Below, in pieces: positions 1-64,000 of a DNA stretch of 64,000 bases; positions within the stretch are counted from its first letter, which is position 1, and each line of letters starts with the position of its first letter. The position numbers and the translations under genes are program-made. The stretch is from assembly GCF_001424545.1 (NCBI RefSeq), contig NZ_LMQL01000012.1:129371-193370 (forward strand). The letters are read 5' to 3'. The notes below the pieces were generated by a model that saw nothing but the letters and a program-made list of their open reading frames with translations, had not been told where the DNA came from and searched no databases. Source of the DNA: Ramlibacter sp. Leaf400 (GTDB lineage: Bacteria; Pseudomonadota; Gammaproteobacteria; Burkholderiales; Burkholderiaceae_C).

Positions 1-1
1 C

Positions 2-445
2 TGGAACGGCGCGCCGCTGGTGACCGGCATCACCTGGAACGCGGCGGGCCAGCCCACGGGGTGGACCTGGGCCTTCGGCACCCCGGTGCAGGCCCAGCGC
101 AGCTACGACACGGCAGGCCGGACGACGGCCAGCGAGATCGCCGGCTACACCTGGGATGCGGCAGGGCGTATCACCGCCATCAGCCAAGGCCTGGGCCGGC
201 CCGGGGACACGGACCCGAACAGCGGCAGCATCGCCTGGGGCATGACCACCTTCACCGTCGGGTACGACGCCGTGGGTCGCATCACGGCCTTCGGCAACGC
301 CGGCATGGGCACCACCTTCAGCTACGACGCCAACGGCAATCGGCAGGCAGATGGCTGGAGCGAAGCGGGCAATGTGCTGCTGCGCAGCTATGGCGTGGAA
401 GGCGCGAGCAACCGCGTTCCTTCCGCTACGCGCGCGACGCCTTAA
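2..445 (+). pseudogene. Rhs/YD-repeat protein, 3' fragment
   Basis: The frame is open from the left edge of the window, so the 5' part lies outside. It encodes degenerate YD repeats of the Rhs/teneurin type, visible as spaced motifs such as SYDTAGR, YTWDAAGRI, VGYDAVGRI and FSYDANGNR. Rhs proteins form large secreted or surface cocoons, often carrying a C-terminal toxin. Here the repeat is cut in mid-unit: after ASNRV the frame runs into an unrelated ten-residue tail and stops. There is no conserved Rhs core end (no PxxxxDPxGL motif) and no toxin domain or immunity gene follows. I read this as a truncated remnant, although a naturally short Rhs-like protein is possible. Confidence 0.7.
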
Positions 446-474
446 CCGACCGTCTCGCTCGTTCACCGCATCAT

Positions 475-495
475 GAAACCCACCCTCCGGGTTTC
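475..495. other. Short hairpin after the Rhs fragment
   Basis: A perfect 7-bp inverted repeat, GAAACCC and GGGTTTC, is separated by 7 nt. No T-run follows, so it is at best a weak or factor-assisted terminator for the Rhs fragment. Confidence 0.3.
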
Positions 496-525
496 ACCTT
501 AATCCGTCAGCCCCCATTCAGTTCC

Positions 526-578
526 ACGCAAGCCTGCGTTGGTTTCGCGAAAGCGTCCGTTGGTTTGGCGCAAGCGCC
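526..578. promoter_or_regulatory. Operator-like tandem repeat upstream of the MHS transporter
   Basis: Two adjacent 21-bp units (537-557 and 558-578), both starting CGTTGGTTT, match at 18 of 21 positions. The first contains the palindrome TTTCGCGAAA and the second the hairpin GGCG-CAAG-CGCC. Just upstream is the dyad ACGCA-AGCC-TGCGT (526-539). Two units spaced two helical turns apart, 67 bp before the transporter start, look like a double binding site for a regulator. No regulator gene is adjacent, so the assignment is inference. Confidence 0.4.
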
Positions 579-644
579 AGGTCAGAGCGGTCTCCAAGAA
601 TCTCGCACCTGCCCGATCCCGGGCACGAACCCTGGAGACAAGCC

Positions 645-2330
645 ATGGCATCCGCAACCGCCACCGCCGGAACCCTTCCGCGGCCGATGACGAAGGAAGA
701 GAAGAAGGTGATCTTCGCCTCCTCGCTCGGCACCGTGTTCGAGTGGTACGACTTCTACCTCTACGGCTCGCTGGCCGCGATCATCGCGCGCCAGTTCTTC
801 GCGGGGCTCGACCCGACCTCGGCCTTCATCTTCGCGCTGCTGGCCTTTGCGGCGGGCTTCCTGGTGCGGCCGTTCGGCGCCATCTTCTTCGGCCGCCTGG
901 GCGACATGATCGGGCGCAAGTACACCTTCCTGGTCACCATCCTGATCATGGGCATGTCGACCTTCATCGTCGGCATCCTGCCCACCTACGCCAGCATCGG
1001 CGTGGCCGCGCCGGTGATCCTGATCGCGCTGCGGCTGCTGCAGGGCCTGGCGCTGGGCGGCGAGTACGGCGGCGCCGCCACCTACGTGGCCGAGCATGCG
1101 CCGCACGGCAAGCGCGGCGCGTACACGGCCTGGATCCAGACGACCGCGACGCTGGGCCTGTTCCTGTCGCTGATGGTGATCCTGGGCACGCGCACGATGG
1201 TGGGCGAGCAGGCGTTCGCGGACTGGGGCTGGCGCGTCCCCTTCATCCTCTCGATCATCCTGCTCGCGATCTCGGTGTGGATCCGGCTGGCCATGAACGA
1301 GTCGCCGGCCTTCCAGAAGATGAAGGCCGAGGGCAAGACCTCCAAGGCGCCGCTGGCCGAGTCCTTCGGCGAGTGGAAGAACCTGAAGATCGTCATCCTG
1401 GCGCTGGTGGGCCTGACGGCCGGCCAGGCGGTGGTGTGGTACTCGGGCCAGTTCTACGCGCTGTTCTTCCTGACGCAGGCGCTCAAGGTGGACAACGCCA
1501 CCGCCAACATCCTGGTGGCCGTGGCCCTGCTGATCGGCACGCCGTTCTTCGTCATCTTCGGCGCGCTGTCCGACCGCATCGGCCGCAAGCCCATCATCAT
1601 GGCCGGCTGCCTGCTGGCCGCGCTCACCTACTTCCCGGTGTTCGGCGCGCTGACCAAGGCCGCCAACCCCGACCTCGCCGCCGCGCAGGCCAGGACCCAG
1701 GTGGTGGTGAGCGCCGATCCCAAGGACTGCTCGTTCCAGGGCAGCCCCATCGCCCGCGAGATCGACTTCCGCAGCTCCTGCGACATCGCCAAGCGCTACC
1801 TGGCGCAAAGCTCGGTGAGCTACGAGAACGTGGCGGGCACGTCCGGCCAGCCGGCCAGCGTGAAGATCGGCGAGAAGGTCATCGTCGCGCCCGTGGCCAC
1901 GGTGGCCAACGCCAAGTTCGACGAGAACAGCACCAAGGCCATGGCCGCCTTCAAGAAGGACGTGGCCGACACGCTCAAGGCCGCCGGCTACCCGACCAAG
2001 GCCGACCCGGCCAAGGTGGACAAGTTCATGGTGGTGGTGCTGCTGACCTACCTGGTGCTGCTGGTGACCATGGTGTACGGCCCGATCGCGGCCATGCTGG
2101 TGGAGCTGTTCCCCACGCGCATCCGCTACACGTCGATGAGCTTGCCCTACCACATCGGCAACGGCTGGTTCGGTGGCCTGCTGCCCACCACCGCCTTCGC
2201 CATCGTGGCGGCCACGGGCAACATGTACAACGGCCTGTGGTACCCGATCGTGATCGCGGCCGCGACCTTCGTGATCGGCGTACTCTTCGTGCGCGAAACG
2301 AAGGACGTGGACATCTACGCCCAGGACTGA
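645..2330 (+). CDS. MFS transporter, metabolite:H+ symporter (MHS) family
   Basis: This is a 561-residue inner-membrane secondary transporter, probably a proton symporter for an organic acid or osmolyte. An N-terminal MHS signature (FEWYDFYLYG, near residues 29-38) precedes the first helix. MFS loop motifs follow: GRLGDMIGRK after helix 2 and LSDRIGRKP in the second half. Family members such as ProP and ShiA have about 430-500 residues. Here the extra length is a soluble insert of about 120 residues (roughly 350-465, with two Cys) before the last helices. The ATG at 645 has GGAGA upstream. The substrate cannot be told from sequence. The tandem repeat upstream may be its operator. Confidence 0.85.
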   Translation: MASATATAGTLPRPMTKEEKKVIFASSLGTVFEWYDFYLYGSLAAIIARQFFAGLDPTSAFIFALLAFAAGFLVRPFGAIFFGRLGDMIGRKYTFLVTILIMGMSTFIVGILPTYASIGVAAPVILIALRLLQGLALGGEYGGAATYVAEHAPHGKRGAYTAWIQTTATLGLFLSLMVILGTRTMVGEQAFADWGWRVPFILSIILLAISVWIRLAMNESPAFQKMKAEGKTSKAPLAESFGEWKNLKIVILALVGLTAGQAVVWYSGQFYALFFLTQALKVDNATANILVAVALLIGTPFFVIFGALSDRIGRKPIIMAGCLLAALTYFPVFGALTKAANPDLAAAQARTQVVVSADPKDCSFQGSPIAREIDFRSSCDIAKRYLAQSSVSYENVAGTSGQPASVKIGEKVIVAPVATVANAKFDENSTKAMAAFKKDVADTLKAAGYPTKADPAKVDKFMVVVLLTYLVLLVTMVYGPIAAMLVELFPTRIRYTSMSLPYHIGNGWFGGLLPTTAFAIVAATGNMYNGLWYPIVIAAATFVIGVLFVRETKDVDIYAQD

Positions 2331-2398
2331 CGGCAGGGCCGTCGCTGGAAGGCCTGCCCGCGCGGGCCTTCTGTCGAAAGCCTTCAAGGAGACTGACC

Positions 2399-2563
2399 AT
2401 GTGGAAGATCGCACTGGCCTTCGTGGCCTTCGCCGCCATCGCGCTTTTCGTCATCAGCAAGGGCGGTGAACACATCGACATGGGCGGCGAGAAGCACGGA
2501 AGCGACAGCAACGTGCAGGCCCCCGCACCGGCGGGCACGCCCGCGTCCGCGCCCGTGAAATAG
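2399..2563 (+). CDS. 54-residue single-pass membrane peptide
   Basis: A short gene with a good ribosome site (AAGGAG, 7 nt upstream) starts 69 bp after the MHS transporter stop. The product has one N-terminal hydrophobic helix (about residues 3-19), then a charged stretch rich in Gly, His and Glu, and a Pro/Ala-rich tail. It has no Cys for lipidation, so it is probably a small inner-membrane protein with its tail in the periplasm. Same-strand placement suggests cotranscription with the transporter. I recognise no family. The strong ribosome site and the clear membrane-protein composition favour a real gene. Confidence 0.6.
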   Translation: MWKIALAFVAFAAIALFVISKGGEHIDMGGEKHGSDSNVQAPAPAGTPASAPVK

Positions 2564-2603
2564 CGCACGGCGCGCGGGCCCCCGGCGCCCGCTGGAAGGC
2601 AAT

Positions 2604-2629
2604 GCCCCTGCGCCTCCGGCGGCAGGGGC
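2604..2629. terminator. Possible hairpin terminator before uvrA
   Basis: An 8-bp perfect stem, GCCCCTGC and GCAGGGGC, encloses a 10-nt loop downstream of the small membrane-protein gene. There is no T-tract, so termination activity is uncertain. Confidence 0.35.
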
Positions 2630-2636
2630 GAGTCCC

Positions 2637-2642
2637 TAGAAT
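2637..2642 (+). promoter_or_regulatory. Putative -10 element of uvrA
   Basis: TAGAAT lies 29 nt before the uvrA ATG, which would give a leader of about 22 nt. No convincing -35 box or LexA site is visible. Confidence 0.35.
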
Positions 2643-2671
2643 CTTCGGCCTCCAATGAAAAGAACGGCCGT

Positions 2672-5600
2672 ATGACCCAGGGACAGATCCGCATCCGCGG
2701 CGCCAGGCAGCACAACCTCAAGAACCTCGACCTCGACCTGCGCACGGGTGAGCTGACGGTCGTCACCGGCCCCAGCGGCTCGGGCAAGTCCAGCCTGGTC
2801 TTCGACACGCTCTACGCCGAGGGGCAGCGGCGCTACGTCGAGACCTTCTCGGCCTATGCGCGCCAGTTCCTGGACCGCATGGACAAGCCGGCGGTCGACC
2901 GCGTGGAAGGCGTGCCGCCGGCCATCGCCATCGACCAGACCAACCCGGTGCGGTCGTCGCGCTCCACCGTGGGCACGATGACGGAGCTGAACGACCACCT
3001 CAAGCTGCTGTTCGCGCGGGCTGCCGAGCTGTTCGACCGCAAGAGCGCGCGCCGCGTGCGGCACGACTCGCCGGAGACCATCTACGCCGAGCTGATGGCG
3101 CGCACGAAGGAAGGCGACCCGCGCCTGGTCGTCACCTTCCCGGTGGAACTGCCGGCCAGCACCACGGCCGAGGAAGTGGAGCAATGGCTGGCGGCCAGCG
3201 GCTTCACCCGCGTGCAGGCCGAGCGCGAGGTGGCCACGCCCACCGGGCCGCGCAAGGTGCTCGATGTCGTCGCCGACCGCTTCCGCCTGCAGGGCGTGGA
3301 GAAGGTGCGCGCGATCGAGGCGATCGAGGTGGCGTTGAAGCGCGGCGCCGGCAGGCTGTCGGTGTACGCGGCCACCGCGGAGGACGGGCACGACGTGTGG
3401 AAGTTCTCCACCGGCCTGCACTGCCCCGACAGCGACATCCGCTACGCCGACCCCATTCCCTCGATGTTCTCGTTCAACTCGCCGGTGGGCGCGTGCGAGG
3501 TCTGCCGCGGCTTCGGCCGGGTGATCGGGGTCGACTGGGGCCTGGTGATCCCCAACGACAAGCTCACGCTGCGCGCCGGCGCCATCAAGCCGATGCAGAC
3601 GCCCGCCTGGCAGGAGTGCCAGGACGACCTGATGCGCCATGCCGAATCGGCCGGCATCCCGCGCGACACGCCCTGGTACAAGCTGACGGCCGAACAGAAG
3701 CAGTGGGTGATCGACGGCACGCCCAGCTACCGGGAAGGCAACTGGAACAAGCAGTGGTATGGCGTGAAGCGCTTCTTCGCCTACCTGGAGAGCAAGGCGT
3801 ACAAGATGCACATCCGCGTGCTCTTGTCGAAGTACCGCAGCTACACGCCGTGCGAGACCTGCGGCGGCGCGCGCCTGCGGCTGGAGAGCCTTTTGTGGCG
3901 CCTGGGCGGCAAGGACGACGCCGACGCGGTGCTGGAGCCCTCGAAGCGCTTCATGCCGGTGGGCGTGGAGTGGTCGCGCGAGCAGCTGGAGGCGTTGCCG
4001 GGGCTGTCGCTGCACGACCTGATGCTGATGCCGATCGATCGGTTGAAGAAGTTCTTCGCCCGCCTTGCGCCTGGCGCGGGCCCCCACCCCAACCCCGCCC
4101 CGGCGGGGGAGGGAGCAAAGGCGGGGGAGACCCAGGCCCTCAAGCTCCTCTACGAAGAGATCAACACCCGCCTGCGCTACCTCGTCGACGTCGGCATCGG
4201 CTACCTGACGCTGGACCGCCAGAGCCGCACGCTCTCCGGGGGCGAGGTGCAGCGCATCAACCTCACGACCGCGCTGGGGACCTCGCTGGTCAACACGCTG
4301 TTCGTGCTGGACGAGCCCAGCATCGGCCTGCACCCGCGCGACATGCACCGCATCACCGAGGCGATGAAGCGGCTACGCGACGCCGGCAACACGCTGGTGG
4401 TGGTGGAACACGACCCGGCCGTGATGGTCGCGGCCGACCGCATGATCGACATGGGCCCGGGCCCGGGCGAGCGCGGCGGCAGCATCGTGTTCGACGGCAC
4501 CCCCGACGAACTGCGCCACGCCGACACGCTGACCGGCGCCTACCTGGGCGGCCGCAAGACGGTGGGCATGGGCTTCAAGCGCGCCGTGACGCCGGCCACG
4601 CCGCGCCTGGTCATGGAAGGCGCCTGCGAGCACAACCTCCAGAACCTGTCGGTGGAGTTCCCGCTGCAGCGGCTGGTGTGCGTGACCGGCGTGTCGGGCT
4701 CGGGCAAGTCCACGCTGGTGCAGGACATCCTGGCGCCCGCGCTGCTGCGCCACTTCGGCCGCGCGACCGAGACGCCGGGCCACCACGAGCGCCTGCTGGG
4801 CGCCGACCACCTGGGCGACGTGGTGTTCGTCGACCAGTCGCCCATCGGCAAGACCGCACGCTCCAATCCGGTGAGCTACGTCGGGGCCTGGGACGCGGTG
4901 CGCGAGATCTTCGCGGCCAGCGGCCTGTCGCGCCAGCGCGGCTACACCGGCGCCAAGTTCAGCTTCAACAGCGGCGACGGCCGCTGCCCCACCTGCGGCG
5001 GCTCGGGCTTCGAGCACGTGGAGATGCAGTTCCTCTCCGACGTGTACCTGCGCTGCCCCGACTGCGACGGCAAGCGCTACCGGCCCGAGATCCTGGAGGT
5101 GACCATCGAGCGGCAGGCGATCGGCGCGGTCAGGCCGCGCGTGCTCAACGTGGCCGACGTGCTGGAGCTCACCGTGAGCGAGGCGGCCGCGCTGTTCGCC
5201 AGCGACCGCGAGGTGATCCGCGCGCTGCAGCCCATCGTCGACGTGGGCCTGGAGTACGTGAAGCTCGGCCAGCCCGTGCCCACGCTGTCCGGCGGCGAGT
5301 CGCAGCGCCTCAAGCTCGCCGGCTTCCTGGCGGCCGCGGCCAAGACCTCGAGCGCATCGCGCCAGGGCCTGGCCACCCGGGGCACGCTGTTCATGTTCGA
5401 CGAGCCGACCACCGGCCTGCACTTCGACGACATCGCCAAGCTGATGCGCGCGCTGCGCAAGCTGCTGGAGGCGGGGCATTCGCTGGTGGTGATCGAGCAC
5501 AACCTGGACGTGATCCGCGCGGCCGACTGGCTGATCGACCTGGGCCCCGAAGGCGGCGATGCCGGCGGGCTGCTGGTGGCCGAAGGGCCGCCGGAGGAGG

Positions 5601-8554
5601 TGAAGCAGCATCCGACGTCGCACACGGCCAAGGCCCTGCGGGAGTACGACGGGACGGTGGGCCTGGTGTCCGAGGCGCTGCCCTCGCTGTCGCGGCCCCA
5701 GCCCAGGCCTGCGTCGAAGGGGGTGGGCGCGATCCAGATCGTCAACGCCCACGAGCACAACCTCAAGAACCTCTCCGTCGACATCCCGCACAACCGCTTC
5801 AGCGTGATCACCGGCGTGTCGGGATCGGGCAAGTCCACGCTGGCCTTCGACATCCTGTTCAACGAGGGCCAGCGCCGCTACCTGGAATCGCTCAACGCCT
5901 ATGCGCGCAGCATCGTGCAGCCGGCCGGCCGGCCCGAGGTCGACGCGGTCTACGGCATCCCGCCGACGGTGGCCATCGAGCAGCGGCTCTCGCGCGGCGG
6001 ACGCAAGTCCACCGTGGGCACCACCACCGAGGTCTGGCACTTCCTGCGCCTGCTGTACGTCAAGCTGGGCGTGCAGCACTGCGTGAACGACGGCGCCGAG
6101 GTGCGCCCCCAGAACCCCGACAGCATCGCGGCGCAGCTGATGAAGCGCTACCGCGGCCAGCACATCGGCCTCCTGGCGCCGCTGGTGGTGAACCGCAAGG
6201 GCGTCTACACCGAGCTGGCCGACTGGGCGCGCAACCGCAAGTACTCGCACCTGCGCGTGGACGGCAACTTCCTGCCCACCACGGGCTTTCCGCGCATCGA
6301 CCGCTTCAAGGAACACACCATCGAGCTGCCGGTGTGCGACCTGGACATCACGCCCGCCAACGAGGCGCTGCTGCGCGAGAAGCTGGCCGAGGCGCTGGAG
6401 CACGGCAAGGGCGTGCTGCACGTGCTGGCGCCGCTCACCGGCCTGCGCGAAGCGATGGAACTGGGCGTGGGCAGGCACCACGACATCGGCAAGGTGGAGG
6501 TGTTCTCCACCCGGCGCGCCTGCCCGGTGTGCAGCACCAGCTACGCGGAGCTGGACCCGCGCCTGTTCTCCTACAACAGCAAGCACGGCTGGTGCCCCGA
6601 GTGCGTGGGCACCGGCGTCAGGCTCACGCGCGAGCAGCGCAAGGTGTTCGACGACACGGTGCAGGCGGAAGACAACAAGGGCCGCGAGCAGACTTTCGCC
6701 GAGCCGGAGGTCGAGGACCTGACCGAGGAGGCCTGCCCCCACTGCCGCGGTGCGCGGCTGAACGCGCAGGCGCGCGCGGTGCGCTTCGACAAGGTGGGCA
6801 TCGACGAGATCGCCGCGCTGTCGGTGGTGGACGTGCGCCGCTGGGTCGAGGGCCTGCAGGTCCAGGGCGTGCTGAGCGATCGCGAACAGGGCATCGCGCG
6901 CGACCTGATCCCGGAAATCCGCAGCCGCCTGGAGTTCCTGGAGGAGGTGGGCCTCGGCTACCTCACGCTGGACCGCGGCGCGCCCACGCTCTCGGGCGGC
7001 GAGGCGCAGCGCATCCGCCTGGCGGCGCAGCTGGGCTCCAACCTGCAGGGCGTCTGCTACGTGCTGGACGAGCCCACGATCGGACTGCATGCGCGCGACA
7101 ACCAGATCCTGCTGAACGCGCTGCACAAGCTGGGCGGCAAGGGCAACACGCTGGTGGTGGTGGAGCACGACGAGGACACGATCCGCCGCGCCGACCACAT
7201 CATCGACATCGGGCCGAGCGCGGGAAAGCGCGGGGGTCGGGTCATCGCACAGGGGACGGCGGCGGATGTGACGGCGAACGAGGAGTCGCTGACGGGGCGG
7301 TACCTGCTGCATGCGATGCGGCATCCGGTGAAGCCGCGGCGGGGGGTTGACGGGGGAGCGCCCCCACCCCAACCCTCCCCCGGAGGGGGAGGGAGCAAGA
7401 CCGCCGGAGCGAAGGGGAGCAAGGCCGCGGCGCGCGTTTCACTCCCTCCCCCTCCGGGGGAGGGCGGGGGTGGGGGCGCTCCGCAGCCCAACGGGCAACT
7501 GCGACTGCGCGGCGCCGACCTCCACAACCTGCAGAAGGTCGACGTCGACATCCCCCTCAAGCGCCTGGTCGCCGTGACCGGCGTGTCCGGCTCGGGCAAG
7601 TCGACGCTGGCGCGCGACGTGATGCTGCACAACGTTCAGGCGGCGGTGCAGCAGCGCAGCACCAAGGCCGGCCGCGATGCCGACGACCGCGGCAGGCACG
7701 CGGTGTGGAGCGGCTGCACCGCGCTCGACGGCTACCAGGCCATCGACCGCGTGCTCGAAGTCGACCAGACGCCGATCGGCAAGACGCCGCGCTCGTGCCC
7801 GGCCACCTACATAGGCTTCTGGGACACCATCCGCCGGCTGTTCGCCGACACGCTGGAGGCCAAGGCGCGCGGCTACGGCCCGGGGCGCTTCTCCTTCAAC
7901 ACTGGCGAGGGCCGCTGCCCGACCTGCGAAGGCCAGGGCGTGCGCACCATCGCGATGAGCTTCCTGCCCGACGTGAAGGTGCCGTGCGAGTCCTGCCACG
8001 GTGCCCGATTCAACCCCGAGACGCTGGCCGTCACCTGGCGCGGCAAGAGCATCGGCGACGTGCTGCAGATGGAGGTGGACGAGGCGGTGGAGTTCTTCGC
8101 CTCCATGCCCAACATCAGCCATCCGCTGCAGCTGCTCAAGGACGTGGGCCTGGGCTACCTCACGCTGGGCCAGCCTTCGCCCACCTTGTCCGGTGGCGAG
8201 GCGCAGCGCATCAAGCTGGTGACCGAGCTGTCCAAGGTGCGCGACGACGTCACCCGGCGCGGGCAGAAGCCGCCACACACGCTGTATGTGCTGGACGAGC
8301 CGACCGTGGGCCTGCACATGGCCGACGTGGAGAAGCTGATCCGCGTGCTGCACCGGCTGGTGGACGGCGGGCACAGCGTGGTGGTGATCGAGCACGACCT
8401 CGACGTGATCGCCGAGGCCGACTGGATCATCGACCTCGGCCCCGAGGGCGGCGGTGAAGGCGGCCGCGTCGTGGCCGCGGCGCCACCGGAGGAGGTGGTG
8501 CGCTTGATGACGCACACGGGGCGGGCGCTGCAGCCGGTGCTGGAGCGGGTTTAG
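2672..8554 (+). CDS. uvrA: Excinuclease ABC subunit UvrA, tandem four-ATPase form
   Basis: UvrA is the damage-recognition ATPase of nucleotide excision repair. E. coli UvrA has 940 residues and two ABC modules; this 1960-residue protein is two UvrA units in tandem. Four Walker A motifs are visible, at about residues 33-40 (GPSGSGKS), 673, 1048 and 1637 (all GVSGSGKS). Four LSGGE signatures and four Walker B/D-loop motifs ([36 protein letters not shown]) are also present, with CxxC zinc-knuckle pairs in both halves. Double-length UvrA proteins are known in Burkholderiales. Two linkers (about residues 470-486 and 1562-1605) are Pro/Gly-rich and encoded by copies of the interspersed C-rich repeat found elsewhere in the window. 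The halves probably act as an intramolecular dimer (inference). Confidence 0.95.
4079..4119 (+). repeat. C-rich interspersed repeat, single copy inside uvrA
   Basis: One arm of the repeat family (CCCCCACCCCAACCC, then a CGGCGGGGGAGGGAGC-like half) lies in frame within uvrA. It is translated as a Pro/Gly-rich linker between the first ATPase signature region and the following module. Related copies lie at 7354-7482, 14452-14582 and 49197-49318. Confidence 0.75.
7354..7482. repeat. C-rich interspersed repeat, inverted pair inside uvrA
   Basis: Two copies face each other. One (7357-7397) begins GCGCCCCCACCCCAACCC; its inverse (7441-7480) ends GGGTGGGGGCGCTCC. About 43 bp lie between. The whole 129-bp element is in frame and translated as a Pro/Gly/Ala/Ser-rich linker of about 43 residues before the fourth ATPase module. 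The arrangement is the same as the intergenic elements at 14452-14582 and 49197-49318. Confidence 0.8.
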
Positions 8555-8784
8555 CCGAAGCGGATGCGCTGCGCTCGCTGCCCGGCATGCTCGGCGAGCT
8601 CGTGGTCCCGGCCCACCGGAGCAGCCGAAAGACAGTGTGGAAACACCGGTCCCGGCGATAGATTGACCCGCCTCGGCGCATGCAGGCGCCACGCCATGAC
8701 GTCGTATCCCGGAGCGGCCGCAGGAGTTTGCGATCCATCCCGTCATGGTGGGCCTGCCGGCGCGGCCCCCTCCAGGAGAGATGC
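8555..8784. other. Intergenic region before the unknown two-gene cassette
   Basis: These 230 bp hold no gene I can support. A few short open frames lack ribosome sites and family features. A promoter for the downstream pair is expected here, but I could not place a convincing -35/-10 pair. Confidence 0.5.
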
Positions 8785-9198
8785 ATGCCTTTCGCGAATT
8801 TCAGCGACATCCGCTCGTTGATCGATGGCACCGAACAGAAGCCGGGCGGCTTGACGGTCCATTTCAAGTGTCCAGGATCCGGCCGTATCGTCGAAGCAAG
8901 CGGCAGCTTTCCCGACAGTCCTGCCCGTCGCTTCACCCAGACGGCGGTCGGCAGCACCCTGCGGGCGCTGCTCCACCAGCTGAGCGGCGTCATCCGGCGC
9001 CGGACCGGCATCTACATCCCCCTGGGCAATGCGTTCCAGACCCATGACGTCCCGGGCGGCGGGAGTGGTTTCGCGACGGAGTCCGACCGGCAGGCGGCCA
9101 CGCTCGCTGCATTCCGGTCCGTCGCCCAGCATCCCGGCATGCCGCGGCTGCGCGGCAGGTTCAATTTCGAAGACGGCCGGTGGGTCTTCGTCGAGTAG
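8785..9198 (+). CDS. Hypothetical protein, 137 residues, first gene of an unknown pair
   Basis: I do not recognise the family. The start was chosen at the ATG with AGGAGAG just upstream; an ATG 4 nt earlier is in another frame. The product is soluble with no signal peptide or membrane helix. The N-terminal third has a strand-like stretch with one Cys (FKCPGSGR, near residues 28-35). The middle is basic and Leu/Arg-rich (RALLHQLSGVIRRR). The C-terminus ends in an aromatic strand (FNFEDGRWVFVE). The next gene begins 14 bp downstream, so the two are surely cotranscribed. Base composition is less GC-biased than the flanking uvrA and amidohydrolase genes, which is consistent with acquisition. Confidence 0.65.
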   Translation: MPFANFSDIRSLIDGTEQKPGGLTVHFKCPGSGRIVEASGSFPDSPARRFTQTAVGSTLRALLHQLSGVIRRRTGIYIPLGNAFQTHDVPGGGSGFATESDRQAATLAAFRSVAQHPGMPRLRGRFNFEDGRWVFVE

Positions 9199-9212
9199 AG
9201 GGGACGCAGCAC

Positions 9213-11159
9213 ATGGCCAACAAGCAGCTGACCCGGGAGGAATACTCCGCGGAACTCGCGAGCCTCGCCGATCACTTGAAAAGCAACCACGAGCTCGGCG
9301 GCTTCCAGCGCTTCTGGGAAACGCCGAACGACTACCAGCGCTGGACGATGGACAACGCGTTCTGGGACATCGTGAAGCAGTTTCCGCCGCTCGTTGCCGC
9401 AGCCGGGAAGTTCCAGAAACCGGACGGCGGCGGCCGGTGGATCTGGAAGATCGTCTCGCCGGAACTGATGCAATCGATCTTCGGCGAAGAGGCCGACCGC
9501 CTCGCAGCCAGCCTGAACGAGTTGAGCACGGTCGACTGGAGCACGCGGTTCACACACCGGGACCGGCAGTTCCAGGAGATCGAAGCGCGCATGCTGGCCT
9601 ACCGCCGCTACCGGGAGTTTGTCGCCGGACTCCAAGCGGCCGGCGTGACGCAGTACAAGACGGCACTCACCGACCACGGCCTCTCGGCCAGGGAGCTGAA
9701 GGACCTGGACACATTCATCGCCGGGAAAGCGGGGGACATCGACAAGGCCCGGAATCCAGACGCGAAGGAGCCGCTGTTCGAGGCGCCGAAGGCAGGCCGG
9801 CACCCCAGGTTCGACGACACGGAATACACGCTCTACCTGAGGGAGCTCGGGGCGAAGTACCGGGACGTTCTGGAAAGCATGACGGGCTCCAGCGGCATGT
9901 CGCTGGACGATACGCAAGTCGAGAGGATGATGGCGAAGCTCGAGGACTTCGATTACGCCGAAGTCAGCGCCACGCTCGGCGCGCAAAAGCGCTGGCCGCC
10001 GCAGGACGAGCATGGTTTGAACGCAAAGACGTACGAACTGCTGGCGAAGCTCCCGCAGGCGTTCGCCAGGGCTTTCGAGGAACAAACGGCCAAAGCCATC
10101 CAGGACGCCATCCAGAACAGCCTGCAGTTGTTCAAGAGCAGCGAAGCCTCGTCCCGGAGCTGGGCCTTCGACAGGCTGCGCCACCTGAAGAACCTGCTGC
10201 GCTGGCTGTCGCGGAAGATCCCGATCGAGTCCCAGGCATTCATCGACGCGCGAACGGCAATCGCGCGCGAGTTCGATCCGCGTTGGGCGGCAATGTCTGC
10301 CGGCCCGCTGCACGAGGAGTACATGGGGCAGATCAGGTTCTCCGACAGCAATGCGCTGCCGCTGACCGGCGAGTGGCCGCAGACGCTGAACCCGGCCAGG
10401 GACTGCATCTACGCCCACGTGTTCCTCGACAAGGCCATCAAGGACGTGGCGACGGGCAATATGCTCTTCGTCGAAGCGGGCGATCAGCGCTATCAGTTCG
10501 GCCTGCAGGCTCTCCCGGGCGACTCCGCCTACCTGTGTGTCTCGGTCCTGCCGGAGAACGGGCGCAACCCCGACCTGATCCGGACGCTGGGCAAGGCCTT
10601 GCTCGCCGCCACCGGCGAACTCGAGTTCGTGGTCACGCCCATCGTCGAACGCTCGGCCGTCGGCACGCTCAGGATGAAGATGTCCAAGGCCGATGCCGCC
10701 CGGCTGCCGGCCCGCATCGAGGAACTCGCCGCGAAGGCGGATGCCAACCGCACCGCCGCGGCGGTGCTGCCTGAAAGCTTCGCCAAAGGACAGAAGTGGC
10801 CCTACAAGGACGAAGTGCTCACGCCGGAAAGGGTCCGGGCAGCGATCGAGACGGCCTGGGCGCACAACCGGGGCGAAGAGATCGACGTTCTGCACATGCG
10901 CGTCAATCACTACCGACCGGGTTACGAATGGGACCTGGAGGTCGGCCCGCTCCAGGTGCCGGTAGCACGCCTGGTCTTCTCGTACATCGGCATCGTTTTC
11001 CAGCACAAGGGCAAGGTCTTCGCCGTGGAAGACGGCATCCAGGTCCGGCAATTCTGGAAAGGGTTCGGCCAGGGTTACGGCGACGACCTCAACATCCTGT
11101 TCTGGGGCGCCAAGCCGTTCCAGCTGTCGCCCGAACAAGTCCAGCGCATCGTGAAATAG
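9213..11159 (+). CDS. Large hypothetical protein, 648 residues, second gene of an unknown pair
   Basis: No family is recognised. The start was chosen at the ATG at 9213, which gives a 14-bp spacing from the gene above; extending upstream would overlap it. The protein is soluble, without signal peptide, membrane helices, Walker motifs, HExxH, or Cys clusters. About residues 1-330 are predicted helical and charged, rich in Glu, Lys, Arg and Trp. About residues 370-648 look alpha/beta, with alternating strand-like stretches (ELEFVVTPIVERS, ARLVFSYIGIVFQHKGKVF). Codon use is more A/T-tolerant than in the neighbours. It is probably a stable partner of the 137-residue protein (inference). No toxin, nuclease or ATPase motif was seen, so defence or stress roles are speculation. 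Confidence 0.7.
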   Translation: MANKQLTREEYSAELASLADHLKSNHELGGFQRFWETPNDYQRWTMDNAFWDIVKQFPPLVAAAGKFQKPDGGGRWIWKIVSPELMQSIFGEEADRLAASLNELSTVDWSTRFTHRDRQFQEIEARMLAYRRYREFVAGLQAAGVTQYKTALTDHGLSARELKDLDTFIAGKAGDIDKARNPDAKEPLFEAPKAGRHPRFDDTEYTLYLRELGAKYRDVLESMTGSSGMSLDDTQVERMMAKLEDFDYAEVSATLGAQKRWPPQDEHGLNAKTYELLAKLPQAFARAFEEQTAKAIQDAIQNSLQLFKSSEASSRSWAFDRLRHLKNLLRWLSRKIPIESQAFIDARTAIAREFDPRWAAMSAGPLHEEYMGQIRFSDSNALPLTGEWPQTLNPARDCIYAHVFLDKAIKDVATGNMLFVEAGDQRYQFGLQALPGDSAYLCVSVLPENGRNPDLIRTLGKALLAATGELEFVVTPIVERSAVGTLRMKMSKADAARLPARIEELAAKADANRTAAAVLPESFAKGQKWPYKDEVLTPERVRAAIETAWAHNRGEEIDVLHMRVNHYRPGYEWDLEVGPLQVPVARLVFSYIGIVFQHKGKVFAVEDGIQVRQFWKGFGQGYGDDLNILFWGAKPFQLSPEQVQRIVK

Positions 11160-11227
11160 CGCCCGCCGCGGGCGCGGCGAAATGCCGGAAAGTGCGCGGG
11201 CTCGACCGAGGGGTGCGCCGGAATGAC

Positions 11228-11233
11228 GAGAAT
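11228..11233 (+). promoter_or_regulatory. -10-like hexamer, possible leaderless start
   Basis: GAGAAT lies 6 nt before the amidohydrolase ATG with no Shine-Dalgarno. It fits the leaderless pattern seen at many genes in this window. Confidence 0.4.
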
Positions 11234-11239
11234 TCCCCT

Positions 11240-12283
11240 ATGCACGTCTTCTTCAACCAGCACCACGCCCTCCACCACGGCCGGCACGAGATGTTCCGCG
11301 GCGAGCTGGTGCCATGCTTCGAGGTGCCGGCGCGCGCGGACTTCGTGCTCGAGGAACTGCAGCGGCGGAACCTGGGCGCGCTCGCCCAGGCGCCCGACAT
11401 TGCGCTCGCGACGCTCGAGCGCGTGCATGCGCCGCGCTACCTCCAGTTCCTCTCCACCGCCTGGGACGAATGGGTGGCGCTCGACCCGAAGAACGCGCAG
11501 CGCGACGCGCTGCCCTCGTACTGGCCGATCCGCACCTTCCGCAGCGACGTGCTGCCGGCCAGCTTCCCGGCCCGCATGGGCCTGTTCTCCTTCGATGCCG
11601 GCTCGCCGATCACCGCCGGCACCTGGACCGCGGCGCGCCAGGGCGCGGCCTGCGCGGTCGCCGGCGCGCAGCGCCTGCTGCAGGGCGATCGCGCCGCGTT
11701 CGCGCTGACGCGCCCGCCCGGCCACCACGCGGGCGCCGACTTCTTCGGCGGCTACTGCTTCCTCAACAACGCGGCCCTCGCCGCCCAGGCGCTGCGCGAC
11801 GGCGGCCTGGCCCGCGTGGCCATCCTGGACGTCGACTACCACCACGGCAACGGCACTCAGGCCATCTTCTACGAGCGGCCCGACGTGTTCTTCGCCAGCG
11901 TGCACGGCGATCCGCACACCGAGTACCCGTACTACCTGGGCTACGCCGACGAGCGCGGCGCGGGTGCGGGCGCAGGCTTCAACCTCAACCTTCCGCTGCC
12001 GCGCGGCACCGGCTGGCCGCGCTGGCGGGAGGCGCTGGGCCAGGCGCTGCAGGCCATCACCGGCTTCGGCGCGCAGGCCCTGGTGGTCTCGCTCGGCCTG
12101 GACACCTTCGAGGCCGACCCGATCTCCGGCTTCGCGCTGCGCAGCGACGACTACCTGCGCATGGGCGAGGCGCTGGCCGCGGCTGGCCTGCCCACGCTGT
12201 TCGTCTTCGAAGGCGGGTATGCGGTCGCCGAGGTCGGCGTCAATGCAGTCAACGTGCTGCAGGGCTTCGCGCAGGCCGGCTGA
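11240..12283 (+). CDS. Histone deacetylase family protein, acetylpolyamine amidohydrolase-like
   Basis: This 347-residue zinc hydrolase belongs to the arginase/deacetylase superfamily. It removes acetyl groups from acetylpolyamines or related acetylated amines in the cytoplasm. The catalytic features of class II-like bacterial enzymes are present: RPPGHHAG with the charge-relay histidine pair, DVDYHHGNGTQ with metal-binding Asp and His, and SLGLDTFEADP with the second metal Asp. The last motif and the C-terminal FEGGY are typical of the family. Length is normal. No ribosome site precedes the ATG, but a -10-like GAGAAT lies 6 nt upstream. It stands alone, followed by a long inverted repeat that may act as a transcription barrier. 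Confidence 0.88.
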   Translation: MHVFFNQHHALHHGRHEMFRGELVPCFEVPARADFVLEELQRRNLGALAQAPDIALATLERVHAPRYLQFLSTAWDEWVALDPKNAQRDALPSYWPIRTFRSDVLPASFPARMGLFSFDAGSPITAGTWTAARQGAACAVAGAQRLLQGDRAAFALTRPPGHHAGADFFGGYCFLNNAALAAQALRDGGLARVAILDVDYHHGNGTQAIFYERPDVFFASVHGDPHTEYPYYLGYADERGAGAGAGFNLNLPLPRGTGWPRWREALGQALQAITGFGAQALVVSLGLDTFEADPISGFALRSDDYLRMGEALAAAGLPTLFVFEGGYAVAEVGVNAVNVLQGFAQAG

Positions 12284-12293
12284 GGTCGCGAGA

Positions 12294-12399
12294 AACAGAA
12301 CACAGAGGCACGGAGGCACAGAGGAACACAGAGGTTCTCAGGAAAATTTCTTCTTCCTCCTCCTCTTTTCTCTGTGCCTCCGTGCCTCTGTGTTCTGTT
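12294..12399. repeat. Long perfect inverted repeat (30-bp arms)
   Basis: The left arm (12294-12323) and right arm (12370-12399) are perfect 30-bp reverse complements. They are built from reiterated CACAGAGGCA/CGGAGGCACAGAG words, with a 46-nt pyrimidine-rich loop between them. The loop holds a further short dyad, GAAC-acagag-GTTC. This would form a very stable stem in RNA and could end transcription of the amidohydrolase gene. It differs from the other repeat families in the window. Confidence 0.85.
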
Positions 12400-12497
12400 C
12401 CCGACGCGTTGGCGACACGCAGGGGGTGAATCCCGATGCGGCGCTTCGCCGGTTGGCTTCAAATCGACCGCTTTGCGATTCGATCCAAGGAGACCCG

Positions 12498-13469
12498 ATG
12501 CGCCGCCGACAACTCATCCAATTCGCCGCCGCGGCGGCGGCCACGCCCGCGCTGCCTGCCTTCGCCCAAGGCGCGGGCGGCTTCCCGAGCAAGCCGATCC
12601 GCCTGCTGGTCGCCTTCCCGGCCGGCGGCCCGACCGACATCACGATGCGCCAGCTGGCCGACAACGCCGGCAAGCTGCTGGGCCAGCCCATCGTCGTGGA
12701 GAACAAGCCCGGGGCCGGCGGCACGCTGCCCGCCCAGCAGCTGCAGACCTCGCCGGCCGACGGCTACCTGCTGGCCCAGATCCCGCTGGGCGTGTTCCGC
12801 CTGCCCTACACCACCAAGATCACCTGGGACCCGGTCAAGGACATCGCCTACGTCATCAACGTGACCGGTTATGCCTTCGGCATCGTGGTGCCGACCGACA
12901 GCCCCATCAAGAACTGGAACGACTTCGTCACCTATGCCAAGGCCAACCCGGGCAAGCTGAGCTACGGCTCGACCGGCACGCTGACCAGCCCGCACCTGAC
13001 CACCGAGCTGATCGCGCAGAAGCTGGGCATCCAGCTCAACCACGTTCCGTACAAGGGCAGCGCCGACCTTGCCCAGGCCATCGTCGGGGGCCATGTCATG
13101 GCGGCGGCCGACTCGACCGGCTTCGCCCCGCTGGTGCAGTCGGGCAAGCTGCGCGTGCTCAACACCTGGGGCGAGAAGCGGCTGGAGAAGTTCGCCGATG
13201 CGCCCACGCTCAAGGAACTGGGCCTGGACATCGTGCAGAACTCGCCCTTCGGCCTGGGTGCGCCGCGCGGCACGCCGCCCGAGGTGGTGGCGAAGTTGCA
13301 CGACGCCTTCAAGAAGGCGATGGAAGACCCGAGCTACACCCAGGCGCTGGCACGCTACGACATGCTGCCCATGTACATGAGCTCCACGCAGTACACCAAG
13401 TTCGCGCAGGACACCTTCGCGATCGAGAAGGCCCTGGTGGAGAAGCTGGGCCTGGCCAAGCCCAACTGA
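12498..13469 (+). CDS. Tripartite tricarboxylate transporter substrate-binding protein (Bug family)
   Basis: This 323-residue periplasmic solute-binding protein is of the Bug/TctC type, very abundant in Burkholderiales. The N-terminus is a signal peptide (MRRRQ, an Ala-rich core, cleavage near FAQG at about residue 20). The mature protein begins with the family strand KPIRLLVAFPAGGPTD and later has the pseudo-nucleotide-like loop ENKPGAGG and the NHVPYKG stretch. The ATG at 12498 has AAGGAGA upstream. No TctA/TctB membrane genes are nearby, so it is an orphan binding protein whose ligand (often a carboxylate) and partner transporter cannot be told. Confidence 0.92.
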   Translation: MRRRQLIQFAAAAAATPALPAFAQGAGGFPSKPIRLLVAFPAGGPTDITMRQLADNAGKLLGQPIVVENKPGAGGTLPAQQLQTSPADGYLLAQIPLGVFRLPYTTKITWDPVKDIAYVINVTGYAFGIVVPTDSPIKNWNDFVTYAKANPGKLSYGSTGTLTSPHLTTELIAQKLGIQLNHVPYKGSADLAQAIVGGHVMAAADSTGFAPLVQSGKLRVLNTWGEKRLEKFADAPTLKELGLDIVQNSPFGLGAPRGTPPEVVAKLHDAFKKAMEDPSYTQALARYDMLPMYMSSTQYTKFAQDTFAIEKALVEKLGLAKPN

Positions 13470-13563
13470 GTTCTGGCCGCGAGCCGGTGGCGGGCCGGGG
13501 ATCATCAGCGTCGTCTGACGCCCGAACGCGGCCCCGCTGCGGCCGGGCAGCGGGGGGCGGAGC

Positions 13564-13569
13564 GACAAT
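13564..13569 (+). promoter_or_regulatory. -10-like hexamer, possible leaderless start
   Basis: GACAAT lies 6 nt before the PuuD-like ATG, so transcription would begin at about the start codon. There is no Shine-Dalgarno. Confidence 0.45.
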
Positions 13570-13575
13570 CCGCCC

Positions 13576-14337
13576 ATGCCCGCGCACAAGCCGCTCGTCT
13601 GGCTGCCGGCCTGCCATCGCCACCTCGACCTGTCCGACCCCGGCGGCTACACCGTTCTGGCGGACCGCTATGCCGCGGCCGTTTGCGAGCTCGGGCTGCA
13701 GCCGGTGCTGTTCCCGATGGCCGGGGCGGGCGATGTCGGCAACCTGCTGCCGCTGGTGGATGGCGTGTTGCTCACCGGTTCGCCTTCCAACGTCGAGGCC
13801 ACGCACTTCGGTGCCCTCGCGCTCGACACCGACCTGCTGGATCCGCGCCGCGATGCGCTCACCATGGCCCTGGTGCGTGCCGCGCTGGCCGACGGCACCC
13901 CGCTGTTCGGCGTCTGCCGCGGCCTGCAGGAGATGAACGTCGCGCTCGGTGGCACGCTGTACCAGCGGGTGCACGCCGAGCAGGGGCTGATGGACCACCG
14001 CGAGCCGGAATCCGACAGCCTGGAGGAGCAGTTCGCCGAGCGCCACGAGGTGCTGCTGGCGCCCGGCAGCGCTTTCGCGCAGTGGGCGGGGGGCACTCGG
14101 GCGCAGGTGAATTCGCTGCATGGGCAGGGCATCCGGCGGCTGGGCGAAGGGCTGGTGGCGGAGGCCCATGCGCCCGATGGTTTGATCGAAGGAGTGCGGG
14201 TCACGCACGCTTCGGCCTTCGCGTTCGGGGTGCAGTGGCATCCGGAGTGGCGGCATGACTCCAATGCGTTCTACGCGAGGACGCTGGAGGCGTTTGCGCA
14301 GGCCTGCCGAGAGCATTGTCGGCGGAGGACGCAGTGA
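13576..14337 (+). CDS. Gamma-glutamyl-gamma-aminobutyrate hydrolase family protein (PuuD-like)
   Basis: This 253-residue class I glutamine-amidotransferase-fold hydrolase is typified by PuuD, which cleaves gamma-glutamyl-GABA in putrescine degradation. The nucleophile Cys sits in GVCRG at about residue 114 and the His-Glu pair in QWHPEW at about residues 222-224. Early family motifs GYTVLADRY and LLTGSPSNV are present. The length fits. Its position close to an acetylpolyamine-amidohydrolase-like gene hints at polyamine catabolism, though a Bug gene lies between them. The start ATG has no ribosome site but a -10-like GACAAT 6 nt upstream. Confidence 0.88.
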   Translation: MPAHKPLVWLPACHRHLDLSDPGGYTVLADRYAAAVCELGLQPVLFPMAGAGDVGNLLPLVDGVLLTGSPSNVEATHFGALALDTDLLDPRRDALTMALVRAALADGTPLFGVCRGLQEMNVALGGTLYQRVHAEQGLMDHREPESDSLEEQFAERHEVLLAPGSAFAQWAGGTRAQVNSLHGQGIRRLGEGLVAEAHAPDGLIEGVRVTHASAFAFGVQWHPEWRHDSNAFYARTLEAFAQACREHCRRRTQ

Positions 14338-14665
14338 GGTAGGGGCTTGCTGGGCGCTTCGGGGTGCGCGGCAGGCGGTGCCTGCCGCGTGGGAACGGTG
14401 TGCAGGTGCGGACACGATCGAACCCGGACCGCGCTGCTTGCTTCGTCCTCGGAGCGCCCCCACCCTGCCCTCCCCCGGAGGGGGAGGGGAAAGACAAGGG
14501 GCCCGGACCGAGGCACGCGGACAACGAGCAGCGGCTATTCCTCCCTCACCCTCCGGGGAGGGTTGGGGTGGGGGCGCTGGCGGTGGAGAGCGCAGTGCGA
14601 GACTCCCTGGGCCCCGCCGGGGACCCCTGCCGCAGGCCACGGACAGCAATGAGCAGAAAGCAGCC
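14338..14665. other. Gene-free region holding the C-rich repeat pair
   Basis: These 328 bp lie between the convergent PuuD-like and HAD genes. No gene is supported. The centre is the inverted repeat pair at 14452-14582, which may serve as a two-way terminator. Confidence 0.6.
14452..14582. repeat. C-rich interspersed repeat, inverted pair between convergent genes
   Basis: The copy at 14453-14493 (GCGCCCCCACCCTGCCC, then CCCGGAGGGGGAGG) faces an inverse copy at 14540-14580 that ends GGGTGGGGGCGCT. The architecture and spacing match the pairs in uvrA and at 49197-49318. The position between two converging genes is typical for REP/BIME-like elements. Confidence 0.8.
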
Positions 14666-15466
14666 TCAGCGCAACGACAACACCGCCCGCGCCACCTCCG
14701 AAAACCCCGCCCCCCGCTCTCCCTCCGTCACATACGCCGGCTCATGCGACAGCTGCCCCGCGAACCGCCGGATGTTCGCCACCCCCACGCTGTGCGGAAA
14801 GTGCTCGAACATCAGCACGTCGTTCGTCGAGTCGCCCACATAGACCCAGCGCCCGATCTGCGCATCCAGGTCCAGGTCCAGCAGCGTCCGCGCGATCCAG
14901 CGCGCCCCCGACAGCTTGTGGTGCGCCCCATACCAGCCGTTGATGTGGATCGAGCTGACGGTCGCATTCATCCCTTCGCTGCGCATCAGCGCCACGACCT
15001 CGTCGATGCGCTCCTGCGGCAGCTGGGTGAACTCGCTGTGGTCGATCGCGATGTCGGTTTCACGCCCCGCGCTGTCCTGCGCGCGACGGGCGCCGGGCAC
15101 CTCACGCTCGATGCGCGCCAGCACGCGCTGCATGCGAGCGAAGTTCTCCGCGCGCTCGGCCGAGGGCTGCTGGTACAGCTTGCGCAGCCGGCCGCCGGCC
15201 ACGCGCACCAGCGCCACCGCCCCGTTCTCCGCGACGATGGCGTCCACCGGCCAGGCCTGCGCGAATGGCTCGCTCCAGCCCACGGGACGGCCGGTGATGG
15301 GGATCACGTGCAGGCCCGCGGACTTGAGCGCGCCGAGCGCGGCCAGGGCGTCGGCCGTGATCGCGCCCTCGGTCGTGAGCGTGTCGTCGATGTCGGTGAA
15401 AACGCCGAGGACGCCGCGGCGGGCGTCCTCGGGCCAGGAGCGAAGGGGCGGGATGTGCTGGGTCAA
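14666..15466 (-). CDS. HAD family hydrolase (class IIB, Cof/MPGP-like)
   Basis: This 266-residue cytoplasmic phosphatase is of the haloacid dehalogenase superfamily. Motif I is DIDDT (nucleophile Asp near residue 25, acid Asp near 27), motif II is the Thr in ITGRP, and motif IV is GDSTND near residue 217. The large cap insertion is of type C2, as in Cof, sucrose and mannosyl-3-phosphoglycerate phosphatases. I chose a TTG start at 15466 because it overlaps the S41 peptidase stop as TTGA and places motif I at the expected distance; no ATG exists in that region. The two genes are therefore translationally coupled. The substrate is unknown. Confidence 0.82.
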   Translation of the reverse strand: MTQHIPPLRSWPEDARRGVLGVFTDIDDTLTTEGAITADALAALGALKSAGLHVIPITGRPVGWSEPFAQAWPVDAIVAENGAVALVRVAGGRLRKLYQQPSAERAENFARMQRVLARIEREVPGARRAQDSAGRETDIAIDHSEFTQLPQERIDEVVALMRSEGMNATVSSIHINGWYGAHHKLSGARWIARTLLDLDLDAQIGRWVYVGDSTNDVLMFEHFPHSVGVANIRRFAGQLSHEPAYVTEGERGAGFSEVARAVLSLR

Positions 15467-16713
15467 GGTTGCAGGCGGCGCCCGTTCCAGCCGGGCTGGT
15501 ACATCGGGGAATCCGCCGGAGGGGCCTCCGGCCGGTCGAGCAGGGACGCGCCCCCGGATTGTTGCAGCACCGAGGCGGCGAAGGCCGTCGCCGTGCCGGT
15601 GGGGCAGTTGCCGGTGTCGATGTGGTTCAGCGCCGCGGCCAGCAGAGGCTCGCTGGTGCTGCCCAGCGAGGTGCGCGGGTTCTCGGCCACGCGGCACTGC
15701 ACCGGGAAACCGTCCTGGTAGTCGCCGAAGCCGGCGGCGTTGTAGACCTGGAACTCGATCGGGAAGTACGCCTGGCCGCAATTGTCCTTGCGGTAGAAGC
15801 CGTAGGGCTTGCCGCAGGTGCGGTCGCCCACCAGGATCACCTGCACGCCGACGCCGCGCAGGCTGTTGACGATGGACTCGCTGGCCGAGCAGGTCAGCTG
15901 CGACGTCAGCACGTACAGCCGCGGCAGCGACAGCTGGGGCAGGGGATGGCCCAGGGCGTACGTGGACTCTTCGCGCTGCACCCGCGTGCTGAAGAGGAAG
16001 GTCTCGGTCGCGCTCTCCGAGGAGCGACGGTCGTTGAAGCGCACGCTCTCGAACAGCTGGCCGTCGACGGCCGGGCCGGCCACCATGGCCGCAGCCGTCT
16101 GCGCGACGTAGATGAAGCCGCCGGCGTTGTAGCGCAGGTCCAGCACCAGGTCCTGGATGGCGCTGTTGCGCAGGCTGGTGAAGGCGGTGATCAGCGCATC
16201 CTGCGCGCCGCGGCTGTGCTCGTTGAACAGCACGTAGCCGACCTTGCGGCCGTTGCCGCTGCGCACCGTGCGCACCAGCGGCACGGGGTTGGCCGACGAG
16301 GCCATCGCCGCCGCGGCCGCCGCGTCCGACACGTTCTGCATCACGTCGGCGGCGGCGCTGCTCATCGTCATGCTGAAGCGGTCGCGGGGCCGGCCGGTGG
16401 CGTCGGGCGTGCGCACCAGCAGCGCGTCGAAGTAGCCGGGCAGCGAGCCGTGCTGCTGCGTGTCGGCCTCCTGGATCTCGTTGGCCCAGAGGTAGGCCTC
16501 GTGCATGTAGCTGCGCAGCCAGCGCTGCTGGCCGTCCACCGTGCACTGGCCGGCGAGCGTGGACGATTCGGGGAAGAGGCCGCTGGAGACCAGGGCGGTG
16601 GCGGTGTCACCGGTGGTGCCACCCCCGCCGCCGCCGCAGGCGGCCAGCAGGAGCGTCAACGACGCGGCGGTCAGGAGGGCTGCTGCCCGGCGCAGCGCGG
16701 CGACATGTAACAC
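15463..16713 (-). CDS. S41 family peptidase, lipoprotein
   Basis: This 416-residue tail-specific-type serine peptidase is anchored as a lipoprotein. The signal peptide ends in LLLAAC (lipobox Cys near residue 26), followed by a run of glycines. The S41 catalytic Ser is in TCSASES, near residue 278. The Lys is in GKPYG about 24 residues later, which matches Prc/CtpA spacing. No clear PDZ domain is seen. The start is GTG at 16713 with GGAG about 9 nt upstream. Acting in the periplasm or outer membrane, it may degrade or process envelope proteins. Its stop overlaps the HAD hydrolase start, so the two are coupled although functionally unlike. Confidence 0.85.
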   Translation of the reverse strand: MLHVAALRRAAALLTAASLTLLLAACGGGGGGTTGDTATALVSSGLFPESSTLAGQCTVDGQQRWLRSYMHEAYLWANEIQEADTQQHGSLPGYFDALLVRTPDATGRPRDRFSMTMSSAAADVMQNVSDAAAAAAMASSANPVPLVRTVRSGNGRKVGYVLFNEHSRGAQDALITAFTSLRNSAIQDLVLDLRYNAGGFIYVAQTAAAMVAGPAVDGQLFESVRFNDRRSSESATETFLFSTRVQREESTYALGHPLPQLSLPRLYVLTSQLTCSASESIVNSLRGVGVQVILVGDRTCGKPYGFYRKDNCGQAYFPIEFQVYNAAGFGDYQDGFPVQCRVAENPRTSLGSTSEPLLAAALNHIDTGNCPTGTATAFAASVLQQSGGASLLDRPEAPPADSPMYQPGWNGRRLQP

Positions 16714-16763
16714 GGCTCGACTCCACGATGGAGCGGCCGATTATTGCTGGGCTTGAGCGGCGA

Positions 16764-18395
16764 TCAGTGCTGGAGCGCGAGCCCGGCGTGTTCCCGCAAC
16801 AGGTGGAAGCGGATCTTGGGGAATCGTTCCTGGGCCAGCCGCACGTCGTACGGCGAAGTGCAAAGAAATGCCAGGGCGTCCGCGGCATCCAGCGCCATCC
16901 GCTGCGGGTAGGCGTCGGTGAAGGCGCGCAGCTCGGCCGGCGTCTCGGCGCTGATCCAGCGGGCGCCGGTGTACTGGCAGCCTTCCAGCCTGATGTCGGC
17001 GTCGTACTCGGTCTTCAGGCGGTGCTGCACCACGTCGAACTGCAGCTGGCCGACCGCGCCCAGCAGCATCGCGCCGCCCGCCTGGGGCCGGAACACCTGG
17101 ATCGCGCCTTCCTCGCCCAGCTGGGCCAGGCCCTGCTGCAGCTGCTTGGTGCGCAGCGGGTTCCTCAGCAGCACCGTCATGAACAGCTCGGGCGCGAAGA
17201 AGGGCAGGCCGGTGAACTGCAGGTTGGCGCCGTCGGTGATGGTGTCGCCCAGCTGCACGCCGCCGTGCGTGGTGAAGCCGATGATGTCGCCGGCATAGGC
17301 CTCGTCCACCGCCTCGCGCCGCTGCGACAGGAAGGTGACCACCGAGGTCGGCCGCAGCTCCTTGGCGGTGCGCTGCACCTTGAGCTTCATGCCCGGCGTG
17401 TACCGGCCCGAGGCCATGCGCACGAAGGCGATGCGGTCGCGGTGGTTGGCGTCCATGTTGGCCTGCACCTTGAACACCACGCCGGCGAACGAGGGCTCGT
17501 CCGGCTCCACCACCTTCTCGACCGGCTGCCGGTTGACGATCAGCGAACTCTTGCGGGCCTGCGGCGGCGGCGCGATGTCCACCAGCGCCTCCAGCACTTC
17601 CATCACGCCGAAGTTGTTGACGCCCGAGCCGAAGAACACCGGCGTCTGCCTGGCCTGGAGGAAGGCCTGGTGGTCCCACTCGGGCGACGCGCCCGCGGCC
17701 AGTTCCATGCTCTCGGCGGCCGCTTCGTACTCGCCGCCGAAGCGGCCGCGCAGCGTGTCGGCGTCCGACAGCGGGATGGTCTCGAAGTCCTGCGGGCGGC
17801 GCTCGCTGCCCGACTCGAACACCGTCATGGCCTGGGTGCGCAGGTTCATGATGCCGCCGAAGCTCTTGCCCTTGCCGACCGGCCAGGTCATGGGCACGCA
17901 GGGCATTCCGAGTTCGCGCTCGACCTCGTCCAGGATGTCCAGGGGCTCGCGCACCTCGCGGTCCATCTTGTTGACGAAGGTGATGATGGGCGTGTTGCGC
18001 TGGCGGCAGACCTCGATCAGCCGCCGGGTCTGCGCCTCCACGCCGTTGGCCGCGTCGATCACCATCAGCGCCGAATCGACGGCGGTGAGCACCCGGTAGG
18101 TGTCTTCCGAGAAGTCCTTGTGGCCCGGCGTGTCCAGCAGGTTGATCACGTGGTCGCGGTACAGCATCTGCATCACCGAGGAGGCGACCGAGATGCCGCG
18201 CTGCTTCTCGATCTCCATCCAGTCGCTGGTGGCGTGTCGCGACGCCTTGCGGCCCTTCACGGCGCCCGCGATCTGGATCGCGCCGGAGAACAGCAGCAGC
18301 TTTTCCGTCAGCGTGGTCTTGCCCGCGTCGGGGTGGGAAATGATGGCGAAGGTTCGGCGGCGCCGGGTTTCGGCGGCAAAGGGCGAGGCGGACAC
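16764..18395 (-). CDS. prfC: Peptide chain release factor 3
   Basis: RF3 is the translational GTPase that recycles RF1/RF2 from the ribosome after peptide release. The GTPase motifs are clear: G1 SHPDAGKTTLTEK near the N-terminus, G3 DTPGHKDF, and G4 NKMDR. The C-terminal domains II and III follow. I placed the start at the GTG at 18395, giving 543 residues beginning V-SASPFAAETRRRRTFAI. This matches the family N-terminus and length (about 530-540). An upstream ATG at 18497 would overlap the divergent LigD-type gene and add a non-family extension. No strong ribosome site is seen. Confidence 0.93.
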   Translation of the reverse strand: MSASPFAAETRRRRTFAIISHPDAGKTTLTEKLLLFSGAIQIAGAVKGRKASRHATSDWMEIEKQRGISVASSVMQMLYRDHVINLLDTPGHKDFSEDTYRVLTAVDSALMVIDAANGVEAQTRRLIEVCRQRNTPIITFVNKMDREVREPLDILDEVERELGMPCVPMTWPVGKGKSFGGIMNLRTQAMTVFESGSERRPQDFETIPLSDADTLRGRFGGEYEAAAESMELAAGASPEWDHQAFLQARQTPVFFGSGVNNFGVMEVLEALVDIAPPPQARKSSLIVNRQPVEKVVEPDEPSFAGVVFKVQANMDANHRDRIAFVRMASGRYTPGMKLKVQRTAKELRPTSVVTFLSQRREAVDEAYAGDIIGFTTHGGVQLGDTITDGANLQFTGLPFFAPELFMTVLLRNPLRTKQLQQGLAQLGEEGAIQVFRPQAGGAMLLGAVGQLQFDVVQHRLKTEYDADIRLEGCQYTGARWISAETPAELRAFTDAYPQRMALDAADALAFLCTSPYDVRLAQERFPKIRFHLLREHAGLALQH

Positions 18396-18472
18396 GGGGA
18401 GTTGGGACTTTCGATGCGAGGCCGATGAGCTGCAAAGCGTTTCAGCCAGGCCCGTATTGTCGCCCAACGGGG

Positions 18473-18478
18473 TAGTCT
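18473..18478 (+). promoter_or_regulatory. -10-like hexamer, possible leaderless start
   Basis: TAGTCT lies 6 nt before the LigD-type ATG, with no Shine-Dalgarno. Confidence 0.3.
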
Positions 18479-18484
18479 GGCCCG

Positions 18485-19501
18485 ATGGCGCCCGCATCCC
18501 GCAGCACCGTGCTCCCCGTCGGCGGCCGCGAGGTCGCGGTCAGCAACCCGGACAAGCTGCTGTTCCCCGAGGCCCGGCTCACCAAGCTGGACCTGGTGAC
18601 CTACTACGTGGCCGTCGCCGAGGGCGCGCTGCGCGGCGCCGGGGGACGGCCCTGCGTGCTCAAGCGCTACCCGGACGGCGTGGGCGGCGAATCCTTCTTC
18701 CAGAAGCGCGCGCCGGCCAACCGGCCCGAGTGGGTCGAGGTGAGCACGATCCACTTTCCCTCCGGCCGCACCGCCGAGGAGGTGGTGCCGCGCGAGGCGG
18801 CCACGTTGGCGTGGATGGCCAACCTGGGGTGCCTGGAGCTGCACCCGCATCCGGTGCGCGCCGGCGACCTGGAGCATCCCGACGAACTGCGCGTGGACCT
18901 CGACCCGGTGCCGGGCGTCGAGTGGCCGCAGATCCGCGAGGTGGCCGAGGTCGCGCGCGACGTGCTGCAGGAGCACGGGCTCGTCGGCTGGCCCAAGACC
19001 TCGGGTTCGCGCGGCGTGCACGTGCTGGTGCGCATCGAGCCCCGCTGGGGCTTCGATCCCGTGCGCCGCGCCGCATTGGCGCTGGCGCGCGAGGTCGAGC
19101 GCCGAGTCCCGGCGCTGGCCACCAGCGCGTGGTGGAAGGAGCAGCGGCACGGCGTCTTCGTGGACTACAACCAGAACGCCAAGGACCGCACCGTGGCCTC
19201 GGCCTATTCGGTGCGGCCGCGGCCCGACGCGCGCGTGTCCACGCCGGTGACCTGGGACGAGCTGCGGGCCTGCGACCCGGCCGACTTCACGCTCAAGACC
19301 GTGCCGGCCCGGCTGGAGGAGATCGGCGATCCGCACGCGGGCATCGACGAAGCCGTGGGCTCGCTGGACGCGCTGCTGGAACTCTCGGCCCGGCAGGAGA
19401 GCGAGGGGCAGGGCGATGCGCCCTGGCCGCCGCACTACCGCAAGCAGGCGGGCGAACCGCCGCGGGCGCCGTCGTCGACGCGCAAGGCCAAGCCGAAATG
19501 A
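18485..19501 (+). CDS. Stand-alone LigD-type polymerase/primase domain protein
   Basis: This 338-residue archaeo-eukaryotic-primase-like polymerase belongs to the LigD PolDom family, which fills or extends ends in bacterial non-homologous end joining. The metal-binding pair is in RVDLDP. The substrate-binding motif SGSRGVH and the third acidic residue in FVDYNQNAKDRT follow. The N-terminal NPDKLLFPE is typical. It lacks the ligase and phosphoesterase domains of full LigD, and a separate ATP-dependent ligase lies 1.4 kb downstream on the other strand. No Ku gene is in the window. The tail (last 30 residues) is Pro/Lys-rich and probably disordered. Confidence 0.88.
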   Translation: MAPASRSTVLPVGGREVAVSNPDKLLFPEARLTKLDLVTYYVAVAEGALRGAGGRPCVLKRYPDGVGGESFFQKRAPANRPEWVEVSTIHFPSGRTAEEVVPREAATLAWMANLGCLELHPHPVRAGDLEHPDELRVDLDPVPGVEWPQIREVAEVARDVLQEHGLVGWPKTSGSRGVHVLVRIEPRWGFDPVRRAALALAREVERRVPALATSAWWKEQRHGVFVDYNQNAKDRTVASAYSVRPRPDARVSTPVTWDELRACDPADFTLKTVPARLEEIGDPHAGIDEAVGSLDALLELSARQESEGQGDAPWPPHYRKQAGEPPRAPSSTRKAKPK

Positions 19502-19543
19502 GGGCCGACGCAGGGTTCCTGCGCGAGCGCTCGCAGCGCGTGG

Positions 19544-20935
19544 TCAATGCTCCCCGGCCGCCACCGCAGCGTCCGGCTTGACCCGTCGCAGCAGCGCCAT
19601 CATCTCGCCTTCGATGCGGCGCAGCGCCTCGGGCGTGTGGCCTTCGAAGCGCAGGGTGAGCACCGGCACGGTGTTGGAGGCCCGCACCAGGCCGAAGCCG
19701 TCGGGCCAATCCAGCCGCAGGCCGTCGAGGGTGCAGACCTGCGTGCCCTGGGGCGGCGCAGCGGCGACCCGCGCCGCCAGCTCGGTTGCGACGCGGTGCG
19801 CTTCGCCTTCGGCGCAGGGCACGTGCAGCTCCGGTGTCGCGAAGCTGGTGGGCAGCGCCTCGAGCACCGCGCCCGGGTCCGCATGCCGCGACAGGATCTC
19901 CAGCAGCCTGGCGGCGGTGTAGGTGGCGTCGTCGAAGCCGTACCAGCGCTCCTGGAAGAACACGTGGCCGCTCATCTCGCCGGCCAGCGGCGCGCCCAGC
20001 GCCAGCATGCGGGCCTTCAGCCGGGCGTAGCCGCTGCGGTCCATGACCGGCCGGCCGCCCGCCGCGGCGATGGCCTCGGGCAGGCGCTGCGTGGACTTGA
20101 CGTCGAAGACGATGGTCGCGCCGGGCTGGCGCGACAGCACGTCGCGCGCGAACAGGATCATCTGGCGATCCGGCCAGATGATCTGGCCGCCGGGCGTGAC
20201 CACGCCGAGCCGGTCGCCGTCGCCGTCGAGCGCGAGGCCGAGGTCGGCGCCGGTCTCGCGCACGGCGGCGATCAGGTCGCGCAGGTTCTCCGGCTTGGCC
20301 GGGTCGGGATGGTGGTGCGGGAATTCGCCGTCCACCTCGGTGTAGAGCTCGACGACCTCGCAGCCCAGGGCGCGCAGCACCTGCGGCGAGGAGGCACCGG
20401 CCACGCCGCTGCCGCAATCGAGCGCCACCTTCAGCGGCCGGGCCAGGCGCACGTCGCCGGCGATGCGCCGGACGTAGTCGTCCGTGACGTCGACCGGGTG
20501 CACATGGCCGGTCGCGTCGGCCTGGGTCCACTCGTCGGCCTCGATCGCCTGGCGCAGCTGCTGCAGGTCCTGCTCGTGCAGGCCGCGGCCGGCCAGCACC
20601 AGCTTGAAGCCGTTGTCGTCGCGCGGGTTGTGGCTGGCCGTCACCTGGATGCCGCTGCCGGCCAGCGTGGCGGTGGCGAAGTACAGCATCGGCGTGGTGA
20701 CCATGCCCAGGTCGATGACGTCGACGCCGGCCTGCGCCAGGCCGCGGATGAGGGCGGCCGACAGGTCCGGACCGCTGAGACGGCCGTCGCGCCCCACCGC
20801 CACCACCCGTTCGCCCTGCGCGCGCGCCGCCGTGCCGAAGACCCGCCCCAGGGTGAGCGCCAGCGATTCGTCCAGCGGCACCGGCACGCTGCCGCGGATG
20901 TCGTAGGCCTTGAACAGGCTGGCGACGGTCTTCAT
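19544..20935 (-). CDS. Phosphomannomutase/phosphoglucomutase
   Basis: This 463-residue alpha-D-phosphohexomutase is of the AlgC/ManB type. It interconverts the 1- and 6-phosphates of mannose or glucose for exopolysaccharide and LPS sugars. The N-terminal FKAYDIRG is characteristic. The phosphoserine loop TASHNP has its Ser near residue 101, the metal loop is DGDGDRLG near residue 240, the sugar-specificity loop is GEMSGH, and the C-terminal phosphate-binding RASNT is present. Length equals that of AlgC (463). The gene starts 10 bp after the DNA ligase stop on the same strand, so the two may share a transcript despite unrelated roles. Confidence 0.92.
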   Translation of the reverse strand: MKTVASLFKAYDIRGSVPVPLDESLALTLGRVFGTAARAQGERVVAVGRDGRLSGPDLSAALIRGLAQAGVDVIDLGMVTTPMLYFATATLAGSGIQVTASHNPRDDNGFKLVLAGRGLHEQDLQQLRQAIEADEWTQADATGHVHPVDVTDDYVRRIAGDVRLARPLKVALDCGSGVAGASSPQVLRALGCEVVELYTEVDGEFPHHHPDPAKPENLRDLIAAVRETGADLGLALDGDGDRLGVVTPGGQIIWPDRQMILFARDVLSRQPGATIVFDVKSTQRLPEAIAAAGGRPVMDRSGYARLKARMLALGAPLAGEMSGHVFFQERWYGFDDATYTAARLLEILSRHADPGAVLEALPTSFATPELHVPCAEGEAHRVATELAARVAAAPPQGTQVCTLDGLRLDWPDGFGLVRASNTVPVLTLRFEGHTPEALRRIEGEMMALLRRVKPDAAVAAGEH

Positions 20936-20945
20936 CGCGGGTGCC

Positions 20946-22025
20946 TTACGCGGCCTGGAACACCTGGGCCAACTCGAACGGCGAGGTGACCTCGAGCTGG
21001 TCGTAGCGGCAGTCCTGCGGCGGCTTGTCGTCCCGCCAGCGCAGGAAGGTGGTGGCGTGGCGGAAGCGCCGGCCCTGCAAGTGGTCGTACTTCACCTCGC
21101 AGACGCGCTCGGGCCGCAGCGGCTCCCAGCTCAGGTCCTTGCCGCCGCTCCAGCGCGACCTGGCGCCGGGCATGCGGTCGGCGTCGCCCACGCTGGCCTG
21201 GGCCCAGTCGCGCCAGGGGTGGTCGGCCAGCGCGTTCTCGCGCAGCGGCGCCAGTTCCTCCAGCAGTTGCCGCCGCTTGTCCATGGTGAAGGAGGAAGTG
21301 ATGCCCACGTGCTGCAGCGCGCCGGCGTCGTCGTACAGGCCCAGCAGCAGGGAACCGACGGCTTCCTTCGTGTCCTTGTACCAGCGGAAGCCCGCCACCA
21401 CGCAGTCGGCGGTGCGCGCGTGCTTGATCTTGAGCATCGCGCGCTTGCCGGGCTGGTAGGGCGCTTTCGCCGGCTTGGCGATCACGCCGTCCAGGCCCGC
21501 GCCCTCGAAGCGTTCCAGCCAGTCCTGCGCCTGCGCGCGGTCGGCGGTGACGGGCGTGAGGTACAGCGGCGCCTTGGCCTGGCCGAGCAGCCGCTCCAGG
21601 CGCGCGCGCCGCTCCTGCTGGGGCAGCTCGCCGATCGGCTTGCCGCCCGCCGCGATCAGGTCGAAGGCCACGAAGGCCGCCGGCGTCTCCTTGGCCAGCC
21701 TGCCGATGCGCGAGGCGGCCGGGTGGATGCGCTGCTGCAGCGCATCGAAGTCCAGCCCGGCGGTGCCGACCACCACGATCTCGCCGTCGAGGATGCAGCC
21801 GCGGGGCAACTGTTCCGCCAACACCTTCTCGAGTTCGGGGAAATAGCGGTTGAGCGGCTTGAGGTCGCGGCTCTGGATCAGCACGCCTTCGGCACTGCGG
21901 AAGACCAGGGCACGGAAGCCGTCCCACTTGGGCTCGAACAGGTAGCCCTCGCCGGTGGGAAGCTCGTCGGCGATCTTCGCCAGCATGGGTTCGATGGGCG
22001 ACGAGAAGGGGGAAGCAGAGGACAT
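20946..22025 (-). CDS. ATP-dependent DNA ligase (LigD ligase-domain/LigC type)
   Basis: This 359-residue ligase joins nicks or broken ends using ATP. The adenylation motif KWDGFR sits near residue 36, after PIEPMLA. Further nucleotidyltransferase motifs are DGEIVV (motif III), FVAFDLI and GLDGVIAKP (motif IV), and the OB-fold domain ends with VCEVKYD (motif V-like). It corresponds to the central ligase domain of LigD without phosphoesterase or polymerase domains. The start at 22025 gives an N-terminus of normal length; an ATG 39 bp upstream is possible. Together with the polymerase-domain gene at 18485-19501 it makes a split LigD, transcribed convergently with the mutase gene in between. Confidence 0.88.
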   Translation of the reverse strand: MSSASPFSSPIEPMLAKIADELPTGEGYLFEPKWDGFRALVFRSAEGVLIQSRDLKPLNRYFPELEKVLAEQLPRGCILDGEIVVVGTAGLDFDALQQRIHPAASRIGRLAKETPAAFVAFDLIAAGGKPIGELPQQERRARLERLLGQAKAPLYLTPVTADRAQAQDWLERFEGAGLDGVIAKPAKAPYQPGKRAMLKIKHARTADCVVAGFRWYKDTKEAVGSLLLGLYDDAGALQHVGITSSFTMDKRRQLLEELAPLRENALADHPWRDWAQASVGDADRMPGARSRWSGGKDLSWEPLRPERVCEVKYDHLQGRRFRHATTFLRWRDDKPPQDCRYDQLEVTSPFELAQVFQAA

Positions 22026-22077
22026 GGAGGTTTGTACCGCAGGCCGGCGCGGCCGTGGGGGCATGGGGGGCCGCCCT

Positions 22078-22083
22078 TATAAT
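22078..22083 (+). promoter_or_regulatory. -10 element of the riboswitch-ahcY transcript
   Basis: A perfect TATAAT ends about 9 nt before the riboswitch fold. Transcription would begin near 22090, exactly at the aptamer's 5' edge. No good -35 box is visible. Confidence 0.6.
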
Positions 22084-22092
22084 CGTGGCCAT

Positions 22093-22153
22093 CCGAGGAG
22101 CGTTGCAGCACCCATGCGGTGTGAGGCTCGGAACCTACAGCAACGACGCTCAC
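22093..22153 (+). ncRNA. S-adenosylhomocysteine (SAH) riboswitch
   Basis: The aptamer in the leader of ahcY matches the SAH riboswitch consensus. CCGAG (22093-22097) pairs with CTCGG (22127-22131). GAGCG (22098-22102) pairs with CGCTC (22147-22151). TTG (22103-22105) pairs with CAA (22141-22143), and a small hairpin is made by CACC (22109-22112) and GGTG (22118-22121). The class is known to switch on SAH-hydrolase genes when SAH accumulates. Downstream, at about 22153-22190, a second stem (CCACTG with CAGTGG) could be the expression platform before the ahcY ribosome site. Position, folding and target gene agree. Confidence 0.88.
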
Positions 22154-22221
22154 CCACTGTCCTGTGAGGTGAGTCCCTAGAGGCCAGTGGTTGACCCGAA
22201 ACACAGCTTTTGGAGCCTTCC

Positions 22222-23655
<1,434 letters not shown>

Positions 23656-23661
23656 GGATTC

Positions 23662-23737
23662 GTCGTCCCCGCGAAGGCGGGGACCCAGAGCTTCCGCATC
23701 TGGAGGCCCTGGATTCCCGCCTGCGCGGGAATGACGG
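23662..23737. repeat. Interspersed double-hairpin repeat (family B), copy 1
   Basis: The left hairpin is GTCCCCGCGAAGGCGGGGAC and the right hairpin is built on TTCCCGCCTGCGCGGGAA, followed by TGACGG. The same two-hairpin unit recurs at 54541-54629 and 58925-59012. Here it sits between ahcY and tlyA and could attenuate or stabilise the transcript. Confidence 0.85.
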
Positions 23738-23759
23738 TTTCCGTGGTTGGACCGACGCC

Positions 23760-24515
23760 ATGCGCGCAGACCAGCTTCTCGTCGAACGCGGCCTCGCCGC
23801 TTCGCGCTCTCAGGCCCAGCGGCTGATCGCGTCCGGCTTGCGCTGGCGCGACGCGCGGGGCTGGCATGACGTGGCCAAGAACGGCGACGAAGTGCCCCAG
23901 GCGGCCGAGCTGGAACTGCTCGACGACGCCGAGGCGCGCTACGTCTCGCGCGGCGGGCTCAAGCTGGCAGGCGCGTTGCAGGCGGCGGGCCTGGACCCGC
24001 GTGGGTGGCGTTGCCTCGACGTGGGCCAGTCCACCGGCGGCTTCACCGACTGCCTGCTGCAGCGCGGCGCGGCGCAGGTGGTCGGCGTCGACGTCGGCCA
24101 CGGCCAGCTGCACGAGCGGCTGCGGTCCGATCCGCGGGTGGTGTGCCTCGAGAAGGTGAATGCCCGTGAACTGGATGCGGCCTCGCTGAGACAGGCCGGC
24201 GTCGAGACGGGATTCGACCTCATCGTGGGCGACCTGTCGTTCATCTCGTCGACGCTGGTGCTGCCGGCCCTGGTGCCGTTGCTGGCGCCGGTCGGTCAGT
24301 TGCTCATGTTGGCCAAGCCGCAGTTCGAGCTGCAGCCGGGCCAGCTGGGCAAGGGTGGCATCGTGCGCGATGCGGCGCTATTTGATCAGGTGGAGCGGCG
24401 CGTCCGCGACGCCTGCGCGGCCTGCGGGCTGTCGGTGGCGGGCTGGTTCGACAGCCCGATCGCCGGCGGCGACGGCAACCGCGAATTCTTCGTACATGCA
24501 AGGAGGGGAGCATGA
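23760..24515 (+). CDS. tlyA: TlyA family RNA methyltransferase
   Basis: This 251-residue protein has an N-terminal S4 RNA-binding domain (RADQLLVERGLAASRSQAQRLI, about residues 2-60, written here in part) and a C-terminal FtsJ-like Rossmann methyltransferase. The SAM motif is CLDVGQSTGGFTD, and a later acidic motif is VGDLSFIS. Actinobacterial TlyA 2'-O-methylates 16S and 23S rRNA; the proteobacterial members are less studied and were once called hemolysins. The stop overlaps the metF start as ATGA, so the two are coupled. Placement between ahcY and metF fits a SAM-consuming enzyme. Confidence 0.88.
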   Translation: MRADQLLVERGLAASRSQAQRLIASGLRWRDARGWHDVAKNGDEVPQAAELELLDDAEARYVSRGGLKLAGALQAAGLDPRGWRCLDVGQSTGGFTDCLLQRGAAQVVGVDVGHGQLHERLRSDPRVVCLEKVNARELDAASLRQAGVETGFDLIVGDLSFISSTLVLPALVPLLAPVGQLLMLAKPQFELQPGQLGKGGIVRDAALFDQVERRVRDACAACGLSVAGWFDSPIAGGDGNREFFVHARRGA

Positions 24516-25348
24516 AAAAAGACAAGCTTCCGATCAGCCTGGAGTTCTTCCCGCCCAAGACCGAGGAGGGCGCGGTCAAGCTGCGTGCCGCCCGGCAGAA
24601 GCTGTATGCGCTGAAGCCCGAGTTCTGCTCGGTCACCTTCGGCGCCGGCGGCTCGACGCAGGAAGGCACGCTGGCCGCGGTCAAGGAGATCATGGCCGAG
24701 GGCTGCCCGGCGGCCCCGCACCTGTCGTGCATCGGCCAGTCGCACGAGACCATCCGCGAGCGGCTGGCGGCTTACGCGGCCGCGGGCGTTCAGCGCATCG
24801 TCGCGCTGCGCGGCGACCTGCCCAGCGGCTACGGCCTGGGCGGCGAGTTCCGCTACGCGAGCGACCTGGTGGCCTTCATCCGCAGCGAGACGGGGCGGCA
24901 GTTCCAGCTGGAGGTGGCGGCCTATCCCGAGGTGCATCCGCAGTCCAGGTCGGCGGATTCGGACCTGGCCGCCTTCATCGCCAAGGTGGAGGCGGGCGCG
25001 GACTCGGGCATCACGCAGTACTTCTTCAACGCCGACGCCTACCTGCGCTACGTGGATGAACTGCGCGGGCGTGGGGTCCAGGTGCCGGTGGTGCCGGGCA
25101 TCATGCCGATCACCAGCTCCACCCAGCTGCTGCGGTTCTCCGATGCCTGCGGCGCGGAGATCCCGCGCTGGATCCGGCTGCGGCTGCAGGGCTTCGGCGA
25201 CGACACCGAGTCGATCAAGGCGTTCGGCCTGGACGTGGTCACCGGGCTGTGCGAGCGCCTACGGGCCGAGGGCGTGCCGGGCCTGCACTTCTACACGATG
25301 AACCAGGCCGCCGCGACGCTCGAGATCGCCCGGCGTCTCGGGTTGTGA
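24512..25348 (+). CDS. metF: 5,10-methylenetetrahydrofolate reductase
   Basis: MetF reduces methylene-THF to methyl-THF with FAD and NADH, supplying the methyl group for homocysteine remethylation. At 278 residues it has the normal TIM-barrel bacterial length. Motifs include SLEFFPPKTEEG at the N-terminus, SVTFGAGGSTQ, RIVALRGDLP, and GITQYFFN. The ATG overlaps the tlyA stop and has a strong AGGAGGGG ribosome site inside tlyA. With ahcY upstream, the cluster couples SAH removal to methionine regeneration, probably under the same riboswitch promoter unless the repeat at 23662-23737 terminates it. Confidence 0.97.
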   Translation: MKKDKLPISLEFFPPKTEEGAVKLRAARQKLYALKPEFCSVTFGAGGSTQEGTLAAVKEIMAEGCPAAPHLSCIGQSHETIRERLAAYAAAGVQRIVALRGDLPSGYGLGGEFRYASDLVAFIRSETGRQFQLEVAAYPEVHPQSRSADSDLAAFIAKVEAGADSGITQYFFNADAYLRYVDELRGRGVQVPVVPGIMPITSSTQLLRFSDACGAEIPRWIRLRLQGFGDDTESIKAFGLDVVTGLCERLRAEGVPGLHFYTMNQAAATLEIARRLGL

Positions 25349-25800
25349 TGCGCCTGTCGCACCAGCTCGCGGCCGCGGTGCTGGTCGGCGCTTCGCTCTC
25401 GGGCTGCGCGATCCCGCTGCCGCAGGCGCCGGACGATTCGGACCAGGAGCTGCTGCAGGAGCCGGCGACGGAAGCGGCCACGCCGTCGGGAGAAACGCAG
25501 CCGCTGCAACGCGGCATCGCGTCCTGGTACGGCCTGCCGTTCCACGGTCGCCGCACCGCCAACGGCGAGCGCTTCGACATGAACGCGCTGACGGCCGCGC
25601 ATCCCACGCTGCCTTTCGGCACGCGGGTGAAGGTGCGCAGCCTGGTGAACGGACGCGAGGTCACGGTGCGCATCAACGACCGGGGGCCTTATGCGGCCGG
25701 GCGCATCATCGACCTGAGCCACGCCGCGGCCCGCGCCATCGGCCTGCTCAGCCGCGGGACCAAGGCGGTCTCGCTCACGGTGGTCGACTCCGGCGGGTGA
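25348..25800 (+). CDS. rlpA: RlpA-like septal ring lytic transglycosylase, lipoprotein
   Basis: This 150-residue outer-membrane lipoprotein has its lipobox LSGC near residue 20, an acidic linker, then a double-psi beta-barrel domain from about residue 55. The RlpA signatures are ASWYG, RTANGERFDMNALTAAHPTLPFGT (in part) and INDRGPY with the catalytic-site Asp. RlpA cleaves denuded glycan strands at the septum in Pseudomonas. This copy lacks the C-terminal SPOR domain. The ATG overlaps the metF stop (TGATG), so it belongs to the same transcript, though the functional link is unclear. Confidence 0.9.
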   Translation: MRLSHQLAAAVLVGASLSGCAIPLPQAPDDSDQELLQEPATEAATPSGETQPLQRGIASWYGLPFHGRRTANGERFDMNALTAAHPTLPFGTRVKVRSLVNGREVTVRINDRGPYAAGRIIDLSHAAARAIGLLSRGTKAVSLTVVDSGG

Positions 25801-25822
25801 TCCCGCCGGCAGGGTGGCGCTT

Positions 25823-26734
25823 TCAGCCGCCCGCTTCCAGCACCTGACCCTTGCCGCGCCCACGGCCCAGGACATGCAGAAGTTGCGGCAGCGCTTCCTG
25901 CAGCGCGGGCTTGAGCGTGTGCGGCGGGTTGATCACGAACAGGCCGCTGGCCAGCAGCCCCGGCCGGTGCACCTCGCCCGGCGTGGGCGGCTGGTCGTCC
26001 TGGCCGATGGCCAGGCTGGCGTTCAGCCAGGGCTTGTGCGCCTGGTTGGCCAGCGTCTTGAGGCGGCGCGGCAGGTCGTGCGCCTCGGGCCGCGGGATGA
26101 TCGGGTACCAGACGGCATAGGTGCCGGTGGCAAAGCGGTGCAGGCTGTCCTTGAGCGCCGCAACCACCTTGCCGTAGTCGCTCTTGATCTCGTAGCTCGG
26201 GTCCATCAGCACCAGAGCGCGGCGCGACGGCGGCGGCAAGAGCGCCTTGAGCGCCTCGAAACCGTCGGCCCGGTCCATGGTGACCTGGCGGCCGGCGTCC
26301 AGCTGGGCCACGTGGCCGGCCAGCGCCTTGCTGTCGCTGGGGTGCAGCTCGAACAGCTTGAGCTTGTCGCGGGTCTCGGTGCGCAGCAGCCGCTGGGCGA
26401 GGAAGGGCGAGCCGGGGTAGACGCGCATCTCGCCCTTGCGGTTGAAGGCGCGCACGTGCTCCAGGTAGTCGGCGATGGCCGGCGCCAGCGGCTGGCCGTC
26501 GATGGTGTCGTGCGTGCCCAGCGTCTCGGCGAGCTTGAAGATGCCGTGGCCGGCCTCGCCCGAGGTGCCGGCGTGGTCGCCGTCCAGGCGGTACAGGCCG
26601 GCGCCGGCGTGGGTGTCGATCACCCACAGGGCCGTTTCCTTCTGCGTCAGGTGCCGCAGGATCGCGACCAGCGCCACGTGCTTGAACACGTCGGCGTGGT
26701 TGCCGGCATGGAAGGCATGGCGGTAACTGAACAT
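25823..26734 (-). CDS. rlmJ: 23S rRNA (adenine-2030 N6)-methyltransferase
   Basis: RlmJ methylates A2030 of 23S rRNA. The N-terminus MFSYRHAFHAGNHADVFKH is diagnostic. The SAM-binding region DTHAGAGLY follows, and DPSYE stands where the catalytic DPPY/DPPF motif is expected. The product has 303 residues, slightly longer than E. coli RlmJ (280). The start was set at the ATG at 26734 to match the family N-terminus rather than the upstream extension. A TACGAT hexamer lies 7 nt before it and there is no ribosome site. Confidence 0.93.
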   Translation of the reverse strand: MFSYRHAFHAGNHADVFKHVALVAILRHLTQKETALWVIDTHAGAGLYRLDGDHAGTSGEAGHGIFKLAETLGTHDTIDGQPLAPAIADYLEHVRAFNRKGEMRVYPGSPFLAQRLLRTETRDKLKLFELHPSDSKALAGHVAQLDAGRQVTMDRADGFEALKALLPPPSRRALVLMDPSYEIKSDYGKVVAALKDSLHRFATGTYAVWYPIIPRPEAHDLPRRLKTLANQAHKPWLNASLAIGQDDQPPTPGEVHRPGLLASGLFVINPPHTLKPALQEALPQLLHVLGRGRGKGQVLEAGG

Positions 26735-26741
26735 GCCCGCA

Positions 26742-26747
26742 ATCGTA
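26742..26747 (-). promoter_or_regulatory. -10-like hexamer, possible leaderless start of rlmJ
   Basis: TACGAT on the minus strand lies 7 nt before the rlmJ ATG, with no Shine-Dalgarno. Confidence 0.35.
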
Positions 26748-26765
26748 CCCCCGGCCCACCCAGCC

Positions 26766-26795
26766 TTGCGGTAAGTCCTTGATTTATCGTAGAAT
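26766..26795 (+). promoter_or_regulatory. Promoter of rplM-rpsI
   Basis: The -35 TTGCGG (26766-26771) and -10 TAGAAT (26790-26795) are separated by 18 bp. Transcription from about 26802 would give a leader of about 170 nt before rplM. Confidence 0.55.
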
Positions 26796-26971
26796 CTCAG
26801 GCTTTCCGCAGCGCACAGTGGCCCCGCGACGGAAATTGGAAGTCGCGCGCGGATCCGTCCGGGTGCGACGGGGCAGGCAACTCGCCCCCTCCAGTACACC
26901 ACCTAAGAGGTTCCCGGCAGAGGAACACCGACCGTGGAAAAGGGCCCTCGAACCATCCTCGAAAGCTATCC

Positions 26972-27400
26972 ATGAAAACGTTCAGCGCCAAACCCGCTGA
27001 CGTGAAGCACGAGTGGTTTGTGATTGACGCCACCGACAAGGTGCTCGGTCGGGTTGCCAGCGAAGCAGCCCTCCGTTTGCGCGGCAAGCACAAGGCCATC
27101 TACACGCCTCACGTCGACACGGGCGACTACATCGTCGTCATCAACGCCAGCAAGCTGCGCGTCACCGGTTCCAAGGAACTGGACAAGATGTACTACCGCC
27201 ACTCGGGCTTCCCGGGCGGCATCTATTCCACCAACTTCCGCGACATGCAGTCCAGGCATCCTGGCCGCGCGCTCGAGAAGGCCGTCAAGGGCATGCTGCC
27301 CAAGGGGCCCCTGGGCTACGCCATGATCAAGAAGCTGAAGGTCTACGGCGGCACCGAGCATCCGCACACCGCCCAGCAACCCCAGCCGCTGGAAATCTGA
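26972..27400 (+). CDS. rplM: 50S ribosomal protein L13
   Basis: This 142-residue ribosomal protein of the large subunit has the N-terminal [19 protein letters not shown] and the central [18 protein letters not shown]. The [20 protein letters not shown] stretch is conserved. The length equals the E. coli protein (142). It is followed 10 bp later by rpsI, the universal pair. A long leader of about 170 nt precedes it. In other bacteria L13-S9 operons can be autoregulated through the leader; whether that holds here is not shown. Confidence 0.98.
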
Positions 27401-27410
27401 GGAGCCCTAG

Positions 27411-27803
27411 ATGATTGGTGAATGGAACAACGGCACCGGCCGCCGCAAGAGCAGCGTGGCCCGTGTCTTCCTCAAGAAGGGCAGCGGCAAGATCACGGTC
27501 AACGGCAAGGACATCGCACAGTTCTTCGGCCGCCAGACCTCGATCATGATCGCCCGCCAGCCCCTGATGCTGACCAACCACGCCGAGACGTTCGACATCC
27601 AGGTCAACGTGCATGGCGGCGGTGAGTCCGGCCAGGCCGGCGCGGTGCGCCACGGCATCACCCGCGCGCTGATCGACTACGACGCGGCCCTCAAGCCGCA
27701 ACTGTCGGCCGCCGGCTTCGTGACGCGCGACGCCCGCGAAGTGGAACGCAAGAAGGTCGGCCTGCACTCCGCTCGCCGCCGCAAGCAGTTCAGCAAGCGC
27801 TAA
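27411..27803 (+). CDS. rpsI: 30S ribosomal protein S9
   Basis: This 130-residue small-subunit protein has a C-terminal tail that reaches the P-site tRNA. Hallmarks are [14 protein letters not shown] near the N-terminus, [15 protein letters not shown] and the basic end [10 protein letters not shown]. The length equals the E. coli protein (130). It starts 10 bp after rplM and is followed by a strong intrinsic terminator at 27820-27860. That terminator separates the ribosomal operon from the downstream cluster. Confidence 0.98.
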
Positions 27804-27819
27804 GCGCCTGCCACCCGTT

Positions 27820-27860
27820 ACAAAGCCGCACAAGTTCGCTTGTTGCGGCTTTGTCGTTTC
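27820..27860 (+). terminator. Intrinsic terminator of rplM-rpsI
   Basis: The outer stem ACAAAGCCGC (27820-27829) pairs with GCGGCTTTGT (27845-27854). The inner stem ACAAG pairs with CTTGT across a TTCG tetraloop, with one bulged T. CGTTTC follows. This is the clearest rho-independent-type terminator in the window. Confidence 0.85.
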
Positions 27861-27882
27861 AGGGCATCCTTGTTCCTAGCTC

Positions 27883-28599
27883 ATGCGTTGGAAGTTGTTG
27901 CGCCGCCGGCTGACGATCAGTGCCCCCCAGGTCGCTGTGCGAAGTGCCATGCCCTGGCCCCTGCGCTGGGCCGGCGCCGCCGTCGGGCTGGGCTTCTGCG
28001 CCGCCATCTCGCTGTGGGCCTTCGAGAAGGGCAAGGACCTCGCGGGCCTGGACATCGGCGGCGTCCACCAGGAACTGGCCGAGCTGCGCGAAGAGGTGGC
28101 CAGGCTGCGCATCGAGCGCGACAAGGCCCAGTCGCTGGTCAACACATCCGGAAGCATGATGACGGCCGAGCGCTCCACCCAGGAGCGGCTCGCGGCCCAC
28201 ATGCGCATGCTCGAGGCCGAGAACCGCGCGCTGCGCGACGACCTCGGCTTCTTCGAAAAGCTCATGCCCGCCAGCGGTGCCGAGACGCTGGCCATCCGGG
28301 GCCTGCAGGCCGAGGTGCTGGGCGGCCAGCTGCGCTGGCAGGTGCTGGTCATCCAGCCGGCCAAGCACGCACCGGAATTCCGGGGGCGCCTGCACCTCAC
28401 CGTCGCCGGTTTGCTCGACGGCAAGCCCTGGACCATGGACCTGCCGGACAGCCCCCACGACCTTCGGTTCCGCCAATACCGCCGTCTGGAAGGCATGGCC
28501 AACCTGCCTGAGCAGGCCGTGGTAAAAAACGTGTCCGCCAAGGTGGTGGAAGGTTCCGCCACCCGGGCCGTGCAGAGCATCAAGCTCGGCGGCGCCTGA
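27883..28599 (+). CDS. Membrane-anchored coiled-coil protein (DUF6776-like)
   Basis: This 238-residue protein of unknown function has a basic N-terminus and one membrane helix (about residues 28-46). A periplasmic coiled coil rich in Glu, Arg and Leu follows (about 60-125, e.g. ELREEVARLRIERDK). The C-terminal region is a beta-rich domain of about 110 residues. The organisation resembles inner-membrane proteins found beside bactofilin genes in Burkholderiales. The next gene, bactofilin, starts 31 bp downstream, so it may anchor or position the bactofilin polymer at the envelope (inference). The family name is from memory and should be verified. Confidence 0.7.
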   Translation: MRWKLLRRRLTISAPQVAVRSAMPWPLRWAGAAVGLGFCAAISLWAFEKGKDLAGLDIGGVHQELAELREEVARLRIERDKAQSLVNTSGSMMTAERSTQERLAAHMRMLEAENRALRDDLGFFEKLMPASGAETLAIRGLQAEVLGGQLRWQVLVIQPAKHAPEFRGRLHLTVAGLLDGKPWTMDLPDSPHDLRFRQYRRLEGMANLPEQAVVKNVSAKVVEGSATRAVQSIKLGGA

Positions 28600-28630
28600 A
28601 ACACAACAACGACAGTCCGAGGAGTCCACC

Positions 28631-29026
28631 ATGTTCGGCAAGAAGGCCCAGCCCCCCATCAAGAGCCTGATCGCGCACGGCAGCCGTGTGGAAGGCAACC
28701 TGAAGTTCACCGAAGGCCTGCGGATCGACGGCGAGGTGGTGGGCGACATCCGCGCCATGACCGAGGAGCCCAGCATGCTGGTGATCTCCGAGGCGGCCGT
28801 GGTGCAGGGCGAGATCCACGCCGACCACGTTATCGTCAACGGGACCGTGCGCGGCCCGATCTTCGCCACCGAACTGCTGGAACTGCAGCCCAAGGCGCAT
28901 ATCGAAGGAGATGTGTCCTACCGGGCCCTGGAGATGCACCAGGGCGCCGTCATCTCCGGTCAGTTGAAACCCCTGGTCATCAGTGAGGAAAAGCCCTTAC
29001 TGAAGCTGGCGGCAAACAACCAGTAG
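28631..29026 (+). CDS. Bactofilin (polymer-forming cytoskeletal protein)
   Basis: This 131-residue bactofilin forms nucleotide-independent filaments through a right-handed beta-helix. The core (about residues 15-115) shows the repeating hydrophobic/Gly pattern: IDGEVVGDIRA, AVVQGEIHAD, IVNGTVRGPI, AHIEGDVSY, GAVISGQL. The short N-terminal segment (MFGKKAQPPIKSLI) is the usual membrane-targeting or flexible end. It has AGGAG upstream. It lies in a three-gene run with the coiled-coil membrane protein and erpA. Bactofilins commonly partner with M23 endopeptidases, and one is encoded 1.5 kb downstream on the other strand. Confidence 0.92.
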   Translation: MFGKKAQPPIKSLIAHGSRVEGNLKFTEGLRIDGEVVGDIRAMTEEPSMLVISEAAVVQGEIHADHVIVNGTVRGPIFATELLELQPKAHIEGDVSYRALEMHQGAVISGQLKPLVISEEKPLLKLAANNQ

Positions 29027-29077
29027 CCTGAATTCCCGAGCGAATTGCCCTACCATTCGCTCTTCCGAGGAACATCC

Positions 29078-29443
29078 ATGAGCGCAGTAGCCGAAACCGT
29101 CCAGACTGAAATGCCCGCCCCGCTGGTCTTCACCGACAGCGCCGCGGCCAAGGTGGCCGACCTCATCGCCGAGGAAGGCAACCCCGACCTCAAGCTGCGC
29201 GTGTTCGTGCAGGGTGGAGGCTGCTCGGGCTTCCAGTACGGCTTCACGTTCGACGAGATCGCCAACGACGACGACACGGTGATGAGCAAGAACGGCGTGT
29301 CCCTGCTGATCGACGCGATGAGCTACCAGTACCTCGTCGGTGCCGAGATCGACTACAAGGAAGACCTGCAGGGCGCCCAGTTCGTCATCAAGAACCCGAA
29401 CGCCAGCACCACGTGCGGCTGCGGTTCCAGCTTCAGCGTCTGA
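29078..29443 (+). CDS. erpA: Iron-sulfur cluster insertion protein ErpA
   Basis: This 121-residue A-type carrier delivers Fe-S clusters to apo-proteins such as those of isoprenoid biosynthesis and respiration. The three ligand cysteines are in GGGCSGF and the C-terminal CGCGSSFSV. The ErpA-like length and [17 protein letters not shown] segment distinguish it from IscA. The start ATG at 29078 has CGAGG about 8 nt upstream. Its stop lies only 3 bp from the stop of the convergent anmK gene. Confidence 0.93.
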
Positions 29444-29446
29444 CGC

Positions 29447-30553
29447 TCAGGCGGGCCAGATTCCCCCCAGCACACGGGCGCCTCGGGCGCCCGTGGTGCT
29501 TTGGAGCTCCAGCTTCTCGCGCAGCACGGTCTTGCGGGCCAGCCAGGCGAAGGCCGTGGCCTCGACCTGCAGCGGCGGCAGGCCGGCATCGGCGCTGGAC
29601 ACCACCTGCGTTGCCGGCAGTTGGGCCTGCAGCCGACCCATCAGGTGCATGTTGAGCGCGCCGCCACCGCAGACGATCAGCCGGCCCAGCCGTGCTTCGT
29701 GCCGGAGCACATCGGCGCTGCAGGCGCTCGCCGTCAGCTCGGCCAGCGTGGCCTGCACCTGCTGAGGCGAGAGGGTCGGGAACCCGGCCAGCCGCTGCTG
29801 CAGCCAGGCTTCGTTGAACAGGTCACGGCCCGTGCTCTTGGGCGGCGCCTTGGCGAAGAAGGGCTCGGCCAGCAGCGCCTGCAGCAAGCCTGCGTGCGGG
29901 GTCGCGCCGGCCGCCCAGGCGCCCTCCGCGTCGTAAGGCTGGCCCCGATGGCGCTGGATCCAGCCGTCCATCAGGCCGTTGCCGGGGCCGCAGTCGAAGC
30001 CGAGCATCGTGCCGTCGGCCCGCAGCAGCGTGAGGTTGGAGATGCCGCCGATGTTGAGCACGCCGATCGCCTCGCCCGCGCGGCCGAAGAGGGCGCGGTG
30101 GAAGAACGGTGCGAGCGGCGCCCCCTGGCCGCCGGCCGCGACGTCACGCGTGCGGAAGTCCGCGACCACGTCGATGCCGGTGAGTTCGGCCAGCAGGGCC
30201 GGCTGGCACAGCTGCACGGTGTAGCCGGTGCCGTCGAACTCCTGCGGCCGATGGCGAACGGTCTGGCCGTGGGCGCCGATCGCGCGAACGCTGCCTGCAG
30301 CCACGCCGCTGGCCGAGAGCAGCTCGGCCACGACGGCGGCATAGACCTTCATCAGCGCATTGGCCGCCAGCTCCCCGCGGTGGATCTCGTCGGCGCCCGA
30401 TCGATTGAGCGCCAGCAGTTCCGCCTTGAGCCCGGGATCGAACGGCGCGCTCGCATGCGCCAGCGCGCGCAGCCCGCCCGAGAAGTCCGCCAGCACGCCA
30501 TCGACCCCGTCGAGCGAGGTGCCCGACATCAGGCCGATGTAGATCTCGGACAC
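29447..30553 (-). CDS. anmK: Anhydro-N-acetylmuramic acid kinase
   Basis: AnmK phosphorylates and opens 1,6-anhydro-MurNAc during peptidoglycan recycling, yielding MurNAc-6-phosphate. The N-terminal IGLMSGTSLDGVD is diagnostic. The middle has VADFRTRDVAAGGQGAPL and NIGGISNLT, and FDCGPGN marks the ATP site. At 368 residues the length is normal. It lies 19 bp after an M23 peptidase gene on the same strand, which pairs a cell-wall hydrolase with a recycling kinase. Confidence 0.96.
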   Translation of the reverse strand: MSEIYIGLMSGTSLDGVDGVLADFSGGLRALAHASAPFDPGLKAELLALNRSGADEIHRGELAANALMKVYAAVVAELLSASGVAAGSVRAIGAHGQTVRHRPQEFDGTGYTVQLCQPALLAELTGIDVVADFRTRDVAAGGQGAPLAPFFHRALFGRAGEAIGVLNIGGISNLTLLRADGTMLGFDCGPGNGLMDGWIQRHRGQPYDAEGAWAAGATPHAGLLQALLAEPFFAKAPPKSTGRDLFNEAWLQQRLAGFPTLSPQQVQATLAELTASACSADVLRHEARLGRLIVCGGGALNMHLMGRLQAQLPATQVVSSADAGLPPLQVEATAFAWLARKTVLREKLELQSTTGARGARVLGGIWPA

Positions 30554-30572
30554 GGCAGGGCCCCGCGGGGGC

Positions 30573-31931
30573 CTACTCGGCGCTGGCGACGGTGGACGAC
30601 GCGGCCGTGAGCTGCGCGCGCATCGAACGCGCCAGGCGCTCGAAGTTCGGGCGGGCGGCGGCCGTCAGCGTCACGCCCTGGTGGCGCTTGGCGACCTGGA
30701 CCGGGTCCTGGTGCACGCCGTTGGAGCGGAACTCGAAGTGCAGGTGCGGGCCTGTGGCCCAGCCCGTCGCACCGACCGCGCCGATGCGCTGGCCCTGCGA
30801 GACGTTCTGGTGCGGCCGCACGTCGATGCGGCTCAGGTGGGCGTAGACGGTCAGGTCGTTGGCGTTGTGCTTGACCATGACGACGTTGCCGAAGCCGTTC
30901 TGCCAGCCGGCGAATTCGACCGAACCGTCCCCGACGGTGCGCACCGGCGTGCCGCTGGGCGCGCCGTAGTCCACGCCCAGGTGCGCGCGCCAGCGCTGCA
31001 GGATGGGATGGAACCGCATCGCGAACCCGCTGGTGACGCGCGAGAACTCCATCGGCGAAGCCAGGTAGGAGCTGGTCAGGCTCTTGCCGTCCAGCGAGTA
31101 GTAGCCGCCCTTGGCGCCCGGCTCCTGGAACCAGACGGCGTGCAGGGTCTTGCCGTTGTTGACGAACTCGACCGACAGCACTCGCCCGGTGCGCAGCGGC
31201 TCGCCGTCGGCCTCCAGCGCTTCGTAGACCACGCTGAAGCGGTCGCCCTTGCGCAGGCCGCGATGGAAATCGATGTCGGCCGAGAAGATGTCGGCCACCT
31301 GGATGGCGATCTCGTCCGGGATGTGCGATTCGTCGACCGCCGCGAACAGGGAAGAGCGGATGGTGCCGCTGCCCAGGCGCACGGCGGCGGCCAGCGGGGC
31401 GGTCTCCATGCGGGTGGCGAAGCGGCCGTCGGCGCCGCGTTGCACCACCAGGCGCTTGAAGTTGCCCGAATCGTCGGACACCCAGCGGGCGGTCAGCCCG
31501 GCCAGGCCATGTTCGGCGGTGGCTTCGGCGCGCACGGCGCGGCCGGGACGTCCGAGCAGCTGGGTGCGCACCGCGGCGTCCTGCCGCAGGTAGGCGGCCG
31601 CCGCTGCATCGCTGACGCCCAGGCGGGCCAGCAGCGATTCCACCGTGTCGGTGGGCCGCACCACGTCGGAGCGGTACAGGTTGAAGACATGGGCGTCGAG
31701 CGCCTCGGCCTGTTCGGTGATCGCCGCGGCGGGCTCCACCGCTTCCAGCACTTCGCGCACCGGCAGTGCGGAGGCGTCAGGGCCGAAGGAAGCGACGGCG
31801 AAAGCGCCACCGCCGCCGCCCAGGAGCAGGGCGGCCAGAAGGGCGGTCAATTTGCGCGGGTGGTGCTCCAGCACACCGGCCGCGATGGACAGCGCCCGGT
31901 CTGCCGCGATCGTCAAAGCGTTTCTTTTCAA
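30573..31931 (-). CDS. M23 family metallopeptidase with membrane anchor
   Basis: This peptidoglycan endopeptidase has 452 residues from the chosen TTG. A short cytoplasmic N-terminus and one membrane helix (HHPRKLTALLAALLLGGGGG region) lead into a periplasmic part with an OapA/LysM-like segment. The LytM/M23 domain is at the C-terminus: HLGVDYGAP and HLHFEF carry the zinc ligands. The ORF extends to an ATG at 32069. I prefer the TTG at 31931, which has AGAGGA 7 nt upstream, because the extension is low-complexity and overlaps the putative tyrS promoter. It is followed by anmK. It could act with the nearby bactofilin in shape or division. Confidence 0.85.
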   Translation of the reverse strand: MKRNALTIAADRALSIAAGVLEHHPRKLTALLAALLLGGGGGAFAVASFGPDASALPVREVLEAVEPAAAITEQAEALDAHVFNLYRSDVVRPTDTVESLLARLGVSDAAAAAYLRQDAAVRTQLLGRPGRAVRAEATAEHGLAGLTARWVSDDSGNFKRLVVQRGADGRFATRMETAPLAAAVRLGSGTIRSSLFAAVDESHIPDEIAIQVADIFSADIDFHRGLRKGDRFSVVYEALEADGEPLRTGRVLSVEFVNNGKTLHAVWFQEPGAKGGYYSLDGKSLTSSYLASPMEFSRVTSGFAMRFHPILQRWRAHLGVDYGAPSGTPVRTVGDGSVEFAGWQNGFGNVVMVKHNANDLTVYAHLSRIDVRPHQNVSQGQRIGAVGATGWATGPHLHFEFRSNGVHQDPVQVAKRHQGVTLTAAARPNFERLARSMRAQLTAASSTVASAE

Positions 31932-32020
31932 CCTCAGATCCTCTTGGCTGAGCGTGCCGGCGACGCCGGCAGTGTTGCCCCCCTCGTCGATGGCCGCGAT
32001 GCCTCTTGCGGGCGTCTCTT

Positions 32021-32026
32021 TAGAAT
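32021..32026 (+). promoter_or_regulatory. Putative -10 of tyrS
   Basis: TAGAAT lies 68 nt before the tyrS ATG in the gap between divergent genes. No strong -35 box is seen. Confidence 0.35.
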
Positions 32027-32094
32027 CAGCCGGCCACTCGATCGGGGCGCCAGTATAGAACGGTGACATCCGGTCGGATTAGTAAAAAACCTAG

Positions 32095-33330
32095 ATGAAT
32101 CAACAGCTTGTAACAAATACCCACCCCGTCACCGAACGCGTGCAGGAAGCCATGGCGGTGTCGCTGCGGGGTTGCGATGAGCTCATCCCGCGTGAGGAAT
32201 GGCAGCGCAAGCTTGCGCGCGCCGAAGCCACGGGCGTGCCACTCCGTATCAAGTTGGGCCTTGACCCGACCGCGCCGGACATCCACGTAGGTCACACCGT
32301 CGTGCTCAACAAGATGCGCCAGTTGCAGGATCTGGGCCACACGGTCATCTTCCTCATCGGTGACTTCACTTCGATGATCGGCGACCCGTCCGGCCGCAAC
32401 ACCACCCGCCCGCCGCTCACGCGCGAGCAGATCCAGGCGAACGCCGAGACCTACCGTGCCCAGGCCTACAAGATCCTGGACCCGTCGCGCACCGAGCTTC
32501 GCTACAACAGCGAGTGGAGCGACCCGTTGGGCGCGCGCGGGATGATCGAGCTGGCCGCCAGGTACACGGTGGCGCGGATGATGGAGCGCAACGACTTCCA
32601 CGACCGCTTCAAGGCCGGCAACTCCATCTCGATCCACGAGTTCCTCTACCCGCTGATGCAGGGCTACGACTCCGTGGCGCTGAAGAGCGACCTGGAGCTC
32701 GGCGGCACCGACCAGAAGTTCAACCTGCTGATGGGCCGCCACCTGCAGCAGGAATACGGGCAGGAGCCGCAGTGCATCCTGACCATGCCCCTGCTCGAGG
32801 GCCTCGACGGCGTCGAGAAGATGAGCAAGAGCAAGAACAACTACATCGGCATCACCGAAGACGCCAACACCATGTTCGCCAAGGTGATGTCGATTTCCGA
32901 CACGCTGATGTGGCGCTGGTTCACGCTGCTGAGCTTCCGGTCCGAGGCGGAGATCGCCGCGCTGCAGAACGAAGTCCGGCAGGGCCGCAACCCGCGCGAC
33001 GCCAAGGTGATGCTGGCCAAGGAAATTACCGCCCGCTTCCACGACGCGGCCGCGGCCGACGGCGCCGAGCAGGACTTCGTCAACCGCAGCAAGGGCGGCA
33101 TCCCCGACGACATCCCGGAGGTGGCCTTGTCCGGCGCGCCGCTGGGCATCGCCCTGCTGCTCAAGCAGGCGGGCCTGGCGCCTTCGACCAGCGAAGCCAA
33201 CCGCCTGGTCGACGGCGGCGGCGTTCGCATCGATGCGGCGACCATCAGCGACAAGGGCCTGAAGCTGGCCGCCGGCACCTACGTGGTGCAGGTCGGCAAG
33301 CGCAAGTTCGCGCGGGTGACGCTGGCCTGA
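32095..33330 (+). CDS. tyrS: Tyrosyl-tRNA synthetase
   Basis: TyrRS charges tRNA-Tyr with tyrosine. This 411-residue form is a class I synthetase with the HIGH variant HVGH near residue 63 and [11 protein letters not shown] near residue 241. A C-terminal S4 domain follows ([17 protein letters not shown] region). The tyrosine pocket segment [13 protein letters not shown] and length place it in the TyrZ-like group common in beta- and gammaproteobacteria. It stands alone, divergent from the M23 gene. No T-box or other leader structure is seen. Confidence 0.97.
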
Positions 33331-33334
33331 CGCG

Positions 33335-34039
33335 TCAGCGCGCGCCGGCCGCCTCCAGCATCTTCACCATCGAGGCATAGCCGCGAGAGCGCGCCAGTTG
33401 CAGCGGCGTCTGGCCCTGCCGGTCCGCCAGCTGCAGGTTGGCGCGCGCGTCGATCAGGGCCCGGAGCGTGGCCTGGTGGCGCGGCCCGCCGTCGCCCAGG
33501 ACGATGGACTCGATCACCGCCGTCCAGTGCAGGTTGTTCACATGGTCCAGCGGAGCGCCGGCCTGGATCAGCTGCCGCACCACGCCGTCGTGGCCGAGGT
33601 GGGCGGCGGCGATCAGGGCCGTGCCGTCGTAGCGGCTGGTCACCTGCCTGGCGGTGGCGCCGAGCGAGAGCAGCAGGCGCAGCGTGTCCTCGTCGTCGGC
33701 CACCGAGGCGATCGTGACCGCGTCGTAGCGGTCGTTCTCCACCCCGTTCAGGTCGGCGCCGGCCTGGGCGAGCGCGCGGATCGCCTCGCGCTGCCTGGCG
33801 AAGGTGGCCACGTGCAGCGCCGTGCGGCCGTGCGCGTCCCGCGCCTGGAGATCCGCGCCGCCGGCGGCGAGCTTGCGGATGGCGTCGGTATCGCCCCGGT
33901 GCGCCGCAGCGTGCAGGCCGGTGTAGCGCGCGGCCTCGGCCGCCGTCGGAGCGACCTGGGCCAGCGCCGGCACGACCGCCGTCGCCGCCAGCAGGCCCGC
34001 AACGATCCGCCCCAACCACCGACTCGTATCCAGCTTCAT
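33335..34039 (-). CDS. Secreted ankyrin repeat protein
   Basis: This 234-residue protein has an N-terminal signal peptide ([15 protein letters not shown], cleavage near ALAQ at about residue 28). About five ankyrin repeats follow, each with the TALHVA or LIAAA type first helix: [46 protein letters not shown] and [10 protein letters not shown]. It is probably a periplasmic scaffold or inhibitor. In Pseudomonas a periplasmic ankyrin protein (AnkB) protects catalase, but no catalase is here. The start at 34039 has no ribosome site; CAGAAT lies 8 nt upstream. It is convergent with tyrS (4 bp apart) and divergent from the CDF gene. Confidence 0.85.
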
Positions 34040-34047
34040 CGCCGACG

Positions 34048-34053
34048 ATTCTG
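34048..34053 (-). promoter_or_regulatory. -10-like hexamer, possible leaderless start of the ankyrin gene
   Basis: CAGAAT on the minus strand lies 8 nt before the ATG. It is back to back with a plus-strand GACAAT at 34069-34074. Confidence 0.35.
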
Positions 34054-34068
34054 GCACGCGCCCTGCAG

Positions 34069-34074
34069 GACAAT
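34069..34074 (+). promoter_or_regulatory. -10-like hexamer, possible leaderless start of the CDF gene
   Basis: GACAAT lies 7 nt before the CDF transporter ATG, with no Shine-Dalgarno. Confidence 0.45.
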
Positions 34075-34081
34075 CGCACGC

Positions 34082-34999
34082 ATGAGCCTTGCCGATCGCG
34101 CCAGCGCCATTCCGCCGCAGACGTGGCTGCGCGTCTCGGTGGTGGTCGCGGTGCTCACCATCGCGCTCAAGACGCTGGCCTGGTGGTTCACCGGCTCGGT
34201 GGGCCTGCTGTCGGACGCGATGGAGTCCCTGGTCAACCTGGCCAGCGCCGCCTTCGCGCTGCTGATGGTGCGCGTGGCGCAGCAACCGGCCGACGCCGAG
34301 CACCCGTACGGCCACCACAAGGCGGAGTACTTCTCGTCCGCGTTCGAGGGGCTGGCGATCATGGTGGCCTCGGTGGCCATCCTGTGGGCGGCGATCCCGC
34401 GCTTCTTCGACCCGCAGCCGCTCGACCAGCTCGGCATCGGCCTGGCGCTGTCCGTTTTGAGCTCGGCCGTGATCGGTGCCCTGGCGTGGGCGATGCTGAA
34501 GTCGGCGGCACGGCACCGGTCGATGGCGCTCGAGGGCGATGCGCGCCACCTGCTCACGGATGTCTGGACGTCCGCCGGCGTGGTGATCGGCGTGGGCCTG
34601 GTCGCTCTGACCGGCTGGCTGTGGCTGGACCCGGCCATCGCCGTGGCGGTGGCGCTGAACATCCTGCGAGAGGGCGGCCGGCTGGTGTGGCGATCGTCCC
34701 AGGGCCTGATGGACAAGCGCGTGGAGCGCGGCGTGCTGCTGGAGATCGAGAAGGTGCTCAAGGAATTCGAGCACCCGACCATCCGCTTCGACCACATCAC
34801 CACGCGCCGCTCGGGCAGCCGGCGCTTCGTCGACCTGCACATGCACATGCCGGCGCACTGGACGCTGCGGCGGGCGGCGGCCGTGCGCGCATCGGTCGAA
34901 CAGGCGCTGATGAGCGCCGTCCCGGGCCTGCGCGCCACCATCCAGCTGCTGCCCAGCGACGTGGAAGCGCATTTCGAGGACGAGGAGGACCTGATTTGA
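34082..34999 (+). CDS. Cation diffusion facilitator (CDF) family transporter
   Basis: This 305-residue inner-membrane antiporter exports divalent metals (Zn, Fe or Mn) against protons. Six helices span about residues 15-205. The metal-site pairs are in helix 2 ([11 protein letters not shown]) and helix 5 ([11 protein letters not shown]), that is, DxxxE and HxxxD-type sites, with a His-rich loop [13 protein letters not shown]. The cytoplasmic C-terminal domain (about 215-305) has the HMHMPAH strand. The substrate cannot be fixed from sequence. Its stop overlaps the TTG start of dtd. Confidence 0.92.
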
Positions 35000-35436
35000 T
35001 CGGACTGGTGCAACGCGTGAGCGAGGCGAGGGTGGTGGTGGACGGCCGGACCCTCGGCGAGATCGGTGCCGGCCTGCTGCTGCTGGTGTGCGCCGAGAGG
35101 GGCGATGCCGAGGGGCAGGCCGACAGGCTGCTGGCCAAGGTGCTGAAGCTGCGCATCTTTGCCGACGAGCAGGGCAAGATGAACCGCAGCGTGCAGGACA
35201 TCGGGGGCGGCTTGCTGGTGGTCAGCCAGTTCACGCTGGCGGCGGACACCTCGGGCGGCAACCGGCCGGGCTTCGGCAATGCGGCGCCGCCCGAGGAAGG
35301 GCGGCGGCTCTATGACTATTTCGTGGCGCGTGCGCGAGCGGAACATCCCGTGGTGCAGACCGGCGAGTTCGGCGCCGACATGAAGGTCCACCTGGTCAAC
35401 GACGGCCCGGTGACCATCCCCCTGCGGATTCAATAG
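34996..35436 (+). CDS. dtd: D-aminoacyl-tRNA deacylase
   Basis: Dtd hydrolyses D-amino acids mischarged on tRNA, preserving homochirality. The product has 146 residues and the family N-terminus [12 protein letters not shown]. The catalytic-site SQFTLAAD (SQxT motif) and the C-terminal NDGPVT (GxVTIP-type) are also present. The start is TTG at 34996, overlapping the CDF stop as TTGA, with GAGGAGGA 6 nt upstream; no ATG fits. The stop overlaps the convergent ybeY stop by 7 bp. Confidence 0.94.
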
Positions 35437-35882
35437 GGGTTGGGAAAACCCAGCGCCCCCATCAGCAGCACCTCCAGCGCCTCCATCTCCAGCGCCTCCC
35501 GCTCATCCGTCTCGTGGTCGTACCCCTGCGCGTGCAGCGTGCCGTGCACCAGCAGGTGGGCGTAGTGGTCGGCCAGCGGCTTGCCCTGCTCACGCGCCTC
35601 GCGCTCGACCACCGGCGCGCACAGCACCAGGTCGGCGCTGACCACCGGTTCGCGCGTGTAGTCGAAGGTGAGCACGTTGGTGGCGTAGTCCTTGCCGCGG
35701 TACTCGCGGTTGAGCGCGCGCCCCTCGTCCTCGCCGACGATGCGCACCGTGATCTCGGCCGGCGCCCGCAGCGCCATCGCCATCCAGCGCCGCACCTTGG
35801 CGGACGGCAGCAGGGCGCGGTGCTCGGCGCGCCGGGCGAAGTCGCCGAACTGCAGGTCCAGCTGCAGCTCAGCGGGCCGCAT
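35430..35882 (-). CDS. ybeY: rRNA maturation endoribonuclease YbeY
   Basis: This 150-residue zinc-dependent RNase is involved in 16S rRNA 3'-end maturation and ribosome quality control. The catalytic zinc motif [15 protein letters not shown] (H-x3-H-x5-H) is intact, preceded by the conserved DVLTF-like NVLTFDY. The start was chosen at the ATG at 35882, overlapping the phoH end by 14 bp; an ATG at 35909 would add 9 residues. The phoH-ybeY order is a widespread, functionally linked pair. In many bacteria lnt and corC follow, but here ybeY ends against dtd. Confidence 0.94.
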
Positions 35883-36816
35883 CGCGCTTGCCGGCGGCGT
35901 CGTACGCATCCACGATGCGCGCCACCAGCGGGTGCCGCACCACGTCGGCGCTGGTGAACCGCGAGTGGGCGATGCCCTTGACCCGCCTGAGGATGCGCTC
36001 GGCCTCCACCAGGCCGGACAGCGAGCCCTTGGGCAGATCGATCTGGCTCACGTCGCCCGTCACCACGCACTTGCTGCCGAAGCCGATGCGGGTGAGGAAC
36101 ATCTTCATCTGCTCGGGCGTGGTGTTCTGCGCCTCGTCCAGGATCACGAAGGCGTTGTTCAGCGTGCGCCCGCGCATGAAGGCCAGCGGCGCGATCTCCA
36201 GCGCGTTGCGCTCGAAGGCCTTGGTGACGCGATCGAACCCCATCAGGTCGTACAGCGCGTCGTACAGCGGCCGCAGGTACGGGTCGACCTTCTGCGTCAG
36301 GTCGCCCGGCAGGAAGCCCAGCTTCTCGCCGGCCTCCACCGCGGGGCGGGTCAGCACGATGCGCTGCACGCCGCTGCGCTCCAGGGCGTCGACCGCGCAG
36401 GCCACCGCCAGGTAGGTCTTGCCGGTGCCGGCCGGGCCGATGCCGAAGGTGATGTCGTGGTGCGCGATGTTGTCCAGGTACACGCTCTGGTTGGGCGTGC
36501 GCGCCTTCAGGTCGCTGCGCCGCGTGTGCAGCACCGGCGCGCCTTCCTCGTCCTCATCCATGGCCTGGTCGCCGGCCACCATCAGCTGCACCTTCTCGGG
36601 CGAGATGGGACGCTGCGCGATCTCGTAGAGCGCCTGCAGCACCTCCATCGCGCGCTGCGTCTTGGCCTTGGATCCCTCCACCTTGAAGTGTTCCTGCCGC
36701 CGGGCGATCTTCACCTGCAGGGCGGTCTCGATGGTGCGCAGGTGTTCGTCGGTGGGGCCGCACAGGTGGGCCAGGCGGGTGTTGCTGGGCGGGGAGAAGG
36801 CGTGGCGCAGGATCAA
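35869..36816 (-). CDS. PhoH-like ATPase
   Basis: This 315-residue P-loop ATPase of the PhoH/YbeZ family is a proposed RNA helicase partner of YbeY in rRNA processing. Walker A is GPAGTGKT at residues 127-134 and Walker B is FVILDEAQN near residue 220. The N-terminal [14 protein letters not shown] is conserved. The start codon is TTG at 36816; no ATG is near and family alignment supports it. The stop overlaps ybeY, so the two are coupled. It is divergent from ruvA, 49 bp away. Confidence 0.93.
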
Positions 36817-36865
36817 GCTGATAATCCGTGGAGCTCAAGGAGGGCCCGCGAGGGCCGGGACCGGA

Positions 36866-37444
36866 ATGATAGGCAGATTGAACGGAACGCTGGCCGACAA
36901 GAACCCGCCGCAGGTGCTGGTGGACTGCCACGGCGTCGGCTACGAGGTCGACGTTCCGATGAGCACCTTCTACAACCTGCCGGGCGTGGGCGAGCCGGTG
37001 TCGCTGCTCACGCACTTCGTGGTGCGCGAGGACGCGCAGGTCCTGTTCGGGTTCGGCAGCGCCTCCGAGCGCGAGGCCTTCCGCCAGCTGATCCGCATCT
37101 CGGGCGTGGGTCCGCGCACCGCCTTGTCGGTGCTCAGTGGCATGAGCGTGGCCGACATCGCGCAGGCCGTCACGGCGCAGGACGCCAGCCGCCTGGTCAA
37201 GGTGCCGGGCATCGGCAAGAAGACCGCTGAGCGCCTGCTGCTCGAACTCAAGGGCAAGGTCGGCGCCGACCTGGGCACTCCCGCCGGCGGTGCCCCCGCC
37301 AGCGATTCACAGGCCGACATCCTGCAGGCGCTGGTCGCCCTGGGCTACAGCGACAAGGAAGCGCAGGCCTCGCTCAAGGCGCTGCCGCAGGACGTGGGTG
37401 TGAGCGAAGGCATCAAGCTGGCGCTCAAGGCCCTGGCGCGGTGA
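36866..37444 (+). CDS. ruvA: Holliday junction branch migration protein RuvA
   Basis: RuvA tetramers bind Holliday junctions and load the RuvB motor. The product has 192 residues and begins [15 protein letters not shown] with the OB-fold domain. Two helix-hairpin-helix motifs follow ([15 protein letters not shown] and [14 protein letters not shown]). The flexible linker precedes domain III ([16 protein letters not shown]), which contacts RuvB. The stop is 7 bp before ruvB. No ruvC is adjacent, and no LexA box is evident in the short phoH-ruvA gap. Confidence 0.97.
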
Positions 37445-37451
37445 CCGGCCG

Positions 37452-38510
37452 ATGACGATCAAGACCGACGACTTCGGCCTGCCGCCCCCGCAGCGCGTGG
37501 TGTCCGCCGCGCCCGCGTCGCCCAACGAGGAGGCGATCGAGCGGGCCCTGCGCCCCAAGCTGCTGGCCGAGTACGTCGGCCAGGCCAAGACGCGCGAGCA
37601 GCTGGAGATCTTCATCGGCGCGGCCAGGAAGCGCGGCGAGGCGCTCGACCACGTGCTGCTGTTCGGCCCGCCGGGCCTGGGCAAGACCACGCTGTCGCAC
37701 ATCATCGCGCACGAACTGGGCGTCAACCTGCGCCAGACCTCCGGCCCGGTGCTGGAAAAGCCCAAGGACCTGGCGGCGCTGCTGACCAACCTCGAGAAGA
37801 ACGACGTGCTCTTCATCGACGAGATCCATCGCCTGTCGCCGGTGGTCGAGGAGATCCTGTACCCGGCGCTGGAGGACTACCAGATCGACATCATGATCGG
37901 CGAGGGCCCGGCCGCCCGCTCGATCAAGCTGGACCTGCAGCCCTTCACCCTGGTGGGCGCGACCACCCGCGCCGGCATGCTCACCAACCCGCTGCGCGAC
38001 CGCTTCGGCATCGTGGCGCGACTGGAGTTCTACACGGCGGAAGAGCTCACCCGCATCGTGCGCCGCAGCTCATCGCTGCTCGACGCGCCGATCGACGACG
38101 AGGGCTCGGTGGAGATCGCCCGCCGCTCGCGCGGCACGCCCCGCATCGCCAACCGCCTGCTGCGCCGCGTGCGTGACTACGCCGACGTCAAGGGCACCGG
38201 CCGCATCACCGAGGACATCGCGCACAAGGCCCTGGCCATGCTGGACGTGGACCCGCAGGGCTTCGACGTCATGGACCGCAAGCTGCTGGAGGCGGTGATC
38301 CACCGCTTCGACGGCGGCCCGGTCGGCCTGGACAACATCGCGGCCTCGATCGGCGAGGAGCGCGACACCATCGAGGACGTGATCGAGCCCTACCTCATCC
38401 AGCAGGGCTACCTGCAGCGCACGCCTCGCGGGCGCATCGCCACGCTCGCGGCCTTCCGGCACATGGGGGTGGCTCCGCCGCGCAGCGACGGCGAGCTGTT
38501 CGGCGGCTAG
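37452..38510 (+). CDS. ruvB: Holliday junction branch migration ATPase RuvB
   Basis: RuvB is the hexameric AAA+ motor that drives branch migration with RuvA. At 352 residues it has Walker A GPPGLGKT at 72-79, Walker B DEIHR, sensor 1 GATTRAG and the arginine finger in NPLRDRFG. The C-terminal winged helix ends with TPRGR. It starts 7 bp after ruvA. Its stop overlaps the stop of the convergent membrane-enzyme fusion gene by 4 bp. Confidence 0.98.
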
Positions 38511-40252
38511 ACGCTCGCGGGCGCGAGTCGCGCCGCAGCCGGCGTGCCGGACAGCGCGGCCCGAGCATGGGTCGCGATCAGGATCTGCGCGACGTAATAC
38601 GTCGCCAGCACCCAGAACTGCGCCATCGGCAGCGGCTGCCAGAAGCGGTTGAGCGCCAGCAGCGAGTCGCTGGCCATGAAGAACACGGCGCCGACAGCCA
38701 CGGCCAGGGAAGGCGCGTCCTTCAGCACCGCCGCGCGGCCGATCGCCTGGGCGGCCATGGCGGCGATCACGACGACGTAGGCCGCCACCGCCCCCTTTAG
38801 CACCGTATCCAGGCCCGGGAACAGCACGGCGTACATCGCCGCCCCCACCCCCAGCGTGGCCGCCAGCGCCGCCGGGCGCGGCAGCCAGCCGGCGCCCTGG
38901 CGCAGCAGCGCCAGGTAGCACAGGTGGGCCAGCAGGAAGGCGACCAAACCGCCGATGAAGCGGCCGGGCAGCATCAGCAGCACGTCGCCCACCAGCGAGC
39001 AGGCCAGCCCGGCGATGAGCAGGGCGGCGAAGCGCCCGGACCCGCCTTCGCGCGCGCGGCCGGCGACGAGCGCGATGGCCAGCACCATGGTGAGCGGCTT
39101 GAACACGCGGTGCAGTTCCGGCAGGCCGACCGCCGCCGTGGCGGTGGCGAGCGCGGCCGATTCGATCAGCAGCACCTGCAGGATGCCGATGCGGCCCTGC
39201 ATCAGGGCGCCCACCGACCACAGCGCCGCAGCCAGCACGGCCAGCCACACCGAGCTGACCGACAGCGGCGTGCTGTCCGCATGCCAGAGGAACACCGAGA
39301 CGCCGGCCAGCAGCGCCAGGAACTGCAGGCCGCCGAATGCGGCGACGGCCCTGGACATCGGCGGGTGGAAGCGCTCCATCCGCGCGACGTCAAAGGGCGG
39401 CCGGGGAAAGCGCTGCGCCACGTCGGCCGGACGCCAGCCGGGCGGCTTGAACCACACGCGCAGCTTGTCCGGCCAGCGCTTCGCATGCCAGCTGTCGCGG
39501 GCCAGCGCCCAGTAGACCTCGGCGTTGGACCACAGCGGGTCCCAGCTGTTCAGCGGGCTGCGGGTGCCGTAGACGCACTTCTCGTCTTCTTCCCTGAAGC
39601 TGCCGAACAGGCGGTCCCAGACGATCAGCACGCCGCCGTAGTTGCGATCGAGGTAGCGGTCGTTCACCGCGTGGTGCACGCGGTGGTTGGAGGGCGAGCA
39701 GAACCAGCGGTCGAACCAGCCCAGCTTGGGGACATGCTCGGTGTGGACCCAGAACTGGTAGAGCAGGTCGATCAGCGCCACCACGCCGAACACCAGCGGC
39801 GGCACGCCGGCGATGGCCATCGGCAGGTAGAAGATCCAGCCGAGCAGCGCGCCGGAGGAGGTCTGGCGCAGCGCGGTCGACAGGTTGTAGTCCTGGCTCT
39901 GGTGGTGCACCACGTGGGCGGCCCAGAAGATCGCGCACTCGTGGCCCGCGCGGTGCAGCCAGTAGTAGCAGAAGTCGTAGAACACCAGCGCCAGCAGCCA
40001 GCCGTACCACGACATCCAGAAGGCCTCGTTGTGCCACACGGCCACCCAGCCGTAGACGGCGGTGTAGAGCCCGACGCGGAAGAGGCGGGTGAAGATGGCC
40101 GTGAGCTGGCTGAGCATGCCCAGCCCGATGCTGTTGACGGCGTCGTTCAGCCGGTAGGTGTTGCGACCCCTGGCCCAGCCCCACGCGAACTCGATCGCGA
40201 TCAGCAGGAGGAAGACGGGGGTGGCGAGGACGATGACCTGGCTGGGCGACAT
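38507..40252 (-). CDS. Fusion of sterol desaturase/AGMO-like hydroxylase and lysoplasmalogenase (YhhN/TMEM86)
   Basis: This 581-residue polytopic membrane protein has two enzyme domains. About residues 1-310 are a fatty acid hydroxylase/sterol desaturase fold with the diiron histidine clusters HRAGH (100-104), HVVHH (113-117), His near 170-173 and NHRVHH (189-194). The following VWDRLFGSF is typical of the alkylglycerol-monooxygenase branch. About residues 330-575 are a YhhN/TMEM86 eight-helix domain with the acidic motifs GDVLLMLP and [13 protein letters not shown]. The first family cleaves saturated glyceryl ethers in animals and the second cleaves the vinyl ether of lysoplasmalogen, so the fusion suggests ether-lipid breakdown (inference). 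GACAAT lies 8 nt before the ATG. Confidence 0.87.
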
Positions 40253-40260
40253 AGGCGCGG

Positions 40261-40266
40261 ATTGTC
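40261..40266 (-). promoter_or_regulatory. -10-like hexamer, possible leaderless start of the fusion gene
   Basis: GACAAT on the minus strand lies 8 nt before the ATG, with no Shine-Dalgarno. Confidence 0.4.
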
Positions 40267-40327
40267 CCGCCGGCCCATCCGCGCGCAGCTTCGGCGGAAC
40301 CCTGAAGCGGGAGTCACTCGACGCCGG

Positions 40328-41521
40328 TCAGGTCAGCGCCCCGCGCGCATCCACCCGCAGGATGCGGTCCACCTTGCCGTTCACCAGCCCGCCGCGCACG
40401 ACGATCAGGTGGTCGTGCAGGTTGACCGTGGGATCGCAGTGCCCCGGGATCAGCCACAGCACCCGTCCGATCTCCGGCAATCGGTTGCCGGCGGCGGGGC
40501 GCAGGATGCCGTGCTCGTCGCCGCCGTTGGCGTACTCCAGCTCGGGATCGCCCTCCAGCCGATGCACCATGGGCAGCCCCGAATCGATGGCGTGGCTCTT
40601 GTGCCCGGCGTCGCACACCGCATGCTGCGGCCCGGCGCTCATCACCTGGGTCTTGACGAACAGCGCGTGCTCGAAATGCGGCTGGGCCGGATCGCGCTCG
40701 TTGCGGGCGTAGTCGGCGTCCATGAACAGGAAGGAGCCGGACTGCAACTCGCCGTACACGCCGCTGGCGGCCTCGCAGACCATGCTGCCGGTGCCCGCGC
40801 CGGTGACCAGGGGGACCTTCACGCCCTCGTCCTCGATCAGCTTGCGCGTGGCGGCCGCATCGCGCACGACCTGGGCGATCACCTCGCGCCGCTCCTGCGG
40901 GTTGCGGATGTGCTGGGCGCGGCCGTGGTAGGCCTGCAGCCCGGCGAACCGCAGGGCCGGGTGCTTGCGGATCTCGTGCACCAGCGCAACGGCGGGCCGG
41001 CCGGGCGCCACGCCGCAGCGGCCGTGGCCGACGTCGATCTCCACGAACACGTCGATCACGGCGGAGCGGCCGCCGTCGCGCCGCGCCTCGTTCATCGCCT
41101 GCCCGAGGCGCTCCACGCCTTCGCGGCTGTCGACGGCGATCGCGAGCTGGCCGCCTTCGTCGGCCAGCCGGTGCGCCAGCTGCGCCACGCGCGCCAGCTT
41201 CTGCGGCGCGATGACCTCGTTGCTGATGTAGATGTCGCGCACGCCGCCGGCCGCCATGGCCTCGGCTTCGGCGGTCTTCTGCACGCAGACACCGACGGCC
41301 CCCGCCTGCACCTGCAGCCGGGCGATGGCCGAGCACTTGTGCATCTTGGCGTGCGGCCGCCAGCGGATCTCGCGCTTCTTCGCGAACTCGGCCATGCGGT
41401 TCAGGTTGCGCTGCATGGCATCGAGGTCGACCACCAGGGCCGGCGTGTCGATGGCGGCGACCGGCTGGCCGACCAGCTGCTTCAGGGGATCGCTAAGCGG
41501 TGGTTTCGTCTGCCGGAGCAT
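40328..41521 (-). CDS. PLP-dependent D-threonine aldolase / DSD1-family enzyme
   Basis: This 397-residue fold-type III PLP enzyme has an N-terminal alanine-racemase barrel with the PLP lysine in HAKMHK, near residue 59. A C-terminal beta domain carries the metal site GHCDP near the end. Members include D-threonine aldolase, D-serine dehydratase (DSD1) and beta-hydroxyaspartate aldolase; they need PLP plus a divalent metal. The N-terminal IDTPALVVDLDAMQRN is shared by all, so the exact substrate is undecided. The gene start overlaps the upstream histidine-phosphatase end by 29 bp, which suggests a shared transcript. Confidence 0.85.
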   Translation of the reverse strand: MLRQTKPPLSDPLKQLVGQPVAAIDTPALVVDLDAMQRNLNRMAEFAKKREIRWRPHAKMHKCSAIARLQVQAGAVGVCVQKTAEAEAMAAGGVRDIYISNEVIAPQKLARVAQLAHRLADEGGQLAIAVDSREGVERLGQAMNEARRDGGRSAVIDVFVEIDVGHGRCGVAPGRPAVALVHEIRKHPALRFAGLQAYHGRAQHIRNPQERREVIAQVVRDAAATRKLIEDEGVKVPLVTGAGTGSMVCEAASGVYGELQSGSFLFMDADYARNERDPAQPHFEHALFVKTQVMSAGPQHAVCDAGHKSHAIDSGLPMVHRLEGDPELEYANGGDEHGILRPAAGNRLPEIGRVLWLIPGHCDPTVNLHDHLIVVRGGLVNGKVDRILRVDARGALT

Positions 41522-42140
41522 TCGCGTCGTCGAGGTGCTGGGTGTCGGACCAGCCGACGAGGGTGAAACCTTCCGGCGTCCAGAGCAGCCGGTTGATGGC
41601 GCCGTTGGGAAGCTCCCAGGTGCGCGGTGCGTTGACTTCCTGCCGGGTGGCGATGCGGTACAGCGCGTCCAGCACGCCGCCGTGCGCCACCACCACGATC
41701 TGCTCGCCCGGGTGCCGGGCCGCCAGCTCGTGCAGCGTGCGCATCACCCGCTCGCGCAGCTCGATCAGCGACTCGCCGCCCTCGGGCGGCTGCCACTCGG
41801 GGATGCGCTTGCGCCAGTTGTGCGCGTGCTCGGGCCAGGTCTGGTGGATCTCGTCGAAGGTCTTGCCTTCGAACATGCCGAAGCAGCGCTCGCGCAGGCC
41901 CTGGTGGGGGATGACCTCGCTGCCGCTGACCTGCGCGATGGAACGCGCGGTTTCGTGCGCCCGCTCCAGGTCGCTGGTGTAGACGGCGGTGATGGGCTCG
42001 CCCGCGAGGGCCTCGCCCACGCGGCGGGCCTGCCAGCGGCCGGTGTCGTTCAGGCCGATGTCGGTCTGGCCCTGGATCCGCGCATCCACGTTCCACGAGG
42101 TTTCGCCGTGCCGGACGGCGATGATGCGGGTGGCTTCCAT
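41493..42140 (-). CDS. Histidine phosphatase family protein (phosphoglycerate-mutase-like)
   Basis: This 215-residue enzyme is of the histidine phosphatase superfamily. The catalytic motif VRHGETSWN has the phospho-His near residue 11, SDLERAHETA carries the second Arg, and VVAHGGVLDAL has the second His. It resembles GpmB/CobC-type phosphatases rather than a glycolytic mutase, and the substrate is unknown. I chose the ATG at 42140, with TAGAAT 7 nt upstream; an ATG 18 bp earlier would lie at the hexamer. The C-terminus overlaps the PLP-enzyme gene. Confidence 0.88.
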   Translation of the reverse strand: MEATRIIAVRHGETSWNVDARIQGQTDIGLNDTGRWQARRVGEALAGEPITAVYTSDLERAHETARSIAQVSGSEVIPHQGLRERCFGMFEGKTFDEIHQTWPEHAHNWRKRIPEWQPPEGGESLIELRERVMRTLHELAARHPGEQIVVVAHGGVLDALYRIATRQEVNAPRTWELPNGAINRLLWTPEGFTLVGWSDTQHLDDANAPADETTA

Positions 42141-42147
42141 GCGGCGG

Positions 42148-42153
42148 ATTCTA
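42148..42153 (-). promoter_or_regulatory. -10-like hexamer, possible leaderless start of the histidine phosphatase
   Basis: TAGAAT on the minus strand lies 7 nt before the chosen ATG, with no Shine-Dalgarno. Confidence 0.45.
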
Positions 42154-42196
42154 GGCAAGCGATCTCAGCCTGCCGCACCGCCTCGGTTGCCAAATG

Positions 42197-42889
42197 TCAA
42201 CGGGCGGGCGCGGAAGCCGGGGCCGCGGGGACCGCCGATGGTTGTGGAGACGCCGCTGGAGCCGCCGCCTGGGCTTGCTTGGTTTCGCCGCCCAGCTGGA
42301 TGTTCACCCGCCGCACGCCCTGCGGCGGGGTGGGGAAGCCTTGCAGGGCCGCGTCGAACATCGCGGGCAGCACGACGGCATTGTCGAGCCAGGGGCCATC
42401 GCTGGCGGCGCGGGTCTCGTACACCACCTGGTTGCTCGACTTGTCGCGCACCAGCACCGCGACCTCGCGCTGGAACCAGGCCTGGTCCGAGCGCGGCAAG
42501 ATCGGGCCGCCCCAGCCCAGGCCCATCCGGTGGCCGTGCGCGAAGTGGCCGCCCCAGCCGCCCCAGCCCCACGAATCCCAGGGGTCGTACCAGGGCGAGA
42601 GCACCCGCTGCACCCGCGCCGACACCTGCACGGCGTAGCGCGGCGACGCGTCGTCGCGGCGCAGCCCCGCCTTGAACAGGGCCGGGTCGGCCAGCGACTC
42701 GACCTGCGCCTGCGCCGGCTGGTTGGCCTGCGATGGAAGGCGCTCGAAGGTGAAGGTGGGGTTGGCCGGCAGCGACGGCAGTCCGGAGAAGGACTGGACA
42801 TTGTTTTCCAGCAGGTAGGTCCCGCAGCCCGTCAGCAGCGCGGCGGCCAGGGCCGCAACGGTGACGATGCGCGACGGTGGGCGCTTCAT
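42197..42889 (-). CDS. DUF4136-like lipoprotein
   Basis: This 230-residue lipoprotein has signal MKRPPSRIVTVAALAAALLTGC with lipobox LTGC near residue 22. The mature part begins with a strand-rich region (TYLLENNVQSF). The middle holds a Trp/Gly-rich segment with repeated WGWGGWGG near residues 105-112, and the tail is Pro/Ala-rich. The layout matches DUF4136-type outer-membrane lipoproteins, but function is unknown. It starts 25 bp after ttcA on the same strand. The ATG at 42889 was chosen to begin at the signal peptide. Confidence 0.75.
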   Translation of the reverse strand: MKRPPSRIVTVAALAAALLTGCGTYLLENNVQSFSGLPSLPANPTFTFERLPSQANQPAQAQVESLADPALFKAGLRRDDASPRYAVQVSARVQRVLSPWYDPWDSWGWGGWGGHFAHGHRMGLGWGGPILPRSDQAWFQREVAVLVRDKSSNQVVYETRAASDGPWLDNAVVLPAMFDAALQGFPTPPQGVRRVNIQLGGETKQAQAAAPAASPQPSAVPAAPASAPAR

Positions 42890-42914
42890 GGTGGAGCTGA
42901 CGACGGCGGGTGGA

Positions 42915-43835
42915 TCAGAGCTTGACGACCGACAGGCCCGGCAGCGTCGGCGGCGCCGTGAAGTCCTCCGTGTCGAAAGCCTTGTCGCCGTCTTCGCTGG
43001 CCACGCCCGTGGCCGAGAGACCCTTGAAATCGTAGAGCGTTCCGTCGCCCAGGTGCGAAGGGACGACATTCTGTAACGCGTTGGCCATGTTCTCCAGGCG
43101 GCCCGGGTGCTTCTTCTCCCATTCGCGCAGCATCGCGCCGACCTGCTTGCGCTGCAGGTTCTCCTGGCTGCCGCACAGGGTGCAGGGGATGATGGGGAAC
43201 TGGCGGTGCTCGGCCCAGCGGATCAGGTCCTTCTCGGGCACGTAGGCCAGCGGCCGGATCACCACGTGGCGGCCGTCGTCGCTCACCAGCTTGGGCGGCA
43301 TGCCCTTGAGCTTGCCGCCGAAGAACATGTTCAGGAAGAACGTCTGGAGGATGTCGTCGCGGTGGTGGCCCAGCGCGATCTTGGTGGCCCCCAGCTCGTC
43401 GGCCACGCGGTACAGGATGCCGCGCCGCAGCCGCGAGCACAGGCTGCACATCGTCTTGCCCTCGGGGATCTTGTCCTTGACGATGGAGTAGGTGTCCTGC
43501 TCCTCGATGTGGAACGGGATGCCCAACGCCTTGAGGTAGTCGGGGAGCACGTGCGCCGGGAAGCCGGGCTGCTTCTGGTCGAGGTTGACGGCCACGATGT
43601 CGAACGACACCGGCGCGCGCTGGCGCATCTTGAGCAGGATGTCCAGCAGGCCGTAGCTGTCCTTGCCGCCGGACAGGCACACCATGACCTTGTCGCCTTC
43701 CTCGACCATGGCGTAGTCGCCGATGGCCTGGCCGACCAGGCGGCACAGGCGCTTTTCGAGCTTGTGCGTCTCGCGCTCGATCTTCAGCGAGCGGGCCAGG
43801 GGTGCGGGTTCGGCGTCGATCCAGACTGCGGACAT
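42915..43835 (-). CDS. ttcA: tRNA 2-thiocytidine(32) synthetase TtcA
   Basis: TtcA thiolates cytidine 32 of certain tRNAs using a [4Fe-4S] cluster and ATP. The PP-loop SGGKDS sits at residues 55-60. The cluster cysteines are in CSLCSRLRR and the later CTLCGS. At 306 residues the length is normal. The minus-strand sequence before the ATG has GACAAT 9 nt upstream and a weak AAGGATC ribosome site. It is divergent from an MFS gene and followed by the DUF4136-like lipoprotein gene. Confidence 0.96.
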
Positions 43836-43882
43836 GATCCTTCGATTGTCTCAGACGGGGCCCGGCGCGGCCCGCCCTGGGC

Positions 43883-43888
43883 CATAGT
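43883..43888 (+). promoter_or_regulatory. -10-like hexamer, possible leaderless start of the MFS gene
   Basis: CATAGT lies 6 nt before the GTG start, with no Shine-Dalgarno. Confidence 0.4.
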
Positions 43889-43894
43889 GGCGGC

Positions 43895-45313
43895 GTGCCC
43901 ACCGTCCCCAGCCTCCCCGAGCGGCTCGACCGCCTGCCGTGGTCACGCTGGCACTGGCGCGTGGTGCTGGCGCTGGGCGTCGCCTGGGTGCTCGATGGCC
44001 TGGAGGTCACCATCGTCGGCTCGGTCGGCAGCGTGCTGCAGCGGACCGACACACTGGGCCTGAGCACGGTGCAAGTCGGCTGGGCCGGATCGCTCTACGT
44101 GGGCGGCGCGGTGCTGGGCGCGCTGGTGTTCGGCCGGCTGGCCGACCGGCTCGGCCGCAAGCGCCTGTTCCTCTGGACGCTGGCGATCTACATGGCCGCG
44201 ACGGTGGCGACGGCCTTCAGCGGCGGCTTCGCCTCGTTCGCCGCCTGCCGCTTCGTCACCGGCATCGGGATCGGCGGCGAGTACGCGGCCATCAACTCCG
44301 CCATCGACGAGCTGATCCCGGCCCGCGTGCGCGGCCGCGTGAGCCTGGCGATCAACGGCAGCTTCTGGATCGGCGCTGCGCTCGGCGCGCTGCTCAGCCT
44401 GGTGCTGCTGGACGCCCGGGTGCTGGGGCCGGAACTGGGCTGGCGCGCCGGCTTCCTGCTGGGCGCCGTGCTGGCACTGGCCATCCTGCTGGTGCGACGC
44501 AACGTGCCCGAAAGCCCGCGCTGGCTGCTGTCCCAGGGGCGGGTGGAAGAGGCCGAACGCATCGTCGCCGACATCGAGGCGGCGGCGGGCGTGCGGCCGC
44601 TGGAGCCCGCGCAGGCCGCCAAGGTCGACCGCCCGCGCGTGTCCTCGCTGCCGACCCTGCGCCAGGTGGCCGGGGTGCTCATTCGCCGCTACCCGGAGCG
44701 CAGCGCGGTGGTGCTGGCCCTCATGGTGTCGCAGGCCTTCTTCTACAACGCCATCTTCTTCACCTACTCGCTGGTGCTCACGCGCTTCTATGCCGTGGAC
44801 GAAGCGCGGGTCGGGCTGTTCATCGTGCCCTTCGCGGTGGGCAACGTGCTGGGCCCGCTCCTGCTGGGACCGCTGTTCGACCGGCTCGGCCGGCGCCGCA
44901 TGATCACCGCGACCTATGGGTTTTCGGGCGTGGCGCTGGCTGCCACGGGCGCCGCGTTCCTCGTCGGCGCGCTCGATGCGATGACGCAGACGCTGGCCTG
45001 GTCGGCGGTGTTCTTCCTGGCGTCCGCCGCCGCCAGCTCCGCCTACCTCACCGTCAGCGAAGTGTTCCCGCTGGAGATGCGGGCGCTGGCGATCTCGCTG
45101 TTCTATGCCGTGGGCACCGGCATCGGCGGCTTCGCCGCGCCGGCCCTGTTCGGCATGCTGGTCGCCAGCGGCAGCCGCGCCAACGTCTTCGCCGGCTACC
45201 TGTTCGGGGCGGTGCTGGTGCTGGTGGCCGCGGCGATCGCGTGGCGGCATGCGGTCGATGCCGAGCGCAAGCCGCTGGAGGAAGTGGCGCCGCCGCTGGG
45301 GCCGTGGCTTTGA
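43895..45313 (+). CDS. MFS transporter (sugar/aromatic-acid-like)
   Basis: This 472-residue inner-membrane transporter has 12 predicted helices. The MFS loop motif GRLADRLGRKRLF follows helix 2, the sugar-porter-like NVPESPRWLLSQGR precedes the central loop, and DRLGRRRM lies in the second half. The GIGIGGEYAAINS stretch in helix 4 is shared with aromatic-acid and niacin-type symporters. The start is GTG at 43895 with a -10-like CATAGT 6 nt upstream and no ribosome site. The substrate is not predictable from sequence or neighbours. Confidence 0.88.
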   Translation: MPTVPSLPERLDRLPWSRWHWRVVLALGVAWVLDGLEVTIVGSVGSVLQRTDTLGLSTVQVGWAGSLYVGGAVLGALVFGRLADRLGRKRLFLWTLAIYMAATVATAFSGGFASFAACRFVTGIGIGGEYAAINSAIDELIPARVRGRVSLAINGSFWIGAALGALLSLVLLDARVLGPELGWRAGFLLGAVLALAILLVRRNVPESPRWLLSQGRVEEAERIVADIEAAAGVRPLEPAQAAKVDRPRVSSLPTLRQVAGVLIRRYPERSAVVLALMVSQAFFYNAIFFTYSLVLTRFYAVDEARVGLFIVPFAVGNVLGPLLLGPLFDRLGRRRMITATYGFSGVALAATGAAFLVGALDAMTQTLAWSAVFFLASAAASSAYLTVSEVFPLEMRALAISLFYAVGTGIGGFAAPALFGMLVASGSRANVFAGYLFGAVLVLVAAAIAWRHAVDAERKPLEEVAPPLGPWL

Positions 45314-45320
45314 GGCGGTG

Positions 45321-45731
45321 TCAGCCGGGCCGCGTCGTCAGGTGCGCCGGCAGAACCTGCAGGTCCTCGACCCAGTGCAGCCGGCTGCGGCCGAACGTCT
45401 GGTCGGTCGGGGGCACGGCTTCGGGCTCGTCCAGGCTGCACGTCGTGACGTCGATCTCGTCCGTGTCGTCGCGCTGGTAGGTGAGGGGCGTGCCGCACGC
45501 GCCGCAGAACGTGCGCCACACTTTTGCGCTGGAGCGGTAGCGCTGCGGCGTGCCCTGCACGATGCGATAACCGCCGGTGTCTACGGTGAACCAGGCCAGG
45601 ATGGGTGCGCCGCTCACGCGGCGGCAGTCGCTGCAGTGGCAGACGGTGGCGTTGCGCGGCCGGCCAGCCGCCTCGTAGCGCACCTGGCCGCAGTGGCAGC
45701 CACCGGTGAGGGCGGGGGCGGTGGCTACCAC
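45321..45731 (-). CDS. GFA family protein (zinc-binding, glutathione-dependent formaldehyde-activating fold)
   Basis: This 136-residue protein has the GFA fold. Zinc ligands are visible in GGCHCGQVRYEA (CxC), CHCSDC and FCGACGTPL. Most family members are of unknown function; the name comes from a debated formaldehyde-glutathione synthase. The start is GTG at 45731, overlapping the folB stop by 7 bp; the in-frame ATG upstream would lie deep inside folB. It is the last gene of the SDR-folB-GFA run. Confidence 0.85.
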   Translation of the reverse strand: MVATAPALTGGCHCGQVRYEAAGRPRNATVCHCSDCRRVSGAPILAWFTVDTGGYRIVQGTPQRYRSSAKVWRTFCGACGTPLTYQRDDTDEIDVTTCSLDEPEAVPPTDQTFGRSRLHWVEDLQVLPAHLTTRPG

Positions 45732-46096
45732 AGCCCCGTCTCCACGCGGATCGCGACTTCGCAGTCGTCGAAGATCTCCAGCTTGGCGATCTTCACGCGC
45801 ACGCCCAGCACGCCGGGCAGTTGCATCAGCCGGTGGGCCAGCTTGCCGATCAGGCTCTCCAGCAGGTTCACGTGCTCGGCGGTGCACTCCTCGATGATGA
45901 TGCGGCGCACCTTGCGGTAGTCCAGCACGTGCAGGATGTCGTCGTCGCGCGGCAGCAGCGGCTGCGGGCCGAGGTTGAGCTCGGCATCCACCTGGATCGG
46001 CTGCGGCGAGCCCTTCTCGTGTTCCAGGATGCCCAGGTTGGCGTCGAAGCGCAGCCCGGTGAGGGTGAGGGTCTGGGTGCCGGCGGCCTTGGCCAT
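45725..46096 (-). CDS. folB: Dihydroneopterin aldolase
   Basis: FolB converts dihydroneopterin to 6-hydroxymethyl-dihydropterin and glycolaldehyde in folate synthesis. This 123-residue form has the short tunnelling-fold. LRFDANLGILEHEK lies near the N-terminus, VLDYRKVRRII is in the middle and HVNLLESLIGKLA carries the conserved Glu. The catalytic Lys sits in VRVKIAKLE. The start ATG at 46096 follows the SDR stop by 20 bp. Together with the SDR upstream it forms a pterin pair. Confidence 0.93.
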   Translation of the reverse strand: MAKAAGTQTLTLTGLRFDANLGILEHEKGSPQPIQVDAELNLGPQPLLPRDDDILHVLDYRKVRRIIIEECTAEHVNLLESLIGKLAHRLMQLPGVLGVRVKIAKLEIFDDCEVAIRVETGLW

Positions 46097-46116
46097 GTCG
46101 TCCTGCCCGTGGGTCT

Positions 46117-46890
46117 TCACATCAGCGAGAAGTCGCGCTCGAACTTCATCAGGTGCTGGCCGCCGTCCACCAGCAGCGTGGTGCCGGTGATGGAGCGGTT
46201 CTCCAGCGCGAAGCGCACGGCGCCGGCCACGTCCTGCGCGCTGGACGAACGCCCGAGCGGCGAGAGCCGGTGCAGCCGCTCGAACTTCTCCTGCGACAAG
46301 AGATGGCTGGTGAGCGTGAGCCCCGGCGCGACGCCGACCACGCGCAGCTGCGGCGCCAGCGCCTGGGCCAGCAGGGTGGTGGCCGATTCGAGCGCCGCCT
46401 TCGACAGGGTGTAGCTGAAGAAGTCGGGGTTGGGGTTCCACAGCTTCTGGTCCAGCAGATTGACCACTACGCCTTCCGCCCCGCGGTCCCGCACGTGCTT
46501 GTGCAGCGCCTGCGCCAGCACCACCGGCGCCGCCGTGTTGGCCAGCAGGTGGGCCTGCAGGCCCTCATAGCCGAACGACTCGGCGCTGTCGTGTTCGAAG
46601 AGAGAAGCGTTGTTGACCACCGCCTCCACCGGCCCGAGCTGCGCCACCACCGCCGGCAGCAGCGCGCGCGCTTCGTCCTCGCGCGCCAGGTCCGCGGCGA
46701 AGGCGGCGAAGCGGGCGCCGGCCGGTGCGCGCGACGCGCAGTCGGCGACTGTCTGCTGCGCCTCCTGCGCCGAACGCCGGTAGTGCACCGCGACCTGCCA
46801 GCCGGCCGAGGCCAGCGCGAGCGCGATCTCGCGCCCGAGGCGCTGGCCGGCGCCGGTGACGAGGGCGGTGCGGAAGGAGGTCGCGGTCAC
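46117..46890 (-). CDS. SDR oxidoreductase, probable pteridine reductase (FolM/PTR1-like)
   Basis: This 257-residue short-chain dehydrogenase has NADP-binding TGAGQRLG near residue 11, NNAS, and the catalytic YTLSK pair. The TGxxxRLG form, with Arg where most SDRs have Ile, is typical of PTR1 and FolM pteridine reductases. SPLGRSSSAQDVA and the C-terminal DGGQHL fit too. The gene is next to folB, so reduction of dihydromonapterin or dihydrofolate is a reasonable inference. The start is GTG at 46890; the upstream ATG would run into the divergent methyltransferase gene. Confidence 0.82.
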   Translation of the reverse strand: MTATSFRTALVTGAGQRLGREIALALASAGWQVAVHYRRSAQEAQQTVADCASRAPAGARFAAFAADLAREDEARALLPAVVAQLGPVEAVVNNASLFEHDSAESFGYEGLQAHLLANTAAPVVLAQALHKHVRDRGAEGVVVNLLDQKLWNPNPDFFSYTLSKAALESATTLLAQALAPQLRVVGVAPGLTLTSHLLSQEKFERLHRLSPLGRSSSAQDVAGAVRFALENRSITGTTLLVDGGQHLMKFERDFSLM

Positions 46891-46915
46891 GGCAGGTTGG
46901 GGGCGGGGCAGCCCG

Positions 46916-46921
46916 CACAAT
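46916..46921 (+). promoter_or_regulatory. -10-like hexamer, possible leaderless start of the MidA-like gene
   Basis: CACAAT lies 6 nt before the GTG start, with no Shine-Dalgarno. Confidence 0.45.
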
Positions 46922-46927
46922 CGCGGG

Positions 46928-48022
46928 GTGAATCCCGAAACAGGCAGTGTAACGAGCGCCCTTGGCGCCCTGATCGCGCAGGCCATCGCGCGCGCCGGCG
47001 GCTGGCTGCCGTTCGACCGCTTCATGGCGCTGGCGCTGTACGCGCCCGGCCTGGGCTACTACGCCAACGCCTCGCGCAAGTTCGGCGCCATGCCGTCCTC
47101 GGGCAGCGACTTCGTCACCGCGCCGGAGCTCACGCCGCTGTTCGGTCGCGCGCTGGCACGGCAGGTGCGGCAGGCGCTCGACGCATCCGGCACGCACGAG
47201 GTGTGGGAGTTCGGCGCCGGCTCCGGCGCCCTGGCCGAACAGCTGCTGCAGGCCCTGGGCGACCGCGTGCGGTCCTACACCATCGTCGACCTCTCCAGCA
47301 CGTTGCGCGAGCGGCAGCGGCAGCGCCTGGCCGGGTTCGGCGGCAAGGTGCGCTGGGCCGGCGAACTGCCGGCGACCCTGCGCGGCGTGGTGGTCGGCAA
47401 CGAGGTGCTCGACGCGATGCCGGTGAAGCTGCTGCACCGCCTCGCCGGCACATGGCACGAGCGTGGGGTGGTGGTGGCGCAAGGGGGCCTGCGTTTCGAG
47501 GACCGGCCGACCGGGCTGCGCCCGCCGATCGAGGTCGACGGCCCGCACGACTACCTGACCGAGATCCACCCGCAGGCCCTCGCCTTCATCCGCACCCTGG
47601 CCGACCGGCTGGAGGCGGGCGCCGCCTTCTTCCTCGACTACGGCTTTCCCGAGCGCGAGTACTGGCACCCGCAGCGCCACATGGGCACGCTGATGTGCCA
47701 CCGCGGCCACCTGGCCGACGCCGATCCGCTGGACAGCGTGGGCGCCAAGGACATCACGGCCCACGTCGATTTCACCGGCATCGCGGTGGCGGCGCAGGAG
47801 ACCGGCCTGAACCTGCTGGGCTACACCTCGCAGGCGCACTTCCTCTTCAACTGCGGGCTGCTGGACCTGGCCGCCGGCGCGGACCTGCGCGACCAGGCCG
47901 CCGTGCAGAAGCTCGTCAACGAGCACGAGATGGGCGAGCTGTTCAAGGTCATCGGCCTGGCGCGGGGCGGCTTCTGGGACGCGATCGGTTTCTCGCGCGG
48001 CGATCGCACCGATCGGTTGTAA
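46928..48022 (+). CDS. SAM-dependent methyltransferase, MidA/NDUFAF7 family
   Basis: This 364-residue class I methyltransferase is of the MidA (DUF185) family. The mitochondrial homologue NDUFAF7 methylates an arginine of complex I. Motifs: PFDRFMALALYAPGLGYY at the N-terminus, GSDFVTAPELTPLFG, the SAM loop EFGAGSGALA near residue 97, GNEVLDAMPV, and the DYGFPEREY segment. The start is GTG at 46928 with no ribosome site and CACAAT 6 nt upstream; an earlier ATG would overlap the divergent SDR. The bacterial substrate is unknown. Confidence 0.88.
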   Translation: MNPETGSVTSALGALIAQAIARAGGWLPFDRFMALALYAPGLGYYANASRKFGAMPSSGSDFVTAPELTPLFGRALARQVRQALDASGTHEVWEFGAGSGALAEQLLQALGDRVRSYTIVDLSSTLRERQRQRLAGFGGKVRWAGELPATLRGVVVGNEVLDAMPVKLLHRLAGTWHERGVVVAQGGLRFEDRPTGLRPPIEVDGPHDYLTEIHPQALAFIRTLADRLEAGAAFFLDYGFPEREYWHPQRHMGTLMCHRGHLADADPLDSVGAKDITAHVDFTGIAVAAQETGLNLLGYTSQAHFLFNCGLLDLAAGADLRDQAAVQKLVNEHEMGELFKVIGLARGGFWDAIGFSRGDRTDRL

Positions 48023-48048
48023 GCGGCCACGGCCGGCGTGGCTCCCCC

Positions 48049-48054
48049 TACACT
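48049..48054 (+). promoter_or_regulatory. -10-like hexamer, possible leaderless start of the DUF2905 gene
   Basis: TACACT lies 6 nt before the ATG, with no Shine-Dalgarno. Confidence 0.4.
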
Positions 48055-48060
48055 GACTCC

Positions 48061-48255
48061 ATGATCCGCTGGTTCCTCGTCGTCTTCCTGGCCCTGATGC
48101 TGATCAGCTGGCTCACGCCGCTGCTGCAGCGCCTGGGCTTCGGCAAGCTGCCGGGCGACCTTCGCTTCAAGCTCTTCGGCCGCGAGTGGAACGTGCCGCT
48201 CGCCTCCACCCTCCTGCTCAGCATGCTTGCCGCCGGCCTCGCCCGGCTGATCTGA
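48061..48255 (+). CDS. DUF2905 small membrane protein
   Basis: This 64-residue protein has two membrane helices (about residues 3-24 and 46-63). Between them is the family-specific loop KLPGDLRFK, typical of DUF2905/YneK-like proteins that occur widely in bacteria. No function is known. It starts 38 bp after the MidA-like methyltransferase gene and ends 10 bp before the ROK gene, so it could be cotranscribed with either. Confidence 0.85.
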   Translation: MIRWFLVVFLALMLISWLTPLLQRLGFGKLPGDLRFKLFGREWNVPLASTLLLSMLAAGLARLI

Positions 48256-48265
48256 CCCGCACCGC

Positions 48266-49189
48266 ATGAAAGCCTGCATCGACATCGGCGGCACCAAGGT
48301 GGCCGTCAGCCTGAACGACGGCAGCGGCCTCGAACTGGTCGCCCGCCGCAGCGAACCCACCGCCAAGGAAGGCGACAACGACGCGCTTGCCGTGCAGGTG
48401 CTGCGCATGGTCGAGGCGGCCTGCGCCGAAGCCGGCGTGCCGTCCGGCCAGGTGCAGTGCGCGGGCGTGTCCTCCTGCGGGCCGTTCGTGATGGTCGACC
48501 GGCGCATCGAACTGGCCGCGCCCAACATCTGCGGCGGCCTGGCCGGGGGAGGGCGCGGGCTGCCGAACGACTGGATGACCGCGCTGCTGGAAGCCCCGCT
48601 GGCGCAGCGCTTCCGCCAGCTGCGCATCGAGAACGACTGCGTGGCGGCGCTCGAGGCCGAGCGCCGCTGGGGCGCGCTGCAGGGGGTGGACGACTGCGCC
48701 TACGTGACGTGGAGCACGGGCATCGGCACCGGGCTGTGCGTCGACGGTCACGTGCTGCGCGGCAAGAACGGCAACGCGGGGCATGCCGGCCACATGTTCG
48801 TGAGCGACAACGACGATGCGCTGTGCGGCTGCGGGAACATCGGCGACCTCGAGGCGCTGGTGGCCGGCGCGTCGGTGGCGCATCGCTTCGGCGCCGATGC
48901 CGCCACGCTGTTGAAGCGGGCCCAGGCCGGCGACGCCGGTGCGGTCAGGATCGTCGAGGAGCTGTGCCGCGTGCTCGGCCGGGGCCTGTACAACCTGGTG
49001 GTCACGCTGGACCTGCGCCGCATCAGCCTGGGCGGCAGCGTGTACTGGAACAACCGCGACTACCTGCTGCCGCGCCTGCGCGAGCACGTGGCGGGGCATT
49101 TGCCGGCGCTGACGGCGGGGTGTGAGCTGGTGACTGCCGGGTTGGAAAACCGGGTCGGCGACTACGCGGCGCTCGCGCTGATCGCCTGA
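48266..49189 (+). CDS. ROK family sugar kinase / regulator-like protein
   Basis: This 307-residue protein has the ROK (repressor, ORF, kinase) fold without an N-terminal DNA-binding domain, so it is more likely a sugar kinase. The phosphate-1 loop is DIGGTKVAV at the N-terminus. The ROK zinc motif is represented by GHAGHMFVS and CGCGNIGDLEAL. The sugar-binding Asp is in IENDCVAA and the second phosphate motif is STGIGTGL. Glucose, fructose or N-acetylsugars are possible substrates. It starts 10 bp after the DUF2905 gene. Confidence 0.88.
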   Translation: MKACIDIGGTKVAVSLNDGSGLELVARRSEPTAKEGDNDALAVQVLRMVEAACAEAGVPSGQVQCAGVSSCGPFVMVDRRIELAAPNICGGLAGGGRGLPNDWMTALLEAPLAQRFRQLRIENDCVAALEAERRWGALQGVDDCAYVTWSTGIGTGLCVDGHVLRGKNGNAGHAGHMFVSDNDDALCGCGNIGDLEALVAGASVAHRFGADAATLLKRAQAGDAGAVRIVEELCRVLGRGLYNLVVTLDLRRISLGGSVYWNNRDYLLPRLREHVAGHLPALTAGCELVTAGLENRVGDYAALALIA

Positions 49190-49196
49190 CGGTCTT

Positions 49197-49318
49197 GCTC
49201 CCTCCCCCTCCGGGGGAGGGTTGGGGTGGGGGCACGCCCGTCGACTGATCGATCCCGCGCTTCATCAATTCCCGCAGCGCCCCCACCCTGCCCTCCCCCG
49301 GAGGGGGAGGGAAAAGAA
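49197..49318. repeat. C-rich interspersed repeat, inverted pair between convergent genes
   Basis: The copy at 49199-49236 (CTCCCTCCCCCTCCGGGGG, then GGGTTGGGGTGGGGGC) faces an inverse copy at 49280-49315. It lies in the gap between ROK and cca, whose 3' ends converge, and abuts the cca stop. This pair has the opposite arm order to the ones at 7354-7482 and 14452-14582. Confidence 0.8.
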
Positions 49319-49320
49319 CA

Positions 49321-50550
49321 TCAGGCCGCGACCAGGAACGCTTCCACCGCCTTCACCCTGGCCTTGTGGATCCACTCCCCCACCCCCGGCCCCGTCACGC
49401 CTTTCGCCTGCGCCGCCGCCGCGACCTCGCTGGTGCTCACCTGCTGCGCCGCCTTCAGCGCGCCCAGCAGCCTGGGCTTGGGCTCGTACGCCTTCTCCTC
49501 CAGCCCCAGCCTCCCCCGCGCATCGCACTCGCACGCCAGCAGCACGTCGGCAAACCGCTGCGGCTTGCGGAAGGCATCGCAGCGCTCCAGCAGCCGCACC
49601 ACCGCCGCCCCGCCGAACTCGCTGCTGCGGTGGATGTTGCCGTGCTCGCGCGCAACCACGTCGGCCAGCTCGTTGCATTCGGTCGGCACGCGCAACCGCT
49701 GCGCCACTTTCTTGAGCAGGCGCGCGCTGCGGTCCTCGTGCCCGATGTGCCGGGGCAGCACCGCGGCCGGCGTCGTGCCCTTGCCCAGGTCGTGCGTCAG
49801 GCAGGCAAAGCGCACGGGCAGGTTCGCCTGCAGCCGTGCGCACATGTCCAGCACCATCATCAGGTGCACGCCGGTGTCGACCTCCGGGTGGTACTCGGCG
49901 CGCTGCGGCACGCCCCAGAGCCGGTCGACCTCGGGCAGCAGCCGTTGCAGCGCGCCGCATTCGCGCAGCACCTCGAACATGCGCGAAGGACGCTGCTCCA
50001 TCAGCCCGCGCGCCAGTTCCTGCCAGACGCGCTCGGGCACCAGCGCATCGACCTCGCCGGCCTCGACCATGCCGCGCATCAGCGCCATCGTCTCCGGCGC
50101 CACGCCGAAGTCGGAAAAGCGCGCGGCGAAGCGGGCCAGCCGCAGGATGCGCACCGGGTCCTCGCGGAAGGCCTCGGTCACGTGGCGCAGCACGCGCGCG
50201 CGCAGGTCCGCCTGCCCGTTGAAGGGATCGATCAGGCGGCCCTCACCGTCCTGCGCCACCGCATTGATGGTGAGGTCGCGACGCGCCAGGTCTTCTTCCA
50301 GCGTGACGCCGGGATCGGCATGGAAGGCGAAGCCGTGGTAGCCGCGGCCGGTCTTGCGCTCGGTGCGCGCCAGCGCGTACTCCTCGCGCGTCTCGGGGTG
50401 CAGGAAGACGGGGAAATCGCGGCCGACGGGCAGGTAGCCCTGCGCCACCATCTGCTCCGGCGTCGCGCCGACGACGACCCAGTCGTGGTCGTTCACCGGC
50501 AGTCCCAGCAGCGCATCGCGGACCGCACCCCCCACCATGAACGTCTGCAT
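49321..50550 (-). CDS. cca: Multifunctional CCA tRNA nucleotidyltransferase
   Basis: This 409-residue class II enzyme adds or repairs the 3'-CCA of tRNAs. The head begins MQTFMVGGAVRDALLG, with the metal pair in DHDWVVVG (usually DxD). RRDLTINAVA and DPFNGQADL follow, then EDPVRILR. A C-terminal HD domain is present (CLTHDLGKG near residue 250), as in E. coli-type multifunctional CCA with phosphohydrolase activity. TACACT lies 6 nt before the ATG, with no ribosome site. It is convergent with the ROK gene across a repeat element. Confidence 0.96.
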   Translation of the reverse strand: MQTFMVGGAVRDALLGLPVNDHDWVVVGATPEQMVAQGYLPVGRDFPVFLHPETREEYALARTERKTGRGYHGFAFHADPGVTLEEDLARRDLTINAVAQDGEGRLIDPFNGQADLRARVLRHVTEAFREDPVRILRLARFAARFSDFGVAPETMALMRGMVEAGEVDALVPERVWQELARGLMEQRPSRMFEVLRECGALQRLLPEVDRLWGVPQRAEYHPEVDTGVHLMMVLDMCARLQANLPVRFACLTHDLGKGTTPAAVLPRHIGHEDRSARLLKKVAQRLRVPTECNELADVVAREHGNIHRSSEFGGAAVVRLLERCDAFRKPQRFADVLLACECDARGRLGLEEKAYEPKPRLLGALKAAQQVSTSEVAAAAQAKGVTGPGVGEWIHKARVKAVEAFLVAA

Positions 50551-50556
50551 GGCGGC

Positions 50557-50562
50557 AGTGTA
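50557..50562 (-). promoter_or_regulatory. -10-like hexamer, possible leaderless start of cca
   Basis: TACACT on the minus strand lies 6 nt before the cca ATG, with no Shine-Dalgarno. Confidence 0.4.
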
Positions 50563-50584
50563 AGCCGCACCTTCGCGGCGCCGT

Positions 50585-51268
50585 TCAGCGTGCGGTGCGG
50601 TAAGGCTCGTCGAACTCCACGAAGTCCTTTTCTTCCAGCGCGTCGTCGATCCAGGCCTTCACCCCCGGCAGGGCACAGACGCGGCGGATGTAGTCGGTGA
50701 CGTGCCCCGGCACCGGCAGCGCGTAGTTGCGCAGCCGCATGCACACCGGCGCGAAGAAGGCGTCGGCGACGCTGAAGGCGCCGAACAGCATCGGCCCGCG
50801 GTGCTGCTCCAGCAGGTCGCTCCACATCGCCACGATGCGCTGCACGTCCTCGCGCACGGCGGGCTGGTCGCGCCAGACCAGGGCGCCGATCTGCGGCAGC
50901 GAGGCCTCGATGTTCATCGGGCAGTGGTTGCGCAGCGCGGAAAAGCCCGAGTGCATTTCCGCGCAGACGCTGCGGGCGCGCGCCCGGGCCTTGGCGTCCC
51001 GGGGCCACAGCTGCTTGTCGGGGAAGCGCTCGGCGGCGTACTCGCAGATCGCCAGCGAGTCCCAGACCGCCAGGCCGTCGTCCACCAGCACCGGCACCTT
51101 GCCGACCGGGTTCACTCCGGCGATGGCCTGCTTGAAGCTGGATCCGGAAGCGAACGAATCGAATCGGACCTTGACCTCCTCGAACGGGATGCCGGCCTGG
51201 CGCAGCAGCACCCAGGGCCGCATGGACCAGGACGAGTAGTTCTTGTTGCCGATGTAGAGCTGGAGCAT
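50585..51268 (-). CDS. Glutathione S-transferase family protein
   Basis: This 227-residue GST has an N-terminal thioredoxin fold. LYIGNKNYSSWSMRPWVLL carries the likely glutathione-activating Ser/Tyr, and GKVPVLVDDG is the cis-Pro loop. DSLAICEYAAERFP follows and leads into an all-helical C-terminal domain. The opening resembles the zeta/YfcF-like bacterial GSTs annotated as stand-alone detoxification enzymes. Substrates are not predictable. It is followed 34 bp later by cca on the same strand. Confidence 0.9.
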   Translation of the reverse strand: MLQLYIGNKNYSSWSMRPWVLLRQAGIPFEEVKVRFDSFASGSSFKQAIAGVNPVGKVPVLVDDGLAVWDSLAICEYAAERFPDKQLWPRDAKARARARSVCAEMHSGFSALRNHCPMNIEASLPQIGALVWRDQPAVREDVQRIVAMWSDLLEQHRGPMLFGAFSVADAFFAPVCMRLRNYALPVPGHVTDYIRRVCALPGVKAWIDDALEEKDFVEFDEPYRTAR

Positions 51269-51353
51269 GGGGATTCCCGGAAAGTCCGAAGTGGCCCGAT
51301 GCTAGTGGCGGGGCCCGGCGGCATTGATGCCGGATGGCCCCGCCATTGATGCG

Positions 51354-51884
51354 TCAGCCGCGCGTGTCCGGCTCGCGCGGGGTGACGATGCGGTGCTGCC
51401 GGCGGCGGCCGTCGAAGAACCGCCGCAGGGGCCCTTCCATCGTCAGGATGGCCAGCGCCAGCAGCGTGCTGAGCACCGCCGTGGCGTCGCGGCCGAGCCC
51501 GGCGGCCATGCCGATGGCCGCGATCATCCAGAGGCTGGCCGAGGTGGTGAGGCCCTGCACCTGCTCCTCGCTCGCCGCCTTGAGGATGGCGCCGGCGCAC
51601 AGGAACCCCACGCCGGCCAGCAGGCCCTGGATGACGCGGCTGAGATCGGCCAGCTCGATGCCCGCCTGCAAGGGGATCAGCACGAACAGGGCCGAGCCCA
51701 GCGCCACCAGCATGTGGGTGCGCAGGCCGGCGGCCTTGCCCGCGAGTTCGCGCTCCAGCCCCACCAGCGCGCCCAGGAAGGCGGCGACCAGCAGGCGCAC
51801 CACCACGCGGGTGAGCTGCTCCAGGTCGGGGATGTCCGAGAACTCGGCGACGACGGTGCGGGCGATCGTGTCCCAGGCGGACAT
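51354..51884 (-). CDS. MgtC/SapB family protein
   Basis: This 176-residue inner-membrane protein has four to five helices and the MgtC signature: LLVAAFLGALVGLERELAGKAAGLRTHMLV near residues 30-60 (key residues G, E, R, G, R, T). VGFLCAGAIL follows. MgtC proteins influence F-type ATPase activity, magnesium homeostasis and virulence in pathogens. The C-terminal ACT-like domain of Salmonella MgtC is missing, as in SapB. It lies between the lytic transglycosylase gene and the GST gene on the same strand. Confidence 0.9.
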   Translation of the reverse strand: MSAWDTIARTVVAEFSDIPDLEQLTRVVVRLLVAAFLGALVGLERELAGKAAGLRTHMLVALGSALFVLIPLQAGIELADLSRVIQGLLAGVGFLCAGAILKAASEEQVQGLTTSASLWMIAAIGMAAGLGRDATAVLSTLLALAILTMEGPLRRFFDGRRRQHRIVTPREPDTRG

Positions 51885-51950
51885 CAGGAAACCTCCGTGC
51901 TTCGCACTGCGGTGCGAGCCGCTTCGGACGGCCGGGCGCGGCTCATGCGG

Positions 51951-53942
51951 TCAGGGCAGCTCGCGGTTGGGCTCGGGCATCGCCGCATCGCGGGGGCCCA
52001 CCATGCCCAGGCGCGACTTGAGCGACTGCGGCTGGCCGCTGAGCACGGCGGCGTACATCGTCGCGTTGGCCAGCACCTTCTTGACGTAGTCGCGGGTCTC
52101 GTTGAACGGCACGTTCTCGGCCCAGGCGGCCGCCTCGACCACCGGGCCGTTGCGCCAGTTGCGCGGGCGGCTGGGCCCGGCGTTGTAGGCGGCCGCGGCC
52201 AGCGGCATGGAGCCGTTGAAGTCGTCCAGCACCAGCTTGAGGTAGCCGGTGCCGATGGCGATGTTGGTGTCGCGGTCGGTGAGCTGGTCGGGCGTGAAGC
52301 CGTTCAGGCCGATGCGCCGCGCGGTCCAGCGGGCCGTGGCCGGCATCACCTGCATCAGGCCGGAGGCGCCCACGTGCGAGCGCGCGTCCATCACGAAGCG
52401 GCTTTCCTGGCGGATCAGGCCGTACACGTAGGCCGGGTCCAGGCCGATGTCCTGGGCGCGGCGCACCACGGCGTCGCGGAAGGGCATGGGAAAGCGCTGC
52501 TCGACGTCGAACTCGCCGCGGGTGCGCTCGCTGGTGTTGATGCAGCGGTCCCAGACCTCGCGTTCGCAGGCGATGGCGGCGGCAGCCAGCAGTTCGCGGT
52601 CGCCCAGGCCGCCGGGGCGCGCCAGGTTGGTGCCGTAGTTCCACTCGCGCACGCCCTCCGACCGCAGGCCGATCGAGATGGCGTGCAGGCCGCGGTTGAG
52701 GCTCGGGTTGGCGCGGGCCGCGTCCTTTTCTTCCGCGGTGAGCGGGGCCGGCCGCTCGGGCACGGCGATGGGGCGGCCGAGCTCTTCCAGCGCGAGCTGC
52801 TCGTAGAAGCCGCGCGGCGAGGCGATGCCTTCCAGCAGCTTGATGGCATCGGCACGCTGGCCTTCCCGGCCCGAGGCGAGCAGCGCGCGCGCCTTCCAGT
52901 ACTGCCAGGTGGTGTCCTTGCGGGCGTCGTCGCTCATCGCGTCGATGGCGGACTGCAGCGCGTCCCAGCGCGGCGTGTTGCCGGCGCGCAGGGCGGCACG
53001 GGCCTTCCACGCCAGCATGTCGTCGGTGAGGTCGCTGTCGCGGGTCACGCGGGCGTAGTGGCCCAGGGCGTCGGGGCTCAGGCGCTGCGCGGCCTGCTTG
53101 CCCAGCACGCCCCAGACCCAGTTGCGCTCCTCGGGCGAGAGCTGCGGGCCCCACTTGCGGTCCAGCAGCTGGGCGGCGTTGTCGGTGTCGCTGGTGGCCA
53201 GCTTGATCAGCGCCAGGCCGATCATCTCCTTGCGCGTGCGCGAAGCGACGGTCACGCGGCTGGTGAGGAATCGCGAGGGGCTGGCGTTGATCTCAGCCAG
53301 CACCGGCAGCGATTCGGGCGCCACCAGTTCCACCGCGCCGGCCACGTTGCGGGGCCGGTTGCCTTCCATGGCGATGCGCGCCTTGCGCCAGACGTCGGCC
53401 GTGGTCAGCCGGTGGCGGCCGCTGCCTTCGGCCACCAGCCGGGCGGCGGCCTGGGTGCAGGCATCGCCGTTGTCGCGCTGTGCGAACCAGAGGCGGCGCA
53501 CCTCGTCGTCCAGCGACGCGGGCGCGGCGGCGCCATCGCGCAGGTGCTGCACCAGCAGGGCGTAGCAGCGCACCTGCGGATCGTCGTTCATGCGAAAGCG
53601 CGGATGCTCCTCGGCGAAGGCGGCCCAGTCGCGCCGCTGCCCCAGGAGCAGCAGCCAGTCGTTGCGCAGGCGGTCCTCCTGGTAGGTGCCGGCATAGCGG
53701 GAGAAGAAGTCCTGCACTTCCTGCGGCGTGGCGGTGTCCAGCCGGGAATTGAGCTCCCAGTACGCGGCCCACGGCTCCAGCAGGTGGCCTCGCACCTGCG
53801 GCAGCAGCTGCGACAGCCGGGGCTTCTGCCCCTTCTGCCAGGCCTGCGCCATCTCGAGGATGGCCTCATCCCCCCTGCCCTGCGCGCACGCCGTGGAGGC
53901 GAGCGCGGCCATGATCAATGTCAGAATCGCCCGGAACTTCAT
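51951..53942 (-). CDS. Soluble lytic murein transglycosylase (Slt family)
   Basis: This 663-residue periplasmic enzyme cleaves glycan strands to 1,6-anhydromuropeptides. The signal peptide is MKFRAILTLIMAALASTACAQ. A long superhelical U/L-domain (about residues 25-470) is followed by a C-terminal goose-lysozyme-like domain. There the catalytic Glu is in IRQESRF, then SHVGASGLMQVMPATA and AAAYNAGPSR. The length matches Slt70 (about 645). The start ATG at 53942 is 10 bp from the divergent cyclo-ligase ATG, with CATAAT 7 nt upstream. Its anhydro products would feed AnmK, encoded elsewhere in the window. Confidence 0.94.
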   Translation of the reverse strand: MKFRAILTLIMAALASTACAQGRGDEAILEMAQAWQKGQKPRLSQLLPQVRGHLLEPWAAYWELNSRLDTATPQEVQDFFSRYAGTYQEDRLRNDWLLLLGQRRDWAAFAEEHPRFRMNDDPQVRCYALLVQHLRDGAAAPASLDDEVRRLWFAQRDNGDACTQAAARLVAEGSGRHRLTTADVWRKARIAMEGNRPRNVAGAVELVAPESLPVLAEINASPSRFLTSRVTVASRTRKEMIGLALIKLATSDTDNAAQLLDRKWGPQLSPEERNWVWGVLGKQAAQRLSPDALGHYARVTRDSDLTDDMLAWKARAALRAGNTPRWDALQSAIDAMSDDARKDTTWQYWKARALLASGREGQRADAIKLLEGIASPRGFYEQLALEELGRPIAVPERPAPLTAEEKDAARANPSLNRGLHAISIGLRSEGVREWNYGTNLARPGGLGDRELLAAAAIACEREVWDRCINTSERTRGEFDVEQRFPMPFRDAVVRRAQDIGLDPAYVYGLIRQESRFVMDARSHVGASGLMQVMPATARWTARRIGLNGFTPDQLTDRDTNIAIGTGYLKLVLDDFNGSMPLAAAAYNAGPSRPRNWRNGPVVEAAAWAENVPFNETRDYVKKVLANATMYAAVLSGQPQSLKSRLGMVGPRDAAMPEPNRELP

Positions 53943-53949
53943 CGCAGGG

Positions 53950-53955
53950 ATTATG
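53950..53955 (-). promoter_or_regulatory. -10-like hexamer, possible leaderless start of the lytic transglycosylase
   Basis: CATAAT on the minus strand lies 7 nt before the ATG. It overlaps the start codon of the divergent cyclo-ligase gene. Confidence 0.4.
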
Positions 53956-54540
53956 AGCACGCCGGACGACAAAATTGCCTTGCGCCGGCGCCTGATCGAG
54001 GAGCGGCTGAACCTCCCGGACCGCATGCTGCGCGCCGACCTGCTGCAGCGCGTGATGCGGATCTGGCTGGTGGGCCGCTCCGACACGGTGATCGGCGCCT
54101 ATTGGCCCATCAAGGGCGAATTCGACCCGCTGCCGGCGCTGCACCGCTGGAAGGAGGACGGCGAACTCCTGGACCAGCCGCAATTGCGAAGAATCGGCCT
54201 GCCCGTGGTCGACAAGCTGCACAAGACGCTCAAATTTCACGCCTGGTTCCCGGGCTGCCCGATGGAGGAGGACGCCTACGGCATCCCCAAGCCCAAGGAC
54301 ACCGAGGTGATCGTGCCCACGCTGCTGTTCGTGCCCTGCGTGGGCTACGGGCCGGGCGGCTTCCGCCTGGGGTACGGCGGCGGCTTCTACGACCGCACGC
54401 TGGCCAAGCTCGAACCCAGGCCGTTCACGGCGGGTCTGGGGTACACGATGGGGTACGTGGACGACCTGGAGCCCGAGCCGCACGACGTGCCGCTGGATGC
54501 GATCCTCAATGACAACGGGGTGGTCTGGCCGATGCGGTGA
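53953..54540 (+). CDS. 5-formyltetrahydrofolate cyclo-ligase family protein
   Basis: This 195-residue enzyme converts 5-formyl-THF to 5,10-methenyl-THF with ATP, salvaging a stable folate. The N-terminal RRRLIEERLNLP is basic, as in the family. VGYGPGGFRLGYGGGFYDR is the ATP/folate signature (given here in pieces: GYG, GYGGGFYDR). The ATG at 53953 is 10 bp from the start of the divergent transglycosylase gene. In many proteobacteria this gene (ygfA/fau) follows zapA and 6S RNA; neither is here. Confidence 0.92.
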   Translation: MSTPDDKIALRRRLIEERLNLPDRMLRADLLQRVMRIWLVGRSDTVIGAYWPIKGEFDPLPALHRWKEDGELLDQPQLRRIGLPVVDKLHKTLKFHAWFPGCPMEEDAYGIPKPKDTEVIVPTLLFVPCVGYGPGGFRLGYGGGFYDRTLAKLEPRPFTAGLGYTMGYVDDLEPEPHDVPLDAILNDNGVVWPMR

Positions 54541-54629
54541 CCGTCATCCCCGCGAAGGCGGGGACCCCGGGCTTGCGGCAGTCCGCGGAAGGCGGACGCA
54601 CTGGATTCCCGCCTCCGCGGGAATGACGG
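54541..54629. repeat. Interspersed double-hairpin repeat (family B), copy 2
   Basis: The left hairpin is CATCCCCGCGAAGGCGGGGA and the right one is TTCCCGCCTCCGCGGGAATGACGG, here split by a GTCCGC-GGAAG-GCGGAC hairpin. It lies between two convergent genes (cyclo-ligase and LysR) and directly follows the cyclo-ligase stop, so it may serve as their terminator. Confidence 0.85.
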
Positions 54630-54635
54630 AATCTC

Positions 54636-55619
54636 TCAATCGATGTTGTCGACCGTGTCCGGATCCGGCACTTCGCCCACCGTCTGGCGGGTCGCGCGGC
54701 CCTGTTGCATGATCCAGTCGCAGAAGGCCTTGATCTCCGGACGGCCGCCGCTGCGCGGGCCCAGGATCAGCCAGTAGGCCATCGGCGAGTCCATGCGCAG
54801 CCGGGGCAGCGGCTCGATCAGGTCGCCGTTGGCCAGGTTCTCGGCCACCATGGGCAGCCGCGCCAGCACCACGCCCTGGCCGGTGAGCGCGGCCTGCACC
54901 ATCTGGTAGGCGTAGTTGAAATACAGCCAGCGCTTGGGCTGCAGCCGCGTGAGGTGCTGCTCGTCGAACCAGCGGCGCCACGTCAGCCATTCCAGGTGCG
55001 TGCGGTGCGCATCGCCCGCCTCGATCAGGGCGAACTGCGCCAGGTCCTCCGGCTTCTTCACCGCCGTGCCGCTCTTGAGCAGCCAGGGGCTGGCCACCGG
55101 CGTGAGCTGCTCGCCGAACAGGCGGATCGCCTTGGGCGGCATGTTGGCCGTCGGCCCGTAGCGCAGGGCGAGGTCGACGTCGGCCAGCTCCAGGTCGAGC
55201 GACGCGTCGCTGGCGTCGATGCGGATGTCCATGTCCGGGTTGTCGCGCTGGAACTGCTCCAGCCGCGGGATCAGCCACATCGACGCGAACGACGCGAAGG
55301 TGGTGACCGACACGCTCTTGCGGCCCGCGCTCTGGCGGATCTGCCGCACCGCCGAATCGATGCGCGGCAGCGCCTGCGACACCGCCAGCAGCAGCTGGGC
55401 GCCGGCGCCGGTGAGCTCGACCGCGCGCGTGTGCCGCAGGAACAGCGCGGCGCCCACTTCCTCCTCCAGCGCCTGGATCTGCCGGCTGACGGCCGATTGC
55501 GTGAGGGCCATCTCCTCCGAGGCGGCGCGGAAATTGAGGTGGCGCGCTACCGCCTCGAAGGCGCGCAGGTGCCCGGCGGAGATCGGGCGGGTGCGCAGGT
55601 GGGTCTGGGAGTGCAGCAT
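54636..55619 (-). CDS. LysR family transcriptional regulator (GcvA-like)
   Basis: This 327-residue regulator has an N-terminal winged helix-turn-helix (about residues 18-77: HLRAFEAVARHLNFRAASEEM, then LTQSAVSRQIQALEEEVG). The effector-binding domain of two alpha/beta lobes follows. The HTH is of the GcvA/TrpI type. It is transcribed divergently from a DUF2917 gene 129 bp away, the usual layout for a LysR protein and its target. An ATGAA-N14-TTCAT dyad lies in the gap. The effector is unknown. Confidence 0.92.
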   Translation of the reverse strand: MLHSQTHLRTRPISAGHLRAFEAVARHLNFRAASEEMALTQSAVSRQIQALEEEVGAALFLRHTRAVELTGAGAQLLLAVSQALPRIDSAVRQIRQSAGRKSVSVTTFASFASMWLIPRLEQFQRDNPDMDIRIDASDASLDLELADVDLALRYGPTANMPPKAIRLFGEQLTPVASPWLLKSGTAVKKPEDLAQFALIEAGDAHRTHLEWLTWRRWFDEQHLTRLQPKRWLYFNYAYQMVQAALTGQGVVLARLPMVAENLANGDLIEPLPRLRMDSPMAYWLILGPRSGGRPEIKAFCDWIMQQGRATRQTVGEVPDPDTVDNID

Positions 55620-55663
55620 GGTCTGAACGGCCGGGCAGGGAACTGGATTGATGCTGGATGCGA

Positions 55664-55687
55664 ATGAATAGCCTAGCCGTATTTCAT
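55664..55687. promoter_or_regulatory. Dyad in the LysR-DUF2917 intergenic region
   Basis: ATGAA (55664-55668) and TTCAT (55683-55687) form an interrupted inverted repeat in the divergent promoter region. It is a candidate LysR binding site. Confidence 0.35.
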
Positions 55688-55748
55688 TGGACTGCCAAGG
55701 CGCTCCCCTCGATCATTCAAGCCACCAAACGCCCCCCAGGAGAACGCC

Positions 55749-56219
55749 ATGACCGCCCTCACGCTGACGCAATCGCAACAATCCGTCGCCCACCTGTCGG
55801 GCACCTGGCGGCTGGAGCCGTCGCGCGCCGTGACGCTGCGGCCGCGCGAGGACGGCCTGCTGCGCGTCGCGCACGGCTGCGTGTGGGTCACCTTCGACGG
55901 CCCGCACGCGGGACCGCTCAACGACCAGGGCGACCACGTGCTGGGCGCCGGCGAACAGATCCGGGTGCCGGCCGGCCGGCGTGTCGTGCTCGAGCCCCGC
56001 AACGGCAGCGCGCCGGCTTATTTCAGCTGGGACTTCGCGCCCCAGGTGGAGCCGGTGCGCGCCTCGCGCCGCGCGGCGGTCTCGCAGTCCTGGGACGACC
56101 TGCAGCTGGCGGCCGCCCTGGGCCTGCACGCCGGTGGGCGCCTGGCGGCCGCCGTGGTCTCCCTGGCTGCGGGCGCGCTGCTGCCCCGGCCGCAGAACAA
56201 CCAGTGCCCCGCCATGTGA
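55749..56219 (+). CDS. DUF2917 domain protein
   Basis: This 156-residue protein has a small beta-barrel-like DUF2917 domain in its first 95 residues (WRLEPSRAVTLRP, HGCVWVTFDG, LGAGEQIRVPAGRRVVLEP). It resembles a cupin-like fold used in proteins next to LysR regulators. The C-terminal part is Ala-rich with one hydrophobic stretch. No enzyme motif was found and the function is unknown. It is divergent from the LysR gene, which is likely to control it, and is followed by a TetR gene after a perfect palindrome. Confidence 0.78.
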   Translation: MTALTLTQSQQSVAHLSGTWRLEPSRAVTLRPREDGLLRVAHGCVWVTFDGPHAGPLNDQGDHVLGAGEQIRVPAGRRVVLEPRNGSAPAYFSWDFAPQVEPVRASRRAAVSQSWDDLQLAAALGLHAGGRLAAAVVSLAAGALLPRPQNNQCPAM

Positions 56220-56233
56220 CGTCCGCGCCGAAA

Positions 56234-56260
56234 GGGTGGCCGCGATAATCGCGGCCACCC
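56234..56260. promoter_or_regulatory. 27-bp perfect palindrome abutting the TetR start
   Basis: GGGTGGCCGCGAT and its exact reverse complement ATCGCGGCCACCC are separated by one A. The palindrome ends at the base before the tetR-type ATG and contains GATAAT (56244-56249), a possible -10. It is a good candidate for an autoregulatory TetR operator, or alternatively a terminator hairpin for the DUF2917 gene. Confidence 0.65.
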
Positions 56261-56860
56261 ATGCCGCGCCCACGTTCCCAGCAGCACGAGATCAAGAGGG
56301 ACGAGATCCTCGAGATCGCGGCGCAGTGCTTCGCCGAACGCAGCTATGCGGCGGCCAGCATGAACGACATCGCCGCGGCGGGCGGCACCTCCAAGGCGCG
56401 CCTGTACCACTACTACGAGAGCAAGGAAGCGATCCTGTTCGACCTGCTGGACCGCTACACCCAGCGGCTGCTGGCCCTCATCGGCCAGGTCGAGGCCACG
56501 GCCCAGCGGCGGCGGCTCGACGACCGCGCCGCGCTGCACGAGCTGGTGCGCGCCTTCCTGGATGAGTACGAAAGCAGCGCCACCCGCCACGCCGCGCTGC
56601 TGCACGACACCAAGTTCCTGGGCGATGCGCAGCGCGAGCTGATCCTGGACCGCCAGCGCGACGTGGTCGCGGCCGCCACACGTTTCCTGCGGCGCGCCTA
56701 TCCTGTGCACGTGCGAGAAGACAACCAGACCGCGGTGGTGATGATGCTGTTCGGCATGATCAACTGGACCTTCACCTGGCTGCGGCCGGGTGGGGCGATG
56801 ACGTATGCGGACTTCGCCGGGCAGGTGGTCGCCCTGGTCGACCGGGGGCTGTCGGCATGA
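56261..56860 (+). CDS. TetR family transcriptional regulator
   Basis: This 199-residue repressor has an N-terminal HTH (about residues 12-58). KRDEILEIAAQCFAERSYAAASMNDIAAAGGTSKARLYHYY is visible in parts such as ILEIAAQCFAE and LYHYYESKE. The divergent helical C-terminal domain resembles TetR proteins of fatty-acid or short-chain metabolism. The ATG directly follows a 27-bp perfect palindrome and has no ribosome site. The stop overlaps the gluconokinase start as ATGA, so the two are coupled. It could control itself, gntK and the MBL gene further on. Confidence 0.92.
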   Translation: MPRPRSQQHEIKRDEILEIAAQCFAERSYAAASMNDIAAAGGTSKARLYHYYESKEAILFDLLDRYTQRLLALIGQVEATAQRRRLDDRAALHELVRAFLDEYESSATRHAALLHDTKFLGDAQRELILDRQRDVVAAATRFLRRAYPVHVREDNQTAVVMMLFGMINWTFTWLRPGGAMTYADFAGQVVALVDRGLSA

Positions 56861-57351
56861 GCGGTATGCGCGTCGTCGTCATGGGCGTCTCGGGTTGCGG
56901 CAAGAGCGCCGTCGGCGAGCAGCTGGCGCAGGCGCTGGGGCTGCCGCTGATCGAGGGCGACAGCTTCCATCCGCCCGCCAACATCGACAAGATGAGCCGC
57001 GGCCTGCCGCTGGACGACACCGACCGCGCGGGCTGGCTGGACACGCTGGGGCAGGAACTCGCCCGGCGGCCCGCCGGCGCGGTGCTGACCTGCTCGGCGC
57101 TCAAGGCCGCCTACCGCGAGCGGCTGCGCGCCGCCGCGCCCGGGCTGCGCTTCGTGCACCTGTCGCTCACGCCGCAGCAGGCGCTGGGGCGCGTGGCGAC
57201 ACGCAAGGACCACTTCTATCCGGCCAGCCTGGTCGACAGCCAGTTCGCCGCGCTGGAAGACCCGGGCGGCGAGCCGGGCGTGGTGGTCGTCGATGCCTCG
57301 CAACCGATGGCGCAGGTGGTGGCCGCCGCGCGCCAGGGCCTGGCGTCCTGA
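56857..57351 (+). CDS. gntK: Gluconokinase
   Basis: This 164-residue kinase phosphorylates D-gluconate to 6-phosphogluconate, feeding the Entner-Doudoroff or pentose phosphate route. The P-loop GVSGCGKS is at residues 10-17. EGDSFHPPANIDKMSRG and the substrate segment CSALKAAYR match the GntK/IdnK family, and the length is typical (about 165-175). The start overlaps the TetR stop as ATGA. No gluconate transporter or GntR is next to it, so its linkage to TetR control is unusual. Confidence 0.93.
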   Translation: MSGMRVVVMGVSGCGKSAVGEQLAQALGLPLIEGDSFHPPANIDKMSRGLPLDDTDRAGWLDTLGQELARRPAGAVLTCSALKAAYRERLRAAAPGLRFVHLSLTPQQALGRVATRKDHFYPASLVDSQFAALEDPGGEPGVVVVDASQPMAQVVAAARQGLAS

Positions 57352-57384
57352 GAGCCTGGGCCTTGCGGCCCGTCGTTTCACATT

Positions 57385-57400
57385 CCGTAATGCATTACGG
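57385..57400. promoter_or_regulatory. 16-bp perfect palindrome in the MBL promoter
   Basis: CCGTAATG-CATTACGG lies just before TAGAAT (57405-57410), the likely -10 of the downstream metallo-hydrolase gene. A repressor bound here would block the promoter. Confidence 0.6.
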
Positions 57401-57404
57401 TAAG

Positions 57405-57410
57405 TAGAAT
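57405..57410 (+). promoter_or_regulatory. Putative -10 of the MBL hydrolase gene
   Basis: TAGAAT lies 39 nt before the ATG and 4 nt after the palindrome at 57385-57400. Confidence 0.45.
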
Positions 57411-57449
57411 CCCTGGATTCGCGCCGCGACCGGCGCCAGGAGAGTTTCC

Positions 57450-58439
57450 GTGAGCAAAGCCTTCGCCAGCCAGGCCGACCTGGAAGACAAGAAGATCACC
57501 TTCGAGCAGCTGTCCCCGCACTGCTGGGCCTACACCGCCGAGGGCGACCCGAACTCGGGCGTGATCATCGGCGACAAGTTCATCATGGTCAGCGACGCCA
57601 CCGCCACGCCCGCGATGGCCAGGGACCTCATCGCGCGCATCCGCACCGTGAGCGACAAGCCGATCAAGTACGTTCTGCTCACGCACTACCACGCGGTCCG
57701 CGTGCTGGGCGCCAGCGCGTACTTCGCCGAAGGCGCGACCGAGATCATCGCCAGCCAGGGCACCTACGAGCTGATCCTGGAGCGTGGCAAGGAGGACATG
57801 CAGTCCGAGATGGACCGCTTCCCGCGCCTGTTCCGCAACGCCGAGAGCGTGCCGGGCCTGACCTGGCCGACCATGGTGATCGGCGGCGGCAACCCCACCA
57901 AGGGCGAGGTGCCCGGCCGGCTCAGCGTCGAGCTGGGCGGCGTGAAGGTGGAGATCTGGCATCCGGGCCCGGGCCACACGCGCGGCGACACCATCGCCTG
58001 GGTGGAAGAAGAGAAAGTGCTGTTCTCCGGCGACCTGGTCGAGTACGACGCCGGCGTCTACACCGGCGACGCGCACCTGGAGGAATGGCCCGCCACGCTG
58101 GAGGCGCTGCGTGCGCTCCAGGCCGAGGCGCTGGTGCCCGGACGCGGCGAGGCGATGAAGGGCAACGCGCAGGTGAACAAGGCGCTCGACTACACCCGGC
58201 GCTGGGTGGAGACGCTGTTCGCCGCGGCCAAGGAGGCGGCCGCCGCCAACATGGACCTGAAGGCCGCGATGGCGCACACGCGCAAGAGCATGGACCCGGT
58301 GTTCGGCCACGTGTTCATCTACGAGCACTGCCTGCCGTTCGACGTGAGCCGCGCATACGACGAGGCCCGCGGCATCAAGAACCCGCGCATCTGGACGGCC
58401 GAGCGGGATAAGGAGATGTGGGCCTCGCTGCAAAGCTGA
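57450..58439 (+). CDS. MBL fold metallo-hydrolase with altered metal motif
   Basis: This 329-residue protein has the metallo-beta-lactamase fold. The usual HxHxDH is replaced by THYHAVRVLG (His79 and His81 kept, Asp and third His absent). Later ligands remain: GPGHTRGD near residue 174 and LFSGDLVEYDAG near residue 195. So metal site 1 is nearly complete while site 2 is compromised. The C-terminal third (about 235-329) is helical. GGAGAG lies 7 nt before the ATG (GTG upstream is less likely). A palindrome in its promoter suggests specific repression, possibly by the nearby TetR protein. Substrate unknown. Confidence 0.85.
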   Translation: MSKAFASQADLEDKKITFEQLSPHCWAYTAEGDPNSGVIIGDKFIMVSDATATPAMARDLIARIRTVSDKPIKYVLLTHYHAVRVLGASAYFAEGATEIIASQGTYELILERGKEDMQSEMDRFPRLFRNAESVPGLTWPTMVIGGGNPTKGEVPGRLSVELGGVKVEIWHPGPGHTRGDTIAWVEEEKVLFSGDLVEYDAGVYTGDAHLEEWPATLEALRALQAEALVPGRGEAMKGNAQVNKALDYTRRWVETLFAAAKEAAAANMDLKAAMAHTRKSMDPVFGHVFIYEHCLPFDVSRAYDEARGIKNPRIWTAERDKEMWASLQS

Positions 58440-58557
58440 GCCTGGGCGGGGTGTCGGCGCCGTCCGACGGATCACGCGCCGTGGGCTGACGGCGCCGGGC
58501 TGTCGTGCTTCCTAAGCTGGCTCCTTCGAGCCAAGACGTCCCTCCAGGAGACCGACG

Positions 58558-58890
58558 ATGAACCCCCGCAGTACCTCCCAGCAGCAGCAACCGGCCGGCG
58601 ACCGTCTCGCGCAGCAGCAGCAGATGGCCGGCTCCAACGAATTCCAGAAGCAGGGCCAGCCCGGGGAGCAGCAGGGCAGCCCGCAGCAGGGCGGCGCCGG
58701 CAAGCCTCAGCAGATGGGCGAAGGCAGCTACGAAGGCGCGCGCGACTACAAGGAGCGCACCGAGCGCTACGTGAAGAACGCCGACGTCGAAGCCGATGCC
58801 GAGAAGGCCAAGCCGCGTTCCGAACAGGAAGCGCGCGAGATGAAGCAGGCCGAGGAAGAGGGCAAGTCGCACGCCAAGGGCGAGGACTGA
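58558..58890 (+). CDS. Small Gln-rich hydrophilic protein
   Basis: This 110-residue protein has no hydrophobic core. The first 60 residues are rich in Gln, Gly and Pro (QQQQPAGDRLAQQQQMAG, in part). The second half is charged and helical with KERTERYVKNADVEADAEKAK. It is probably intrinsically disordered, with a helical tail that may form a coiled coil. GGAG lies 9 nt before the ATG. I recognise no family; the composition recalls stress- or desiccation-related hydrophilic proteins, which is only a guess. A family B repeat follows the stop. Confidence 0.7.
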   Translation: MNPRSTSQQQQPAGDRLAQQQQMAGSNEFQKQGQPGEQQGSPQQGGAGKPQQMGEGSYEGARDYKERTERYVKNADVEADAEKAKPRSEQEAREMKQAEEEGKSHAKGED

Positions 58891-58924
58891 AGCGCTCCCG
58901 TCGTCCCCGCCACGACTGAACTCC

Positions 58925-59012
58925 CGTCGTCCCCGCGAAGGCGGGGACCCAGTGCGTCCGCCTTTGCGGGCTGCCTGGAAGCGCTGGATTCCCGCCTCCG
59001 CGGGAATGACGG
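58925..59012. repeat. Interspersed double-hairpin repeat (family B), copy 3
   Basis: The left hairpin is GTCCCCGCGAAGGCGGGGAC and the right one is TTCCCGCCTCCGCGGGAA with TGACGG. A partial left-arm duplicate (CTCCCGTCGTCCCCGC) lies at 58894-58909. The element sits between the convergent small-protein and MFS genes. Confidence 0.85.
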
Positions 59013-59029
59013 AGTGACAGCGCCTCGAC

Positions 59030-60172
59030 TCAATCCGGCACGCTGCGCGCGGCCACCAGCGTTGCCAGCGCCAGCGCGCCCAGCACGACCGCCATCCCCA
59101 GGATGCCGCCCCACTGCAGCGCGGCGCCGCTGGCCACGGGACCGACCGTCGCCCCGACCGTGTAGCCGGTGATCATCGCGGCCGCACCGCCGGCCGTGGC
59201 GCGGCCCTGGAAGGCGTGCGCCACTTCCACCATGGTCAGCGTGTAGAGCGCCCCGCCCACGCCGCCCCACACCGCGCCCACCGCCCACAGCAGCCAGGGC
59301 GCGTGGCCGGCGAAGGCGAACGCGACGCTCGACGCCAGCAGCAGCAGGGCCGCGGTGGAGAACACGTTGCGCAGAGAGAAGCGGTCGGCCGCCAGCCCCG
59401 CCGGGATCTGGCACAGGAAGCTGCCCACGCCGATGGCCCCGGCGATGCTGGCCGCGCCGCCCAGGCTGAGGCCGTTGGCCGACGCGTTCGCCGCGCTCAC
59501 CGAACTGAGACCGGCCTCGAACACGCCGCCGCTGAAAGCGATCAGCACCAGCAGCGGCACGGTGCGGATCGCCTCCCAGGTGCTGGCCTGCGCGTGCCGC
59601 GGCTCCACGGACGACCGGCGCGGGATCGCCGCCGCGATGGCGCAGCACACGGCCACCAGCACCAGCGCGGCCCACAGCACCGGCCGCGCGCCCCAGCCAA
59701 GCAGGCCCGGGATGAAGGGTCCCAGCGCCAGCGACGCCCCCAGCGACGCCTGGTACAGACCCATCACGCGCCCGCGCTGGTCGGCCGGCGCTTCGCGCGC
59801 CAGCAGCGCTTCGGTGGCGTTCCACAGCGCCGCGGCACCGACACCCCCCAGCACCGACGCGAACGTCCACGGCAGCCAGTGGTCGGTGACCGCGTACACC
59901 GCCGCGCCGGCCAGGTTGAGCAGGCAACCCGCGCGGTAGGTGCGCACCACGCCCCAGCGGGCCAGCACCGAGGGCACGAAGGGGATCAGCAGCCCGATCA
60001 TCCCGAACGGGATCATCGCGAACAGGCCGACGGCCGTGGTGCTGGCGCCGGCCTGCTGCAGGCTCACCGCGAGCACCGGCCCGGTCATGGCGAAGGCCAG
60101 CACGATCAGCGTGGTGGCGGCGGCGAACCGCCACACCACGCCCATGCGGTTGCCCGGCGCAACCGCCGTCAT
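59030..60172 (-). CDS. MFS transporter
   Basis: This 380-residue inner-membrane protein has 12 hydrophobic segments. The loop-2-like region is degenerate (PFVPSVLARWGVVRTYR), while REAPADQRGRVMGLYQ in the middle matches the YfkF/CynX-like or drug-exporter branch (DHA1). The first half is the conserved one, as is usual. The start at 60172 overlaps the stop of the DUF6279-like gene as ATGA, so the two are coupled. The substrate is unknown; an efflux role is plausible. Confidence 0.85.
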   Translation of the reverse strand: MTAVAPGNRMGVVWRFAAATTLIVLAFAMTGPVLAVSLQQAGASTTAVGLFAMIPFGMIGLLIPFVPSVLARWGVVRTYRAGCLLNLAGAAVYAVTDHWLPWTFASVLGGVGAAALWNATEALLAREAPADQRGRVMGLYQASLGASLALGPFIPGLLGWGARPVLWAALVLVAVCCAIAAAIPRRSSVEPRHAQASTWEAIRTVPLLVLIAFSGGVFEAGLSSVSAANASANGLSLGGAASIAGAIGVGSFLCQIPAGLAADRFSLRNVFSTAALLLLASSVAFAFAGHAPWLLWAVGAVWGGVGGALYTLTMVEVAHAFQGRATAGGAAAMITGYTVGATVGPVASGAALQWGGILGMAVVLGALALATLVAARSVPD

Positions 60173-61062
60173 GGAGCCGACGAGAGCTCGCCGAGGTCGC
60201 GCTGCCAGCCCCGCAGCCGCCGTGCGGCCTGCTCGCGCTGCGGCGGGCCGGCGGCGTTGTGCACGGTGGCGACCATGCGGCAGAGGTCCTGCACCGATTC
60301 CGCCTGGTAGGCGCGGTAGGCCGGATCGGGCGACTCGGTGAACCGGTCCAGCAGGCCGCGGAGGGCGGCGCGGGCGTCGCCCAGCGAGACCTGCTGCGCG
60401 GTCAGGCGCTGCAGCACGGCCAGCGTGTCCTGCTGGCGGCGCTTGCGCTCGGCCAGCACCTGGGCGGCGGGGAAGGGCGAAGCCTCCAGGTGGCGCCGCA
60501 GGGCCGCGCGCTGCGGCTCGGTCAGCGTGCCGTAGACGGCCTCCAGGCGGTCGCCCACCAGCTTCATCCGCCGGTCGATCTGCTCCGCCGGCGGGGGGCG
60601 GATCCAGTTCTTCTCGAAGTCGCGGTTGTTGCGCGCGTAGCGCCGCTGCAGGTGGTCCAGCTGCGCCGGCGTGACGGTCAGCGCGTTGGTCACGATGGCC
60701 GGCTCGGCCCGCTCGCGGGCGGCGGCGTAGCGCTCGCGCAGCTCGGGTTCGAAGGCGCAGACCTGGGCCGGCGTGGCGTCCTGCGGCGCCAGCTTTTCCA
60801 TGCGCTCCAGCAAAGCGACCAGCCGCGGGAGCTCGTTCGCCCGGTGCCAGGCGTGCAGGCGCTGCAGGTCCTCGCGCAGGCGTTGCGACTGGCCATCCTC
60901 CAGGTCGATGTAGCTGTCCAGCCACCAGTAGGCGATCTCGGGGAGCGTGGAATAGCCGAGCTTGAGCGTGCTGCAGCCGGCCAACGCAAGAGCCAGGCTC
61001 AGCAAGCCGATAATCCGGGCCAGGCGCGGCACGTGGCGCGCAGTGAAAAAAGGGAAAGACAT
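60169..61062 (-). CDS. DUF6279-like lipoprotein
   Basis: This 297-residue lipoprotein has a signal peptide ending LALAGC (Cys near residue 29). The mature part is all-helical and rich in Arg, Leu and Glu, beginning STLKLGYSTLPEIAYWWLDSYIDL, a stretch (given in part) typical of DUF6279 proteins. No function is known. The ATG at 61062 overlaps the divergent glmU ATG by 2 bp (CATG) and lacks a ribosome site. A GTG 10 codons downstream would leave a shorter signal peptide, so the start is uncertain. Confidence 0.8.
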   Translation of the reverse strand: MSFPFFTARHVPRLARIIGLLSLALALAGCSTLKLGYSTLPEIAYWWLDSYIDLEDGQSQRLREDLQRLHAWHRANELPRLVALLERMEKLAPQDATPAQVCAFEPELRERYAAARERAEPAIVTNALTVTPAQLDHLQRRYARNNRDFEKNWIRPPPAEQIDRRMKLVGDRLEAVYGTLTEPQRAALRRHLEASPFPAAQVLAERKRRQQDTLAVLQRLTAQQVSLGDARAALRGLLDRFTESPDPAYRAYQAESVQDLCRMVATVHNAAGPPQREQAARRLRGWQRDLGELSSAP

Positions 61063-62446
61063 GACAGCAGTGGACGTGGTCATCATGGCCGCCGGCAAGG
61101 GCACGCGCATGAAAAGCCGACGCCCCAAAGTGTTGCATCGTTTGGCCGGCCGTGCGCTGGTCGACCACGTGATCGATTGCGCGCGCCAGCTCCAGGCCCG
61201 CCGCACGATCCTGGTCACCGGCCACGGCGCCGAGGAGGTCGAGGCCTCCGTGGGCGGCACCTTCGCCGAAGCGATCTTCGTGCGGCAGGAGCCGCAACTG
61301 GGCACCGGCCACGCCGTGCAGCAGGCCGTCCCGCAGCTGCCGGACGACGGCATCGCGCTGATCCTCAACGGCGACGTGCCGCTGATCCGGCCCGAGACGC
61401 TGCAGCACCTGGTGCAGGCCTGCGGCGGCGAGCGCCTGGCGCTGTTGAGCGTGGAGATGCCCGACCCCGCCGGCTACGGCCGCATCGTGCGCCAGGGCCA
61501 GCGCGTGCTGGCCATCGTGGAGCACAAGGATGCCAACGAGCGGCAGCGCTCGATCCACGAGGTCTACACCGGCTTCATGGCCGTGCCCAACGCGCTGCTC
61601 AAGCGCTGGCTGGCGCGCCTGACCAACGACAACGCGCAGGGCGAGTACTACCTCACCGACGTCGTGAAGCATGCGGTGGCCGACGGCGTGGAGGTCGTGG
61701 GCGTCACCTGCGACGACCGGGTGCAGGTCGACGGCGTCAACAGCCCGCTGCAGCTGGCCGAACTGGAGCGCGCCTGGCAGCAGCGCAACGCGCGCGGGTT
61801 GATGGAGCGCGGCGTGCGCCTGGCCGACCCGGCCCGCATCGACGTGCGCGGCAGCCTGCAGTGCGGCCAGGACGTGGAGATCGACGTCAACTGCGTGTTC
61901 GAGGGCAAGGTGGTGATCGGCGACGGCGCCCGCATCGGCCCCAACTGCGTGATCGCCAACGCGACCATCGGCGCCGGGGCGCTGCTGCAGGCCTTCACCC
62001 ACATCCAGGGCGAGAAGGCCGGCGCCGAAGTGGGCGAGCGCGCCGAGATCGGCCCGTTCGCGCGGCTGCGCCCGGGCGCGCGGCTCGGCCCCGAGGTGCA
62101 CATCGGCAACTTCGTCGAGGTCAAGAACTCGGTGCTGGCGCGCGGCGCCAAGGCCAATCACCTGGCGTACCTGGGCGACGCCCAGGTGGGCGAGCGCGTC
62201 AACTACGGCGCCGGCTCCATCACCGCCAACTACGACGGCGCCAACAAGCACCGCACCGTGATCGAGGACGACGTGCACATCGGCAGCAACTGCGTGCTGG
62301 TGGCACCGGTGCGCATCGGCAAGGGCGGCACGGTCGGGGCCGGCTCCACCATCACCAAGGACACCGACCCGGGCGTGCTGGCGGTCGCCCGCGGCAAGCA
62401 GATCGGCATCAGCGGCTGGCAGCGGCCGAAGAAGGCGCCGAAGTAG
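61061..62446 (+). CDS. glmU: Bifunctional UDP-N-acetylglucosamine pyrophosphorylase / glucosamine-1-P acetyltransferase
   Basis: GlmU acetylates glucosamine-1-phosphate and transfers UMP to make UDP-GlcNAc, the precursor of peptidoglycan and LPS. The pyrophosphorylase domain begins with MAAGKGTRMKS, and GDVPLI is its metal Asp. The left-handed beta-helix domain (about residues 255-450) has hexapeptide repeats and NYDGANKHRT, where the catalytic His is found. At 461 residues the length is normal. AGGGAAAG is the ribosome site. The 3' end carries a 24-bp tandem repeat that includes the stop codon. Confidence 0.97.
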   Translation: MTAVDVVIMAAGKGTRMKSRRPKVLHRLAGRALVDHVIDCARQLQARRTILVTGHGAEEVEASVGGTFAEAIFVRQEPQLGTGHAVQQAVPQLPDDGIALILNGDVPLIRPETLQHLVQACGGERLALLSVEMPDPAGYGRIVRQGQRVLAIVEHKDANERQRSIHEVYTGFMAVPNALLKRWLARLTNDNAQGEYYLTDVVKHAVADGVEVVGVTCDDRVQVDGVNSPLQLAELERAWQQRNARGLMERGVRLADPARIDVRGSLQCGQDVEIDVNCVFEGKVVIGDGARIGPNCVIANATIGAGALLQAFTHIQGEKAGAEVGERAEIGPFARLRPGARLGPEVHIGNFVEVKNSVLARGAKANHLAYLGDAQVGERVNYGAGSITANYDGANKHRTVIEDDVHIGSNCVLVAPVRIGKGGTVGAGSTITKDTDPGVLAVARGKQIGISGWQRPKKAPK

Positions 62447-62494
62447 CGGCGCAAGAAGGCGCCGAGGTAGCGGCGCAAGCAGGCGCCTAGGCAG
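62431..62494. repeat. 24-bp tandem repeat spanning the glmU stop codon
   Basis: Two full units (62431-62454, 62455-62478) and a partial third start with GAAGGCGCCGA or GCAGGCGCCTA. They differ at a single base in the full units. Each full unit contains an in-frame TAG, so readthrough would add KKAPR-like residues. The third unit overlaps the end of the convergent lrp gene. Confidence 0.85.
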
Positions 62495-62993
62495 AGGCGC
62501 CGCGCGCCGGCTTCGGCAAAGCGATGCGCGAGCCGAACTTGGCGCGCTTGACCGCGAAGAAGGCCTTGACGTTGCGCACGTTGGCGTCGGCCGTGAACAG
62601 GCGCTGCGCCAGCGCCAGGTAGCCCGGCATGTCCGGCGCCTGCACCACCAGGATGAAGTCGGGGCCGGGCGAGACGCGCCAGCACTGCTGCACGGCCGCG
62701 TCGGCCACCACCCTGGCCTCGAAGGCTTCCATCGCCTCGTTGTCCTGGCGGTCCAGCGTGATCTCCACCAGCGCGTCCAGGCCGGGGCCGGCCAGCCGGG
62801 CCAGGCGGTCGCGGCTGAGGATGGCGACCTGCCGCTCGATGAAACCGGCCTCGACCAGGCGCTTGACGCGCCGCAGGCAGGTCGGCGGCGAGATGTGGAC
62901 GCGGGCGGCCAGGTCCTGGTTGGTCATCGAGGCGTCTTCCTGGAGATGGCCCAGGAGAGCTATGTCGATGTCGTCTAGCGATGATGATTCCAT
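62487..62993 (-). CDS. Lrp/AsnC family transcriptional regulator
   Basis: This 168-residue regulator has an N-terminal HTH (about residues 5-55: ALLGHLQEDASMTNQDLAARVHISPPTCLRRVKRL, visible in parts). A C-terminal RAM/ACT-like domain (about 70-155) follows. It resembles Lrp and other amino-acid-sensing feast/famine regulators. The gene is divergent from glmS and convergent with glmU. The 130-bp AT-rich gap ahead of it is a likely regulatory region for both. Its stop lies in the tandem repeat region of glmU. Confidence 0.92.
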   Translation of the reverse strand: MESSSLDDIDIALLGHLQEDASMTNQDLAARVHISPPTCLRRVKRLVEAGFIERQVAILSRDRLARLAGPGLDALVEITLDRQDNEAMEAFEARVVADAAVQQCWRVSPGPDFILVVQAPDMPGYLALAQRLFTADANVRNVKAFFAVKRAKFGSRIALPKPARGASA

Positions 62994-63123
62994 CTATCGA
63001 TCATGAATGAAATAATATTGCTTGTAAATTGATGGCGAAAAGAAAATTTCATTTTTCTCAAAAAGTAGATGACTTATTTCGACCCTGGGACCATACAGTC
63101 TCGGCCATCAAGGAGCTGTCCTC
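62994..63123. promoter_or_regulatory. AT-rich divergent regulatory region between lrp and glmS
   Basis: The first 80 bp are markedly AT-rich, unlike the rest of the window, with A/T tracts such as AAAAGAAAATTTCATTTTT. Curved A-tract DNA is a common target of Lrp-type proteins. AAGGAG lies near the glmS start. Confidence 0.5.
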
Positions 63124-64000
63124 ATGTGTGGAATCGTCGGCGCGGTCTCGACCCGCAACATCGTCCCCGTCCTCGTCCAGGGCCTGCAAAGGCTGGAATA
63201 CCGCGGTTATGACTCCTGCGGGGTCGCCGTCTACGACCAGGGCCTGCGCCGCGCCCGCAGCACCTCGCGCGTGGCCGAGCTGCTGACCCAGGTCGACCGC
63301 GAAGGCATCGAAGGCACGACCGGCATCGCCCACACCCGCTGGGCCACCCACGGCGCCCCGGCCGTGCACAACGCCCATCCGCACTTCAGCCACGGCCCCG
63401 GCGACCACGCGGCCGAACGCGCCGGCCGGGTGGCGCTGGTGCACAACGGCATCATCGAGAACCACGACGAGCTGCGTGCCGCGCTCAAGGCCAAGGGCTA
63501 CCAGTTCCTCAGCCAGACCGACACCGAGGTGATCTGCCACCTGGTCGACAGCCTGTACGAGGGCGACCTGTTCGAAGCCGTGAAGTCGGCCATCAAGCGC
63601 CTGCACGGCGCGTACGCGATCGCCGTGTTCTGCAAGGACGAGCCGCTGCGCGTGGTCGGCGCGCGCGCCGGCTCGCCGCTCATCCTGGGCGTGGGCAAGG
63701 AGGGCGGCGAGAACTTCCTGGCCAGCGACGCGATGGCGCTGGCCGGTGTCACCGACCAGATCGTTTACCTGGAAGAGGGCGATGTCGTCGACATCCAGCT
63801 GGGCAAGTACTGGGTCGAGGACCGCAACGACAAGTCGGTCACCCGACCGGTCAAGACCGTGCACGCGCACAGCGGCGCGGCCGAGCTGGGCCCGTACCGC
63901 CACTACATGCAGAAGGAGATCTTCGAGCAGCCCCGTGCCATTGCCGACACGCTGGAAGGCGTGCAGGCCGTGGTGCCCGAGCTCTTCGGCGACGGCGCCC
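63124..64000 (+). CDS. glmS: Glutamine-fructose-6-phosphate aminotransferase (partial, 3' end outside)
   Basis: GlmS makes glucosamine-6-phosphate from fructose-6-phosphate and glutamine, the first step toward UDP-GlcNAc. The visible 292 residues are the N-terminal glutaminase domain and the linker. The nucleophile is Cys2 (MCGIVGAV), followed by [21 protein letters not shown] and HNGIIENH. The reading frame runs through the right edge, so the isomerase domains are not seen. Ribosome site AAGGAG. glmS and glmU are on the same strand with lrp between them on the other. No glmS ribozyme is visible. Confidence 0.97.

Follow-up and report, generated by a model that had tools for sequence, protein, structure and literature searches.

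Upstream of the gene for a metallo-beta-lactamase (MBL)-fold protein in Ramlibacter sp. Leaf400 lies a symmetric element of about 34 bp that overlies the core promoter of the gene and recurs before the same gene in related genomes. We consider it fairly probable that this element is an operator bound by a homodimeric repressor, that the TetR-family regulator encoded next to it is not its only reader, and that a longer, 27-bp palindrome before tetR is specific to this strain.

The window analyzed here is a stretch of 64,000 nucleotides from a genome of 4.59 Mb in 15 contigs. The genes of interest run in the order lysR (minus strand), a DUF2917 gene, tetR, gntK and the MBL gene. The product of tetR (56261–56860, plus strand) carries TetR_N and TetR_C_24 domains and belongs to the TetR family (PF00440, 49.8 bits against a cut-off of 24; PF17932, 56.6 bits against 26.4). 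The stop of tetR overlaps by 4 nt a plus-strand gene for a gluconokinase of the GntK/IdnK type (56857–57351; TIGR01313, 183.1 bits against 113.75), and the MBL gene, which follows the candidate operator, starts with GTG and encodes 329 amino acids (57450–58439, plus strand). Relatives of the MBL gene were found on contigs named Ramlibacter, Caenimonas, Polaromonas, Hydrogenophaga and other Comamonadaceae. The block from lysR to the MBL gene is flanked by two similar REP-like inverted repeats of about 89 nt (54541–54630 and 58924–59012), which read roughly CCGTCATCCCCGCGAAGGCGGGGACCC ... ATTCCCGCCTCCGCGGGAATGACGG, the first copy being read by eye. A defence-system scan of the TetR and MBL proteins gave no match.

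The center of the element is a 16-bp perfect palindrome, CCGTAATGCATTACGG, at 57385–57400, which ends 4 nt before TAGAAT, the -10 of the MBL gene (57405–57410, plus strand), just as the earlier note had described. This core is embedded in an extended dyad, TTTCACATT-CCGTAATGCATTACGG-TAAGTAGAA (57376–57409), in which 13 of 17 pairs are complementary in the window (row L062) and whose right arm is overlapped by the -10. Across sites a TAAAAT/TAGAAT-like -10 is kept 4–5 nt past the core. The length of the core is not unusual, the window holding 13 palindromes with 16 or more paired nt against about 8 expected; it is the sole one among them with a GC content of 50% or less (0.12 expected). When one mismatch is allowed, CGTAATNNATTACG occurs once in the 4.59-Mb genome, and so does the full 16-mer core when two are allowed. 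The palindromes had been said to bracket a TetR-gluconokinase-MBL block; they do bracket tetR-gntK, but the second one sits between gntK and the MBL gene.

Conservation was judged first within the genus, where 56 of 60 genomes have MBL relatives at E ≤ 1e-60. G075 and G076, which hold only an MBL paralogue of about 55–57%, were excluded; of the 54 loci retained, 52 (all except L078 and L111) had enough upstream DNA. Sites were called by scoring SCGTAAYNNRTTACGS in the 170 nt upstream of the MBL gene with a threshold of 11 out of 14, and 38 of the 52 loci reached it. Symmetric variants in L123 and L150 (score 10) and in L181 (score 9) were counted as missing at this threshold, here and in the family-locus and MBL-tree counts below. 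A strict core pattern, SCGTAAYNSRTTACGS, was also sought throughout the 60 whole genomes, giving 18 positions in 17 genomes; the control, this pattern in reverse order, had matches in 7 genomes. By coordinate comparison, 17 of the 18 positions are no more than about 75 nt away from the MBL gene. The remaining one, in G024, precedes by eye a second, MBL-like N-terminus, and its assignment to gntK was rejected on that ground. The locus in question (L254) has a duplicated operator plus an MBL-like N-terminus; near its DUF2917 gene there is also a TetR-like stretch (58 amino acids at 47%), perhaps a remnant. Of 12 genomes covered by the looser search with CGTAATNNATTACG, allowing up to one mismatch, 9 had matches, at 15 positions in all, of which 8 are at the MBL gene and 7 elsewhere.

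In a sample of 250 genomes from the family, a longer pattern, TTCAACAATSCGTAAYNNRTTACG, with up to three mismatches was found in 24, against 7 for its backward control. The MBL gene is present in 24 of the 28 loci of this sample and absent from L199, L216, L220 and L221. Near position 1500 of L199, L220 and L221 a related element, TTCAACAATGCGTAATKCRTTTAC, stands between VOC-type and rubrerythrin-like genes (named by eye), and is possibly a second target or the site of another regulator. Named loci with the site come from Ramlibacter, Caenimonas, Polaromonas, Hydrogenophaga, Curvibacter, Rhodoferax and Hylemonella. The element is near-exclusive to the MBL gene and, from its sequence and placement, looks like a candidate dimer-binding operator dedicated to it. 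In some genomes, as read by eye, the final codons of tetR or gntK lie within it, in frames that differ, which argues that selection acts on the DNA and not on the protein.

The consensus of 82 de-duplicated sites (from 92 distinct ones) is TTYAACAAT-nCGTAATnnATTACGn-TTAGGTAAAAT, the right part of which can also be written TTAGGTAAAATC, and positions outside these 34 bp show little conservation. One row, L188, is a misplaced best match; it was dropped from the register test and is still included in the consensus, the MBL tree and the counts of 113 rows and 95 sites. In the register test, with 81 sites, complementarity is 76% for the inner 8 pairs, against at most 23% when the halves are slid by 1–3 nt, and 65% for the outer 9 pairs, against at most 45% when slid. 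The inner symmetry is partly selected, because a palindromic pattern was used to find the sites; the outer arms are free of that selection, and in some lineages they are near-perfect (TTTACCTAT/ATAGGTAAA in L167, TTTTACTAT/ATAGTAAAA in L145). Against shuffled right halves, complementarity is 76.4 versus 72.4% for the inner and 65.0 versus 61.6% for the outer pairs, a level reached by 0 of 2000 shuffles; this excess is small and inflated by relatedness, so it is to be read as support and not as a p-value. Both CGTAA and TTACG are intact in 67 of 95 sites, while one side is altered in 22 (the right one in 21) and both in 6, one of these being the misplaced match. Symmetric double changes occur, with CGTCAT/ATGACG in L090 and L123 and CGAAA/TTTCG in L150 and L184. 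Such paired substitutions are outnumbered by one-sided ones, which counts against the reading as an operator, but they suggest that a single protein recognizes the two halves.

The obvious candidate for that protein is the linked TetR. A tetR gene at least 76% identical to that of the window is present in 26 of the 60 same-genus genomes, always within 1.3 kb upstream of the MBL gene, and outside the family a 54% TetR adjoins a 65% MBL protein in L242, where no dyad was seen. From this tight linkage, also kept in another family, TetR may still act on the MBL gene here, and the linked TetR probably acts together with MBL. It is a different matter whether TetR reads the conserved site. Within the genus, the 26 TetR-bearing loci divide into 21 with and 5 without the site, the 26 TetR-less ones into 17 and 9 (Fisher p 0.35). 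Among the 113 family rows, 62 of the 71 that have tetR carry the site, and so do 30 of the 42 that lack tetR (Fisher p 0.046, without correction for relatedness), a mild association in TetR's favour. Co-occurrence of the site with a linked TetR, taken as the mark of an operator pair, is not borne out by these counts or by the whole-genome searches below. For the family loci and the MBL tree, TetR-less means that tetR was not seen in the fetched stretch, which is short for L144 and L134.

Fifteen genomes without tetR at the locus were searched in full, and 14 of them gave no tetR orthologue elsewhere (no match, or matches of 28–36%); the exception, G153, has a tetR at 82% about 5 kb from the MBL gene. 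In this set the coordinates of G165 and G338 coincide, so the two probably represent one genome; completeness is reported for 4 of the 15 (90–100%), so that some of the tetR absences may be gaps, and L123 carries one of the symmetric site variants (score 10). The tree of MBL proteins (113 rows) contains a supported clade of 11 Polaromonas/Rhodoferax-type rows without tetR. For 10 of these, which are also all those with enough upstream DNA, the whole genome was searched for tetR, and identity among them is 77% over the 34 bp of the element, compared with 26% and 29% on either side of it. The 17 TetR-less same-genus rows, which were chosen for having the site, give 80% for the element against 36% and 31% for the flanks. 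Neutral decay would have erased an element that stands amid near-random flanks in a TetR-less clade, and since the element is kept in lineages where TetR was not found, the linked TetR cannot be its sole reader. An independent-pairs test on supported branches of the MBL tree found only 6 pairs with a difference in TetR. Across 200 random pairings, the site changes in step with TetR in 1.5, in the opposite sense in 0.1 and not at all in 4.4 (median p 1), too few pairs to decide. By the same kind of test, a link between TetR and the spacing from core to -10 (4 or 5 nt) was not significant and was rejected.

These results suggest that in TetR-less lineages an unlinked regulator most likely reads the MBL element. 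A homodimeric regulator, possibly acting as two dimers, would bind the element of about 34 bp and block RNA polymerase at the MBL promoter until a signal releases it. A bolder and rather uncertain reading is that an unlinked regulator of the Comamonadaceae has a single genomic target, the 34-bp dyad at the promoter of this MBL gene with its altered metal site, and that TetR would be an extra layer lost in several lineages while the switch was kept.

A somewhat doubtful alternative is that the linked TetR represses the MBL operator wherever it is present and that another protein took over in TetR-less lineages. The invariable neighbourhood of tetR and the MBL gene, the position of the operator between tetR(-gntK) and the MBL gene, and the association over the 113 rows speak for it; the small within-genus difference, the Polaromonas/Rhodoferax clade that keeps the element and the undecided pairs speak against it, as does the lack of any copy of the site before tetR. 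Moreover, the recognition helix of TetR, GTSKARLYHYY in 65 of 71 rows and GASKARLYHYY in 6, is unchanged where the half-sites change (L090, L150, L184). A paralogous TetR, 37–42% identical and found in many TetR-less genomes, was rejected as a replacement; its DNA-binding region differs, with the helix GLSKATLYHYY or -YHYF against GTSKARLYHYY (four loci aligned). The earlier suggestion that the same or another regulator controls the MBL gene holds as to a dyad operator, which is likely present at the MBL promoter, but the linked TetR is weakened as its reader by the 17 of 26 TetR-less loci that keep the site. Repression of gntK by TetR, also suggested, found no support. The gntK gene is not a constant partner: it lies between tetR and the MBL gene in 20 of the 26 tetR-bearing loci and is missing there in 6.

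The 27-bp palindrome GGGTGGCCGCGATAATCGCGGCCACCC (56234–56260) is the longest perfect palindrome of the window, a 13+1+13 dyad around GATAAT (56244–56249, plus strand), a putative tetR -10 in its middle. It directly abuts the tetR ATG at 56261, which agrees with the earlier description, and an mRNA leader starting from this -10 would be no longer than a few nt. Simulation of 100 windows of 64 kb (first-order Markov) produced 26 paired nt once, so roughly one such dyad per 4.6-Mb genome is unsurprising. By chance alone this palindrome is still the remarkable one of the two; comparison with relatives reverses the ranking. It is missing from all 70 of the other distinct 5' regions of tetR and is seen only in this strain, and its 23-nt core gave 0 exact matches in the contig collection, which may omit the window's own record. 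The conservation check that the earlier note had proposed thus favours the MBL site, which is conserved in the family, but not the 27-bp palindrome. On these comparisons the 27-bp palindrome appears to be a strain-specific dyad around the -10 rather than a conserved operator of the linked TetR.

The surrounding promoter layout is more widely shared. In 60 of 71 tetR 5' regions a -10-like hexamer ends 5–8 nt before the ATG; in the window the distance is 11 nt. The set of hexamers was picked after inspection of these regions, and they have a frequency of 0.8% in random 28-mers of the loci. This conserved spacing suggests that the tetR mRNA is probably leaderless. Perfect dyads of at least 18 nt occur in 5 of 71 tetR 5' regions and in 0 of 252 regions before seven other genes; the MBL set, kept apart from the 252, has one such dyad in 111, which is the MBL operator itself. 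Four of the five tetR dyads are centered on the -10, and their sequences are unrelated between lineages, an example being CATGGGTGGACAATGTCCACCCATG in L156 and L165. They possibly arose by mutation through template switching, or are lineage-specific operators. Several Hydrogenophaga tetR promoters (L156, L165, L169, L174, L183 and L185) have perfect or imperfect GTGGACAAT..TCCAC-like dyads over the -10, perhaps a lineage-specific autoregulatory site. RNA of the region 56200–56290 folds very stably (-45.5 kcal/mol, z -5.4). A terminator role of the 27-bp palindrome was rejected, since it lacks a T-run and the terminator scan found none.

Autorepression of TetR through this palindrome, as had been proposed, is not borne out by the other 70 tetR 5' regions, all of which lack it despite a near-invariant recognition helix. 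A narrower version, in which the palindrome is an autoregulatory TetR operator of this strain alone, gains from its centering on the -10 and from the enrichment of long dyads before tetR. We think it unlikely, given that these dyads differ in sequence from lineage to lineage, that the palindrome itself is missing elsewhere and that the DNA-binding helix is nearly identical in all 71 rows. The two sites of the window are unrelated, so that two regulators are possible, as the earlier note had remarked.

The MBL element might also be nothing but a promoter, for instance one in which symmetric -10 boxes drive transcription in both directions without a regulator, given that its right arm is the -10 and its left arm roughly the mirror image of it. 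This we regard as improbable: much of the conservation falls between the places expected for the -35 and the -10, in the CGTAAT/ATTACG core, where no sigma-70 hexamer explains it, a consensus scan detected no sigma-70 promoter at the element, and symmetric changes of the core occur. Reading by the upstream LysR-type regulator (54636–55619), whose gene is syntenic in most loci and was found in 11 of 12 site-bearing genomes searched, is very improbable, because the site-bearing genome G030 has no match to it at E ≤ 1e-90, several site-less loci have the gene too, and the dyad is centered near -25, away from the usual LysR position. Other genes beside the MBL gene were noted by eye, namely BLUF-like photoreceptor genes adjoining it downstream in the Polaromonas-type loci L138, L141, L170 and L179, and a Crp/Fnr-like gene downstream of it in three of the Polaromonas-type loci (L141, L170 and L179).

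The arrangement resembles known TetR repressor/operator pairs, in that a regulator gene adjoins a conserved target and a short palindrome lies over the core promoter of that target, and differs from them in that the operator is kept where a TetR gene was not found and has no copy before tetR. QacR-like operators are read by two dimers; the likeness here is in the nested inverted repeats over about 34 bp. FNR/CRP-type sites have the form TTGAT-N4-ATCAA. The MBL element shares their 5-N4-5 geometry (CGTAA-N4-TTACG) but has another half-site sequence, and no FNR/CRP protein is linked to the site in the window. Among the matches listed, literature searches with three CGTAAT..ATTACG strings returned no occurrence, and other searches returned nothing on this locus. 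The passages retrieved from PMC5343134 have no motif of the CGTAAT..ATTACG kind.

The gene downstream of the element encodes an MBL-fold protein by its domain match (PF00753, 61.4 bits against a cut-off of 22.7). Canonical metallo-beta-lactamases have the motifs HxHxDH and PGHG, the latter with the last metal histidine. These canonical metal-ligand motifs are absent from the protein of the window, which has HYHAVR and PGRG instead, as does its full-length match in the PDB, the metallo-beta-lactamase superfamily protein 8d2z (486 bits). A class B beta-lactamase is not indicated by the subclass B1 model (85.8 bits against a cut-off of 200), and among the 25 of 55 NCBIfam models listed none reaches its cut-off. 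A literature search by the entry code 8d2z gave no relevant paper. MBL paralogues of about 52–55% in L244–L248 are divergent from a gene read by eye as an IclR-type regulator, and in L245 and L246 there are CAAACGCGTTTG dyads between the two.

The MBL element is probably an operator, and as such an ordinary class of object, but its sequence conservation marks it as well defined and ancient, and the obvious regulator appears dispensable for that conservation. A test of conservation here tells the conspicuous palindrome, private to one strain, from the more modest one, which is ancient. A gene of unassigned function is thereby given a well-defined, family-wide candidate operator that its obvious neighbour is insufficient to explain, and naming the reader of this operator could reveal, through its ligand, the pathway of the MBL protein.
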